Virus record (IMG/VR): IMGVR_UViG_3300009705_000031
Location: 1 to 43,868 of that record
From: a virus
Length of the DNA: 43,868 bases
Direction: 5' to 3' (one strand)
Part shown: positions 1-43,868 of the stretch, in pieces
Position numbering within the stretch: position 1 is the first letter of the stretch
Layout: each line of letters starts with the position of its first letter
The notes under the pieces: generated by a model
Told to the model about the DNA's origin: nothing
The model's database searches: none
The model's input: the letters and a program-made list of their open reading frames with translations, nothing else
Made by a program: the position numbers and the translations under genes

Positions 1-3000
1 TCACACTTAAACCCAAGAGGAATAGGAAGAGTTAGGCCTAAATAATTCACAGCTGGAGTAGATCCGATTTTGAGTGGCATACCTTCAGCATGGGTCGCAA
101 CACCACCTATATAAGTAGGCGCCAATCCGCTGGCGGCAACATGGCCTCGCGTTGTTATCGTAAAGTTTCCCTCTCTTGTCGGCGCAGAGAATATTGAGAG
201 ACTCAAGAACTCTGGTTTTTGTATACCTGCAATTCTATCTACTATATCAAATGAATATGAATCTAACCCAAATTCAAATTGCTCGTTTCTATTAGCCATC
301 TGTACTACTTGTAGAGAGTTACTGCTAGTTCCATCAAAGGTGTAACCCTCTATATCAAAAAACGTAGAAACTTGAGATTCGCCTACCCTTAAAAGCCCTG
401 AGGTTTGTACGTTATCGATTCTATAAGCGTTCTGCAATGAATCCGTCATCCATTGATTATTTTCTTTAAAAAACGCGCACTTGAACCTTCTTAACTTTCC
501 AAGATCGTAATCTCTATAGGTGAATTCAATAGATGATATTTTGGCTTTATTTATAAATGAATGTCTGTTTGACTCAACGGATGCTGGCTTACTGTATGGC
601 AAATAATCAAGCCCCTCCCTTGAGAAACCAAGAGCGTTGCTTGGGTCTTCATAAGTTGCATCAGCATAAACCCGCACTAGTTCGCCATGCCACTTTGTTC
701 TATAGATACCATCAAAGTCCCCAGTATCGCTATCTATAACATCCGCTCCATTATGGGAAACAAGCCCTACGATCAAGGTGCCCTCAATATTAATTCTTGA
801 ATCAAAGCTATCTTTATTGATGTCATCAAAAGTCTGAATATAACTGGTAGCGATGGGTTGTCCATCCAAGATTTCGCTAGTACGACCCTTGCTATCATTA
901 TATAAAATAGTTTTGTCGCTAGAAGAATTTTTTATTAAAGATCCCGTAGAAATAGCCTGAGACAATGTTGATCCCGACAATACTACTTCTCCTCGCCACC
1001 CCTGATTTCCAGCAACGCTAATTCTCTCATATGCTGGCAAGACTGAAAGTACTTGTGCGTCTTGCACGCCGTCTACATATAGGGGAGGGTGGTTATCGAG
1101 ACGGACTTTCTGTGCTTCATTGGTGGGCGGGAAAGGAAATTTAAGAGTAGTCTGTCTATCGCCACGCCGTTCAGAGCCATATAGTAATTTACGCTTATAG
1201 ATCAGCACTGTGCCGAATCCGTTATTTACTGCGGGCACGGAACCCTCTTGTGTTATTGTTTCTCTGGGGTCATCCTTATAAAGCGTGAGAACTGGCAAAA
1301 CCCTCCTTACGTCAGTATCATCTGAGCCTTTGATAGTAGTATTTTCTTCTACATCAACAGTGATTTTGGCGCTTTCTAACACCCGAACAGAATTGTCCTG
1401 AGAGGATATTTTCTCTACGTTATAAAACGAGCATAGCCCACTATGTTCCTCATTTATATCAAAAATATTCGCAGGAAATTCACTACCCAAACCCTTGCGA
1501 TATGAGTACATGTTATTAAGGTTATATGGGTATTTTGAATTAAATTCTTCTATAAATGTAAAATATGGACTAGACTGCAATACCCTCTGATCGCTAACGA
1601 ATTCATAGTCCTTGGAAGCTCCCGTATCTCCGAATACAGCACTTCCATAAGGAGTCATTAATACTATTCTTCCAAATGCCACATCGTACATGTCTTCCAT
1701 TCGGTAGGCTATTGTTTTGCTGTTTTCAAAACCTTCTTCAAAAGTGATTGCCTCTTCAGCAAAAACTTTAACGTAAGCAGGAGTAGTTTTACCAGATGTT
1801 AGTACAAGATCACCAAAAGAACCATTAGCATTATTGCTAGTTGCTGGAGTTATTTTCTGAATAAAATCAAAGTTTCCATTTTTGTTGAGCTCATACACAT
1901 ATAATCTATGGGCTATATCTAATCCTGTAATATCAAATTCATTAACATATGAGGCTCCATGAGCGACGAGCATCCCTCGATCACACCTAAATGAATATCC
2001 AAAAGGCTGATTCAATAAAGAGATAGCCCCAGAACTGAACTTGCCCATCACTCTTCGCATATTAGAACTTGTGTTGGCGTTGTTCCAAGAGTCCTGAATC
2101 TTCTCCCCCGCAGAGTCCCACACTCGCTGATCCATCTGTGCGTCTATCCCTCTGTCATTAGGATCACTAGCGGTTATAGAGCTGTAGTAGGTTGGGTGAA
2201 TAGGAGTTGAAAGCACGTCGCCCGGAGGAAGAATATAATAAGTAGAGTAGGTATAATAAGATGAATTTTTTGCGCTCCAATCGCTGGCAAAACCCTGATC
2301 AGACTGGTGCTGTCTACTCAGCGGCGGAAGCATCTCCATACTAAAGTAGAGATCCGCACGTAATTTACTACACCATACATCAAGGGTCTGTTGCGAACGG
2401 CTACCTTTTCCAGTAAAGTTCCACTGGTCCATGTCTTCTTTCTCGCTATCGCTAAACCTTCGATAGTCAGATCCTTCCAGCAGTTCGCCAAGCTGATTAT
2501 TCGGACCCAAAGTATAGTCTTCGCCATCGGAGCCTATAACAACTCTCCTTAACTCGCTTCTGAGTGTTGGATACGTTTTTTCTAAATATGTATCGGTTCT
2601 TATAGACTCTTGTTTAAATACTTTAATTTTCCCCTCATCTGTGCCAACAAGAAGCGAATCATCACTAAACATCATCGAGGGGGGAGACCCATACCAATAC
2701 CCATATTCATATATGTTATCATTACTACTATGGGCGTTATAAAAATATTTTTCAAGATCTCCGAAATGTGTTACGGTGTTTACTTCATTGGGATTACCCT
2801 TAGAAACTCTGCTTGTATAATCCAACACTTGGGTGTTTATCTGCTGGTTACAGTTAACAATAACAATCGATCCATTTTTATCACGGGCAGACACGCCGTC
2901 GTGAATAAAATCTCGAATAAATGAATTAGACTTAGTATGTCTATCTATAAAGTCTTGAGTATTCGGATCGTCACGCCCCTGTCTTTTTTCCTTGTCCAAG

Positions 3001-6000
3001 TCTTTTTGTATTGTGTCAAGCATGGCGTCTGTCCCTCTACCAACGGTAGACAAATATGGGAATACGGTATTCGCAATAGCTATTATCGGCCTAACTCCTC
3101 CCGTAACATCATCAGCCTTCATACATATACTAAAACCAAACCCATCAGCAAAAAGAAAATTACTAGTCAATAAAGAAGCAGACATCGGAAAATCATATGG
3201 ATCACTATTAAAATTTAAAAAGGGCGCTATGTTGTCCTCGTAGAACTGAGTGTTATCGCCGCCACCTTGCGAAAGAGGGGCGTCCAAATAGTGTGAGAAA
3301 CCCTCATTTTTTACATAATAGAGGTTTGTATCCAGTCCATTGTTTCTTGACGATGCTCCTTCGCCTGTCTGAAGCGTCCGATCACCTTCCATGCCCGTAC
3401 CCGTTGCTCCACCAAGGTCTCCGCCTCCACCGCCCATACCCATACCACCGCCTCCACCTCCACCGAGACTATCTCCACCGAGATCTGTGCCGCCCATAAC
3501 GTCCATGTCATCCCCAAAATTATTTCCGCCACCTTCATCTCCGCCACCTCCGCCACCTCCGCTCCATGATGGAGTCCATTTTCTAGGGTATCCGCAATTA
3601 TAACTATGTCCATCTCCACCAGTGGCACCACGTTTACGGTTGATAGGTCTATATATTTGTTTAAAATTAGAAATCATAGCCCTATACCAATATAGGTTTT
3701 CTAGCTGAGAAAGGTTTCTATAGATTTTCAAGCCTGATGTATCACCACACAGGAGAGGGGTCTTTTGCTTGCCTATCTGAGAGTCCGAGTGGTCATCTTT
3801 ATTATAATAAACAGTGTCGCTATCTTCTAGAGGTCCAACGTGTGGATTCCTTGTAGATGCGGTAATTTGCTCATCTACCGTTATTCTACCAATGACCTCT
3901 CCATTGGGACCAGTATGAGCTCCGGAGGTGCTGTGAAACATGTCTATCTTATAGAGCCAAACTCTTCCGTGCCCAGCATGAACAGGCTTTCGGGCTTTAT
4001 ATCCATACGGAGATAAGATTCTGGTCTGAACTGCTTTATCAGAGTTTTTTTCAAACCTCCCATAAGAATAATCATCTATCTTATTCCAGTCAATATCACG
4101 GTCGTATTTTCCTGTTGCATGATTGATAAATGCTGCGGATAATCCGGCAGTTTCGCGGCTTAGACCAAGATCCAACGCGACTCTTAGGCTTATTCCACGG
4201 CGATTTTTCTCCGCGCTCTCGTCCAAAGCACCAAGCGTATTAGTAATAGGTATTCCACCTTGGGCCTCATGGTATCTCCCAAAATAATCAACCCCTCCTG
4301 TAGAGCTATACGTATTACCAACCTCACTGATAGCAAGCCAATAACTAGGCGTCTCACTGCCGGAGTGAACGTCATCTGGTTCGGTTGGCTGCTTTACTAT
4401 ATCTATAGACTGACCGAACATATAGCCCCACGGCACTAAATCCATACCGTTACGGGTATAAGCATCCGCCCCATGATACCCAGCATATCCTGCCAGTTCT
4501 GTGACCCCATTTTCATCTATATAAGGAGTAGTCCCCTCGCCTATCATGCCGTCTCCGTTAAGGCCGTTAGGAGAGAATAACGTTTGCTTGTATCTCCAAG
4601 CGCCAAGATTGCTATCGTCTTCTGGGTGATGAGCCCATGATATTCCATCAACGTCCCGAAGAGAAGAGGTGTCTGTATTTACCGTTAGGTTTTTATCATC
4701 ATATAGATAATATTCCGCATCTGAAGATGTGCGTTTTACATACTTAATACCATTAATAGGATGTACAATATCTTTTGGGGTCTCGTTTAGTCCTCCATCA
4801 ATCTTGATTCTATCGCCATCCCCTAATAGCTCGGTGTCAAATGTTCCATCTCCAGAGGGACCTCTTATTGTAATTTTATTTCCCGCGATGGCGTTTATAA
4901 ACCCAGCACGGCGCTCATAAATATCAACCCTTCCGCAATGCTTGGATATTCCTAGCTGATAATAATAAGAAGGATAAGAATAATTAACTTCGATGGGAAC
5001 CCTATAGAAGTAAGTTACTTTGTCCTCGACGCACTCATCTTTCCATATCAACTCAGAGTCATCCCTTGATTTGAGACTTAATAATGTTACATCGCTAGGC
5101 GTTGACCTCTCACTGAAATCAACAACAAGTCCCTGAAGAACGTCGGTAATTTCGCCCTTTTCGTTCTTTACCTGACTAAAAAATACACCACTTTCTTTAT
5201 TCTTTAGCGCAGCCGCAGGCATTGCCGGACACCCGGGAGGTTGAACACCCTCGTTAACCCTCTTCTTAATGTCATCATCGCCCGATACAAATGGATTATC
5301 TACGACCGTAGCTGGAACGCCACAAAGCCCTATTCCCAGTTCCTCATCACCTACCCCATCATAAGGAGGAGGCCTACTAGCACAGTTGTAATCCGCGCAT
5401 TCTTGCGGAGACGTTTCTGTCCATCCCGGCTCGTAGGGGCTCAGGTTCCAAGTCCATACATTTCCAGTATAGGTAGAGCATATCCCACTACTATCTTCAG
5501 TAGTCGAACCTATCCCCAAAGATTCAGCAACATCTCCACTGAAGCTCATACTATATCCAGCTTCTACGCCAGCATTAGTTCCGTCTTCACCACCCCCACC
5601 TGCAAACTCTGTTAAATTTCTAGCTGCGGTTCCAACATCTGGAAAAATAATCCCACTAATAAGTTCAGTGTCAGAGAATGTTTCCTCACCACCAACCTTA
5701 TCATACGTAACAGAGAAGCAAAAAAAAGTAGTCCTCACACCCTGTACTAGAGTCTCGTTGGTAAGATAAACTTCTTGAGAATGACCTCTATAGGCAACGA
5801 TAGCTATATCATCTAGAATTTTGATATCACTTGGACGGAATTCAAGCTTCTCATAGTCTGTGCTGGGGTTGCTTTTGAAACGGCCACGATTACGATAAGG
5901 GCTACTCAAAAAACCAGAAGCAGACGCCGCTCCTTCATTTAGAACATCAAAAGAAGCTACCTTGTCATTGAAGTTTGTGAACTGCTGAATTCCGCCGGGA

Positions 6001-6107
6001 GGTTCCATAAAAAGATCCGCACCCCTATTACGCTGGTATACACCGGCATCGTCGGTCTGGTCATTCTGTATATGTAATGATTTTGTGGATGTTTTTCTTT
6101 TTGCCAT
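1..6107 (-). CDS. Giant tail tip/fibre-type protein (N-terminal 2,035 residues; 3' end outside window)
   Basis: Starts at the ATG at 6107 (MAKRKTSTKSLHIQNDQ), coupled to the tape measure stop by TAATG. I followed the frame to position 1 without meeting a stop. The N-terminal 800 residues are beta-rich with scattered Cys. Residues 848-906 are a Gly-rich linker (runs of 5-7 Gly with GDDMDVMGGTDLGG). After it come beta-propeller-like strands: SLLVGTDEGKIKVF (about 1150-1163), then an FG-GAP-like set FGYSFRCDRGMLVAHG, YVYELNKNGNFDFIQKIT and GSFGDLVLTSG (about 1366-1437). The visible end (NFTITTRGHVAASGLAPTYI, then GMPLKIG) resembles the start of MPLYIxG-type repeats of other giant tail proteins. 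It occupies the Dit/Tal position and is probably a tail-tip or receptor protein. Confidence 0.85.
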   Translation of the reverse strand, partial: MAKRKTSTKSLHIQNDQTDDAGVYQRNRGADLFMEPPGGIQQFTNFNDKVASFDVLNEGAASASGFLSSPYRNRGRFKSNPSTDYEKLEFRPSDIKILDDIAIVAYRGHSQEVYLTNETLVQGVRTTFFCFSVTYDKVGGEETFSDTELISGIIFPDVGTAARNLTEFAGGGGEDGTNAGVEAGYSMSFSGDVAESLGIGSTTEDSSGICSTYTGNVWTWNLSPYEPGWTETSPQECADYNCASRPPPYDGVGDEELGIGLCGVPATVVDNPFVSGDDDIKKRVNEGVQPPGCPAMPAAALKNKESGVFFSQVKNEKGEITDVLQGLVVDFSERSTPSDVTLLSLKSRDDSELIWKDECVEDKVTYFYRVPIEVNYSYPSYYYQLGISKHCGRVDIYERRAGFINAIAGNKITIRGPSGDGTFDTELLGDGDRIKIDGGLNETPKDIVHPINGIKYVKRTSSDAEYYLYDDKNLTVNTDTSSLRDVDGISWAHHPEDDSNLGAWRYKQTLFSPNGLNGDGMIGEGTTPYIDENGVTELAGYAGYHGADAYTRNGMDLVPWGYMFGQSIDIVKQPTEPDDVHSGSETPSYWLAISEVGNTYSSTGGVDYFGRYHEAQGGIPITNTLGALDESAEKNRRGISLRVALDLGLSRETAGLSAAFINHATGKYDRDIDWNKIDDYSYGRFEKNSDKAVQTRILSPYGYKARKPVHAGHGRVWLYKIDMFHSTSGAHTGPNGEVIGRITVDEQITASTRNPHVGPLEDSDTVYYNKDDHSDSQIGKQKTPLLCGDTSGLKIYRNLSQLENLYWYRAMISNFKQIYRPINRKRGATGGDGHSYNCGYPRKWTPSWSGGGGGGGDEGGGNNFGDDMDVMGGTDLGGDSLGGGGGGGMGMGGGGGDLGGATGTGMEGDRTLQTGEGASSRNNGLDTNLYYVKNEGFSHYLDAPLSQGGGDNTQFYEDNIAPFLNFNSDPYDFPMSASLLTSNFLFADGFGFSICMKADDVTGGVRPIIAIANTVFPYLSTVGRGTDAMLDTIQKDLDKEKRQGRDDPNTQDFIDRHTKSNSFIRDFIHDGVSARDKNGSIVIVNCNQQINTQVLDYTSRVSKGNPNEVNTVTHFGDLEKYFYNAHSSNDNIYEYGYWYGSPPSMMFSDDSLLVGTDEGKIKVFKQESIRTDTYLEKTYPTLRSELRRVVIGSDGEDYTLGPNNQLGELLEGSDYRRFSDSEKEDMDQWNFTGKGSRSQQTLDVWCSKLRADLYFSMEMLPPLSRQHQSDQGFASDWSAKNSSYYTYSTYYILPPGDVLSTPIHPTYYSSITASDPNDRGIDAQMDQRVWDSAGEKIQDSWNNANTSSNMRRVMGKFSSGAISLLNQPFGYSFRCDRGMLVAHGASYVNEFDITGLDIAHRLYVYELNKNGNFDFIQKITPATSNNANGSFGDLVLTSGKTTPAYVKVFAEEAITFEEGFENSKTIAYRMEDMYDVAFGRIVLMTPYGSAVFGDTGASKDYEFVSDQRVLQSSPYFTFIEEFNSKYPYNLNNMYSYRKGLGSEFPANIFDINEEHSGLCSFYNVEKISSQDNSVRVLESAKITVDVEENTTIKGSDDTDVRRVLPVLTLYKDDPRETITQEGSVPAVNNGFGTVLIYKRKLLYGSERRGDRQTTLKFPFPPTNEAQKVRLDNHPPLYVDGVQDAQVLSVLPAYERISVAGNQGWRGEVVLSGSTLSQAISTGSLIKNSSSDKTILYNDSKGRTSEILDGQPIATSYIQTFDDINKDSFDSRINIEGTLIVGLVSHNGADVIDSDTGDFDGIYRTKWHGELVRVYADATYEDPSNALGFSREGLDYLPYSKPASVESNRHSFINKAKISSIEFTYRDYDLGKLRRFKCAFFKENNQWMTDSLQNAYRIDNVQTSGLLRVGESQVSTFFDIEGYTFDGTSSNSLQVVQMANRNEQFEFGLDSYSFDIVDRIAGIQKPEFLSLSIFSAPTREGNFTITTRGHVAASGLAPTYIGGVATHAEGMPLKIGSTPAVNYLGLTLPIPLGFKC

Positions 6108-9100
6108 TATGTTTTATTCTCGTTATCAGAGTCTCGTTGTTTAAAGGCTTGCTTTATTTTCTCGTCTGTTGATTCAATTAGCTCTTCAGCAATATTCTTG
6201 ACTATTTTCTTAATTGCCCGAGTTGAAAATCCGGGAATATTTAGACTTCCATTAATACTGATTGTATGATTTATATTCATATCTGCCAGACTACTAATTG
6301 TATTACTTAACATGGTAGAAAGCCCACTGAATAATGTAAAAGCTTGAGTAAATGCAGATAAAGAATCACTAATTGAAGAAACAATATCTCCAAAGCCTCC
6401 TCCACCTCCACCACCCTGAGCAGCAACCGGATCATGTGAACCATTTTTCAGATATTGAACAGGACCGCCTTTAGCAAACCGTTGAACTCCATTATTAATA
6501 TCTCTCATAAAGCCTGTACCATACTTGTCAACGGCGCTTTTCTTCATTACAAATTCACCGGGAGTTAACATTGCCGGAACCGTGTCTGTTCCCCGAGGAG
6601 TGAATACTGAACCGCCGGAGGCAAAACGTTGCGCACCCCCATCGTTCTCATTTAAGTTTTCCATCAATGCGTTCCTACCATTAGAAATAGCGTTCTTCTG
6701 AGATATAATTTGCGCGGCTCTATACTGTGATTGCTGGACTGGAGATAAAAGCCATTGGTTGGTATCTAATCTAGTGGCTAAATCCTGTAAATCTAAAGGT
6801 AACCATTTCATTGGCCAGCCTGACTGATCACCCGGACTGAAAGACTTCCAGCTTGGATCATAAGCAACACCAGTTGATAACCCTGCGGCATCTGTTATCG
6901 TTCCCATTTCTCCAGAAGTTAATTCCGTACCAGCTGCTAACGGGATTCCTTCTAGAGTTCCCTTTTTAGGTGCCCCGAAGTTACCCCCCATGAGGGTGTT
7001 TGAAATAACCTTACCACTAATATAATTAAACAGTTTTCCTTGATCCGCGATCCACTTACCTGATGCTTGTGTTGGGTCTGAACCCATACCTCTTGATAGT
7101 GTAACTAGATCAATGAATTCGCCAGACATGGGATCCTGCTGTTTTTTGAACTCAGGATAAAACTTATCAACAGCTTCGGTTCCAAACACATTCTGAAAAT
7201 CGTAGACACCGACACCGCTATTACTCAATCTGTCTGGAAGAGGCTCTCCCACTCTAACATTTCCCGCGACATAACCTGCTCCGAGTTTATTCGCATTCCA
7301 TTCTTTACCTTTTAGATTCTCTAAAATCCACCCAAAACCCATTTGCTCAAGGACCTTCATACCTACATCTTTTCCAGACGCAGCGGCTGAAAGGACGAGC
7401 TGGCCAATATCGAACGGCATCGTGTAGTTTAACCCTCCATCCATAAGGTCCGAGGCGTTCCTCCTAGCATTTCTCATTCCTGCTCCTCGATCAAGGCCGC
7501 CTAGCTGTCTTTCGTCTTGACCCTCTCTCATTTTTCTAGCACGCTCTAGCTCTTCTGGCGTCATAACTTCGGAGGTTTGGTGCGCCTCCGCCTCAGCCAC
7601 CTTATCGCTCATATCATCAAGCCAATTCCCTATGTTTACCTTTTTTCCAGCATACGCGGCGAGTTGCGCTTGCTGATAACGTTCACTCTCGCCCATAGAC
7701 TGACTTGTATCCCCCAGCGTGTTTTTGTATTCCTCAGAAAACTCTGCGTCTTTATCAAACATTGGAAGACCCTGATCTACCCGCTCTTGTTGCTGTATGT
7801 ATGCATCCTGACTTGGCGCATCATCGCCTTTCAGTTGGTCAGCAGCTGCCCTACTCTCCTGTTCTCTATTGCCTCTTTCTTCAGATTCTTCCCGAGACGT
7901 AGTGTTTAAGGTTTTTTCTTCCGGGGTCATTGATTCGTAGAAGCTAGTTCCGGGACTAGCAACCTTAACCTTTTGCTCTCTTACCCATGCTGCGTGTTTA
8001 GCTGGCGCTGCTTCCCGTTCCGCTTGCCTTTTTTTATCATAAGCATTTTTCTGAGCCCACCACTCCTTAGTTTCATCTTCCTTCTTTTTAGCAAGAACAG
8101 CCATTTCTGCCAAAACCTTCTTTTGTTTTTCTGCTTTTGTAGCAGCCGCTGCCTCTCTTGCTACCTGCTGAACCTTTCCCCAAGCGCCATGACGCCTTGC
8201 CCATTCTGCATCCGTCAACCCTTCGTCGTAATGGGCGACTTCTCCGTACGTATGGCTGGCGCCTAATGCTTCATACTCTTTTGACACACCAAACGCCCCC
8301 TCTACGCCGGTGAATGCTCCTGCCGCAGGTCCTTTTCGCTGTTTTGCCATTTCTCTATTCGTTTTTTCGTGCCTCGCTTGGTTTGCGGCGTCTGCTCTCT
8401 CCTGCCTGAGTCGATTATGTATTTGTGTCAGGCGAAGTTCCTCCTCTGCACGTTTCCGGTCTGCGGTCTTCGCGTTACTACTGATCTTAGCATCCCTAAG
8501 CTTTACGGCCTGACTTCTGAGCCAATCGGTAAGGGGGCTATCGCTATAACCTGAACTGTCCTGCGAGCTCTCGGCTTCCGTGAATGCATCAAGAGTACTA
8601 TTTATCCAGTTGGCTCCTTCCATAGCCATACCGCTGGCATGAACCGAACCCCCGTCATCAAAATAAGAAACCTCACCTCCCTGACTAAAATGAGCCCCTT
8701 GATTTATATTTCTCATAAACCCTGTGCCGTATTTATCAACGGCGGATTTTTTCATAACAAACTCGCCCGGCGTTAACATAGCAGGAACAGTGTCAGTTCC
8801 CTTAGGTTTAGGGTTCGCGGAAGATCCAACACGTCCACCTGTTGCAAAACCAGCCATCGGGTCTACCCTATCGGGTGCATCATTTCCGCCTAGCCAGTTT
8901 GGAACACCCGTAGTCTTGAATAAGTTATCAAACATACCCGGAGCGGTCCCGTTGGCCATCGTCATCGCTTCTCTTGTCGATCCCTGCATTTTCCTAAGGG
9001 CGGTATCTACCTTCTTGAAATTCCAGAATAACCCAATCAGTCTCTCTGCTTCTCTGTCTGGTATACCGCCCTCATACCAATTCTCATAAGGAACTGATGA

Positions 9101-12100
9101 CCACTTCCATAGGGCTTTCATAGTTTTTTCACCAACACCACCGGCAATTTTTTGTGCATCAAACTGAATACCACCATCTGGAGTAGCTCCTGTAATACCC
9201 CCAACACTAACTATCCCCATAACATCGTCGGCTAACATTTTGAAATACGGGAACAGCGCATCGAAACTATCAGAATCACGCTTGACATCCGTTACTTTTT
9301 GTATTTTCTTTTTCTGTTTTCCTGTTCTTGGGTCTGTAACACCGTCTGCACCCCTAAGTCCTGTATACTCAGGAAGTCTCCCCACTTTATATGGCGCCCC
9401 TTTTAAGCCCGGATATTCACCTAAAGAGGTTAGCATCGCTTGTTTTTTGTTGGCTTTAGTAGCATAGAAAACATCTAAATTTGGAACAACATCATTAGCA
9501 ATTCCCACAGCAAGAGCGTCAGCTTGAGCCGCAGCATCTTTTTCTTCCTCCTTAACAATCTCTGCAACAGAATTAAATAAACCAGTCCCTAGATCGCCTG
9601 TAGCGCCGGAACCCTCTATTGCGGTCAATAGATCGGTGAGTTGCCCCGCAAGAAATGTCGATGATTGTTTTTTATTACTGTTGAATTCACTCATAAAGTT
9701 GCTAGCGATACCAGTGGTTGCAAAACTAGCCTTTGTGAAGTTTCCATACATCTCCCCCCCGTGCCCGGAGATAATATCGTTAAGATCCGGCGATAAGATA
9801 GTCTTATCTGCATCCCAAGGAACATAACCTAAACCCTCAAGCGCTATTCCTTCGGCATTGTCTCCGCTGGGAGGCCCCTGTGTGAGGCCGGTAGACATTC
9901 CCCATCCAGAAAGAAGACCTCTAGCACCACCGCCGCCAACGTCTTTCAAGCTAATGTGGGCCATTGATGTTTTTTGACCATCGCTGCTGTTCATGAATGT
10001 ATCAAAGCTGGCTTTATCAATATCTCCGAGAATACCTGTTACATCATCTGCCGTCGCAGAGTCCGGGTCTTTGTAAAATTTTTCAAGCTTACTTTTGAAG
10101 TTATCGTTATTAAAAAGATTATCGTGTAAATATTTACCGTAATGAGATGAAGCAGACCCAAACGCTAATGGCCCGTTCTTATTTAATCTATCTTTCGGCT
10201 CTTTTATGGATGGATAACCCTCAGCACCAACCAGAGCGCTATAGAACATATCGCTCGCATCTTTACCTTCTGTAAATTTAGGAGAGCTCAACCAACTAAA
10301 CTGATTAGCTCCCGGGTTCTCGTACCTAGATGTGAGTAGTGCGGGATTAGGAACCCTCACCCTCTCCATTGAGGTATGTGCAGGCAAACCATCATTTATA
10401 CCCCCCTGACCCGAATCCATTGCTTTGGGGTTTGACTTTAAGGGGTCTGAACCTATTTCTAGATATTTACGATAGGACCTTGAAATCGCTGGAAAGCTGG
10501 AGATCACTCCTGCCGACGCGCCGAACAAACCACTGCTCGGCGCAACCCCCGACGCATACTGTCTTCTAATTGCTTCAGCATTTGATGGGTCAGTCCAATC
10601 CTCGCCTTTCCAATAATCCCAAGCTAAACTATTTGAATTAGACCCTACGATTCCCCCACGCGGAAACGTTTTATTAGAGAAAAATCGATGTGCTGTAACC
10701 ATGTCATTAGGGTCGTGATCCCTAATACCATTAACCATTCGACCGACCCCAATACCGTAGTTCGGAGGTCTCTTGCTAATATTAGCCGTTTTACCCCATT
10801 CTTTAATCGCTTTTTTCGCGTCGTCATTGTATCCTTTTCTCTTAAGAGCTCCGCCGCTAAGCGACAGTAGATCGCCGTCCATTTTAAGGCCATCCCAATT
10901 TCCAGTCATGGGCCAAGCACCCATGTCTGCTTTCATTACCTGCTTATAAGTCAGTCCAAAATCTTTAAACGATTTATCCTTTATCTTAGTAACGGCATTT
11001 GCGGCTGCTCCGTTAACTCCTTTTTTAATTGCAGCGACGTCGGCAAAGATATCGCTGACTTGTCCACCATATTCACCTTTATAACCAAGACGACTAGTAA
11101 CAGGACCACCCCCCGCTAGATACTTAGTACTACCACTATTTATAGCCTGAAGAGTACCAGCGTGCTGCTTCGCGGATTTACTGTTAACTACAAACTCGCC
11201 CGGAGTTAACATTGCGGGGACAGTATCTGTTCCCTTTGGTTTGAATATAGATTGCCCACCAGCAGCGTATATTACACCCCCTTGAGACGCAGTAGTCAGA
11301 ACTTCCCCTGCGGCAGCACCAGCATCCGTCTGCGCCGCCTCTAACACTTTAATAAGCCTCTCGATACTTGACAATAAGTCATCGATCTTATTCGCTTCAT
11401 TGTCAGCCAAAGCCTGCGCCGCAGCAACTTCTTCTGCATTGAGAGCCTTTAAATCATTTATGAGCTGCTCTTCTTTTGTTGTCTTGTTAAATATTTTCTG
11501 CATTTCTTCTGCGGTAAGAGGCTTGCCTGTAGCTCTAATCTTTAACTGATTAGCCATTTGCATCTCTAGTTGCTTCTTAACATCTCCCCCAGTCATACCT
11601 CCACCAAGATCAATATCTTCAAGTGTGTCTAGCAACCCTCCAACAGCTCCTCGCATTTCATCCGGAATACTATTTAGATTTCCTGTCTGCATAACCCTCT
11701 GAAGAGCCATGAAATTTCTATCCATATCCTTCCGCCCTGAATTACTAGCAAAAGTAAACTCAGAGATTAGACCTCTTACTGTATCTCTTTTTCCTTTTTC
11801 TTTCTCTATATCGCCCATAATAGAGGCTGCTAACTTAGACTGATCTGAAAGCTTTTTAAGGTTAGCTGTAAGAGCTTTGGTCTCAGAGCCTAATTTCATT
11901 TGTTGGTTTTGGACATCTGCTATTACCTTTGAGTCTTGACCACCTCCAGCTCCAGTCTCATTGCGCAATCTATCTGCAAGTTCTTTTGATTTTTCTCTTC
12001 TTCTGTCTAATTGTATTTGTGTAGACCTTACTCCACCTCCCTGCATGCCCATTGCCTGTAAAGGCGCGCGCCTTCTGGCTTCCTCAGCACCTTTGACTTC

Positions 12101-15100
12101 GCCAGTAGTAAGATCTCTACCCTGAGCTTTAGCTAACCGCTCGGCACCTCTTAACTGAACGTTAATCACGTCACCAATAGCCGCAGCGTATTGCTCATTG
12201 AGCTTTACTATCTCGCCACCAAATTTAAACAGGGCTCCAACATAAGCATTCTGAGCCTTAGCTAATTCTGCAAGCACCTTTATCTGCTCTTCGTTGGCGC
12301 CATTGATTGAGTCCATGATTTCTTCAATCTCGCCCGGCTGAAGCCCATCCTTGAGCTTATTCATAATTTCTTTTCTTATATTAGCATCAAGACCAGACAG
12401 ATCAATGCCGTTATCCTTCATGAACTTATCAAACCTTAAGTTTGCTGCACTCTCCTCAAGTTTTCCGCTAAACGCCTTCATTCCCTTTTCAGTTAATACT
12501 GTCCGTATGTTTTCGTTCTCTTTCATTTTTTCAATAAGGGCGGCTGTTTCTCCCTCTAGCCCAAATTGACTAGCAGTAGTCATTGCTGCTTGCTCAGCCT
12601 CAGGACTAACGTTACCAGAACTCAGTGTGGAAATCAACGCATCATTATTTGATTTGTATGCTTTTATGCTGCCGGTAAGGGCTCCAAACTCCATGTCTAC
12701 CGTGTTAATCGCGCCCTGCATTCCGACCATAGCTACTTCAAACTCGCTCAATGCCCGAGCTGCTCTATATGCCTGCTGAGCGAGAGCTATGTCTGAGGCG
12801 AGCTTTTCGTCCGCAGCCTTTTTCGCTTTTGCATCAGCCTCTAGCCTTGCGTTCATTGATTTTTCTTGAGCGTCTTGTGCTTTCTTGGATGTTTCGGCAA
12901 CCTCCTTATTTATGATCTGCTGTTCTCGTTCCTGTACCGCTATCCGTTGTGCCCGAGTCAGATTTTCATCCAATATTCCATTATAGCCCATCTCTTTTTT
13001 AGCTTGGATGTTCTGAAGTCCACTCATCATCATTTGGATTCGCGTGGCTTGTTCAACAGCTTGACCGTATTTTTTAAGCTGATCCTGTATATCAGCACTA
13101 GCCATCGCGTCTTTAGCAGACATGCCGCCTTCGATCATTTCGTCTACAGCACCATTCATTCCTGATGCCATATCCTGCGCCATTTTATACCATGTCTTGC
13201 TCAGCTCTCTCATCGCTTCAATTCCGCCATCTTTAATGTCTTTAAAGATATCTGAATCCCCCACCTCACCCCTCATCTCCTGATCCATGCCTGCTTCCAT
13301 CCCTTCAAAAGATGACATGGCGCCAACCGCATTCAGAGATGATAACATCAATTTATCAAAAGCCTGTCCTTGTCTCTGCATTAGCTCAACACCCTTAAGC
13401 TGTTCAAGCTCCATAGCTTTATTTGCCAGAGCGAGCTCATTTATAGCAGTAGAGGCGTGCCATGTTGCCTCCACTAATGTGTCGCTCATCGTATCAAGTG
13501 CCTCTTCTACCGACCCAAATGCCGCACCAATCCCAGACCCCACAGCTCCTGCTGTTGCAACTATTAATGCTGCCGCTACTACCAAAGCAGTACCGCCTGT
13601 GGCAATCGCCGCAGCACCTATGGCTATAGCAATTCCGATAGTAATCGCGACCCCAACTATCATCCCGATAGTACTGCCAATCGTCGAGGCAGCCGCGTCC
13701 GCTTCTTTCTTGAGAGCTCTAGAAGCTATACCCTTTGCTTCTCCTAGACTCATCCCCCCCATTCCTTTTTTCATGTCGGACATCGCAGTATTATATTGGT
13801 CGCCTAGAGCCTTTGCTTGTTCCCCTAGATATGTAGAAACCGCAACAGCAATCGTTATAGCTGCCGCTAGACCTAGCATAATTCCAGTTGACGCCACAGA
13901 GACAGCTGTAGCACGAGCTTTTGCTATAGTTTCCGCCTCTGTTATGGTTATATTTTTCGCTTTCGCCAATGATTCTGCGCTAGTAGCGACGGTGTTGGTT
14001 ATAGTCGCAGCAAGCATTGGACCCAATTCCAGCGCGACCATAGCTAAAATTGTCCCTAACATAGTAACAACATTAACTACAGCTTCCGTTTCCGCAGATA
14101 GATCCATGTATTGTGTCGCAACCATACCCGCCATCATACCCATCATCATCATCTGGTTCATCATCTGGCCACCGCCACCACCATTAGCACCAGATGCTAC
14201 TACAGGCTTTGGACCACCCGTCGGGCCGCCGACTCCAGTAGTACCTTTTGCCAAGGCTAGCGCCATTTTCTTCATCGCAGCCTTAAGGTTAAGTATCTCA
14301 GTTTCAAGTTGTTCTATTTGGACTGATGCAGGTGTAGTAATAACCGCTATTTTTCCTACAGAGGCTGCCGCATCTACAACAGCTGTATAAAATTTTGACA
14401 TTGCCCCCTCAAGAGCAAGCGCGATTTGTTTAATATGAGTAAACGGTAGCACGTTTCCTTGTATCTGTTCGGACAACTTGCTCATGGGACCGCTCAGCGC
14501 TGCCATACCTCCACCCTTTCCTCCTCCGGACATCTGGTTCGCCGCGTTGCGCATGGCTTGCCCAAGAGTATTAGCGCCCGCAGCCAAGTTCTGGGCTATT
14601 TTAGTCGCCGACTGGTATAAAAATTCGGACACCCTCCCCATTGCTACCCCAAGCGATTCAGTAGGACCTAGCATGAGAATAACTGCTTCCATTTGTCTTG
14701 TAAGAGTCGCAACGAACTCTTCCATGATAACAGTCATATCCGTAACAGGTTTCTTTAAAACTTCAAAGGGTTTGAGTTTAGTTTTCAACTCGTTGCTAAG
14801 AGTCTTAAATGACACCTCAAGAGGTTTTAATGCTCCCGTAAGAGCTGTCGTCATCATCTTAGGCGTGACAGAAATTCCAGTAGCTGCGACCTTTATGCCC
14901 GCCGTGAGGGGAGCTAATGCTGCCGTAAGGGCTGTTGTCATTATCTTGGGTGTAATAGAAATTCCTTTAGCTGCGACCTTTATGCCCGCTGTGAGAGGGG
15001 CTAATGCTCCCGTAATAGCTTCTATCATTATATCATCAGTAATAGCAATTCCTTGAGCCGCACCCATAAGACCCTTGGAAATAGCTGTCGCTCCCGCAGA

Positions 15101-17959
15101 CACCTCTGTTATTAGTATTTCAGCAGAAGATGTAGAGGCTACTGTAAGAGCTTCACCAGCCTGTAGCAACTGTGCAATAAACTTCCCTATTTGTTCGCGA
15201 AGCTGCTGGAAACCTCTAGATACGTTTTCTACGCCGGGAATAGTCCCCATAGACGCGCCTCCATCAGCTCCTCCGGGCATCACTCCATAATTGTTTCGAG
15301 TACTGCCAACAATACCACCAGCGGCATATCCCTTAACGGTACCACCATCGGCATATCCATTAACGCCGTTAGACTGATTCATTCTGTGAAGGTTGGAGTA
15401 ACCTATATTCTGGGCGGCGCTCTTCTTTACGACATATTCACCGGGCGTAAGCATTGCGGGAACAGTATCACTCTTGCCACCCTTGGCGTAATACCCTATT
15501 TTACCACCAAACGCCGCCTTTAAACCTGAGCCCGGTTTTGGCATACCCGGACCTTTGGGCTTCGGTTTGGGACCTATAAACGTAGGGTCGTTCATATGGG
15601 CTGCCTGAACTTCTTTTCCGTGCTTCATCGCTCGCAAGACCTCGCCTATATTCAACAGTCCTAACTGGTTTGAAACCTTTTGTTTTATTAGTTCCGGTTG
15701 AGTTTTTTCAAAACTTTTCTTGGCGTCTATATATTTTAACTCGGTCATATTGTCGTAGTATTTACCCAGAGATCCCATCCCGTTAATAAAGTCGAAGGGT
15801 CTTGCAGGGTCAGCACCATCCTCAAAAGGTGCTCCGCCTAAATTGTCAAGAACTTGTTCAAAAAGATTACCTACAGCCCCTTGGTTTATAGTGTTTATGA
15901 AGTTTGTCGCGGCTGAAGTTCCTTTTATCGTAGTAGCTGCTAGAGATGCTCCACTTGCGTTCATTTGCTCAGCAACATCGCCCGCAGCTATGTCGGCGGC
16001 CTCAATAAGCCCGTTGTCTAAGCTGCTTTCCATTACAGCTTTTAGTTCTTGAGTCGGCCCAGATCTTTCTATGGCTTTAGGTCCAGCTATCAGCCGAGCT
16101 AATATTTGTCTAGATTTACCCTTTTGCTTAGGGGCAAACTCCGCATCATAAGCATCCAGTTTCGACACTAATTTCCCATCGGTAAACTGTCCTGTGCTAG
16201 CTGCGTCCAAATTAACCTGAGTACCCGCCTGTGCTCCTGACCTATTTAATACTGCCATACCAAAATTTTGAGGACCTTTAGCCGCACCCGTAACTCGTCC
16301 GAATGCATCCGTCGCACCAGCAGCAGCAAATGGGCTCGCAGCGCCAGCGGCTGCGGGGGCGTTTTGACCATAATTATTTCGTCTCGCAGTAACAGTACCG
16401 CCCGCAGCATAACCATTATTCATATTCGCCATATTGTTCGAGCCAATTTTCTTGACAGCAGACTTACGCATAACGAACTCGCCCGGAGTGAGTACTGCTG
16501 GAACTGTATCTCTATTCCCTTTGCCGGGAACCATACCACCACCAGCAAAGCCTTGTATTTTACCGCCTTCGTGTTTTCCAACACCTGCAAACTTACCAAA
16601 GGCAGGTAGTGCAATTTGACCCATCTTAAATGCCGCTAGCGCTGTAAGCATAGGAAGTAGCGGCTCAAGCGAATCAACAACCTTAAGGATGGATTCTGCC
16701 AACTTAATTGCTGTCGTAGCTAGAGTTTGAAATGTCTCACTACTAGCTAGACTACGGACAGTAGCGTCAAACTTTTCTTTTAGCTGAGCGAATTGATTTC
16801 CAAGACCCTGTTGAGCAATCCCTGCGTCTCTAGCTGTAGACCCTAGTGAATTATTTGCTACTGCCAAAGCTGCTGTAGATGTAGAGTATTGTTTAATAAG
16901 AGGGATAACCTTACCAATTTGCCTAAAACCACCAAGCTGTTCTACAATCTCATTAAATCTAAAGTCTCTCGGATCAAGAGCTGATAGCCCGGCAGAGAGT
17001 CTTGCTACGGCTTCCATCGGCCCAACAAACTTACCTTCAGTGTCCTGAAGAACAATGCCCAACTCTTTAAGACTATCAATAGTCTCAGATCTTTGAATAC
17101 GAGTAAAGATAGTTCTAAAACCAGTAGCGATAGTATCAGCGGTTTCACGAGTAGTCGCACGAACAGATGTAAACAAAGCGATCAATTCATTTAGCTTACC
17201 ACCAGCAGCCTCAAATACACCACCAGTCCTTCTAACCACAGAGATAAGATCTGAAGACTCAACAGCGAAACTCTTAGAAACTGAGTTAATGGAGTCCATA
17301 GCCTTCTCTAAGAACTGAACCTCTCCTCCTGCCGCCCGAACTTCTGATCTAAACTGACTAAGGATAGCTACCGCACCTTCTGTGGTATCTTTAATATTAT
17401 CAAAAGTAGCAGCTAAATCAGTCTGAGCTAAAATCTTTAAAGCCCCAGTTACCTTATCGGCAGCAAAACCTGCTTGAGATAAGGTTCTCGCGACGTTTAA
17501 TAATTCTTCAGAGGATACGCCTAACGTGGTAGATAGTCTTGTTACTTCACTACTGAGGTCGCTAAGTCCTCGTACTGATTTACCAGTAACCTGAGAAATT
17601 TTCAGCATTTCTTTTTCAAACTCAATAGCTCTACCAACAGAAGCACCAACAGCTCTAGTCAAGGCTAAGAAGAAACCTGTAGCCAAAGTAATAGATGCGA
17701 ACCTTCTCGCTGCCGCCCCTAATGCTGTACCCAAATTACCTGCTGATCCAGCAGCAGTATTTAAATTTTTAGAAGTAACCTTTGCGCTTACTCCAACATT
17801 CTGAATAGCCTGATTTGCTTGGTTAAGAGATTTAGCATTAACCACAGGGTTAACATTCATCTGTACACCCTGAAGTTGCTTATTAACTAAGTTAACTATC
17901 TGGGCGGTGTTTGTCGGAGCTTGCAACTGCAACTGCGCCGTTAATACAAATTTTGACAT
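6107..17959 (-). CDS. Tape measure protein (3,950 residues)
   Basis: Sets tail length and crosses the host envelope on injection. The N-terminal fifth matches the PhageMin_Tail/TP901-type tape measure domain: FEKEMLKISQVTGKS is followed by LSTTLGVSSEELLNVARTLS, TADTIATGFRTIFTRIQR and a VIPLIKQYSTS end (about residues 110-370). Three 29-residue tandem repeats lie at about 970-1047. A Met-rich and hydrophobic section (about 1260-1490, with MIVGVAITIGIAIAIG) is a likely membrane-crossing part. Long charged coiled-coil helices occur at about 1550-2200 and 3110-3300. Five LTPGEF modules are spread from 484 to 3805. The stop overlaps the next start (TAATG at 6109-6105). Predicted tail length at 1.5 angstrom per residue is near 590 nm. 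Confidence 0.95.
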   Translation of the reverse strand: MSKFVLTAQLQLQAPTNTAQIVNLVNKQLQGVQMNVNPVVNAKSLNQANQAIQNVGVSAKVTSKNLNTAAGSAGNLGTALGAAARRFASITLATGFFLALTRAVGASVGRAIEFEKEMLKISQVTGKSVRGLSDLSSEVTRLSTTLGVSSEELLNVARTLSQAGFAADKVTGALKILAQTDLAATFDNIKDTTEGAVAILSQFRSEVRAAGGEVQFLEKAMDSINSVSKSFAVESSDLISVVRRTGGVFEAAGGKLNELIALFTSVRATTRETADTIATGFRTIFTRIQRSETIDSLKELGIVLQDTEGKFVGPMEAVARLSAGLSALDPRDFRFNEIVEQLGGFRQIGKVIPLIKQYSTSTAALAVANNSLGSTARDAGIAQQGLGNQFAQLKEKFDATVRSLASSETFQTLATTAIKLAESILKVVDSLEPLLPMLTALAAFKMGQIALPAFGKFAGVGKHEGGKIQGFAGGGMVPGKGNRDTVPAVLTPGEFVMRKSAVKKIGSNNMANMNNGYAAGGTVTARRNNYGQNAPAAAGAASPFAAAGATDAFGRVTGAAKGPQNFGMAVLNRSGAQAGTQVNLDAASTGQFTDGKLVSKLDAYDAEFAPKQKGKSRQILARLIAGPKAIERSGPTQELKAVMESSLDNGLIEAADIAAGDVAEQMNASGASLAATTIKGTSAATNFINTINQGAVGNLFEQVLDNLGGAPFEDGADPARPFDFINGMGSLGKYYDNMTELKYIDAKKSFEKTQPELIKQKVSNQLGLLNIGEVLRAMKHGKEVQAAHMNDPTFIGPKPKPKGPGMPKPGSGLKAAFGGKIGYYAKGGKSDTVPAMLTPGEYVVKKSAAQNIGYSNLHRMNQSNGVNGYADGGTVKGYAAGGIVGSTRNNYGVMPGGADGGASMGTIPGVENVSRGFQQLREQIGKFIAQLLQAGEALTVASTSSAEILITEVSAGATAISKGLMGAAQGIAITDDIMIEAITGALAPLTAGIKVAAKGISITPKIMTTALTAALAPLTAGIKVAATGISVTPKMMTTALTGALKPLEVSFKTLSNELKTKLKPFEVLKKPVTDMTVIMEEFVATLTRQMEAVILMLGPTESLGVAMGRVSEFLYQSATKIAQNLAAGANTLGQAMRNAANQMSGGGKGGGMAALSGPMSKLSEQIQGNVLPFTHIKQIALALEGAMSKFYTAVVDAAASVGKIAVITTPASVQIEQLETEILNLKAAMKKMALALAKGTTGVGGPTGGPKPVVASGANGGGGGQMMNQMMMMGMMAGMVATQYMDLSAETEAVVNVVTMLGTILAMVALELGPMLAATITNTVATSAESLAKAKNITITEAETIAKARATAVSVASTGIMLGLAAAITIAVAVSTYLGEQAKALGDQYNTAMSDMKKGMGGMSLGEAKGIASRALKKEADAAASTIGSTIGMIVGVAITIGIAIAIGAAAIATGGTALVVAAALIVATAGAVGSGIGAAFGSVEEALDTMSDTLVEATWHASTAINELALANKAMELEQLKGVELMQRQGQAFDKLMLSSLNAVGAMSSFEGMEAGMDQEMRGEVGDSDIFKDIKDGGIEAMRELSKTWYKMAQDMASGMNGAVDEMIEGGMSAKDAMASADIQDQLKKYGQAVEQATRIQMMMSGLQNIQAKKEMGYNGILDENLTRAQRIAVQEREQQIINKEVAETSKKAQDAQEKSMNARLEADAKAKKAADEKLASDIALAQQAYRAARALSEFEVAMVGMQGAINTVDMEFGALTGSIKAYKSNNDALISTLSSGNVSPEAEQAAMTTASQFGLEGETAALIEKMKENENIRTVLTEKGMKAFSGKLEESAANLRFDKFMKDNGIDLSGLDANIRKEIMNKLKDGLQPGEIEEIMDSINGANEEQIKVLAELAKAQNAYVGALFKFGGEIVKLNEQYAAAIGDVINVQLRGAERLAKAQGRDLTTGEVKGAEEARRRAPLQAMGMQGGGVRSTQIQLDRRREKSKELADRLRNETGAGGGQDSKVIADVQNQQMKLGSETKALTANLKKLSDQSKLAASIMGDIEKEKGKRDTVRGLISEFTFASNSGRKDMDRNFMALQRVMQTGNLNSIPDEMRGAVGGLLDTLEDIDLGGGMTGGDVKKQLEMQMANQLKIRATGKPLTAEEMQKIFNKTTKEEQLINDLKALNAEEVAAAQALADNEANKIDDLLSSIERLIKVLEAAQTDAGAAAGEVLTTASQGGVIYAAGGQSIFKPKGTDTVPAMLTPGEFVVNSKSAKQHAGTLQAINSGSTKYLAGGGPVTSRLGYKGEYGGQVSDIFADVAAIKKGVNGAAANAVTKIKDKSFKDFGLTYKQVMKADMGAWPMTGNWDGLKMDGDLLSLSGGALKRKGYNDDAKKAIKEWGKTANISKRPPNYGIGVGRMVNGIRDHDPNDMVTAHRFFSNKTFPRGGIVGSNSNSLAWDYWKGEDWTDPSNAEAIRRQYASGVAPSSGLFGASAGVISSFPAISRSYRKYLEIGSDPLKSNPKAMDSGQGGINDGLPAHTSMERVRVPNPALLTSRYENPGANQFSWLSSPKFTEGKDASDMFYSALVGAEGYPSIKEPKDRLNKNGPLAFGSASSHYGKYLHDNLFNNDNFKSKLEKFYKDPDSATADDVTGILGDIDKASFDTFMNSSDGQKTSMAHISLKDVGGGGARGLLSGWGMSTGLTQGPPSGDNAEGIALEGLGYVPWDADKTILSPDLNDIISGHGGEMYGNFTKASFATTGIASNFMSEFNSNKKQSSTFLAGQLTDLLTAIEGSGATGDLGTGLFNSVAEIVKEEEKDAAAQADALAVGIANDVVPNLDVFYATKANKKQAMLTSLGEYPGLKGAPYKVGRLPEYTGLRGADGVTDPRTGKQKKKIQKVTDVKRDSDSFDALFPYFKMLADDVMGIVSVGGITGATPDGGIQFDAQKIAGGVGEKTMKALWKWSSVPYENWYEGGIPDREAERLIGLFWNFKKVDTALRKMQGSTREAMTMANGTAPGMFDNLFKTTGVPNWLGGNDAPDRVDPMAGFATGGRVGSSANPKPKGTDTVPAMLTPGEFVMKKSAVDKYGTGFMRNINQGAHFSQGGEVSYFDDGGSVHASGMAMEGANWINSTLDAFTEAESSQDSSGYSDSPLTDWLRSQAVKLRDAKISSNAKTADRKRAEEELRLTQIHNRLRQERADAANQARHEKTNREMAKQRKGPAAGAFTGVEGAFGVSKEYEALGASHTYGEVAHYDEGLTDAEWARRHGAWGKVQQVAREAAAATKAEKQKKVLAEMAVLAKKKEDETKEWWAQKNAYDKKRQAEREAAPAKHAAWVREQKVKVASPGTSFYESMTPEEKTLNTTSREESEERGNREQESRAAADQLKGDDAPSQDAYIQQQERVDQGLPMFDKDAEFSEEYKNTLGDTSQSMGESERYQQAQLAAYAGKKVNIGNWLDDMSDKVAEAEAHQTSEVMTPEELERARKMREGQDERQLGGLDRGAGMRNARRNASDLMDGGLNYTMPFDIGQLVLSAAASGKDVGMKVLEQMGFGWILENLKGKEWNANKLGAGYVAGNVRVGEPLPDRLSNSGVGVYDFQNVFGTEAVDKFYPEFKKQQDPMSGEFIDLVTLSRGMGSDPTQASGKWIADQGKLFNYISGKVISNTLMGGNFGAPKKGTLEGIPLAAGTELTSGEMGTITDAAGLSTGVAYDPSWKSFSPGDQSGWPMKWLPLDLQDLATRLDTNQWLLSPVQQSQYRAAQIISQKNAISNGRNALMENLNENDGGAQRFASGGSVFTPRGTDTVPAMLTPGEFVMKKSAVDKYGTGFMRDINNGVQRFAKGGPVQYLKNGSHDPVAAQGGGGGGGFGDIVSSISDSLSAFTQAFTLFSGLSTMLSNTISSLADMNINHTISINGSLNIPGFSTRAIKKIVKNIAEELIESTDEKIKQAFKQRDSDNENKT
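6545..16510 (-). repeat. Five DTVPAMLTPGEFVM modules in the tape measure gene
   Basis: The 14-residue motif DTVPA(M/V)LTPGE(F/Y)V(M/V) is encoded at 16510-16469, 15469-15428, 11227-11186, 8794-8753 and 6586-6545 (first residues 484, 831, 2245, 3056 and 3792). Each copy is preceded by a GG(x)n-type Gly-rich linker and followed by KSA plus a short helix and a second Gly-Gly element. Copies 4 and 5 share the longer MKKSAVDKYGTGFMR. The module is known from many aquatic-phage tape measure proteins; its function is unknown. Confidence 0.9.
14818..15052 (-). repeat. 87-base tandem repeats in the tape measure gene
   Basis: Two full and one partial copy at an exact 87-base period (unit starts at 15052, 14965 and 14878 on the coding strand). 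They encode GIxITxxIMxxALTxALAPLTAGIKVAA-type 29-residue units (ALAPLTAGIKVAAKGIS shared). The third copy diverges after LTGALKPL. Confidence 0.85.
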
Positions 17960-17984
17960 ATTCTCTTTCCGATATGTTAATATT

Positions 17985-18034
17985 AAAAAAGGGGTAGCTC
18001 AAAATACAATTTATGTATCGCTTGCTACCCCTTT
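17985..18034 (-). terminator. Intrinsic terminator upstream of the tape measure gene
   Basis: On the coding strand AAAGGGGTAGC (18034-18024) pairs with GCTACCCCTTT (17998-17988), an 11-pair stem. A 25-base loop holds a smaller ATACA/TGTAT hairpin, and T residues follow to 17985. It would end transcripts from the tube/chaperone unit before the very long tape measure gene. Because the TTGTGTATATA motif is upstream of it, it may also act on transcripts started there. Confidence 0.82.
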
Positions 18035-18049
18035 AAGACTGTCCATACC

Positions 18050-18060
18050 TATATACACAA
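18050..18060 (-). promoter_or_regulatory. TTGTGTATATA motif (putative phage promoter) before the tape measure gene
   Basis: Exact copy starting two bases past the upstream stop codon and 90 bases before the tape measure ATG at 17959. Unlike the other copies, an intrinsic terminator lies between this motif and the start codon. Confidence 0.58.
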
Positions 18061-18062
18061 AA

Positions 18063-19067
18063 TTATGCAACTTCTTCAGTCTTTTTTGGTCTACCTCGCT
18101 TTTTTGTTGAGGTTTCTTCCCCCTCGGCGGTCTCTGCTACTTCTTCAGCAGTTTCAGCCTCTTCCTCAGCTTTTTCTACATCTTCTGCGCTAATAGGCAC
18201 AGGGATAGCTTTACCAGAATCATCTAAAAATGGCGAGAAATCGTTAACAAGAGGCTCACCTTCTTTATCAATTTCAATTCCGTCTTTATTGACGTAATAT
18301 CTATCTTCGCCATCCTGTTCTTGATAACCCTCTTCTGTCCGGTAAGCCACAAATCGCATACCTTCTGTTTCGATCAAGTGCTCTTTGCCCGTTTCTTGAT
18401 CTAGGAAGATTGCATGCCCATCAGCATTAATCATCTGGTTTTCTTCATTAGCAAAGTTATAATTCTTGAGGAATTTGTTTTCTTCAAGAGTATTATCATA
18501 GTTAGGATCTAGCTCATAGATTAAAGAGGCTAACTCACCGGCGGCTTCAATAGCCCAAGGCTGATCGCCCTTCTTATCGTATGCCTTCAAATCTTCAAAC
18601 ATTGGAGTAAACTTATCCTCGCCCAAAACACAAAGAGTTACCAGAGCGTTAAAGCGAGAATTGTCAGATTGACCCTCAACGGTATTAGAGTCCAACAGGG
18701 TTCTCTCCGAGATTAAGGTTCTAAACTTTGCGCGAGTCTTCTTCAAACCAAGAGCGATCTCTTTAGCTTCCTCAAGTGGGATGCCACCCTTTTTGAGTTT
18801 GCTTTCTTGCCTTCCTACTTCAGTTAAGAGTTTCTTTTCTTCGGAATCTTTGTTATCATCCCAAAGCCCTTGAGACCTCATGTACTCACCAAGCTTTTTC
18901 TTAAGAATAGCACCGCCCTCTAAAGCTTCACGAAAAGCCTTATTGTACTCAATCTGCGAGTACTTATACTCTGCCGTGGTTGGTCTCTTAACCCAAACGG
19001 TAACATCGTTATCGTTATCGTCTTTTGAGTTAACCTCTACAAATTTCTTATCCTTTTTATCGGCCAT
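18063..19067 (-). CDS. Tail assembly chaperone-position protein with C-terminal AT-hook-like motif
   Basis: 334 residues immediately upstream of the tape measure. Residues 20-110 are helical (KRPTTAEYKYSQIEYNKAFR, LLTEVGRQESKLKKGG). Residues 110-190 (TLISERTLLDSNTVEGQSDN, TLCVLGEDKFTPMFEDL) resemble helical chaperone cores. Residues 200-270 look like an acidic beta section (GHAIFLDQETGKE, YRTEEGYQEQDGEDRYYVN). The tail is an acidic Glu/Ala run followed by KKRGRPKK (322-329), a canonical AT-hook core (GRP flanked by basics). A DNA-binding hook is unexpected for a tail-assembly protein; it could also bind RNA or simply be flexible. The SD AAAGGAGAAGAAG is within the previous gene. Confidence 0.65.
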   Translation of the reverse strand: MADKKDKKFVEVNSKDDNDNDVTVWVKRPTTAEYKYSQIEYNKAFREALEGGAILKKKLGEYMRSQGLWDDNKDSEEKKLLTEVGRQESKLKKGGIPLEEAKEIALGLKKTRAKFRTLISERTLLDSNTVEGQSDNSRFNALVTLCVLGEDKFTPMFEDLKAYDKKGDQPWAIEAAGELASLIYELDPNYDNTLEENKFLKNYNFANEENQMINADGHAIFLDQETGKEHLIETEGMRFVAYRTEEGYQEQDGEDRYYVNKDGIEIDKEGEPLVNDFSPFLDDSGKAIPVPISAEDVEKAEEEAETAEEVAETAEGEETSTKKRGRPKKTEEVA

Positions 19068-19422
19068 CTTCTTCTCCTTTTTCTATTACTGGTAAAATAA
19101 CTGTGTGTCTGTTCCAAGAAATGTCGTACTGTGTCATTTCCGCCTGTAGGTTTCTCATTTGGGTATTTCCCCGATCTAGAATTTGTGACCGAGCATCTTC
19201 AAAAATAGCTTTAAGCTGAACTTGCTCGTTAGTTAATTCTTCATCGGACTCCCACAAAAAACCAAAGCTTTTCTCTATTGTATCCAAAGCACCGATCATA
19301 GTTGTCTGTATTTTTTTCTTAGCTATTGTATACAGTCTATCCTTCGATAACTCCTTATACTTTTCCTGCCTCTTGCCTTTTAGGTCAAGAGACTGCTTCA
19401 GTAAAGCGTTGTAATCATCCAT
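19057..19422 (-). CDS. Small helical protein in the tail-chaperone interval
   Basis: 121 residues, mostly predicted helix: YNALLKQSLDLKGKRQEKYK, MIGALDTIEKSFGFLW, EQVQLKAIFEDARSQILDRG and TQMRNLQAEMTQYDI. It lies between two genes in the position of the gpG/gpT chaperones and overlaps the next by 11 bases, with the next gene's SD and ATG inside its last codons. The overlap is in the +1 relation and there is no heptameric slippery site, so ordinary coupling explains the arrangement better than frameshifting. No family named. Confidence 0.65.
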   Translation of the reverse strand: MDDYNALLKQSLDLKGKRQEKYKELSKDRLYTIAKKKIQTTMIGALDTIEKSFGFLWESDEELTNEQVQLKAIFEDARSQILDRGNTQMRNLQAEMTQYDISWNRHTVILPVIEKGEEDGR

Positions 19423-19433
19423 TTTCCATTCTT

Positions 19434-20483
19434 TTATCTCCCTTTTTTAAGTGACTGACTAAACTGTTGTTGTCTTTGTATTCCTATGTCTTGTTTAACA
19501 TCTGCAAGCTCTTTGAAATTCATCATATCTTCTTTTCCCTCTATCTGAGCTTGTCTCTGTTTTACTGTATTTCTAGCTAGCCCATCATTGAGATCGTATA
19601 TCTCTTGGGCGTCCTTATTGTCTTGAGCCATAACAAATACTTCTCCGGAGTTCTTAATCTTATCGTTAGATATCATTCCGTCAACTTGGTTTTGTTTCTT
19701 CTGCGTGTCTTGTTTTTTCTTCTGGCTTATGAACCACCCATCAAGACATGTATCATCCTCTATTATTTCATCTATAGGAGCTTCTGGGCTTTCCGACACG
19801 TTATCATACATTCTAGCATACATACAAAGCCTAGCCTGCTCTTGAGTAATTCTAGAAAAGGGCACTCCAAATATCTCTGTCCCCTTACCTGCACCCCACA
19901 TCCCTCGCCAAGCATCACACCTAGCGACAGATCTATACATCTCCTGAGAAATAGCATTAGACGCTCTATAATTAGTGGCACTGGGGATAGAAGCTTCTTT
20001 CCAGTCATAGAGGGATCCGTCAGGAAATTTCGTTGTTTTACTAATAAGCCATTGATTTCTAGTTAGCTCTGCACATCCTGCACATGTTATATGATCTAGA
20101 GAATTCTTTTTTAGATATAATGTTTGCCATTTTTTCTCTAGACGAAATACTTCCCTCTTAATAACGCCGAGTTTCTTCTTGTGTATAAACTCCTTAAAAG
20201 CTTCTAGCTTTTTGTCTTCAATCTCCTTCTGGACTTTTTCTGCCTCTTTATCATCTAGAGGGCTCCAGTAGTTGTTTTCTAAGAGTAGAGGGAGAACTTC
20301 TTCCTTAACATAGACACCCCTCCAATAGGCTTGATCGTAAGTCTCATCATAGATATCATAAGACTCATAGATTAGCTCTGGGGTTGGTTCATGTATATAT
20401 AGAACAAGGCCGTCTCGCACCTTGTAGCGCAAGCGACCTTGTATAATTCTATATAAAGCTTTTTCGATATCTATATGTGACAT
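19434..20483 (-). CDS. Tail assembly-associated protein, unknown (tube-tape measure interval)
   Basis: 349 residues. The N-terminal helices (IEKALYRIIQGRLRYKVRDG, YIHEPTPELIYESYDIYDE, LPLLLENNYWSPLDDKEAEK) are followed by a Cys-bearing core, with DHITCAGCAEL around 132-142 and NQWLISKTTKFPDG. Long charged helices with Gln runs (DTQKKQNQV, IQRQQQFSQSL) make the C-terminal third. Residues 1-170 look like a conserved phage protein of the chaperone interval. The SD AAGGAAAGG is good. It has no membrane or enzyme motif. A role in tail assembly, for example coating the tape measure, fits its place but is not shown. Confidence 0.62.
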   Translation of the reverse strand: MSHIDIEKALYRIIQGRLRYKVRDGLVLYIHEPTPELIYESYDIYDETYDQAYWRGVYVKEEVLPLLLENNYWSPLDDKEAEKVQKEIEDKKLEAFKEFIHKKKLGVIKREVFRLEKKWQTLYLKKNSLDHITCAGCAELTRNQWLISKTTKFPDGSLYDWKEASIPSATNYRASNAISQEMYRSVARCDAWRGMWGAGKGTEIFGVPFSRITQEQARLCMYARMYDNVSESPEAPIDEIIEDDTCLDGWFISQKKKQDTQKKQNQVDGMISNDKIKNSGEVFVMAQDNKDAQEIYDLNDGLARNTVKQRQAQIEGKEDMMNFKELADVKQDIGIQRQQQFSQSLKKGR

Positions 20484-20575
20484 CTAAACCTTTCCTTGAT
20501 CCTATTCCAATATCTCTTTTCCGCTTGCCGCCAGCGCACGTCCCGAATTGTGTGCTGGCGACTATCGCGAATCAT
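20471..20575 (-). CDS. Putative small basic protein (34 residues)
   Basis: An ATG at 20575, three bases after the tube stop (TAGTACATG), opens a 34-residue frame with an Arg/Trp-rich sequence. It starts MIRDSRQHTIRDVRWRQ and continues EKRYWNRIKERF, ending with TAG at 20471, 13 bases inside the next gene. It fills the only long gap without a TTGTGTATATA motif. Short R/K/W-rich proteins of this look occur in phage tail regions. The SD is weak (GGTGG, well upstream), so translation would depend on coupling to the tube stop. The codons (CGC, CGG) and a hairpin-forming stretch are unlike the neighbours. It could be non-coding. Confidence 0.45.
   Translation of the reverse strand: MIRDSRQHTIRDVRWRQAEKRYWNRIKERFRCHI
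20529..20560. repeat. Inverted repeat after the tube gene
   Basis: CGCCAGCGCACG (20529-20540) faces TGTGTGCTGGCG (20549-20560) on the plus strand, giving a 12-pair stem with two G-U pairs around an 8-base loop. On the minus-strand RNA those two become A/C mismatches, leaving a 7-pair stem plus three inner pairs. No T-run follows on either strand, so it is not an intrinsic terminator. It overlaps the small basic ORF and may be only a product of its Arg-rich codons. Confidence 0.5.
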
Positions 20576-20578
20576 GTA

Positions 20579-21607
20579 CTACCAGTAAGTTCCACCGCCA
20601 TCGATGTCAAACTTATTGAATGTCGAATAAGAATAAGTAACCGTTGCGTTTCCACCACCAGTGTCGCCACCAGAATAAGAAACTGAAGATAACTTGTTCT
20701 TAGCACCCAAGTTGATAACTGTACCAGCATCATCTTTAAGGGTGATCTGCTCGCCCGTAGCGTGAAGGTTTGGAGCGCTTCCAGAAACGTTAACCATGTC
20801 ACCACTAGTTGCTGTTACTTCGAACTCACTAGTAACTTCAACTGGGAAACCTGCGTATCTGTGATAAGGCCCAAATTTACCGAGTTCCATGATGCTTTCA
20901 CGACCGAAGTCAGTACTTGCGCTCATGCTCACGATATGCTTACCGCCACTTCTGCCGGTATTTGTTTCAGCTTGAGACAAAACAGCGACAGGAACAACAC
21001 AGCTTGAAATATCGACATCTGATCGTCTTACGAGACCAGACGGTGGAGTGTCAGTACCATCAAAACCACTTGCCGGAGAACCGAAACTGGTTCTAGGGTT
21101 TGGCACAACGCCAGCAGTATTGTCTGCCCAGAACTTATCATTCCCAACGAAGGAAACAGACTCTGTAGCATTACCATCAGAGGGATAAGTATAAGAAACA
21201 GAACTAACGTACATACCAGAACACATTACAACCTGTAGTGGTGCATCACCAGCGGTTGTAGAATCTGCGTCTGTAAAGATACCTAAGTAGATATCGGCTC
21301 TACCTTTACCTGCTGCAACCATATCAGTCTTGATACTATTACCACAAGCAGCTCCATAAAGAAGCTTACCTCCATCGATAACTTTTTCAATTGTAACTTC
21401 GATATCGGCAATTTCTTCCGAGTTCTCGTAAATTTCAATTTGACCCAATTCGAAGGCTTGATCAAGAGTAAAATTACTCGTGATACCAACTGATTGGACA
21501 CCTTTCATCATCGCGGCATTTGCACCCAATCCTGCTGCGGGTGTATGACCCGTTTTACAGATTGCGACCGCTTGACATGCATAGAAAATTCTATTATTAA
21601 ATGCCAT
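20579..21607 (-). CDS. Major tail tube protein
   Basis: 342 residues. The N-terminus (MAFNNRIFYACQAVAICK) and the segment GVQSVGITSNFTLDQAFELG, followed by IEIYENSEEIADIEVTIEKV and IDGGKLLYG, form the standard start of a widespread tail-tube family. In that family the LGQ(I/L)E(I/L)YxN...P/E-EVTIxKV strands make the tube wall. The C-terminal part (residues 200-342) is beta-rich, with FPVEVTSEFEVTA, and probably an extra surface domain. Strong SD AAGGAG. It lies upstream of the chaperone-position genes and the tape measure, as in all siphophages. No sheath gene is beside it, so the tail is probably non-contractile. Confidence 0.82.
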   Translation of the reverse strand: MAFNNRIFYACQAVAICKTGHTPAAGLGANAAMMKGVQSVGITSNFTLDQAFELGQIEIYENSEEIADIEVTIEKVIDGGKLLYGAACGNSIKTDMVAAGKGRADIYLGIFTDADSTTAGDAPLQVVMCSGMYVSSVSYTYPSDGNATESVSFVGNDKFWADNTAGVVPNPRTSFGSPASGFDGTDTPPSGLVRRSDVDISSCVVPVAVLSQAETNTGRSGGKHIVSMSASTDFGRESIMELGKFGPYHRYAGFPVEVTSEFEVTATSGDMVNVSGSAPNLHATGEQITLKDDAGTVINLGAKNKLSSVSYSGGDTGGGNATVTYSYSTFNKFDIDGGGTYW

Positions 21608-21663
21608 TATTGTCTCCTTGTTAACATATATGTGTAACTATCCACCTCTGGCTTGGTTATAAA

Positions 21664-21674
21664 TATATACACAA
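21664..21674 (-). promoter_or_regulatory. TTGTGTATATA motif (putative phage promoter) before the tail tube gene
   Basis: Exact copy, preceded by TTTT and followed by TTTATAACC, 56 bases before the tail tube ATG at 21607. The tube needs high expression, which fits a promoter here. Confidence 0.62.
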
Positions 21675-21691
21675 AAAACATAAAAAGTAGG

Positions 21692-22684
21692 CTAGATTGC
21701 CTTAACTTGAGTAGAACATCGAACTGTTCCCATGTATAGTTCTGGAGATAGCTCCGTTACAGACTGAGCTCTTGTCTCGCTTATAAAGCATTTTCTATAC
21801 CTAAAATTATAAGACGGATCGCTTGTGTTTGGCGCATCATCTACCAATTGAGGATAAAGACCGCTAGGTAAAGCATGCTCATTAAGCTCTCCCCTATAGT
21901 TAAAAGGGTATACTCCAGATATAGCTATCTTATTTGTGTCAAACAACCAGATATTCCTATCGTTTTGATAGGCTATTTGATCCATCAGATTATTACACTC
22001 CCAATGAGTTTCTGTAATAACATAGAAAACTATGTCTGAATTTATTAACTGTCCACCACCTAGCTGATAACCCTGTAGTGATTTTGTGGGATCTACCTCT
22101 ACTGCAACAGTAGGTAGTTGAACTCTAGTTTGACCTAGCTGTGCCCAATCTCCAGACCCAAACTGTGTAAACGTCCCGTTGTCAGACCTGAAGGATCCTT
22201 GCTGAATTTGCCTAAACCAAGGCACACCTTCTGCTGGAATAACATTAACCCATTTATGGGAATATTCTAGTTTAACTTCAGCACTAGTAGAAATAGCAGT
22301 ATCAAAAACAACTCTACCGTCTGGATAATTTATATGGTAAGGCTGTTCTACATTGCCAGTAGCTCTAAATGTACCTCCGACAAAGACTCCGGAAATCCTT
22401 ATTGGTTGCTCTGAGTTTAAAACACCTGTTTCCCAAACCCAATTAGAGCGATAGGCTTCCCACGCTTGACCGTCTGTATAGTTCGGGTCATCAATAGCGC
22501 GGAGCTTATGTCTGTCTCCGCCATAGATACCAGACTGTGGAATTTCTATATTGTAGAATGCTCCCACATCAGTAAAACCCCAATCATAAAAAGATATGAA
22601 GTTTTCGAGAAGAGTGTTTGAGAGATTAGCGTCTTGAGTATTTGCAACCGCGTTTAGATGTTTATATTGTTCGTTCTCTGCCAT
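21692..22684 (-). CDS. Tail/neck structural protein, possible tail terminator
   Basis: 330 residues. Recognisable only in outline: a helical start (NTLLENFISFYDWGF) is followed by a beta-rich body with FVGGTFRATG, INYPDGRVVFDTAI, LEYSHKWVNVI and VPWFRQIQ. This looks like conserved phage structural proteins found immediately upstream of the tube gene. Its position, last before the tube, fits a tail terminator, but it is about twice the size of typical terminators. The end (RKCFISETRAQSVTELSP) is polar. An 84-base gap with a TTGTGTATATA motif separates it from the tube. Confidence 0.65.
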   Translation of the reverse strand: MAENEQYKHLNAVANTQDANLSNTLLENFISFYDWGFTDVGAFYNIEIPQSGIYGGDRHKLRAIDDPNYTDGQAWEAYRSNWVWETGVLNSEQPIRISGVFVGGTFRATGNVEQPYHINYPDGRVVFDTAISTSAEVKLEYSHKWVNVIPAEGVPWFRQIQQGSFRSDNGTFTQFGSGDWAQLGQTRVQLPTVAVEVDPTKSLQGYQLGGGQLINSDIVFYVITETHWECNNLMDQIAYQNDRNIWLFDTNKIAISGVYPFNYRGELNEHALPSGLYPQLVDDAPNTSDPSYNFRYRKCFISETRAQSVTELSPELYMGTVRCSTQVKAI

Positions 22685-23307
22685 TATATACTCCTCTCTA
22701 TAACCTTAGCTATTTGTCCCACATGGCTCTCTAGCGCTTTAGTAATAAAGTTACTTCCCGCAGTTCCAGAGAAGCTAGTCTTAACCTTAAAAGGTCTAGC
22801 TTTCGATGTCATGTGTCCCTGACCACTTCTACCAGAGCTACCATACTCAACTCCGAAATCAGCAATAATAACCGCATCTCCTAAAGTAAGTAACCAGTCT
22901 AACCAAGGTAGACGAGTTCCCTTTTCTGTAATAGTCTCTCCCGCTGGTAGGGATAATAAATTAGCAAAGTTAGTAGGCTGTATATATACAAAGATACCTC
23001 CGGAAATCTTTTTACCGGAACTTGAAAATCTTCTCATTTCAATGCTTGTAGATCCTGCGACAGATGCAACAATCGCACTTGTTACGTCTTTACCTTTAGG
23101 GACACCAAAGTCAGCCCTAAGAGTGCCCGAGTTTAGTTCTGATATTACAGGGCTTGACTCTATTGCAGACGAGACAATCCTTCTTATTGGCGATATCATT
23201 TTACCTATAGAGCTCTTAAAAGTATAATTAATCTCTTTAACAAGAGCCTTTGTTATCTCTTTCTCTATTTGAGCGGTAGTCTGTGTTAACCTAAAGCTGG
23301 AGACCAT
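22684..23307 (-). CDS. Tail completion/neck protein (HK97 gp10-like position)
   Basis: I prefer the ATG at 23307 (MVSSFRLTQ, 207 residues). It has AAGGA at good spacing and follows the upstream stop by two bases. A start at 23328 would add seven residues and overlap that gene. The N-terminal long helix (TTAQIEKEITKALVKEINY) is followed by basic IRRIVSSAIESS and a beta body containing PWLDWLLTLGDAVIIADFGV. This resembles minor tail or tail completion proteins that sit between stopper and tube, but I would not insist on the family. The SRPFKVKT-like segment (SKARPFKVKTSFSG) is also seen in such proteins. Its stop overlaps the next start by one base. Confidence 0.65.
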   Translation of the reverse strand: MVSSFRLTQTTAQIEKEITKALVKEINYTFKSSIGKMISPIRRIVSSAIESSPVISELNSGTLRADFGVPKGKDVTSAIVASVAGSTSIEMRRFSSSGKKISGGIFVYIQPTNFANLLSLPAGETITEKGTRLPWLDWLLTLGDAVIIADFGVEYGSSGRSGQGHMTSKARPFKVKTSFSGTAGSNFITKALESHVGQIAKVIERSI

Positions 23308-23309
23308 TA

Positions 23310-23822
23310 TTATCCATTCCTTGTCCAAAAAGTAACAGCGTACTTCTCTGGGTTTTGCTTGAACCCTTGAGGATAAGCGGCGCTAGCCTTAGTAAACTTC
23401 ATCGTGTGATAATTACTTATATCTCCATAAGACTTAGGTATTAGATATTTAGCCATATCTAGCTTTGGTAAGTCTGTCATCTTTGATATTATTTGTATTG
23501 AGTTCTCTGGTAGGTTTATAGCTATACCAACATCTTTCCATTGGCGAGGCTCCCAGTATATTCTAATATTGATATCCTCTTCAACTTCAATAGCTTTGTA
23601 CCCTCTACCATCACAGTAAGGACACGGCATACCTCTACTAAAAGGATAAGGACCACCATCTCTATATACACTAACAGATCGTGTACGAGTACCCATAGTA
23701 TCCAAATAACAGTTAGGACACTGCTCTCTCTTTTCTGGATATACCAACGTGGCGACTCTCTCAAAAAGAGTAACCGCCTCATTGTAGACGTTAAAAACGC
23801 CCGTAGGAATTACTATGGGCAT
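23310..23822 (-). CDS. Neck protein with a zinc-binding Cys4 site (head closure position)
   Basis: 170 residues. After an N-terminal helix, CPNC (35-38) and CPYCDGRGY (67-75) form a DnaJ-like CxxC...CxxCxGxG zinc site. The body is beta-rich, with NIRIYWEPRQWKDVGIAINL and MTDLPKLDMAKYLIP. It ends AVTFWTRNG. Gene order (adaptor, small proteins, this, tail completion, tail tube) places it where head-closure/stopper proteins lie. The function is inferred; the zinc site is clear. It stops two bases before the preferred start of the next gene. Confidence 0.65.
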   Translation of the reverse strand: MPIVIPTGVFNVYNEAVTLFERVATLVYPEKREQCPNCYLDTMGTRTRSVSVYRDGGPYPFSRGMPCPYCDGRGYKAIEVEEDINIRIYWEPRQWKDVGIAINLPENSIQIISKMTDLPKLDMAKYLIPKSYGDISNYHTMKFTKASAAYPQGFKQNPEKYAVTFWTRNG

Positions 23823-23825
23823 ATT

Positions 23826-24119
23826 TTATACCGTTATAAAGAATACTTTTGAACTAGTTCCACTTGGGGCTCTGACATACACTGTGCTAGGGTCTATGAC
23901 CGGAATCACAATACTTTCTCCGGCAGCTAATGGAAATCCATCAGTTCCGTCTGCTGCATCCGCAGTAACTGTAGAGATACCCACATAAACCTTAACCGCA
24001 TTAGTAGAGTCGGCTATGACTTGAACACCACGCGATACATGACTAGTCGTTGTTAGTTGCAGAGCAGTTGTGCCGATACTGCTTTTTCTGCCAGTTAAAA
24101 AATTTGGTACGGCTGCCAT
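23826..24119 (-). CDS. Small beta-rich virion protein, unknown role
   Basis: 97 residues with a compact all-beta pattern: TTALQLTTTSHVSRGVQVI, VKVYVGISTVT, GFPLAAGESIVIPVIDPS and VYVRAPSGTSSKVFFITV. The VYVG...GFPLxxGE...VYVxA signature is shared by many small phage proteins located next to connector genes and is usually annotated only as structural or hypothetical. It may decorate the capsid or join neck proteins. It ends three bases before the Zn-cluster protein gene. Confidence 0.62.
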   Translation of the reverse strand: MAAVPNFLTGRKSSIGTTALQLTTTSHVSRGVQVIADSTNAVKVYVGISTVTADAADGTDGFPLAAGESIVIPVIDPSTVYVRAPSGTSSKVFFITV

Positions 24120-24130
24120 ATTAGTTCTCC

Positions 24131-24358
24131 CTATGCGCTATAAGTGTTATAATCATCAAACCTGTCTTTGAGGCGTGAATATATTATGTCTATTGGTTCG
24201 TCAATTAAAGATGCTGATTTTCCAGCAGAAACAGAGTGATTGGAATCAATCTTATTAGCAGCAGTTAAGCCTTTAGCTCCTGCAACACCAACAATTCCGT
24301 CTCCACCATTTGGTTGAGAATCTCCTGTTTTAACTTTTTGTGCTACGTCTACAGCCAT
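24131..24358 (-). CDS. Small neck-region protein, unknown
   Basis: 75 residues. A Gly/Ala-rich first half (GDGIVGVAGAKGLTAANK) is followed by a charged helical end (IIYSRLKDRFDDYNTY). It lies between the adaptor and another small virion-type protein, with 16 and 11 base gaps and its own AAGGAG SD, so it is very likely translated. No family recognised; a small structural or assembly factor is plausible. Confidence 0.6.
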   Translation of the reverse strand: MAVDVAQKVKTGDSQPNGGDGIVGVAGAKGLTAANKIDSNHSVSAGKSASLIDEPIDIIYSRLKDRFDDYNTYSA

Positions 24359-24374
24359 TGTTTATCTCCTTTTA

Positions 24375-24878
24375 TTAGTTTCCAAATATAGAGCCTGATC
24401 GGGCATCATATCCGTTGTTAAATCCAGCGCTTCCGGGACTATAAGGACCGAGAATTGCTTGACCATGTATACTATTAGTTGTTTTGTAGGTCTGCATTAA
24501 TTCTTCAAACTTTGCAGAGAGATCTTGATATAAACCATTGAGAGCTGTCGCAACACCTCTAAGATCAATAGCAGAAGGACCATCTCTTAAGGATAGCGAA
24601 TTTGACGACTCTGTCTTTACTTCACTGCCTAGAATAATACACGCAGCCTGATAAGCTGTAAGCACAGTAAAGTCTGTGTCTTTGTTGTCTACTGGATCTG
24701 GGGTAATTTCTTTTGTCGCGATATCTACTACATAAGTATAACTAAAATCAGCTTGATCATATACCTTATAGGCAGCTACAGCTATAATCTGCTCTAGTCT
24801 AGAATCGGCATATTTGGAACTATCTAAGTCACCAATCAACGTTCTGACAAAAAGAACTAAATCTGTTGTCCAAGCCAT
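24375..24878 (-). CDS. Head-tail adaptor protein (gp6-like)
   Basis: 167 residues. The N-terminal helical part (FVRTLIGDLDSSKYADSRLEQIIAVAAYKVYD, residues 10-41) matches head-tail connector proteins of the HK97 gp6/SPP1 gp15 type, in which a conserved YxDxxL segment precedes a long helix. ACIILGSEVKTESSNSLSLRDG resembles the next helix, with DGPSAIDLRG at the following turn. These proteins bind below the portal ring and extend the DNA channel. It begins the neck gene block (adaptor, two small proteins, Zn-cluster protein, tail completion), as expected. The Gly/Ser-rich C-terminal tail (YSPGSAGFNNGYDARSG) may be flexible. Confidence 0.72.
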   Translation of the reverse strand: MAWTTDLVLFVRTLIGDLDSSKYADSRLEQIIAVAAYKVYDQADFSYTYVVDIATKEITPDPVDNKDTDFTVLTAYQAACIILGSEVKTESSNSLSLRDGPSAIDLRGVATALNGLYQDLSAKFEELMQTYKTTNSIHGQAILGPYSPGSAGFNNGYDARSGSIFGN

Positions 24879-24914
24879 TATAATTTCCTTTCTGAATAAA
24901 GTTAATACTATCTA

Positions 24915-24925
24915 ACTATACACAA
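24915..24925 (-). promoter_or_regulatory. TTGTGTATAGT motif (putative phage promoter) before the head-tail adaptor gene
   Basis: TTGTGTATA core conserved in a 65-base gap, 36 bases before the ATG at 24878. The first base falls 19 bases past the beta-helix stop. Confidence 0.55.
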
Positions 24926-24943
24926 AATGTTCTATAAATAATA

Positions 24944-26008
24944 TTAAAAATTAAAGTGGGTAGAAAAAGCCTCGAAGCCCTCTGTACCATGAAATAGATG
25001 AAACCTTGTATTCGGCTTTATCTTTTTGCCAGTCGTTGCAATAGGTAGTTCGAATTCATGAGCCCCTAGATCCCATGTAACTCCGGCAGAATCTCTATTG
25101 TTGCCGTTAATATCTATTTCTACGTCAGTGGGTGCTATTCCTAGATCTACAGCAGTCCCTATAAAGTTACAGCCTGTCTTTAGATGTAAATCAGGATCAC
25201 TGGTAGACGCATCAATAAAGGCATTAGCGTATGTATCTGTTGTAACATTGCTTACTCCGGTTATAGCTCCAACCGCGCCCCAATAATCTAAAACAGCACT
25301 AGCATTCTTGAGGTTCCAGTAGTTATTATCGTATCTTAATATAATTATATTCTTAGCTACAGAACCCTCGTTATTTAGAGTGTCGTAAAATATATACCCA
25401 GAATTACTGGAATTATCCCCCACATTATTATAATAATATGTATTGTTGTATACATAAGATGCTACAGAATTAGAAGAATGGTGAACAAAAAGATCTGCGC
25501 TTGATCCGCTAGTATTGTTGAAAATAAAGTTATTAGTGAAATTTGTTGCGCTAAGATTTCTAATTACGTAAACATCTGTAGAAACATCGGACGTACTTCC
25601 GAAGTTATGAACTAAGCAGTTCTGAAGATAAACATCAGAAAGCCCCGTGTTAAACTTCACTCCATATGCGCCGTTATCATTTCCGTTTATATCTAACCAA
25701 GATATAACTGTATTGCTTTCGTTTACATTAATAGCATAAGAAGTTGGGCCCGACGGCTTAATAGTGGCGCCCGACCCAATTGTCCCATCATGTCTAGTAG
25801 ATGGATCAGCAGTTAAGGTTATCTTCGAAAGGTCAAACACTCCATTAATAGATACATTCTCACTAAATTCACTATCGTCATAACAATCACCTTCTGCTGT
25901 GTCTTGCGATGCATAAATACTAGTATCGGATAAATCAGACTCCCACGCAGATATAGTACTGTAGTCACGCCCTACTGCTGTGCCTATTGTTTTTGCTACG
26001 TTGGCCAT
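24944..26008 (-). CDS. Parallel beta-helix tail spike-like protein
   Basis: 354 residues with a right-handed beta-helix pattern: short strands ending in Asn or Asp turns, such as NTVISWLDINGNDNGAYGVK, VYLQNCLVHNFG, ATNFTNNFIFNNTS and VYNNTYYYNN. The ladder ends in DINGNNRDSAGVTWDLGAHE, a closing motif (GNxR, DxGAxE) common in pectate-lyase-like and parallel beta-helix repeat proteins. A 20-residue C-terminal tail (KKIKPNTRFHLFHG) follows. Likely a spike that binds or degrades a surface polysaccharide; no catalytic residues can be assigned. It closes a unit with the BppU-like and repeat proteins. Confidence 0.78.
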   Translation of the reverse strand: MANVAKTIGTAVGRDYSTISAWESDLSDTSIYASQDTAEGDCYDDSEFSENVSINGVFDLSKITLTADPSTRHDGTIGSGATIKPSGPTSYAINVNESNTVISWLDINGNDNGAYGVKFNTGLSDVYLQNCLVHNFGSTSDVSTDVYVIRNLSATNFTNNFIFNNTSGSSADLFVHHSSNSVASYVYNNTYYYNNVGDNSSNSGYIFYDTLNNEGSVAKNIIILRYDNNYWNLKNASAVLDYWGAVGAITGVSNVTTDTYANAFIDASTSDPDLHLKTGCNFIGTAVDLGIAPTDVEIDINGNNRDSAGVTWDLGAHEFELPIATTGKKIKPNTRFHLFHGTEGFEAFSTHFNF

Positions 26009-26019
26009 GTCTTATTCCC

Positions 26020-26328
26020 TTATACTAAATTCTTATAAACCATGAAAGTATGGATATCACTAGAGTAGGTGGTAGCTCCAATCACGAGTTTTCCCTGAAG
26101 CTTCCAAGTTCCCGGGGAAGATAAGTCTCCAGAGACTGTTACATATTTAGCTTTTCCGTCAGTACCAGTATTAACAAGAACTCCGGTTTTCGATAGAGTT
26201 ACATCGTCAGGCCCCTGAAGTATTATAGTGATAGTAGCAGAACTAATATTAACAACAGAACCATCGTCTTTGAAGGTTAGTTGGAACGTAGTCCCTATAT
26301 CGTTAACATGTATTTCGTTAGATGCCAT
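26020..26328 (-). CDS. BppU N-terminal-like/baseplate or fibre attachment protein
   Basis: 102 residues with the pattern of the N-terminal beta domain of lactococcal-type BppU and related tail proteins. NDIGTTFQLTFKDDGSVVNI is followed by SATITIILQGPD, a VTVSGDLSSPGTWKLQGKL strand pair and a closing HTFMVYKN. In BppU this domain anchors receptor-binding proteins to the tail. Here it is a stand-alone domain, two bases after the repeat protein and 11 bases before the beta-helix protein. It may be an adaptor joining one or both of them to the virion. The match is by pattern only. Confidence 0.6.
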   Translation of the reverse strand: MASNEIHVNDIGTTFQLTFKDDGSVVNISSATITIILQGPDDVTLSKTGVLVNTGTDGKAKYVTVSGDLSSPGTWKLQGKLVIGATTYSSDIHTFMVYKNLV

Positions 26329-26330
26329 AG

Positions 26331-27431
26331 TTACCCCTCAAATATTCTTAATGTTTCTATGCTAGCGTCCACATTTTTTGCTGTATTAATAGACGCAATC
26401 TTGCCTATATCCGTATTGATATACACAATAAACTCTTCGACATCTGGGAATTGACTTATTTTTCCAACAACTGAAACACTAGCGCTAGTAAGCAATGAAA
26501 CAGCACCCTCTACGTCGGTAGACACTATCCCGGCAGCAGATATGGTTACACTAGTGTTCATGCTAGTAGATGCAAACCTTTTGACAGTTCCCGATGTTAC
26601 AGTGGAAATTGAACCCAATATAGAAACAACCCCAGCCTTCTTAGTCATTGCTTCTGCTTTGGTGACTGAAATTGTTGCCGCCATAGATGCCGCAGCATTA
26701 TTCCTAGCCTTAGCAGTAACGGACACCGAGACCGAACCAGAGATAGATGCAGCTGCGCGTATGGGGACTTGCCCGGAGGCGGAAACTGAGATGGAAGCTG
26801 AAACAGATGCCGCTGCGTGTTTCTTGACTTCCGAAGCGACGGAAACCGCAATAGACCCCGAAACAGAGGTAGCTGCGTTTTTCTCAATTAGTGCAGCAGC
26901 GGAAACTGCTATAGATGCCGCAATAGATGTCGCTGCGGTTTTTAGTGGCGTTCCCTCAGCAGAAATCGCGATAGAGCCTGAGATAGATGTAGCTGCTTTT
27001 TTCCCGATTACCCCAGCAACCGAAGTCGCGACAGAGCCTGAAATAGATGTGGCCGCATTCTTCTTGATTAGCCCAGCGGCTGAAACTGCTATAGATCCTG
27101 AAATAGATGTCGCCGCGTTTTTCTTAATTAGCCCAGCAGCGGAAACCGCTATAGAGGCTGAAATAGATGTTGATCCAGTTACCGACCCGCTTGCGCTAAC
27201 GGAGATTGAGACAGAACCTGAAACAGATGCAGCAGCGCTTTTCTTAACTAACCCAGCAGCAGCAACAGCGATAGAAGCTGAAACAGATGTAGCTGCACCC
27301 TTCTTAATCAGCCCAGCAGCAGAAACCGCGACTGATGCCGAAATACTAACAGCTCCTGAAACAGTTGTTATACTACCTGTTGGCTCAGATGAGAAAGGTA
27401 CGGATGAAAATGGGGTTGCTGAAAAACTCAT
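26331..27431 (-). CDS. Ser/Ala/Val-rich 20-residue-repeat protein, probable fibre or surface protein
   Basis: 366 residues. After a short head (SFSATPFSSVPFSSEPTG) the protein is about fourteen tandem copies of a 20-residue unit, typified by AATSISGSIAVSAAGLIKKN. Small and hydrophobic residues alternate and a KK or similar basic pair falls at the unit end. The pattern predicts a regular beta-rich solenoid or fibre shaft. The last 45 residues (EFIVYINTDIGKIASINTAK) form a different, non-repetitive end. There is no signal peptide and no recognised family. It is the first gene of a block with BppU-like and beta-helix proteins, so a tail-fibre or host-contact role is likely. The repeat DNA is also open in the antisense direction, which I treat as a by-product. 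Confidence 0.75.
   Translation of the reverse strand: MSFSATPFSSVPFSSEPTGSITTVSGAVSISASVAVSAAGLIKKGAATSVSASIAVAAAGLVKKSAAASVSGSVSISVSASGSVTGSTSISASIAVSAAGLIKKNAATSISGSIAVSAAGLIKKNAATSISGSVATSVAGVIGKKAATSISGSIAISAEGTPLKTAATSIAASIAVSAAALIEKNAATSVSGSIAVSVASEVKKHAAASVSASISVSASGQVPIRAAASISGSVSVSVTAKARNNAAASMAATISVTKAEAMTKKAGVVSILGSISTVTSGTVKRFASTSMNTSVTISAAGIVSTDVEGAVSLLTSASVSVVGKISQFPDVEEFIVYINTDIGKIASINTAKNVDASIETLRIFEG
26418..26428 (-). promoter_or_regulatory. Intragenic TTGTGTATATC motif (weak promoter candidate)
   Basis: A 10 of 11 match to the intergenic motif lies inside the 3' end of the repeat-protein gene, where it encodes Val-Tyr-Ile. It is 89 bases before the BppU-like gene start. That spacing is inside the range of the intergenic copies, but coding constraint may explain it. 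Confidence 0.25.
26560..27370 (-). repeat. Tandem 60-base repeats in the Ser/Ala-rich protein gene
   Basis: About fourteen diverged 60-base units in frame with the gene, each encoding a 20-residue unit. The best-conserved stretch runs from about 26940 to 27330. Copy number could change by slippage or recombination. Confidence 0.8.
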
Positions 27432-27479
27432 TTATAACCCCTTTTTTACATAGTTAAGATATTACCAACTGCTTAATAT

Positions 27480-27490
27480 TATATACACAA
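27480..27490 (-). promoter_or_regulatory. TTGTGTATATA motif (putative phage promoter) before the repeat-protein gene
   Basis: Exact TTGTGTATATA in a 102-base AT-rich gap, 48 bases before the ATG at 27431. No hairpin terminator is visible between the radical SAM stop and the motif. Confidence 0.6.
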
Positions 27491-27533
27491 TGTTTATGGA
27501 TCTAAAAACAATATAAAATCTTTCTGGTTATTA

Positions 27534-28544
27534 TTATAAAATTGCATGACCCTCAGGTCTAACACGAGAAGCATCAACTATTGAATGTGATAATAGATCT
27601 TCGTTATCTTGTAATAGTTTTAAAAACTCATCATATTTTGGATGATTGACATTTGCTAGACTCTTCTCCTTAAAAGTAGCTATTCCACCTCTCATGTCGG
27701 GCCAATCTCTTAACATTGTAAGATTAACTCTTGTAGAATTATGCTCTATGGCTCTTTCAATAAACAAGGGGATATCCGTAAAATTATCTGATTCGACTAC
27801 CATATTTAATATAAAATCTTTACCTAGCTTAGATATAAACTTCATAGCTTTGTCCATATCCTCAAACTTTCCTCCCAGTCTGGTCTTTTCATATATATCC
27901 TTACTGGCAGCATCAACACTCATTTTGATTCTGGTTATATTGTTATGAATGTGAGAAAGGGAATCCCAGTACTTAGGAATCAATAATCCATTAGTAAATA
28001 ATTCAATATCGAGATTATCGTATTTTTTAATATCAAAGGTTTGTAATATTTTAAGCCAAGCAGGACTTGCTAAAGGATCTCCAGACCCTATGGCAGAAAT
28101 AAACTTTATGCTATCATGAAAGGTATCTAGCACATTCTTTGTCTGTCTAAAGATTTCATCTTGACGCTTCTCAATTATAGGTCTAGACCTACAAGACCAG
28201 CAGTGCAAATTGCAAGTCATATCATTTGCAAAAACAATTACAGATGGGCCTCTTGTCATTACCGGAGTCATATAGCTCTGTATTGGAGGATCTACCCTCC
28301 CAGCAATAGGCATGGCGCTATTCTCCAGTAGAGGTAGAACGCAGTTCTTACAGAAGGAATCGTCTTGATTGAGCCACGCACTTCTTAATTTTTGGAATCT
28401 TTCATGATTCCATACTTTCCACAAATTTTCGTACTTCCCCTCTATTGTTACTTCTGAAGAGTCTGTAAACCAGCTAGGGCAGCAAGTTATATAGCTTGCC
28501 GGATGGACATGCAGGGTATTAAACGGATTTTCACAGAACTTCAT
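27534..28544 (-). CDS. Radical SAM protein with N-terminal twitch/SPASM-like Cys cluster
   Basis: 336 residues. The [4Fe-4S]-SAM motif CNLHCWSC is at Cys111, Cys115 and Cys118 (CX3CX2C), followed by IGSGDPL (the GGE-like SAM site) and ELFTNGLLI. An auxiliary Cys set precedes it: Cys4 in FCENPFNTLHVHPA, Cys21-Cys22 (ITCCPSW), and Cys65 and Cys68 (FCKNC). With LWKVWNHERFQKLR between, this is the layout of twitch-domain radical SAM proteins, which carry an auxiliary cluster N-terminal to the core. The family is common near glycan genes and in aquatic phages, but substrates are unknown. It ends the enzyme cassette; a gap with a TTGTGTATATA motif follows. Confidence 0.82.
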   Translation of the reverse strand: MKFCENPFNTLHVHPASYITCCPSWFTDSSEVTIEGKYENLWKVWNHERFQKLRSAWLNQDDSFCKNCVLPLLENSAMPIAGRVDPPIQSYMTPVMTRGPSVIVFANDMTCNLHCWSCRSRPIIEKRQDEIFRQTKNVLDTFHDSIKFISAIGSGDPLASPAWLKILQTFDIKKYDNLDIELFTNGLLIPKYWDSLSHIHNNITRIKMSVDAASKDIYEKTRLGGKFEDMDKAMKFISKLGKDFILNMVVESDNFTDIPLFIERAIEHNSTRVNLTMLRDWPDMRGGIATFKEKSLANVNHPKYDEFLKLLQDNEDLLSHSIVDASRVRPEGHAIL

Positions 28545-29302
28545 TTAATAAACCTCTTACCTAGATTTTCCGAAATAGAATCGGAGAATACAAAGTCTTT
28601 CCAAAGGCATCCAATCGGCTCTAGCCACTCCTTGAACATAGCTATATTCTTATGGTAGTTTATGGGCAGTAATGTTGTTTTAGTTTTCATAGCTAGGGAA
28701 CATATTGCCAGATGTAATCTGTCTGTTGTAATCCCCTTAAACCCGTCTGTAAGGTTCCAATAATCTTCCGGAGTATGACAAAACATGACAGGGTCTACCT
28801 TTAGCTGAACCCTTACGTGGTGATGTACAGATCCTCCGTTTCTTCTGAGGAAAATTTCAGATCCGCTTTTATTCATCTTTGGTTCGGGAAAGTTAAACCC
28901 TAAAGCTAAATCTGGAGCTATTTCTCCACCACCGATTATGTCCCGGCTAATAGACTCCCTAAAAAACATCTTCTCGCACTTAAGGTCTTCCTGCCTTATT
29001 ACGCTCTGAGGCAAAAGCCAACACGGTATGCCCGACTCAAACGCCTTTATTCTTATAGCGGCAGCTGGTGGGAATCCAATGTTTCCACCCCCAAAGAGTA
29101 ATAGCTTGTCACACTTCGGTATTGGATCTTCCGCTAGGGCGTTAACCGTAAAGTGTTCTATATTAAACTCTTTACATAATTGTCTCGCAGCCAAATATAA
29201 TAACTGATCACCCATGTTTCCTATACCATCTACTATACCTACAGTCAGCCCGGAAAGCGGTTCAAAAATTGGTTCAAATAGAGATAGATCAATAAGTCTC
29301 AT
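28541..29302 (-). CDS. Polysaccharide pyruvyl transferase-like protein
   Basis: 253 residues of a GT-B-like family (PS_pyruv_trans). Visible motifs are GIGNMGD (26-32) at the N-terminal nucleotide-fold start, LLLFGGGNIGFPPAA (67-81), LLPQSVI (96-102), the hallmark TDRLHLAICSLAM (193-205) and NYHKN (215-219). The family adds pyruvate ketals from phosphoenolpyruvate to sugars or acts as a related glycan transferase. At 253 residues it is shorter than the usual 300-400. Its stop overlaps the radical SAM start by ATGA. With neighbours it suggests assembly or modification of a surface glycan; which glycan (virion or host) cannot be told here. Confidence 0.72.
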   Translation of the reverse strand: MRLIDLSLFEPIFEPLSGLTVGIVDGIGNMGDQLLYLAARQLCKEFNIEHFTVNALAEDPIPKCDKLLLFGGGNIGFPPAAAIRIKAFESGIPCWLLPQSVIRQEDLKCEKMFFRESISRDIIGGGEIAPDLALGFNFPEPKMNKSGSEIFLRRNGGSVHHHVRVQLKVDPVMFCHTPEDYWNLTDGFKGITTDRLHLAICSLAMKTKTTLLPINYHKNIAMFKEWLEPIGCLWKDFVFSDSISENLGKRFIK

Positions 29303-29303
29303 T

Positions 29304-29828
29304 TTATTTACTCGAATTTAATCTTGGGAGAGAGCATTGAGGTATATCGCACTTATCACATATGTCATGCCATTGGTTGTTTATTTCAGAGAAGTCATAA
29401 ACTTCTACCCCCAAATCCTCCGCGCTGTTTCCTTTGGTGTACCATTCAGTTGTATGACTCATGAAGACCTTCCAGTAATTTTTGTCCTCATTCTTGAGAA
29501 CTTTACTCCAAGCCTCCGGGCATGTGGGATCTTCGTGAACCTTGTTGTATACGTCTCTTTCTATTAATCTAGTTACGCTTTGCACTCTATCCCCCATCGA
29601 GCGATGAATAGCAAACTTGTATATATCATCCCACTCATCTATGATTTCTTTCAGCGCGACTGCTCTTGCGTGACGCTTCATGCCTTGCCAGTTTTTTATA
29701 TCTCCACCCGTTCCGAGTATTATGTCGATCCCCTTCCCTGCACAGACTCCAGCTATTGCGCCTGTGACAGAATTTCCTGCGGCTCTAGGTATGTGAATAA
29801 AAACAGCTCTTTGTGGTAAATATATCAT
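29304..29828 (-). CDS. Sulfotransferase-like protein (Sulfotransfer_2 type)
   Basis: 174 residues. The N-terminal strand-loop FIHIPRAAGNS (10-20) matches the 5'-phosphosulfate binding loop (HIPKTAGTS) of membrane and Golgi-type sulfotransferases and their bacterial relatives. The segment KFAIHRSMGDRVQSVTRL (71-88) matches the 3'-phosphate motif, with Arg76 and Ser84 in the expected places. The C-terminal CSLPRLNSS also resembles the family's end. It is shorter than most members (about 220-300), so the acceptor-binding part is reduced and activity is not assured. Such enzymes move sulfate from PAPS to sugars or other hydroxyls. Three bases separate it from the preceding gene and one base from the next, so all are co-translated. 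Confidence 0.62.
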   Translation of the reverse strand: MIYLPQRAVFIHIPRAAGNSVTGAIAGVCAGKGIDIILGTGGDIKNWQGMKRHARAVALKEIIDEWDDIYKFAIHRSMGDRVQSVTRLIERDVYNKVHEDPTCPEAWSKVLKNEDKNYWKVFMSHTTEWYTKGNSAEDLGVEVYDFSEINNQWHDICDKCDIPQCSLPRLNSSK

Positions 29829-29831
29829 ACT

Positions 29832-30842
29832 TTATTCCTCCGGGCAAATTACAAACTTACCGCTTTCCCTTCTTATTATGACGGCTTCGGGCAACTCGCT
29901 TTCTACGAAAAAGTGAGCACTAGATCTTTTGAAGTGATCAGCTTTGAAATTGGCCGCTTCCTGTATATGATTTTTATCCCGAATTTCCTCTTTTTCTGTT
30001 GGATACATTTCTAGAGAACCATATCTTATTCCGTGCCTCTCTAGCCACTCCTCTGTTATGTCTCGATATTTTTCAAGTCTTGCCGTAACTATTCCACGAC
30101 AACGGGTTTTGGGTATCCTGTGATAGAATGGCTCAACATTCTTTATATATTCTATATAATCTTCTTCATTTATGCATTTGCTATATGGAACATTTGGACA
30201 GAGTATTCCATCAAAATCTAAGAGAGCACTTTCTATGTACACGCAATTAAATAGGTTCCATTCGAGTATATGGGGAGGCATGAGTGATTTTGCAAAAAAG
30301 TCTACCTTGTCTAGCGCGTCGGGATGAGCATAAACGGTAGCATAAATCGCATCCTCTTTTATTTTCTCTCTTATGTCTGCAATTGCCGTACCTGCGTAGA
30401 CTGTATCATCAACAATTAAAACCTTACCTCCAGAACCCTCATAGTCTCTCATCCTTATCCCACCAAATCCTGAGCAGGCCGACATGATCTCAAGCTCATA
30501 GGAAGACTTATTCATTGTATAGAGTGGCAAATTTAACCATAAGGCAATCATACTAGCTGGAAACATTCCCGACCTTGGTATTCCGAGCACGCCTTTTAAG
30601 TTTAGATGGCCCATTTGAGGTAATAGAAGGTCTCTACAGTCTTCAACAAGTTGTGAGGTTTTTATATATTCAGTACCAAGAAATTTTTCGTTTCTACTGT
30701 GTTTTTTATCGCAATCTATCTTGTATTGCGCTCTTTCTCCCGGAGTGGCGTTTTGGCACCATTGCCAATTTGGCGGGCTATAAGTCATTTCCTGTCTGAA
30801 AAACTCACAAAATCCCGACTGTGCACATTGACATTTTTCCAT
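29832..30842 (-). CDS. Phosphoribosyltransferase-HAD hydrolase fusion with N-terminal Cys cluster
   Basis: 336 residues with three parts. Residues 1-45 hold a Cys cluster (C4, C6, C12, C29, C44; MEKCQCAQSGFCEFF, WQWC) that could bind zinc. Residues 50-200 are a type I phosphoribosyltransferase: the PRPP-binding loop KVLIVDDTVYAGTA is at 140-153, and GVLGIPRSGM (84-93) is the pyrophosphate-side loop. Residues 203-336 look like a HAD-type hydrolase: LDFDGIL (208-214) gives the nucleophile Asp209 and Asp211, and VTAR (252-255) gives motif II. Motifs III and IV are less clear (around K305 and ESELPEA). It may salvage bases or make a nucleotide precursor and dephosphorylate it, but the substrate is unknown. 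It is the first gene of the enzyme cassette. Confidence 0.82.
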   Translation of the reverse strand: MEKCQCAQSGFCEFFRQEMTYSPPNWQWCQNATPGERAQYKIDCDKKHSRNEKFLGTEYIKTSQLVEDCRDLLLPQMGHLNLKGVLGIPRSGMFPASMIALWLNLPLYTMNKSSYELEIMSACSGFGGIRMRDYEGSGGKVLIVDDTVYAGTAIADIREKIKEDAIYATVYAHPDALDKVDFFAKSLMPPHILEWNLFNCVYIESALLDFDGILCPNVPYSKCINEEDYIEYIKNVEPFYHRIPKTRCRGIVTARLEKYRDITEEWLERHGIRYGSLEMYPTEKEEIRDKNHIQEAANFKADHFKRSSAHFFVESELPEAVIIRRESGKFVICPEE

Positions 30843-30864
30843 ACTTTTCTCCTAAATCCTTAAC

Positions 30865-31242
30865 TTAATCAACAAACATTAAAAATGCTGACCCCAAATC
30901 TCTATAGAAAGTATGCGGAGCTTTGTTTGGAGATCCTGAACTACCCGTGCCGGAAGGGAGGTCGCACGGGGAATCGTCACCGTCACCATTTGAGTCAGTT
31001 ATATACTTTATCGTTAACGTGTCTGCATCTGTTATACCTGTAACGAGATAAGTATAGGTTGAAATGTCAGTTCCGCCTCCTCCGTGGGCACCTCCTCCGG
31101 GTTCCATTTTGTAGACAGTAACATGATCTCCAACCTGAGCATTAGCCACGGAAGACCCATAGTTTGCCGTATAGGTTGGGCCAGAGCCAGAACAGCTACT
31201 TAAAGCAACACTAGAATATATTGTAATAGTATTTCTTGCCAT
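30865..31242 (-). CDS. Small Gly/Ser/Thr-rich virion-type protein, unknown function
   Basis: 125 residues with no recognised family. It is rich in Gly, Ser, Thr and Asp (ANYGSSVANAQVGDHVTVYK, GGGAHGGGGTD) and has a beta-strand pattern ending YLVTGITDADTLTIKYI, which resembles small fibre-associated or collar proteins. The start codon overlaps the stop of the 854-residue fibre (TAATG), so expression is coupled to it. It may cap or decorate the fibre. The gap to the enzyme cassette downstream is only 22 bases, with an SD and no promoter-like motif. Confidence 0.6.
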   Translation of the reverse strand: MARNTITIYSSVALSSCSGSGPTYTANYGSSVANAQVGDHVTVYKMEPGGGAHGGGGTDISTYTYLVTGITDADTLTIKYITDSNGDGDDSPCDLPSGTGSSGSPNKAPHTFYRDLGSAFLMFVD

Positions 31243-33806
31243 TAGTCTGGTAAATCCTGACCTATAATAAATCCATCAAAAGTGGTTCCAGCGTCATTCG
31301 TGCAGAGGAATCCATAAACATCTGTATGGGCTGTTGCGGTAGACATGGTTGGGGTTATATTTCCAGCCCACCTAACCGTTGCTGCTGTATTGCTAGCGTC
31401 AGAATCAACATCAGCCCAAGAGACCGTGTTTGCAGAGGATGCATGTTGCGTAAGTCTAATGATAAACCTTTGCCCTCTTTTTGCATTAGCAAATATTATC
31501 TTGTTTACAGTGCCGACACTACTATTGGAAGGTAAAGATTGATTTTGATAATTACCAGTACTTAAATCAAAAGTAAGAGTTCTTGCGGAAGACGCTGTGG
31601 GTGTATCGTTAGCCGGGACAGCTTCTTGAACATATGAACCACCAACTAAATTTAATCTATCTTCGCTCTCGTCCCACTCTAAGTAAGAACCAGAAGTAGC
31701 TCCAAACAATTTAACGTCATGTCCTGTGTCATTAACTCCTACGGTAAGGGTGCCAGCTAGCGTTAATCCTCCACTAACCAAGGTCATTAAATCCCCATCG
31801 CTCGTATGGCCAATCGTAGTGCCGTCGATAATAATGTTATCAACCGTTAAGGCAGTAAGAGTTCCTACCGATGTAATCGCTGATTGGGCAGCTTGTGTGA
31901 CAGTAAGAGCAGTACCGCTTGCGTTACCTGTAACGTTGCCCGTAAGAGGCCCAGCGAATCCAGTTGCAGTCAAAACCCCGGTACTGGAATTGAAAGTTAG
32001 GTTACTACCTGACTTCGGCCCCAAATTGCCAGTTGCAGCAGTAACGAACAATGGAAAACATGTTGTGTCGGTAGATTCGTCAGCCACAGTTATCGCCGTA
32101 GGTATGCCACCAGTAGCAGCCTCCCAAGCGGGCGCTGATCCAGCACCTGTAGCAGTTAATACGTGACCATCGGTACTCGCAGCCAATCTGGTAAGCACGC
32201 CGCTAGCATTACGATAATAAATATCTCCCTCTGCATCACTGCCCATTGTAACGGTAACACCGGCCAATACAGTCCCAGTCGATAACGTCCCAGACGTAAC
32301 AGTGCCAATCGTGACTAAATTTGCGGCAGATGTAATAGCTGCCTGCGTGCCACCAGTAACGGTAGCGGCAGTTCCGCTTGCATTGCCCGTAACGTTACCC
32401 GTCAAGGCACCGGCAAAGAGTGTAGACGTAAGAAGCCCGCTACTTGGGTTATATGTTAGTCCCGTATCAGTCTCAGCACCCTGAGATCCCGTCGCCCCGT
32501 CTACAAAGAGTGGATAAACGGTTTCATCGGTACTATCGTTAGCGCTGACAGTAATACTGGTTGCGTCTGTTGCCAACGTGGCGGTAGCAGCGTTACCCGT
32601 ACAACTACCAGAGCTACCAGAAACTGTCGTTTGGTCGCCAGTATTGCTCCCCGAAATACTAGCGTCGGAAAGCGCTGTGCTTAACTGAGCTACGGTAAAT
32701 GAACCCAGAATAGCAGCGTTGCCTGTCGATGTAATATGTCCCGTTAGATTGGCATTTGTCGTTACCGTAGCGGCGTTGCCTGTACAGCTACCAGAACTAC
32801 CAGAAGCATCGCCCGTAACGTTGCCCGTAAGAGGCCCCGCGAATCCAGTTGCTGTTAAGATACCTGTATCAGAAGCGAAGGTTAGATTGGTGCCAGACTT
32901 TGGTCCCACATTACCCGTTGCCGCAGTAACGAACAAAGGAAAACACGTAGAATCAGAAGATTCGTCTGCTACAGTTACAGTGGTCGCAATAGCAGCAGTA
33001 CCGGACGTGCTTTGATTAAGGGTGGGAAACGTACAGTTTGTTAGAGTTCCAGATGCTGGCGTTCCCAATACGGGCGTTACCAACGTTGGACTAGTAGCGA
33101 ATACTAATAATCCGCTACCTGTCTCATCTGTAATCGCAGTAGCAAGATTTGCAGAGCTAGGCGTTCCTAAAAATGTTTCAACACCAGTACCAAAAGTAAT
33201 TGTGGCTTGAGCTCCAAGGCTAGTTCTCACGGTAGCTCCACTCTCTACTACCCAGCCACCAGCACTGCCTACGATAAAATTACTATCTGAACTAGCTAGA
33301 GCAGCAATCGCAGCAAGATCGGCATCATACCCCTGCACATCGGAACCTATAGCTACCCCTAGGTTAGTTCTAGCTCCACCAGCGGTAGAAGACCCAGTTC
33401 CACCATGAGCCACGGCAACATCAGTAGCCTCCCAGTCTCCGCTAGATATTGTTCCCACTACGGTAATCTCGGGAGACAAAGCTCCGCTAGCATCTAAGTT
33501 TACGGATTTCCCAGCAGGATAAGTACAGAACACAGTATGTGTGCCAGAACTCAAAGTAATAGCACTCGTATCTCCAGAGCTATTCGCTAGGATTGTAGTT
33601 CTAGCGAGAGTAGTCCCCGACAAAGTATATGTCCCAATTCCTACTTCCCAAGCATTATTAGCGTCTTCTATAACATAATAGGTTGTATTACTATTTCCTA
33701 TTACGGAAAAAGTTTGATAACCAACAACTGCCCCCGTGAGAGTTATCGTTCCCGTTCCGGTAGTTGTAGTAGTTTCTTTTACTCTATCTTTAAGTACTAA
33801 AGCCAT
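31242..33806 (-). CDS. Large tail fibre protein with three long internal repeats
   Basis: 854 residues. The N-terminus (MALVLKDRVKETTTTTGTG, then a GYQTFSV strand and NNAWEVGIGTY) is the common virion-attachment head of many aquatic-phage fibres. The shaft is Gly/Thr/Ser/Ala-rich with three copies of a roughly 60-residue module containing CFPLFVTAATGN (YPLFVDGATGS in one), NLTF and GFAGPLTGNVTGNASG. The C-terminal end (KRGQRFIIRLTQHASSANTV to FDGFIIGQDLPD) is a compact beta domain likely to be the tip. Expected to form trimers and bind receptors. Its stop overlaps nothing upstream, but the next gene's start is coupled through TAATG at 31242-31244. Recombination between repeats could change fibre length. 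Confidence 0.88.
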   Translation of the reverse strand: MALVLKDRVKETTTTTGTGTITLTGAVVGYQTFSVIGNSNTTYYVIEDANNAWEVGIGTYTLSGTTLARTTILANSSGDTSAITLSSGTHTVFCTYPAGKSVNLDASGALSPEITVVGTISSGDWEATDVAVAHGGTGSSTAGGARTNLGVAIGSDVQGYDADLAAIAALASSDSNFIVGSAGGWVVESGATVRTSLGAQATITFGTGVETFLGTPSSANLATAITDETGSGLLVFATSPTLVTPVLGTPASGTLTNCTFPTLNQSTSGTAAIATTVTVADESSDSTCFPLFVTAATGNVGPKSGTNLTFASDTGILTATGFAGPLTGNVTGDASGSSGSCTGNAATVTTNANLTGHITSTGNAAILGSFTVAQLSTALSDASISGSNTGDQTTVSGSSGSCTGNAATATLATDATSITVSANDSTDETVYPLFVDGATGSQGAETDTGLTYNPSSGLLTSTLFAGALTGNVTGNASGTAATVTGGTQAAITSAANLVTIGTVTSGTLSTGTVLAGVTVTMGSDAEGDIYYRNASGVLTRLAASTDGHVLTATGAGSAPAWEAATGGIPTAITVADESTDTTCFPLFVTAATGNLGPKSGSNLTFNSSTGVLTATGFAGPLTGNVTGNASGTALTVTQAAQSAITSVGTLTALTVDNIIIDGTTIGHTSDGDLMTLVSGGLTLAGTLTVGVNDTGHDVKLFGATSGSYLEWDESEDRLNLVGGSYVQEAVPANDTPTASSARTLTFDLSTGNYQNQSLPSNSSVGTVNKIIFANAKRGQRFIIRLTQHASSANTVSWADVDSDASNTAATVRWAGNITPTMSTATAHTDVYGFLCTNDAGTTFDGFIIGQDLPD
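31905..32990 (-). repeat. Imperfect direct repeats inside the tail fibre gene
   Basis: Three copies of a roughly 175-190 base unit around 32800-32990, 32365-32560 and 31905-32095, sharing long near-identical stretches such as the segment encoding GFAGPLTGNVTG. The first and third copies are the most alike and lie about 890 bases apart. They encode the fibre shaft modules. Confidence 0.8.
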
Positions 33807-33825
33807 TACCCATGCTCCCTATAAA

Positions 33826-34239
33826 TTAAGCAAAGGTAATATCAAAATCACCCGCCGAAACGATAAACTGATCTGTATTCTCAACAAACTTGGTAGCAGT
33901 CAATGCTCCGTATAATAAAATGTTTCCAGTACTAGCCGCATCTGCTATAAAAATACCTGATACATGACCCCACTCATTGGTCGCAGCAGCAAATGTTATT
34001 GCGCTTTCATTATCGGTAAGACCGCTGGTTCCACCGGCACTCCAATATGCATCACCTCGAATACTACCAATTCTAGCATAAGAACCTCCGGATAGTTCAT
34101 GAGTAAGGGTTCCAGCCTCAAGTTGAGCTGCATCAAATTTACCCACTAGTCCCACATAAACGTCTGGCTGAGCATAAGTCGTTCCTCTTAAAAGGTGGTC
34201 TATAAGCTTATTTTCTAAATGGTTTGACATTGCAGTCAT
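33826..34239 (-). CDS. Short tail fibre protein, Gp80-like family
   Basis: 137 residues matching a recognisable family of small phage fibre proteins. It starts SNHLENKLIDHLLRG, followed by a VYVGLV strand, then GGSYARIGS. The second half is AITFAAATNEWGHVSGIFI, then GNILLYGALTATKFV and a beta C-terminus (FIVSAGDFDITF). The family is found as virion fibre or tip proteins in many siphophages. Two ATGs exist (MTAMSNHL); SD AGGAG lies before the first. It is followed after 19 bases by the large fibre gene, so the two are probably co-translated parts of one fibre assembly. Confidence 0.75.
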   Translation of the reverse strand: MTAMSNHLENKLIDHLLRGTTYAQPDVYVGLVGKFDAAQLEAGTLTHELSGGSYARIGSIRGDAYWSAGGTSGLTDNESAITFAAATNEWGHVSGIFIADAASTGNILLYGALTATKFVENTDQFIVSAGDFDITFA

Positions 34240-34269
34240 GATATATACTCCTGTAATAATATGTATAAA

Positions 34270-35037
34270 TTATAGTGTGATAATTCCTGCGACAACCTTA
34301 TCTATATTTAAGTCATCTATATGAGGTCTGTCAGATACTGGCTTTCGTCCATCTATTGCTGTATCTTTATTTCTTACGTCATCAATATTAATCCCCAAAG
34401 CTTCAGACAAATCCCAGTAAGGAATCTGCCATTGTCTCTTGGCAACCATATTTTCTCCACTAACAGCTGACGACTGTCTATCACTGGCGGTGCCGCTGGA
34501 AACTTCTGTAACTATATTGTTCTTGAAGCCGGACGAATTCAGTACTAATAGATGCTTCTTCTCTATTTCTGTAAATGGCCAATTGCTATTTTCAGACTTT
34601 AAATTATCTGAATAAGCTTCTATGTCATTCCACATGGCAATTATATCTAACTCTCTCGAATCCCCATACCAAATCTCTGACCCAGAAGACCCAAACACTT
34701 TATGTCTAGGACTTTTTAGTCTTTTTGCAAGAAACGCGGTAACATCTATACTTTCTGCCCCAACAGTTTCTTCTCCTAGCGTCAACAGGTTTGTTTTCTT
34801 TGCTGTATTAACTCCAGTTCGCTCAAATCTATACAAAGACGCTCTCTCTAGATACTTCATAAGCAATGAATCATTAGACCTCAAACCCGTGATACCGTCA
34901 AGAGGAAAGTTATCTACATTGCATATTACTTGAGCGTTGGTTAAATGTATGCGATCATAAGAGAACGCTTGCACTATATCCCCATCTTTATATGAGGTAT
35001 CTCCTTCTGTGCTATTGATCTTTATTAGCAATTCCAT
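34270..35037 (-). CDS. Conserved-looking phage protein of unknown function
   Basis: 255 residues, not recognised. The N-terminal part (MELLIKINSTEGDTSYKDGD) is beta-like, and residues 60-130 are richer in charged helices (SLLMKYLERASLYRFERTG, TAFLAKRLKSPRHKV). There is no signal peptide, membrane segment or enzyme motif. It is the first gene after the capsid terminator and the TTGTGTATATA motif and precedes the fibre genes. It might be a head-completion or neck protein, as often found just after the capsid gene, or a fibre adaptor. The start is supported by a GGGGTAAAGA leader and by lack of upstream extension. Confidence 0.7.
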   Translation of the reverse strand: MELLIKINSTEGDTSYKDGDIVQAFSYDRIHLTNAQVICNVDNFPLDGITGLRSNDSLLMKYLERASLYRFERTGVNTAKKTNLLTLGEETVGAESIDVTAFLAKRLKSPRHKVFGSSGSEIWYGDSRELDIIAMWNDIEAYSDNLKSENSNWPFTEIEKKHLLVLNSSGFKNNIVTEVSSGTASDRQSSAVSGENMVAKRQWQIPYWDLSEALGINIDDVRNKDTAIDGRKPVSDRPHIDDLNIDKVVAGIITL

Positions 35038-35074
35038 TCTTTACCCCTAGTTTATATTAAAGCTCATTCAAGTA

Positions 35075-35085
35075 TATATACACAA
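35075..35085 (-). promoter_or_regulatory. TTGTGTATATA motif (putative phage promoter) before the 255-residue gene
   Basis: Exact TTGTGTATATA on the coding strand, preceded by a T-run, 37 bases before the ATG at 35037 and directly downstream of the capsid terminator. The terminator-then-motif order is what a promoter for the next unit would show. Confidence 0.6.
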
Positions 35086-35089
35086 AAAC

Positions 35090-35125
35090 TAAAAAAAACC
35101 GCCCCATTGTTGCCAACAGGACGGT
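35090..35125 (-). terminator. Intrinsic terminator after the major capsid gene
   Basis: On the coding strand an eight-pair stem (ACCGTCCT at 35125-35118 with GGGGCGGT at 35105-35098, including two G-U pairs) encloses GTTGGCAACAAT, which can itself fold as GTT/AAC. Eight consecutive T residues follow at 35097-35090. It lies 28 bases past the capsid stop codon and immediately before a TTGTGTATATA motif, so it plausibly ends the capsid transcript and separates it from the next unit. Confidence 0.85.
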
Positions 35126-35152
35126 CCTTTAAACTCAGGTAAAGTACTTAAA

Positions 35153-36157
35153 TTAGAACGAGCCAGCGAGAACTCTTCTATTATCTAGTACACCAAAGCC
35201 TAATTCAGCCCAGCCATAATACCCTTGTCGTTGATGTCGGTGAAGAGCTTCGTCTTCATAAACTTCAACTTCTTTCTTAAGAGGCATTACAAAACTATCG
35301 CTACTTGCTTGGTCAAGACCAATGATAAGTTCGACATCTGTGCTAGCCAACGAACCACCAAGATCACTCGTGAAGTAATTTTGATATTCTTGACCATCAC
35401 CAAATTCGAATAAGTCGTGCAAGTTAACACCGAAGAGTCTTGTCAAAGGAGCTCCGTCATCAGCCGATTCGTAAATTTCACGTCGTGAAACTTCGTCAAG
35501 CTGATCAACACCCCAGTTGCGGATATCTTCAATAGCTTCTGGCGACAAGTACATGTCAGTAAGGCGACCGTTAGCAGTGACGCTATTACCGCCACCATTA
35601 CGTCTCATGACTGTCTTCATGAGCGAAACGATACGTTTGGTGAATTGACCAACCGCAGCATCTGCATCATAAACCAAAATATTTCTGTCAACAGCAGCAG
35701 CGAGCAGTGTGTGCCAGCCGTCGTCGTTGATTTTCTTAACAAACGATGATTCCAAAACTTGCATTGCGCGAGCAACAACGTTCCAGTTAGCCTCACGAGC
35801 ATATTTAAGCAAGAAGTCAATCGAGCTAGTAATGCCGTAAGTGTTAACCATTACGTAATCGCCTTCGACGCTACGTTCTGGAATACGACCGTGACCCGGA
35901 TTGGTATAAGCGACATGTTCGCTTTCTGTACCCGGAGCAAGAAGATCGAGTGGGAATTCAGGGGTTGCGCCCGGTTCAAGTGGCATAGCTTCATAAATTG
36001 AAGTTACGACATCGCCGAACAAAACTCCTTTACGTAGTGGCGTTTCCAAAGCCTTTGCGATTTCTCGCTGAGCTTCGATAGCCACCGCTTTATCTGAACT
36101 ACCGGATTGTTTTAGCAATGCGATGAATTCATCGGAAGGACGTTCTTTCATATTCAT
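35153..36157 (-). CDS. Major capsid protein
   Basis: 334 residues, placed after portal, protease-scaffold and decoration genes and just before a strong intrinsic terminator. The sequence is consistent with an HK97-fold capsid protein: a helical N-terminal arm, a central long helix region (DFLLKYAREANWNVVARAMQ), a DMYLSPEAIEDIRNW segment typical of capsid P/A domains, and a beta-rich C-terminal end GWAELGFGVLDNRRV. Arginine is often encoded by CGT or CGA here, where neighbours often use AGA, as expected for a heavily expressed gene. The SD AGGAG is nine bases from the first ATG; a second in-frame ATG two codons later is less likely. No separate delta domain is visible; the fused protease may trim the N-terminus. 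Confidence 0.88.
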   Translation of the reverse strand: MNMKERPSDEFIALLKQSGSSDKAVAIEAQREIAKALETPLRKGVLFGDVVTSIYEAMPLEPGATPEFPLDLLAPGTESEHVAYTNPGHGRIPERSVEGDYVMVNTYGITSSIDFLLKYAREANWNVVARAMQVLESSFVKKINDDGWHTLLAAAVDRNILVYDADAAVGQFTKRIVSLMKTVMRRNGGGNSVTANGRLTDMYLSPEAIEDIRNWGVDQLDEVSRREIYESADDGAPLTRLFGVNLHDLFEFGDGQEYQNYFTSDLGGSLASTDVELIIGLDQASSDSFVMPLKKEVEVYEDEALHRHQRQGYYGWAELGFGVLDNRRVLAGSF

Positions 36158-36186
36158 ATTATTATTCTCCTTTTATGAGCTAAAAA

Positions 36187-36660
36187 TTACGGTAGGTTGA
36201 TTTCTACTTTGGCATACCCGTCTTGATCTATTGAACTTACAAATGTTCCAATGGAAGATCCCGCTCTGCCCGTGTCATCTGAAATACATCCGCTATTAGC
36301 GATTGTTCCATTTAACTGAACATAGGCAAGGTCGCCAGCTGCCGCAGCTGTTTGGCAACTAAGGTTGTTGGTAACAACATATCCTTTACGAAGAATGGTA
36401 ACTTTACCACCCTTTTGCACTTCATCCTTATGTTGATTAATATGCTGACGAGTAAGGTCAAGATTGACCATATCGTTCAACAAAATCCCCATAGGGGCTT
36501 TCCCGGATGCTGCCGTATATGTAACCAAGGCTGCGCCTTGATCCATAGCAGAACCCGATCCGCCGGTGCTCACCGAAACAACACCACCTCTAGTAGCAGT
36601 TTCATTCATGAAAAAGCTAATGTCGGTCTGTAATTCATTTCTATCTGATTTAAGAGCCAT
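36187..36660 (-). CDS. Capsid decoration/stabilisation-type protein
   Basis: A 157-residue Gly/Ser/Thr/Ala-rich protein lying between scaffold and major capsid protein, the usual place for head decoration proteins. It has a polar N-terminus (KSDRNELQTDISFFM), then a beta-rich body including APMGILLNDMV, GGKVTILRKGYVVTN and GDLAYVQLNGTI. This resembles small proteins that bind the outside of HK97-fold capsids and are often annotated as decoration or structural proteins. It has a strong SD (AAGGAG) and a 29-base gap to the capsid gene with no promoter-like motif, so the two are probably co-transcribed. The role is inferred from position, size and composition. Confidence 0.6.
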   Translation of the reverse strand: MALKSDRNELQTDISFFMNETATRGGVVSVSTGGSGSAMDQGAALVTYTAASGKAPMGILLNDMVNLDLTRQHINQHKDEVQKGGKVTILRKGYVVTNNLSCQTAAAAGDLAYVQLNGTIANSGCISDDTGRAGSSIGTFVSSIDQDGYAKVEINLP

Positions 36661-36679
36661 TATCTATTTCTCCTTATAA

Positions 36680-37384
36680 TTATTTCTTAAGATTAGCCGT
36701 TGATTTAAGTAAAGATCCAAACCAATCGCTAGCTGTCGAGCGAAGTTCAACCGCAGGGTCGTCTTCGTCAATAGCTTCAGCCATTGCAATGTTCTTTTCC
36801 ACTTCTACTTCTTCGAGATCTTCAGCAGATGCTTCGGACTCGTCAATCTCTTCCTCAAGAAGTTCGTCGTCGGCCTTAGAGGCTTTCTCGTCCTTCTTGT
36901 CTTTTTTATCTTCATCTTTATCTTTATCTTTATCTTCGTCTTTCTTATCTTTGTTGAGCCAAGGTGGCATTTTTGCAACAATAAAATCGAAAGTCTCTTG
37001 ATCAAGATCTTCAAACTTAGCAATAGCCTCATCCAGCGCTTCGCCTTCAAGACCTGCTTGGGTTAAAGCAATAGTTCTCTTTTCGAGAGCTGCGGCTTTT
37101 TCAATTTCGGCTACTTTAGAAATAGCTTCTTCTTTAGCGGCTTCGGCTGAAGCCAGTGATACTTCAAGTTCTTCCACTCTAGATAGAGCTTCTGTAACTT
37201 TAGACTCAAGAGAGGCAGAAGCCTCGTCTTTAGCAGAAATAGTTTCTTCGAACGTTCGCAATTGAGCTTCAATCGCTTCGGCTTTCTGAGTTTCCATTTC
37301 CTGCTTCATAGTCTCATTAGCTAGACAAGCTTCGGCCAACGCGGCTTTCACTTCATCCAGCTGTTTCTGTAAAACATCGGACAT
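36680..37384 (-). CDS. Nested in-frame scaffold protein from an internal start
   Basis: Within the protease-scaffold gene, Met269 (ATG at 37384) is preceded by AAAGGAGACTACA. This is a near-perfect Shine-Dalgarno with good spacing that also encodes Lys-Glu-Thr-Thr. Translation from it gives a 234-residue protein containing exactly the coiled-coil and acidic scaffold region without the protease domain. The sequence following the start (MSDVLQKQLDEVKAAL) looks like a natural N-terminus. Lambda makes its scaffold Nu3 from inside the protease gene C in the same way. The start and its SD are seen directly; that the product is made in bulk as the main scaffold is inference. Confidence 0.7.
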   Translation of the reverse strand: MSDVLQKQLDEVKAALAEACLANETMKQEMETQKAEAIEAQLRTFEETISAKDEASASLESKVTEALSRVEELEVSLASAEAAKEEAISKVAEIEKAAALEKRTIALTQAGLEGEALDEAIAKFEDLDQETFDFIVAKMPPWLNKDKKDEDKDKDKDEDKKDKKDEKASKADDELLEEEIDESEASAEDLEEVEVEKNIAMAEAIDEDDPAVELRSTASDWFGSLLKSTANLKK

Positions 37385-38188
37385 TGTAGTCTCCTTTATT
37401 GATGAAACAGTAATAAGTTTACTTTTACATTCACTAAAACTTTGACTATCATTTAAAATGATACTTCGAGGATTAGCAGGTTTAGAAACCAAGCCCTTGC
37501 CAGAGAAAGATATATTTCTTAATAATCTACCTACTTCATAACCCTCATACTCTCCTGTTCCCCCGTAGGATCGGAGATGCTTCGACAAAAATGCAGAAGC
37601 CTCTTCTCTCGCCACAACCTTGCTTTCGCCCTTAGAATTTCTTAGAGCGTAATCAAAACTTGGGAACAAACATTCCATGGATACAAACCATTGATTTCCT
37701 TCCTCAATCTCTTCTATAAGATTAGCCATACGTGCTTGAAGATCCATATCACTCCAAGACCTATAGAGCACGGCGTTTGTGATAATATTAAAGTCTTCAG
37801 GAGAACCAGCTTGACTCCAGTCAACGGCTCCATCTAAAGATTTACCACTAAAATCGACCACATAATTTCCTGTAATGTGGCCAATGATATCTTTTTCGTC
37901 GTGCATATAATTAAATTGTTTATCTTCGGGAGTTGAGCGTGCTGCCCACATCTCTTGAGGATCAAAAACATCATCGTTTTTATTCCAGCCGCTACTCACT
38001 AAAACAGAGCTTAGGTAATAAAGATCAAATTGCTTATCTTCTTTATTATCGGCGACTGTATGAGATAAGGCAATAGCCTTTTCTTCATCGGTTATCTCTA
38101 GATCGATAGGAGCACAGTATGCAATTGTGCAATTGTTCTCTACTAGATCTTGGATACCGTCTTTTATTTCTTGTGCATATGCTTTCAT
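36680..38188 (-). CDS. Prohead protease fused to capsid scaffold
   Basis: 502 residues in two parts. Residues 1 to about 250 look like a prohead maturation protease. A likely catalytic His96 lies in NYMHDEKDIIGHIT, a likely nucleophile Ser170 in WFVSMECLF, and the domain closes with GKGLVSKPANPRSII. From residue 269 the sequence becomes a long coiled-coil scaffold (about 270-400). A very charged Lys/Asp linker follows (about 410-440), then acidic stretches and a short C-terminal helix (DWFGSLLKSTANL) that could bind the major capsid protein. Protease-scaffold fusions between portal and capsid genes are well known. An internal start at Met269 probably also makes free scaffold (separate entry). 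The SD AAGGAG lies just upstream of the ATG at 38188. Confidence 0.8.
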   Translation of the reverse strand: MKAYAQEIKDGIQDLVENNCTIAYCAPIDLEITDEEKAIALSHTVADNKEDKQFDLYYLSSVLVSSGWNKNDDVFDPQEMWAARSTPEDKQFNYMHDEKDIIGHITGNYVVDFSGKSLDGAVDWSQAGSPEDFNIITNAVLYRSWSDMDLQARMANLIEEIEEGNQWFVSMECLFPSFDYALRNSKGESKVVAREEASAFLSKHLRSYGGTGEYEGYEVGRLLRNISFSGKGLVSKPANPRSIILNDSQSFSECKSKLITVSSIKETTMSDVLQKQLDEVKAALAEACLANETMKQEMETQKAEAIEAQLRTFEETISAKDEASASLESKVTEALSRVEELEVSLASAEAAKEEAISKVAEIEKAAALEKRTIALTQAGLEGEALDEAIAKFEDLDQETFDFIVAKMPPWLNKDKKDEDKDKDKDEDKKDKKDEKASKADDELLEEEIDESEASAEDLEEVEVEKNIAMAEAIDEDDPAVELRSTASDWFGSLLKSTANLKK

Positions 38189-38205
38189 GTGAATCTCCTT
38201 AAGAG

Positions 38206-38216
38206 GTAATACACAA
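38206..38216 (-). promoter_or_regulatory. TTGTGTATTAC motif (putative phage promoter) before the protease-scaffold gene
   Basis: TTGTGTAT core preceded by TTTT, only 17 bases before the ATG at 38188. If it is a -10-like element the transcript would start a few bases before the AAGGAG SD, giving a minimal leader. Confidence 0.5.
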
Positions 38217-38238
38217 AAAATACAGTTTGACTATCTTT

Positions 38239-40341
38239 TTAACTAAAACTAGCAAAAGTGGAGGCGTAGATATATCGCATTTCATCAACACTAGGTTTCT
38301 TGTTCTGTGCTTTTGAAAAACTAGCGATAGAAGTTTCTATATCATTCTTGAAATCGCCCGACGGTTTTGTACCAGAGTCAATAATAGCTTTTATTACATC
38401 TGCATCAATATCCATGAACGGTTTAACTCCAGTCAATATGCAAAGCTTGAGATATTCTAGCTGGTCAAACTCTGACTTTGTTAGGCTTCGAGCGTTCTTC
38501 TTATTGAAGTGTGCTAGAGCCATAGGCATAACCAACTCAGAAATATCTTTCTGCGCTTCATAAGCCCATAACGTAGTAGATACGTCACCTTTACTGCGAG
38601 GTAGAACTCGCTTTTGTTTTCTCTTTTGCTTATCTCTAGCGTTTTTAGGTCTCCCTCCGTCTGGATCAGGAGTCGCGGTATTCGTGTCTTCTACTGTCGG
38701 TTTTGTAGTCTCATCAACCTCTACTTTGTTTATCTGGTCAATCTCAGATACTGGAAGACCTAAGTTCTCAAGGTAGATATCATTATCCAAAACATCTTTA
38801 GTAAGTGCGATCTTGGCTATATCTTCTTTATGCTGTGGGTTATGATACGGCCCTGCCTTCTTGGGTGAGAGCGCATCGTTAACTCTAGATCTCTCTTCTC
38901 TACGAACTCTAATTTTCTCGATAGCTGGTAGCTCTCTGAATCTTTCGAGAAGCGTTTCATGAGATATAATGTCTCTATCTGCTAGCTGGACTAGTAATTG
39001 TTTCTGTGCAGCTTCGTCTGCCAATATAATTGAGTCGAAGTGAATTTCTGCGGGGAATCTAAAGCCCATAGCTTTCTGAATGATCTTAATCTCATGCTTC
39101 CAAAAACCCTTTAAGATTTCACGACCATACTCAAGTCTTTCTACTAAAGTCTTCAGACTAACAAAGTTATTGGTATATCCACCACCTGAAGATGCTCCAG
39201 TCAGAGTGGGAGGAATTCCAAGACCTGCATATACACTCGTGAGTATTGGCTGGTATTTTTCTGAACCTAAGAACTTATATACCTGACTGTTGCTTTCTTT
39301 AAAATCAATCTCAGGACCCCAAACTAAATCCATAGTTCCACCACCAACATTACTGGCAAGAATATCCCTAAGCTTATTAATAGCCGCCTTAGTAGGTATA
39401 ATCTTATGGTCTAGATCGCCAATTCTCCACAGTCTAACATTAGATATAGCTCCATCAAGAGCTGCTAGATCTGCAAGTTTCATTTTTTCTAGCATAATGA
39501 TATCGTCGAGGATCGCATAAATCATTGGGTTTGCCCAAAGGTTCCAATCATCTTTTTTGTAATGGAACATTCTCACTTTGTCTTTATCTAGAGGGATTTC
39601 TCTTTCCCCCTGCGAAAACCTCTTCATCATACCGGCAGGTAGGTTCTGTTTTTTTCCGTCTCCAGACATCATCAAAGAGTTCATCGTTGTCTTTGATACC
39701 TTTAGTACATACTCGATATCTCCAGTGAACATTGACGCATTAGCATTCTTAACATCGACGGCTAGAGGGTTGAGAAAATCATACTTCCAAGGGATCTCTC
39801 TCTTAGTAAAATCTATATCTTCAATCTTCATATCTGCGGCAGCGGTGCTTCTCTTAAGTTCAGCTTCTTTTTTCTTACTTATCTTCGCAGTGCTTCTCTT
39901 TACAGTAACGTTACCACATCTATATAGATAATTTAAGAATCTCTCTGATCTATCCAGACCATCAACTTGTTCGAACCATTTTCTATAGAATCTCTCAATC
40001 GATTTGTTTGGGTGAACAAGAGTAATGCCTTGAGATGCAAAATCCCCCATCAGATCGATAACATTTCTGATAATTCCGACTTTATCGTATGCCTGCATAC
40101 ACATCTTTATAATCCGTTTTTGCTGTGTTGGAACAGCTTCGCCGGGACGAAAGGAAGTGTAGTCGCTCTTGTCAAAACTAGGACGAACAGACCGCGAGGA
40201 CTCGATATCTAAGAATGTTCTATTGTTGTAAGCAAAGGATTTTTGTATGCCATCATAGGCGTGAACCGTATCGGAAGATGCCTCATAAGCCTTGCTGCGC
40301 TCTTGGTCATTTCCCCACGTTAAATAAAGATCATCTGCCAT
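38239..40341 (-). CDS. Portal protein
   Basis: A 700-residue protein expected to form the dodecameric ring at the capsid vertex through which DNA is packaged. It directly follows the large terminase. It contains the typical portal core, with an N-terminal helical/beta section and a central WANPMIYAILDDIIMLEKMK stretch. The segment LGIPPTLTGASSGGGYTNN is very characteristic of phage portals, in which a capsid-proximal helix precedes a Gly/Ser turn. After about residue 540 comes a charged tail: a Pro/Thr-rich linker, the basic run KRKQKR, then a helical end. This makes it longer than the common 450-550 residue portals, and the extra domain may face the capsid interior. The assignment is based on motifs and gene order. 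Confidence 0.88.
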   Translation of the reverse strand: MADDLYLTWGNDQERSKAYEASSDTVHAYDGIQKSFAYNNRTFLDIESSRSVRPSFDKSDYTSFRPGEAVPTQQKRIIKMCMQAYDKVGIIRNVIDLMGDFASQGITLVHPNKSIERFYRKWFEQVDGLDRSERFLNYLYRCGNVTVKRSTAKISKKKEAELKRSTAAADMKIEDIDFTKREIPWKYDFLNPLAVDVKNANASMFTGDIEYVLKVSKTTMNSLMMSGDGKKQNLPAGMMKRFSQGEREIPLDKDKVRMFHYKKDDWNLWANPMIYAILDDIIMLEKMKLADLAALDGAISNVRLWRIGDLDHKIIPTKAAINKLRDILASNVGGGTMDLVWGPEIDFKESNSQVYKFLGSEKYQPILTSVYAGLGIPPTLTGASSGGGYTNNFVSLKTLVERLEYGREILKGFWKHEIKIIQKAMGFRFPAEIHFDSIILADEAAQKQLLVQLADRDIISHETLLERFRELPAIEKIRVRREERSRVNDALSPKKAGPYHNPQHKEDIAKIALTKDVLDNDIYLENLGLPVSEIDQINKVEVDETTKPTVEDTNTATPDPDGGRPKNARDKQKRKQKRVLPRSKGDVSTTLWAYEAQKDISELVMPMALAHFNKKNARSLTKSEFDQLEYLKLCILTGVKPFMDIDADVIKAIIDSGTKPSGDFKNDIETSIASFSKAQNKKPSVDEMRYIYASTFASFS

Positions 40342-40387
40342 TGGTATTGTTCCTTAAACAATAGTATTGATAATTCGATTACTTTTA

Positions 40388-40398
40388 AGTATACACAG
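40388..40398 (-). promoter_or_regulatory. CTGTGTATACT motif (putative phage promoter) before the portal gene
   Basis: TGTGTATA core starting three bases past the terminase stop, in a 59-base gap, 46 bases before the portal ATG at 40341. It is the most diverged of the seven. Confidence 0.5.
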
Positions 40399-40400
40399 TA

Positions 40401-42401
40401 TTAGTATATATCGCCCATATTTTCTGTAAACCATGAAGGACCTTGATACAAGGGGCCGTTGTCTTCGTCTTTATCATTCTTATGTGCCGCCTTTTCGGCA
40501 AACCCTCCGTAATGGTCATAAGTCCGTACTGTTCTCTCTACGAACATCTGTCTAGCAGACATGTTAGCCATAATTAAAGAAGAGTAACGATCTTTTCTTA
40601 TTCTTCTTTTTCTACCCGCAGCTACCTTTACTTCAGGGGTATCCCATTTCTCTCTACCCAGTCCTGTTTGTGTCATTATAATCATAGATAGCTCATTCTT
40701 AAGCTCCTCGATCTCCATAACACAATCCTCTAAGGTATCATATACCCTTCCGTTTATGCCATCATCCTCAGCAGAAAGACCAAGACTCACGGAATCGAAG
40801 TCTGGAAATAAAACTAGCTTATCTTCAAAATCTTTTCTGAGACCATGATTAGCCTCTGCAAGCCAATCGTATTTTGCGAACTGGCACATTTTCAATATAT
40901 GCAGTCCGGGTTCGTCATCTGTATCTTTGGGTTTGTCATAATCTATAGTTGGCCATATCTTGACCTCGCCCTCTCTAACCTTATCTTTGTCGTGCAGGGC
41001 TTCCATAACAGCTATACCTCCACCCTGAGCGTCAAGAGCTATCTCTATACAGGGAAACACCCTCATGAGGTTTCTAATCTTCCTACCGCAGTACGAATAA
41101 AAATCATCCTCATCAACAAGGTGAGACTTGAGCTTCTCTCTATGTTGACTCCTGTTTGTAGTCCAGCAGTGAACAATACGTCGGTGGGTTTCGTTTACTT
41201 CTAAAACGACAATACTAAAGTTATCAACCTCTGACGCAGGATCAACACCAAAAATGTATTGTTTCTCTGGAACCCCCTTTAGCTGTGATTCAAAACTAAT
41301 GTCCTCGCCGTTTATCTTTATGCTATTCTCTAGAGAGGCGATACAGCCCTCAATTAAAGACCTTTTAAAGAACCCTTGGCTATCTGTAGTGAAACATGCT
41401 CCATACTCCATCTGGAAGATGCCAGAGTGGATTGTCGCTCTTGCTCTTGCTACCTGACCTTCATCCATAAAGCCTGCGGGAATAGTCGTTACAGGCATGC
41501 GGATCACAGAATACTCTTGCCAAGCAAAATCCTCTGGGACATCACCCCCAAAAATATCCCTAAGCTTAGCTCTATCGCCCTGACTATTTATAATATCTTT
41601 ATATCTCTTCCAGTATTCAGCGAAGTGATTGAAATCATAATAAGCAGTACCCGATAAAATAATCTGGTTTGATTTAGCATCAGCTAGACCTGTCTCCTCT
41701 TCCTTGTATTCTACACCAAGCTCAGATGCTTTTTTCTGTCTGGCCTTAGCCTTAACTTTCTCGATAGGAGAGGATGCCACAGCGGCGAAACCGGCAACAA
41801 CGTTTTCGAAAATCTCTCGCGGGATAGATGCAAACTCGTCTGCAATAATATCGTTCGCGCGCTGACCACGAATCTTACTTCCATCACCCAGAGGTAAACA
41901 AGTTATAGTGCTATCTCCAATATGCATAACACATCGATCAACATCTCTTCTAGGTCCGCTGTTAGAGCCGCACAGATCCCTCAGGACGGGCGCGTTCTTC
42001 CAAATGGTGTCCATATACTCAAACAAGACTTTAGACTGCCTAAATGCCGCACCGACAACGATAATCTTTCGCGTCGGCATGAACAAAGCTCTTAGCAAGG
42101 TGTACAAAGAGAGTAAAAAAGATTTACCCATACCTCTACTACCTATCAACATAGGGAACTTTTTATTCCACACCTCTTGAAGTATGAGCGATTGAAAAGG
42201 AGATAGCTCAATATTGAGAACGTACTTAGAAACAAAAGAGAAGTATTCCGGTCTCATCATGAGCCATGCTGTTCTCTCTAACATCTTTTCTGGATCTTTA
42301 TCGTGATAAAGAAAATCCATAGGATTGAATAAATTTTCTTCCTCTAGATCTACACCTAACCACGCATCTTCTATAGTCTTTGTTATATTTTTATCACTCA
42401 T
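40401..42401 (-). CDS. terL: Terminase large subunit (packaging ATPase and nuclease)
   Basis: A 666-residue protein that drives DNA into the prohead and cuts the concatemer. The ATPase domain has a Walker A motif GSRGMGKS (87-94), a Walker B DIIADE (184-189) with catalytic Glu189, and a coupling motif SGTAYY (250-255). The RNase H-like nuclease domain has acidic strands FGVDPA (384-389, Asp387) and IALDAQGGG (454-462, Asp457). Length is in the usual range or slightly above. The start overlaps the ClpP-like stop (ATGA), which implies translational coupling. I see no recognisable small terminase in the window; it may lie to the right. The gene is followed by a 59-base gap carrying a TGTGTATA motif ahead of the portal gene. 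Confidence 0.95.
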   Translation of the reverse strand: MSDKNITKTIEDAWLGVDLEEENLFNPMDFLYHDKDPEKMLERTAWLMMRPEYFSFVSKYVLNIELSPFQSLILQEVWNKKFPMLIGSRGMGKSFLLSLYTLLRALFMPTRKIIVVGAAFRQSKVLFEYMDTIWKNAPVLRDLCGSNSGPRRDVDRCVMHIGDSTITCLPLGDGSKIRGQRANDIIADEFASIPREIFENVVAGFAAVASSPIEKVKAKARQKKASELGVEYKEEETGLADAKSNQIILSGTAYYDFNHFAEYWKRYKDIINSQGDRAKLRDIFGGDVPEDFAWQEYSVIRMPVTTIPAGFMDEGQVARARATIHSGIFQMEYGACFTTDSQGFFKRSLIEGCIASLENSIKINGEDISFESQLKGVPEKQYIFGVDPASEVDNFSIVVLEVNETHRRIVHCWTTNRSQHREKLKSHLVDEDDFYSYCGRKIRNLMRVFPCIEIALDAQGGGIAVMEALHDKDKVREGEVKIWPTIDYDKPKDTDDEPGLHILKMCQFAKYDWLAEANHGLRKDFEDKLVLFPDFDSVSLGLSAEDDGINGRVYDTLEDCVMEIEELKNELSMIIMTQTGLGREKWDTPEVKVAAGRKRRIRKDRYSSLIMANMSARQMFVERTVRTYDHYGGFAEKAAHKNDKDEDNGPLYQGPSWFTENMGDIY

Positions 42402-43048
42402 AATCTCTTTAGGATAGCCTCAATAGAATTGTTCTGATTTTTACCAATTATAACATCAGCGAATCCATACTCTACTGCTTGTTGCCCACTGAGTATCCAG
42501 TCTTCTTTTACATTTAATCTACGTTTAAGTATAGACTTAATCTCTTCGGGTTTCTTGCCTTTAAATGCTACGCCCTTCTTGCAACACTTAGTATACATAT
42601 CATACATATCATTCTTACTGCGCTTAAGAGCCTCTGCGTTAGATATGAACTGCTTTGTCGTTCCGCTAAGCTCACATGCCCCTTCATGAATAACCCATTC
42701 ACAGTTGACGTGTGTCGCTCTGATGCCTTTTCCAAATGCCGCCTGTGGAATTATACTTCCCATCGAAGATGCAGAACCATAGCAAATAAACAAAAACTTG
42801 CACTGACTAGTTGCGACCGCGTCGTAGATAGCTAATCCGGCACTTTGGTCTCCACCCACATTATATTGATGTATAACAATCGGGTCAGAACTTAAAGATT
42901 CAAGCATTACTAGATTCTTGATAAACGTTACCGCGTCCTTAGAAGATAATCCATCGTCGTCTGGAGAAAGGAATATTTCCCGAGTGCTGGATAGAATTCC
43001 GTAGTCGTGCCAATTCGCTAGGGCTGAGTAATTAGTAGGTCTATTCAT
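42398..43048 (-). CDS. ClpP-like (S14) serine protease, probable capsid maturation or head-associated protease
   Basis: 216 residues with the ClpP fold signature. The oxyanion glycines are in YNVGGDQSAGLAIYD (residues 62-76), the nucleophile Ser95 is in GSASSMGS, His121 in WVIHEG and Asp183 in NVKEDWILS. It ends with the typical AVEYGFAD segment (191-198). All three triad residues are therefore present, and the length matches phage ClpP-like head proteases. It overlaps the terminase start by four bases (ATGA). In many siphophages a ClpP-like protein matures the head, but here a second protease candidate is fused to the scaffold downstream. This protein might instead act on another virion or host protein. 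Confidence 0.85.
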   Translation of the reverse strand: MNRPTNYSALANWHDYGILSSTREIFLSPDDDGLSSKDAVTFIKNLVMLESLSSDPIVIHQYNVGGDQSAGLAIYDAVATSQCKFLFICYGSASSMGSIIPQAAFGKGIRATHVNCEWVIHEGACELSGTTKQFISNAEALKRSKNDMYDMYTKCCKKGVAFKGKKPEEIKSILKRRLNVKEDWILSGQQAVEYGFADVIIGKNQNNSIEAILKRL

Positions 43049-43559
43049 GGAACATCTCGTTTAATCTCTTAAAAATACTACTAGCGACATAGAACCCATT
43101 GGTTTTATCTCCACAAAACAGAACATGTACTCCATTCCATATTTGATATTCCATAAGGGCTTTCAACAGGTATTTTCCTGTGACTTTTCTTTCTGCTATT
43201 TTGCTTTGTGTGAATTCAGGTCTTGATTTTTTCATTTCGTCAGAGAAGATAGAGCTTGGGTAATTAACTAAATCTTCTAAAGTAAACTCACAGATAATAA
43301 ACTTAAAGGGAAACTCCCTCATTCTTTTCATCTCTGCCGCAAAAGCTTTCTTCTTCTTGCCTAAATTAGTTGCTATCTCTTCCACACTAAACTTTCGCTC
43401 CACACAAACCATTTCCTCAAACCCGCCGAGGGTGTAGTCGCCCGTCTTAAGCGTTTCGACACGCATGCCGTCACATCGGTCGGATTTATTAAAAATCCAG
43501 CCACGCTGCTCTCTAGTGTCTTTAATGACGGTGTAGTTTGGTATATTCTTTTTTGCCAT
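43041..43559 (-). CDS. ERCC4 (XPF-type) nuclease domain protein
   Basis: A 172-residue protein that is essentially a stand-alone ERCC4 nuclease domain. Visible catalytic elements are D14-T-R-E17, G40-D41 (TGDYTLGG) and E54-R-K56 (VCVERKF). Together they make the GDx(n)ERKxxxE metal-binding signature of XPF/Mus81 nucleases. The family cuts branched or flap DNA. There is no helicase or HhH domain, so partner proteins or DNA structure must supply specificity. It overlaps the start of the ClpP-like gene by 8 bases and sits two genes upstream of the terminase. That position suggests a role in processing concatemeric or branched DNA before packaging, although a recombination or repair role is equally possible. 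Family assignment is strong; the role is inferred from context. Confidence 0.85.
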   Translation of the reverse strand: MAKKNIPNYTVIKDTREQRGWIFNKSDRCDGMRVETLKTGDYTLGGFEEMVCVERKFSVEEIATNLGKKKKAFAAEMKRMREFPFKFIICEFTLEDLVNYPSSIFSDEMKKSRPEFTQSKIAERKVTGKYLLKALMEYQIWNGVHVLFCGDKTNGFYVASSIFKRLNEMFHE

Positions 43560-43562
43560 GAG

Positions 43563-43868
43563 CTATATCTTCCTATAGTAACACAGTCCTACCGACTGGG
43601 CTCTAGAATTAACATCCGTGTTGGGCCACTCGGCGAATAATCCCGAAAGACATTCTACTTTCTCCCAAGTGTCAAGACCTTCGATATAGGGTCTTAACTT
43701 TGAGGCTTTCACAGATGTTGCCCCATCAAAAGCTCTTGGTGATGTCTCCCAGTCATGACAGGAGAATTTACAGCCACTCTCCACTATATTATCAAAAAAC
43801 TTAAAGTCTTCTAGGTTAAGGTCAGGATCTTCTGGACCATCAAAGAATAGAAAATCAGGAATGGGAAA
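43563..43868 (-). CDS. Class I SAM-dependent methyltransferase-like protein (C-terminal part; 5' end outside window)
   Basis: The reading frame is open to the right edge, so only the last 101 residues are visible. A GTG at 43784 could be read as a start, but the open frame and its conserved sequence continue upstream of it, so I treat the gene as 5'-partial. The visible part begins PDFLFFDGPEDPDLNLEDF, followed by a CHDWE motif. This resembles the late strands of Methyltransf_24/FkbM-type enzymes, in which an acidic FIDGxH-like strand is followed by a W-containing HDW strand. The SAM-binding glycine motif would lie outside the window. It ends three bases before the ERCC4-type nuclease gene, so it probably shares its transcript. 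It may act on nucleotides, sugars or protein; nothing here decides which. The family call rests on short motifs. Confidence 0.55.
   Translation of the reverse strand, partial: FPIPDFLFFDGPEDPDLNLEDFKFFDNIVESGCKFSCHDWETSPRAFDGATSVKASKLRPYIEGLDTWEKVECLSGLFAEWPNTDVNSRAQSVGLCYYRKI

Follow-up and report, generated by a model that had tools for sequence, protein, structure and literature searches.

An in-frame internal start site within a phage prohead-protease-like gene and its probable nested scaffold product

The window, a 43.9-kb virus record from a marine phage, carries a 502-residue open reading frame (ORF) that very probably is a two-start protease/scaffold gene, with the nested product serving as the scaffold (Table 1). 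Initiation at the internal codon Met269 is, judging from its conservation among relatives, extremely likely, and the scaffold role of the resulting product is somewhat less likely than internal initiation itself. According to the proposed mechanism, one ORF would give rise to two proteins via two in-frame starts. The upstream start would yield a few copies of a protease-scaffold fusion, and the internal ribosome-binding site at 37382-37397 would yield the 234-residue coiled-coil scaffold alone. Through the C-terminal half that they have in common, scaffold and fusion would co-assemble in the procapsid and thereby load the protease, which would then mature the head and clear the scaffold. With regard to protease activity, the scaffold role, co-assembly and the copy-number ratio, we infer from the modeled fold and from the precedents of phages lambda and Mu.

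This proposal would supply annotations of a protease and a separate scaffold for a large, mostly uncultured phage family whose fusion protein lacks a Pfam or PHROG match, and would extend them to genes labeled "hypothetical" in Bacillus and Microcystis phages that are in culture and allow a test. Our findings further suggest that an internal ribosome-binding site can persist through changes in codon register, spacing and start codon. As an example of selection acting on a non-coding signal that overlaps a gene, the site is a clean one, and it offers a simple means of finding nested scaffold genes elsewhere.

Table 1. Coordinates of the features discussed, numbered along the window
Feature	Position	Strand	Basis or remark
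Full-length protease-scaffold fusion ORF (predicted), 502 aa	36680..38188	-	Single ORF in loci L002-L307
AAGGAG, putative Shine-Dalgarno of the full-length product	38195..38200	-	
Prohead-protease-like domain, residues 1-268	37385..38188	-	AF2, Foldseek BFVD, invariant columns
Internal Shine-Dalgarno AAAGGAG (putative), within codons I-K-E	37391..37397	-	GGAG in 277/278 distinct relatives
Internal ATG (Met269), predicted start of the nested scaffold gene	37382..37384	-	ATG in 118/118 non-redundant relatives
RNA-structured stretch, +15..+60 after the internal ATG	37325..37369	-	Excess structure over synonymous shuffles
Nested putative scaffold ORF, 234 aa, 25.9 kDa, pI 4.3	36680..37384	-	Long helix, acidic linker, C-terminal helix
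Structural cement protein gene	36187..36660	-	Pfam Phage_cement, E 3e-9
Major capsid protein gene	35153..36157	-	phrog_2522 major head protein, E 5e-5
Portal gene, by position	38239..40341	-	Without Pfam/PHROG match; adjoins the protease gene in relatives

Conservation and context of the internal start site

The original prediction placed a Shine-Dalgarno (SD) sequence before an in-frame ATG at Met269. This was confirmed in the window, which reads AAAGGAG-ACTACA-ATG at 37397-37382 on the minus strand, the ATG being codon 269 and in frame with the ORF at 36680-38188. The main genes of the window contain 93 internal ATGs in frame, and of these only that of Met269 has AAAGGAG. Given that GGAG lies approximately 5-12 nt 5′ of five of these 93 ATGs, the motif alone is within chance, and the case for a nested start rests on conservation. 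The predicted SD strength averages -8.9 kcal/mol for the internal site versus -9.9 kcal/mol for the upstream site. Since the internal SD is thus slightly weaker, SD strength alone does not account for an excess of scaffold.

We collected 281 distinct sequences, three of which stop short of the junction, and scored the remaining 278. GGAG together with an in-frame ATG was present at 277 of these 278 junctions, a count that overstates the number of events given the shared ancestry of the relatives and that within-gene controls offset only partly. The spacing between GGAG and ATG was 6 nt in 119 sequences, 8 nt in 113, 9 nt in 44 and 11 nt in one. SD and ATG were present in all junction-spanning members of the first 80 relatives as well as in 52 more. 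As a control, the other internal ATGs of 118 non-redundant relatives were examined, and of these 1144, 5 had GGAG nearby. The prediction was to be given up if relatives lost the SD or the ATG while keeping the fusion. It withstood the check on the 278 junctions, the lone exception being L359, which carries a weak GGTG in place of GGAG at the nested ATG (GATGGTGTACAT-ATG). Further apparent losses of the SD turned out to be GGAG at other spacings, which a strict pattern had missed. Separate protease and scaffold ORFs were sought in loci L002-L307 and not found; the fusion was never split.

The codons that contain the SD differ between groups of relatives. In clade A, they encode K/R/Q-E. In a second clade (B), AGGAG and ATG are both present, and the SD is read as NNA-GGA-GAN, has a spacing of 8 nt and encodes x-G-D/E. 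A third group, obtained from a pattern scan that did not rank by similarity, mostly has NNG-GAG at a spacing of 9 nt, encoding A/V/M/T/P-E. The same DNA motif thus occurs in other codon registers and encodes unrelated residues between clades, bearing out the suggestion that the SD codons are not required by the protein. Clade B was reached via contig L159, which had been assigned to a SAR202 genome binned from a metagenome. L159 and two other contigs, L158 and L160, which were binned as Flavobacteriales and Planctomycetia MAGs, respectively, carry genes of the same phage family; in L160, the gene appears to contain a chimeric join.

Codon usage was analyzed in 32 clade-A representatives with less than 90% identity and in 118 relatives with less than 88% identity. 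Glu at position -3 is encoded by GAG in all 32 clade-A representatives, compared with 7-48% GAG at other conserved Glu columns, and the third base of codon -4 is G in all 32, even though the residue is K, R or Q. Synonymous change at the two SD codons is the lowest of the whole gene. Among the relatives in register A (n = 46), the Glu codon is GAG in 46 of 46, versus 25% elsewhere in the same genes. Among those in register B (n = 72), the Gly codon is GGA in 72 of 72, versus 29% elsewhere in the same genes and 68% at the next most GGA-rich Gly column, and in 70 of 72 the codon before it has A as its third base. Because of shared ancestry these sequences are not independent trials, and the relevant control is the other columns of the same genes. 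At the sequence level, the SD and start are shown to be selected as nucleic acid across distant relatives. Unusually low synonymous change was also seen in clade A at the FSGKGLVSKPANP codons (residues ~226-240; window 37469-37513, minus strand), where TCT and GGC, for instance, are each used in 32 of 32; this signal is weaker once clade B is included, and we thus make no claim of a second conserved block.

The residues that follow the internal ATG are also constrained. Of 118 relatives, 117 have S, A, T or P as residue 2 of the nested product and 116 have D or E as residue 3, as expected of a true N-terminus, which these residues would form; a small residue (S/A/T/P/G/C/V) follows 216 of 1144 other Mets. 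In the window, the nested product would begin SDVLQK after loss of its Met. The region from -60 to 0 before the ATG has a GC content of ~0.30-0.32, the lowest within the 600 nt examined, and is weakly folded, mostly on account of base composition, since synonymous shuffles fold nearly as weakly. Downstream, the 45-nt stretch from +15 has the strongest excess structure of the gene, -4.4 kcal/mol versus synonymous shuffles. The +15 to +60 stretch is more stable than shuffles in 89% of 117 sequences, with hairpins that differ by lineage, so that it is the position that is kept and not one fold. This RNA structure may have a role in initiation.

Distant cultured relatives and known nested scaffolds

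Through terminase similarity we reached Bacillus phage Slash and Microcystis phage MaeS, whose gene order is the same as that of the window and whose counterparts of the fusion are "hypothetical" proteins of 339 and 354 aa, respectively (phrog_16389). The phrog_16389 proteins of Bacillus phages Slash, Staley, Stahl and Stills and of MaeS resemble the window family in gene order and in having a protease-like part up to a PANP motif, then a coiled coil, and an internal start with a strong SD where the two parts meet. They differ in length (339-354 aa versus about 500 for the window family), in being annotated only as hypothetical and in their internal starts. Following PANP, the sites are TTTAGGAGGTATTGGC-ATG in Slash, CAAGGAGGTCATGGGAAA-ATG in Stills and CAGAAGGAGGAAAAAGTC-GTG in MaeS, and metagenomic relatives of this group start with GTG or TTG. 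The Slash start is codon 183 of Slash_35, and the predicted nested products of Slash and Stills both begin M-TLEEALQ. Across the group, AGGAGG is constant and the start codon is ATG, GTG or TTG. Given that the start varies as a residue (M, V or L) and is always a start codon, this group favors initiation and speaks against a ribosome pause. A group-specific pattern retrieved 12 loci, some of which are the same phages repeated, and each of them has the internal SD and start. The family HMM matched MaeS (E 1.4e-6) and Slash (E 1.7e-5) in a search of two sequences in which bias was high, a weak profile similarity; hmmscan of the window protein did not match phrog_16389.

The lambda and Mu precedents mean that the nested-scaffold mechanism is already known. 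In lambda, the scaffold Nu3 is made from an in-frame start within protease gene C and has the C-terminal end in common with the protease (Shaw and Murialdo, 1980, as cited in PMC8508860), with nu3 at 5132-5737 inside C at 4418-5737. By mechanism, the window's gene would be of the lambda C/Nu3 type: the putative internal start is in frame within the protease-like ORF, the stop codon is common to both products, and the nested gene has its own ribosome-binding site, which is kept in relatives. Lambda C carries an S49-family peptidase annotation, whereas the window domain resembles COG3740/XkdF-like prohead proteases in fold, and sequence homology between the window protein and lambda C/Nu3 was not found. 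Similarly, phage Mu Z has a "start site internal to gene I," and initiation at an internal Val177, preceded by a plausible SD, has been proposed at the same relative position in the Pseudomonas Mu-like phage PaMx73 (PMC4378225). In contrast to Mu I/Z and Mu-like phages, the window has an SD with a fuller consensus match, and its conservation was tested on hundreds of sequences; no sequence relation of the window protein to Mu I/Z was found. The open-access literature yielded no description of the window's protease-scaffold family. What is added here is the phage family, the strength of the comparative evidence and the codon-register changes.

Protease-like and coiled-coil halves of the fusion

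That the internal ATG lies at the boundary between protease and coiled coil, as originally predicted, agrees with the structural models. The AF2 model of residues 1-268 (118 rows; pLDDT 78.4, pTM 0.70) is disordered past residue ~247, and residues 271-377 form a single helix in the full-length model. The full-length model was poor (pLDDT 56), and the N-terminal model was used in its place. A Foldseek search of domain 1-268 against BFVD returned 57 matches at E <1e-3, many of them named prohead protease, COG3740 head maturation protease or XkdF; the probability was 1.0 for most matches, and the TM-scores to prohead proteases were modest (~0.3-0.5). The domain is thus similar in fold to named prohead proteases (COG3740/XkdF-like by their BFVD names). 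Foldseek found no real match between this domain and any solved structure in the PDB, and searches with its sequence of Pfam, PHROGs, the PDB and a phage collection (tblastn) yielded nothing useful. No described head maturation protease family was matched in Pfam or PHROG, and homology to the lambda C family was accordingly not found. Residues H96, H104 and S170 are invariant in 118 relatives and are candidate catalytic His and Ser residues. By fold and gene place, the prediction that the N-terminal domain is a protease is well supported.

As also predicted, the downstream product has the build of a phage scaffold. Its long helix is followed by an acidic, low-complexity linker, which is rich in lysine and glutamate and variable in length, and by a conserved C-terminal helix (LRS.ASEWLGS). 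This anatomy, together with synteny and precedent, points to a scaffold function. The gene order terminase, portal, protease-scaffold, cement and major capsid protein (MCP) is kept: of 215 loci that extend far enough downstream, 214 have the cement and MCP genes, and the portal gene was present in 231 of 235 loci.

Alternative explanations and other genes of the window

We considered whether K-E-x-x-M might be kept as a cleavage site between protease and scaffold, with the SD match being incidental. Cleavage sites of T4 gp21 are of the L/I-x-E type, and many clade-A relatives have I/L-K-E, located at the domain boundary. However, the first position can also hold T, M, F, S or Q, the register changes contradict such a site (x-G-D/E in clade B, A/V/M/T/P-E in the third group), synonymous positions carry a fixed G or A, and a start codon is always present, GTG or TTG included, all of which makes cleavage a most improbable reason for conservation. 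It is very improbable, too, that the internal SD acts as a pause that lets the protease fold before the coiled coil is made, without initiation. Its exact position at the domain boundary and the structured stretch downstream would suit a pause, but a start codon at SD spacing and the N-terminal-like M-S-D/E would not be needed, start codons would not have to stay ATG, GTG or TTG, and the sequence upstream, AT-rich and weakly folded, resembles that of typical initiation sites. As for an SD-like match arising by chance in coding sequence, single matches are unsurprising, since 5 of the window's 93 internal ATGs have a nearby GGAG, but chance is refuted by the retention of the motif, with its synonymous sites fixed, in 277 of 278 distinct relatives, and we regard the probability of chance as negligible.

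Alternatively, the nested product may be made and have another function, such as that of a protease regulator or a portal-associated core protein. The C-terminal half indeed has no homology to a known scaffold in Pfam or PHROG. Yet the gene lies between the portal and cement/MCP genes, where no other scaffold candidate was found, its product has a long coiled coil and a conserved C-terminal helix, and lambda and Mu provide precedents, so that a non-scaffold role appears improbable. To the preferred reading, a two-start gene with a nested scaffold, we add a broader one that is possible but doubtful: nested starts may be the ancestral, near-universal control of the protease:scaffold ratio for this fold, acting through a composite site in which a strong SD in an unfolded AT-rich stretch is combined with an initiation-raising hairpin at +15 to +60. 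In such a composite site, the hairpin would hold ribosomes coming from upstream.

Two further genes of the window deserve mention. A ClpP-like (S14) protein with PHROG matches to head maturation proteases is encoded next to the terminase gene (42398-43048, minus strand), and 32 of the 38 relatives whose sequence extends far enough upstream retain its gene. This ClpP-like protein could be the maturation protease instead of domain 1-268; for one phage to encode two such candidates seems unusual. At 31242-33806 (minus strand), an 854-aa protein contains many imperfect repeats, for example LFVTAATGN and GFAGPLTGNVTG, and is possibly a tail fibre.
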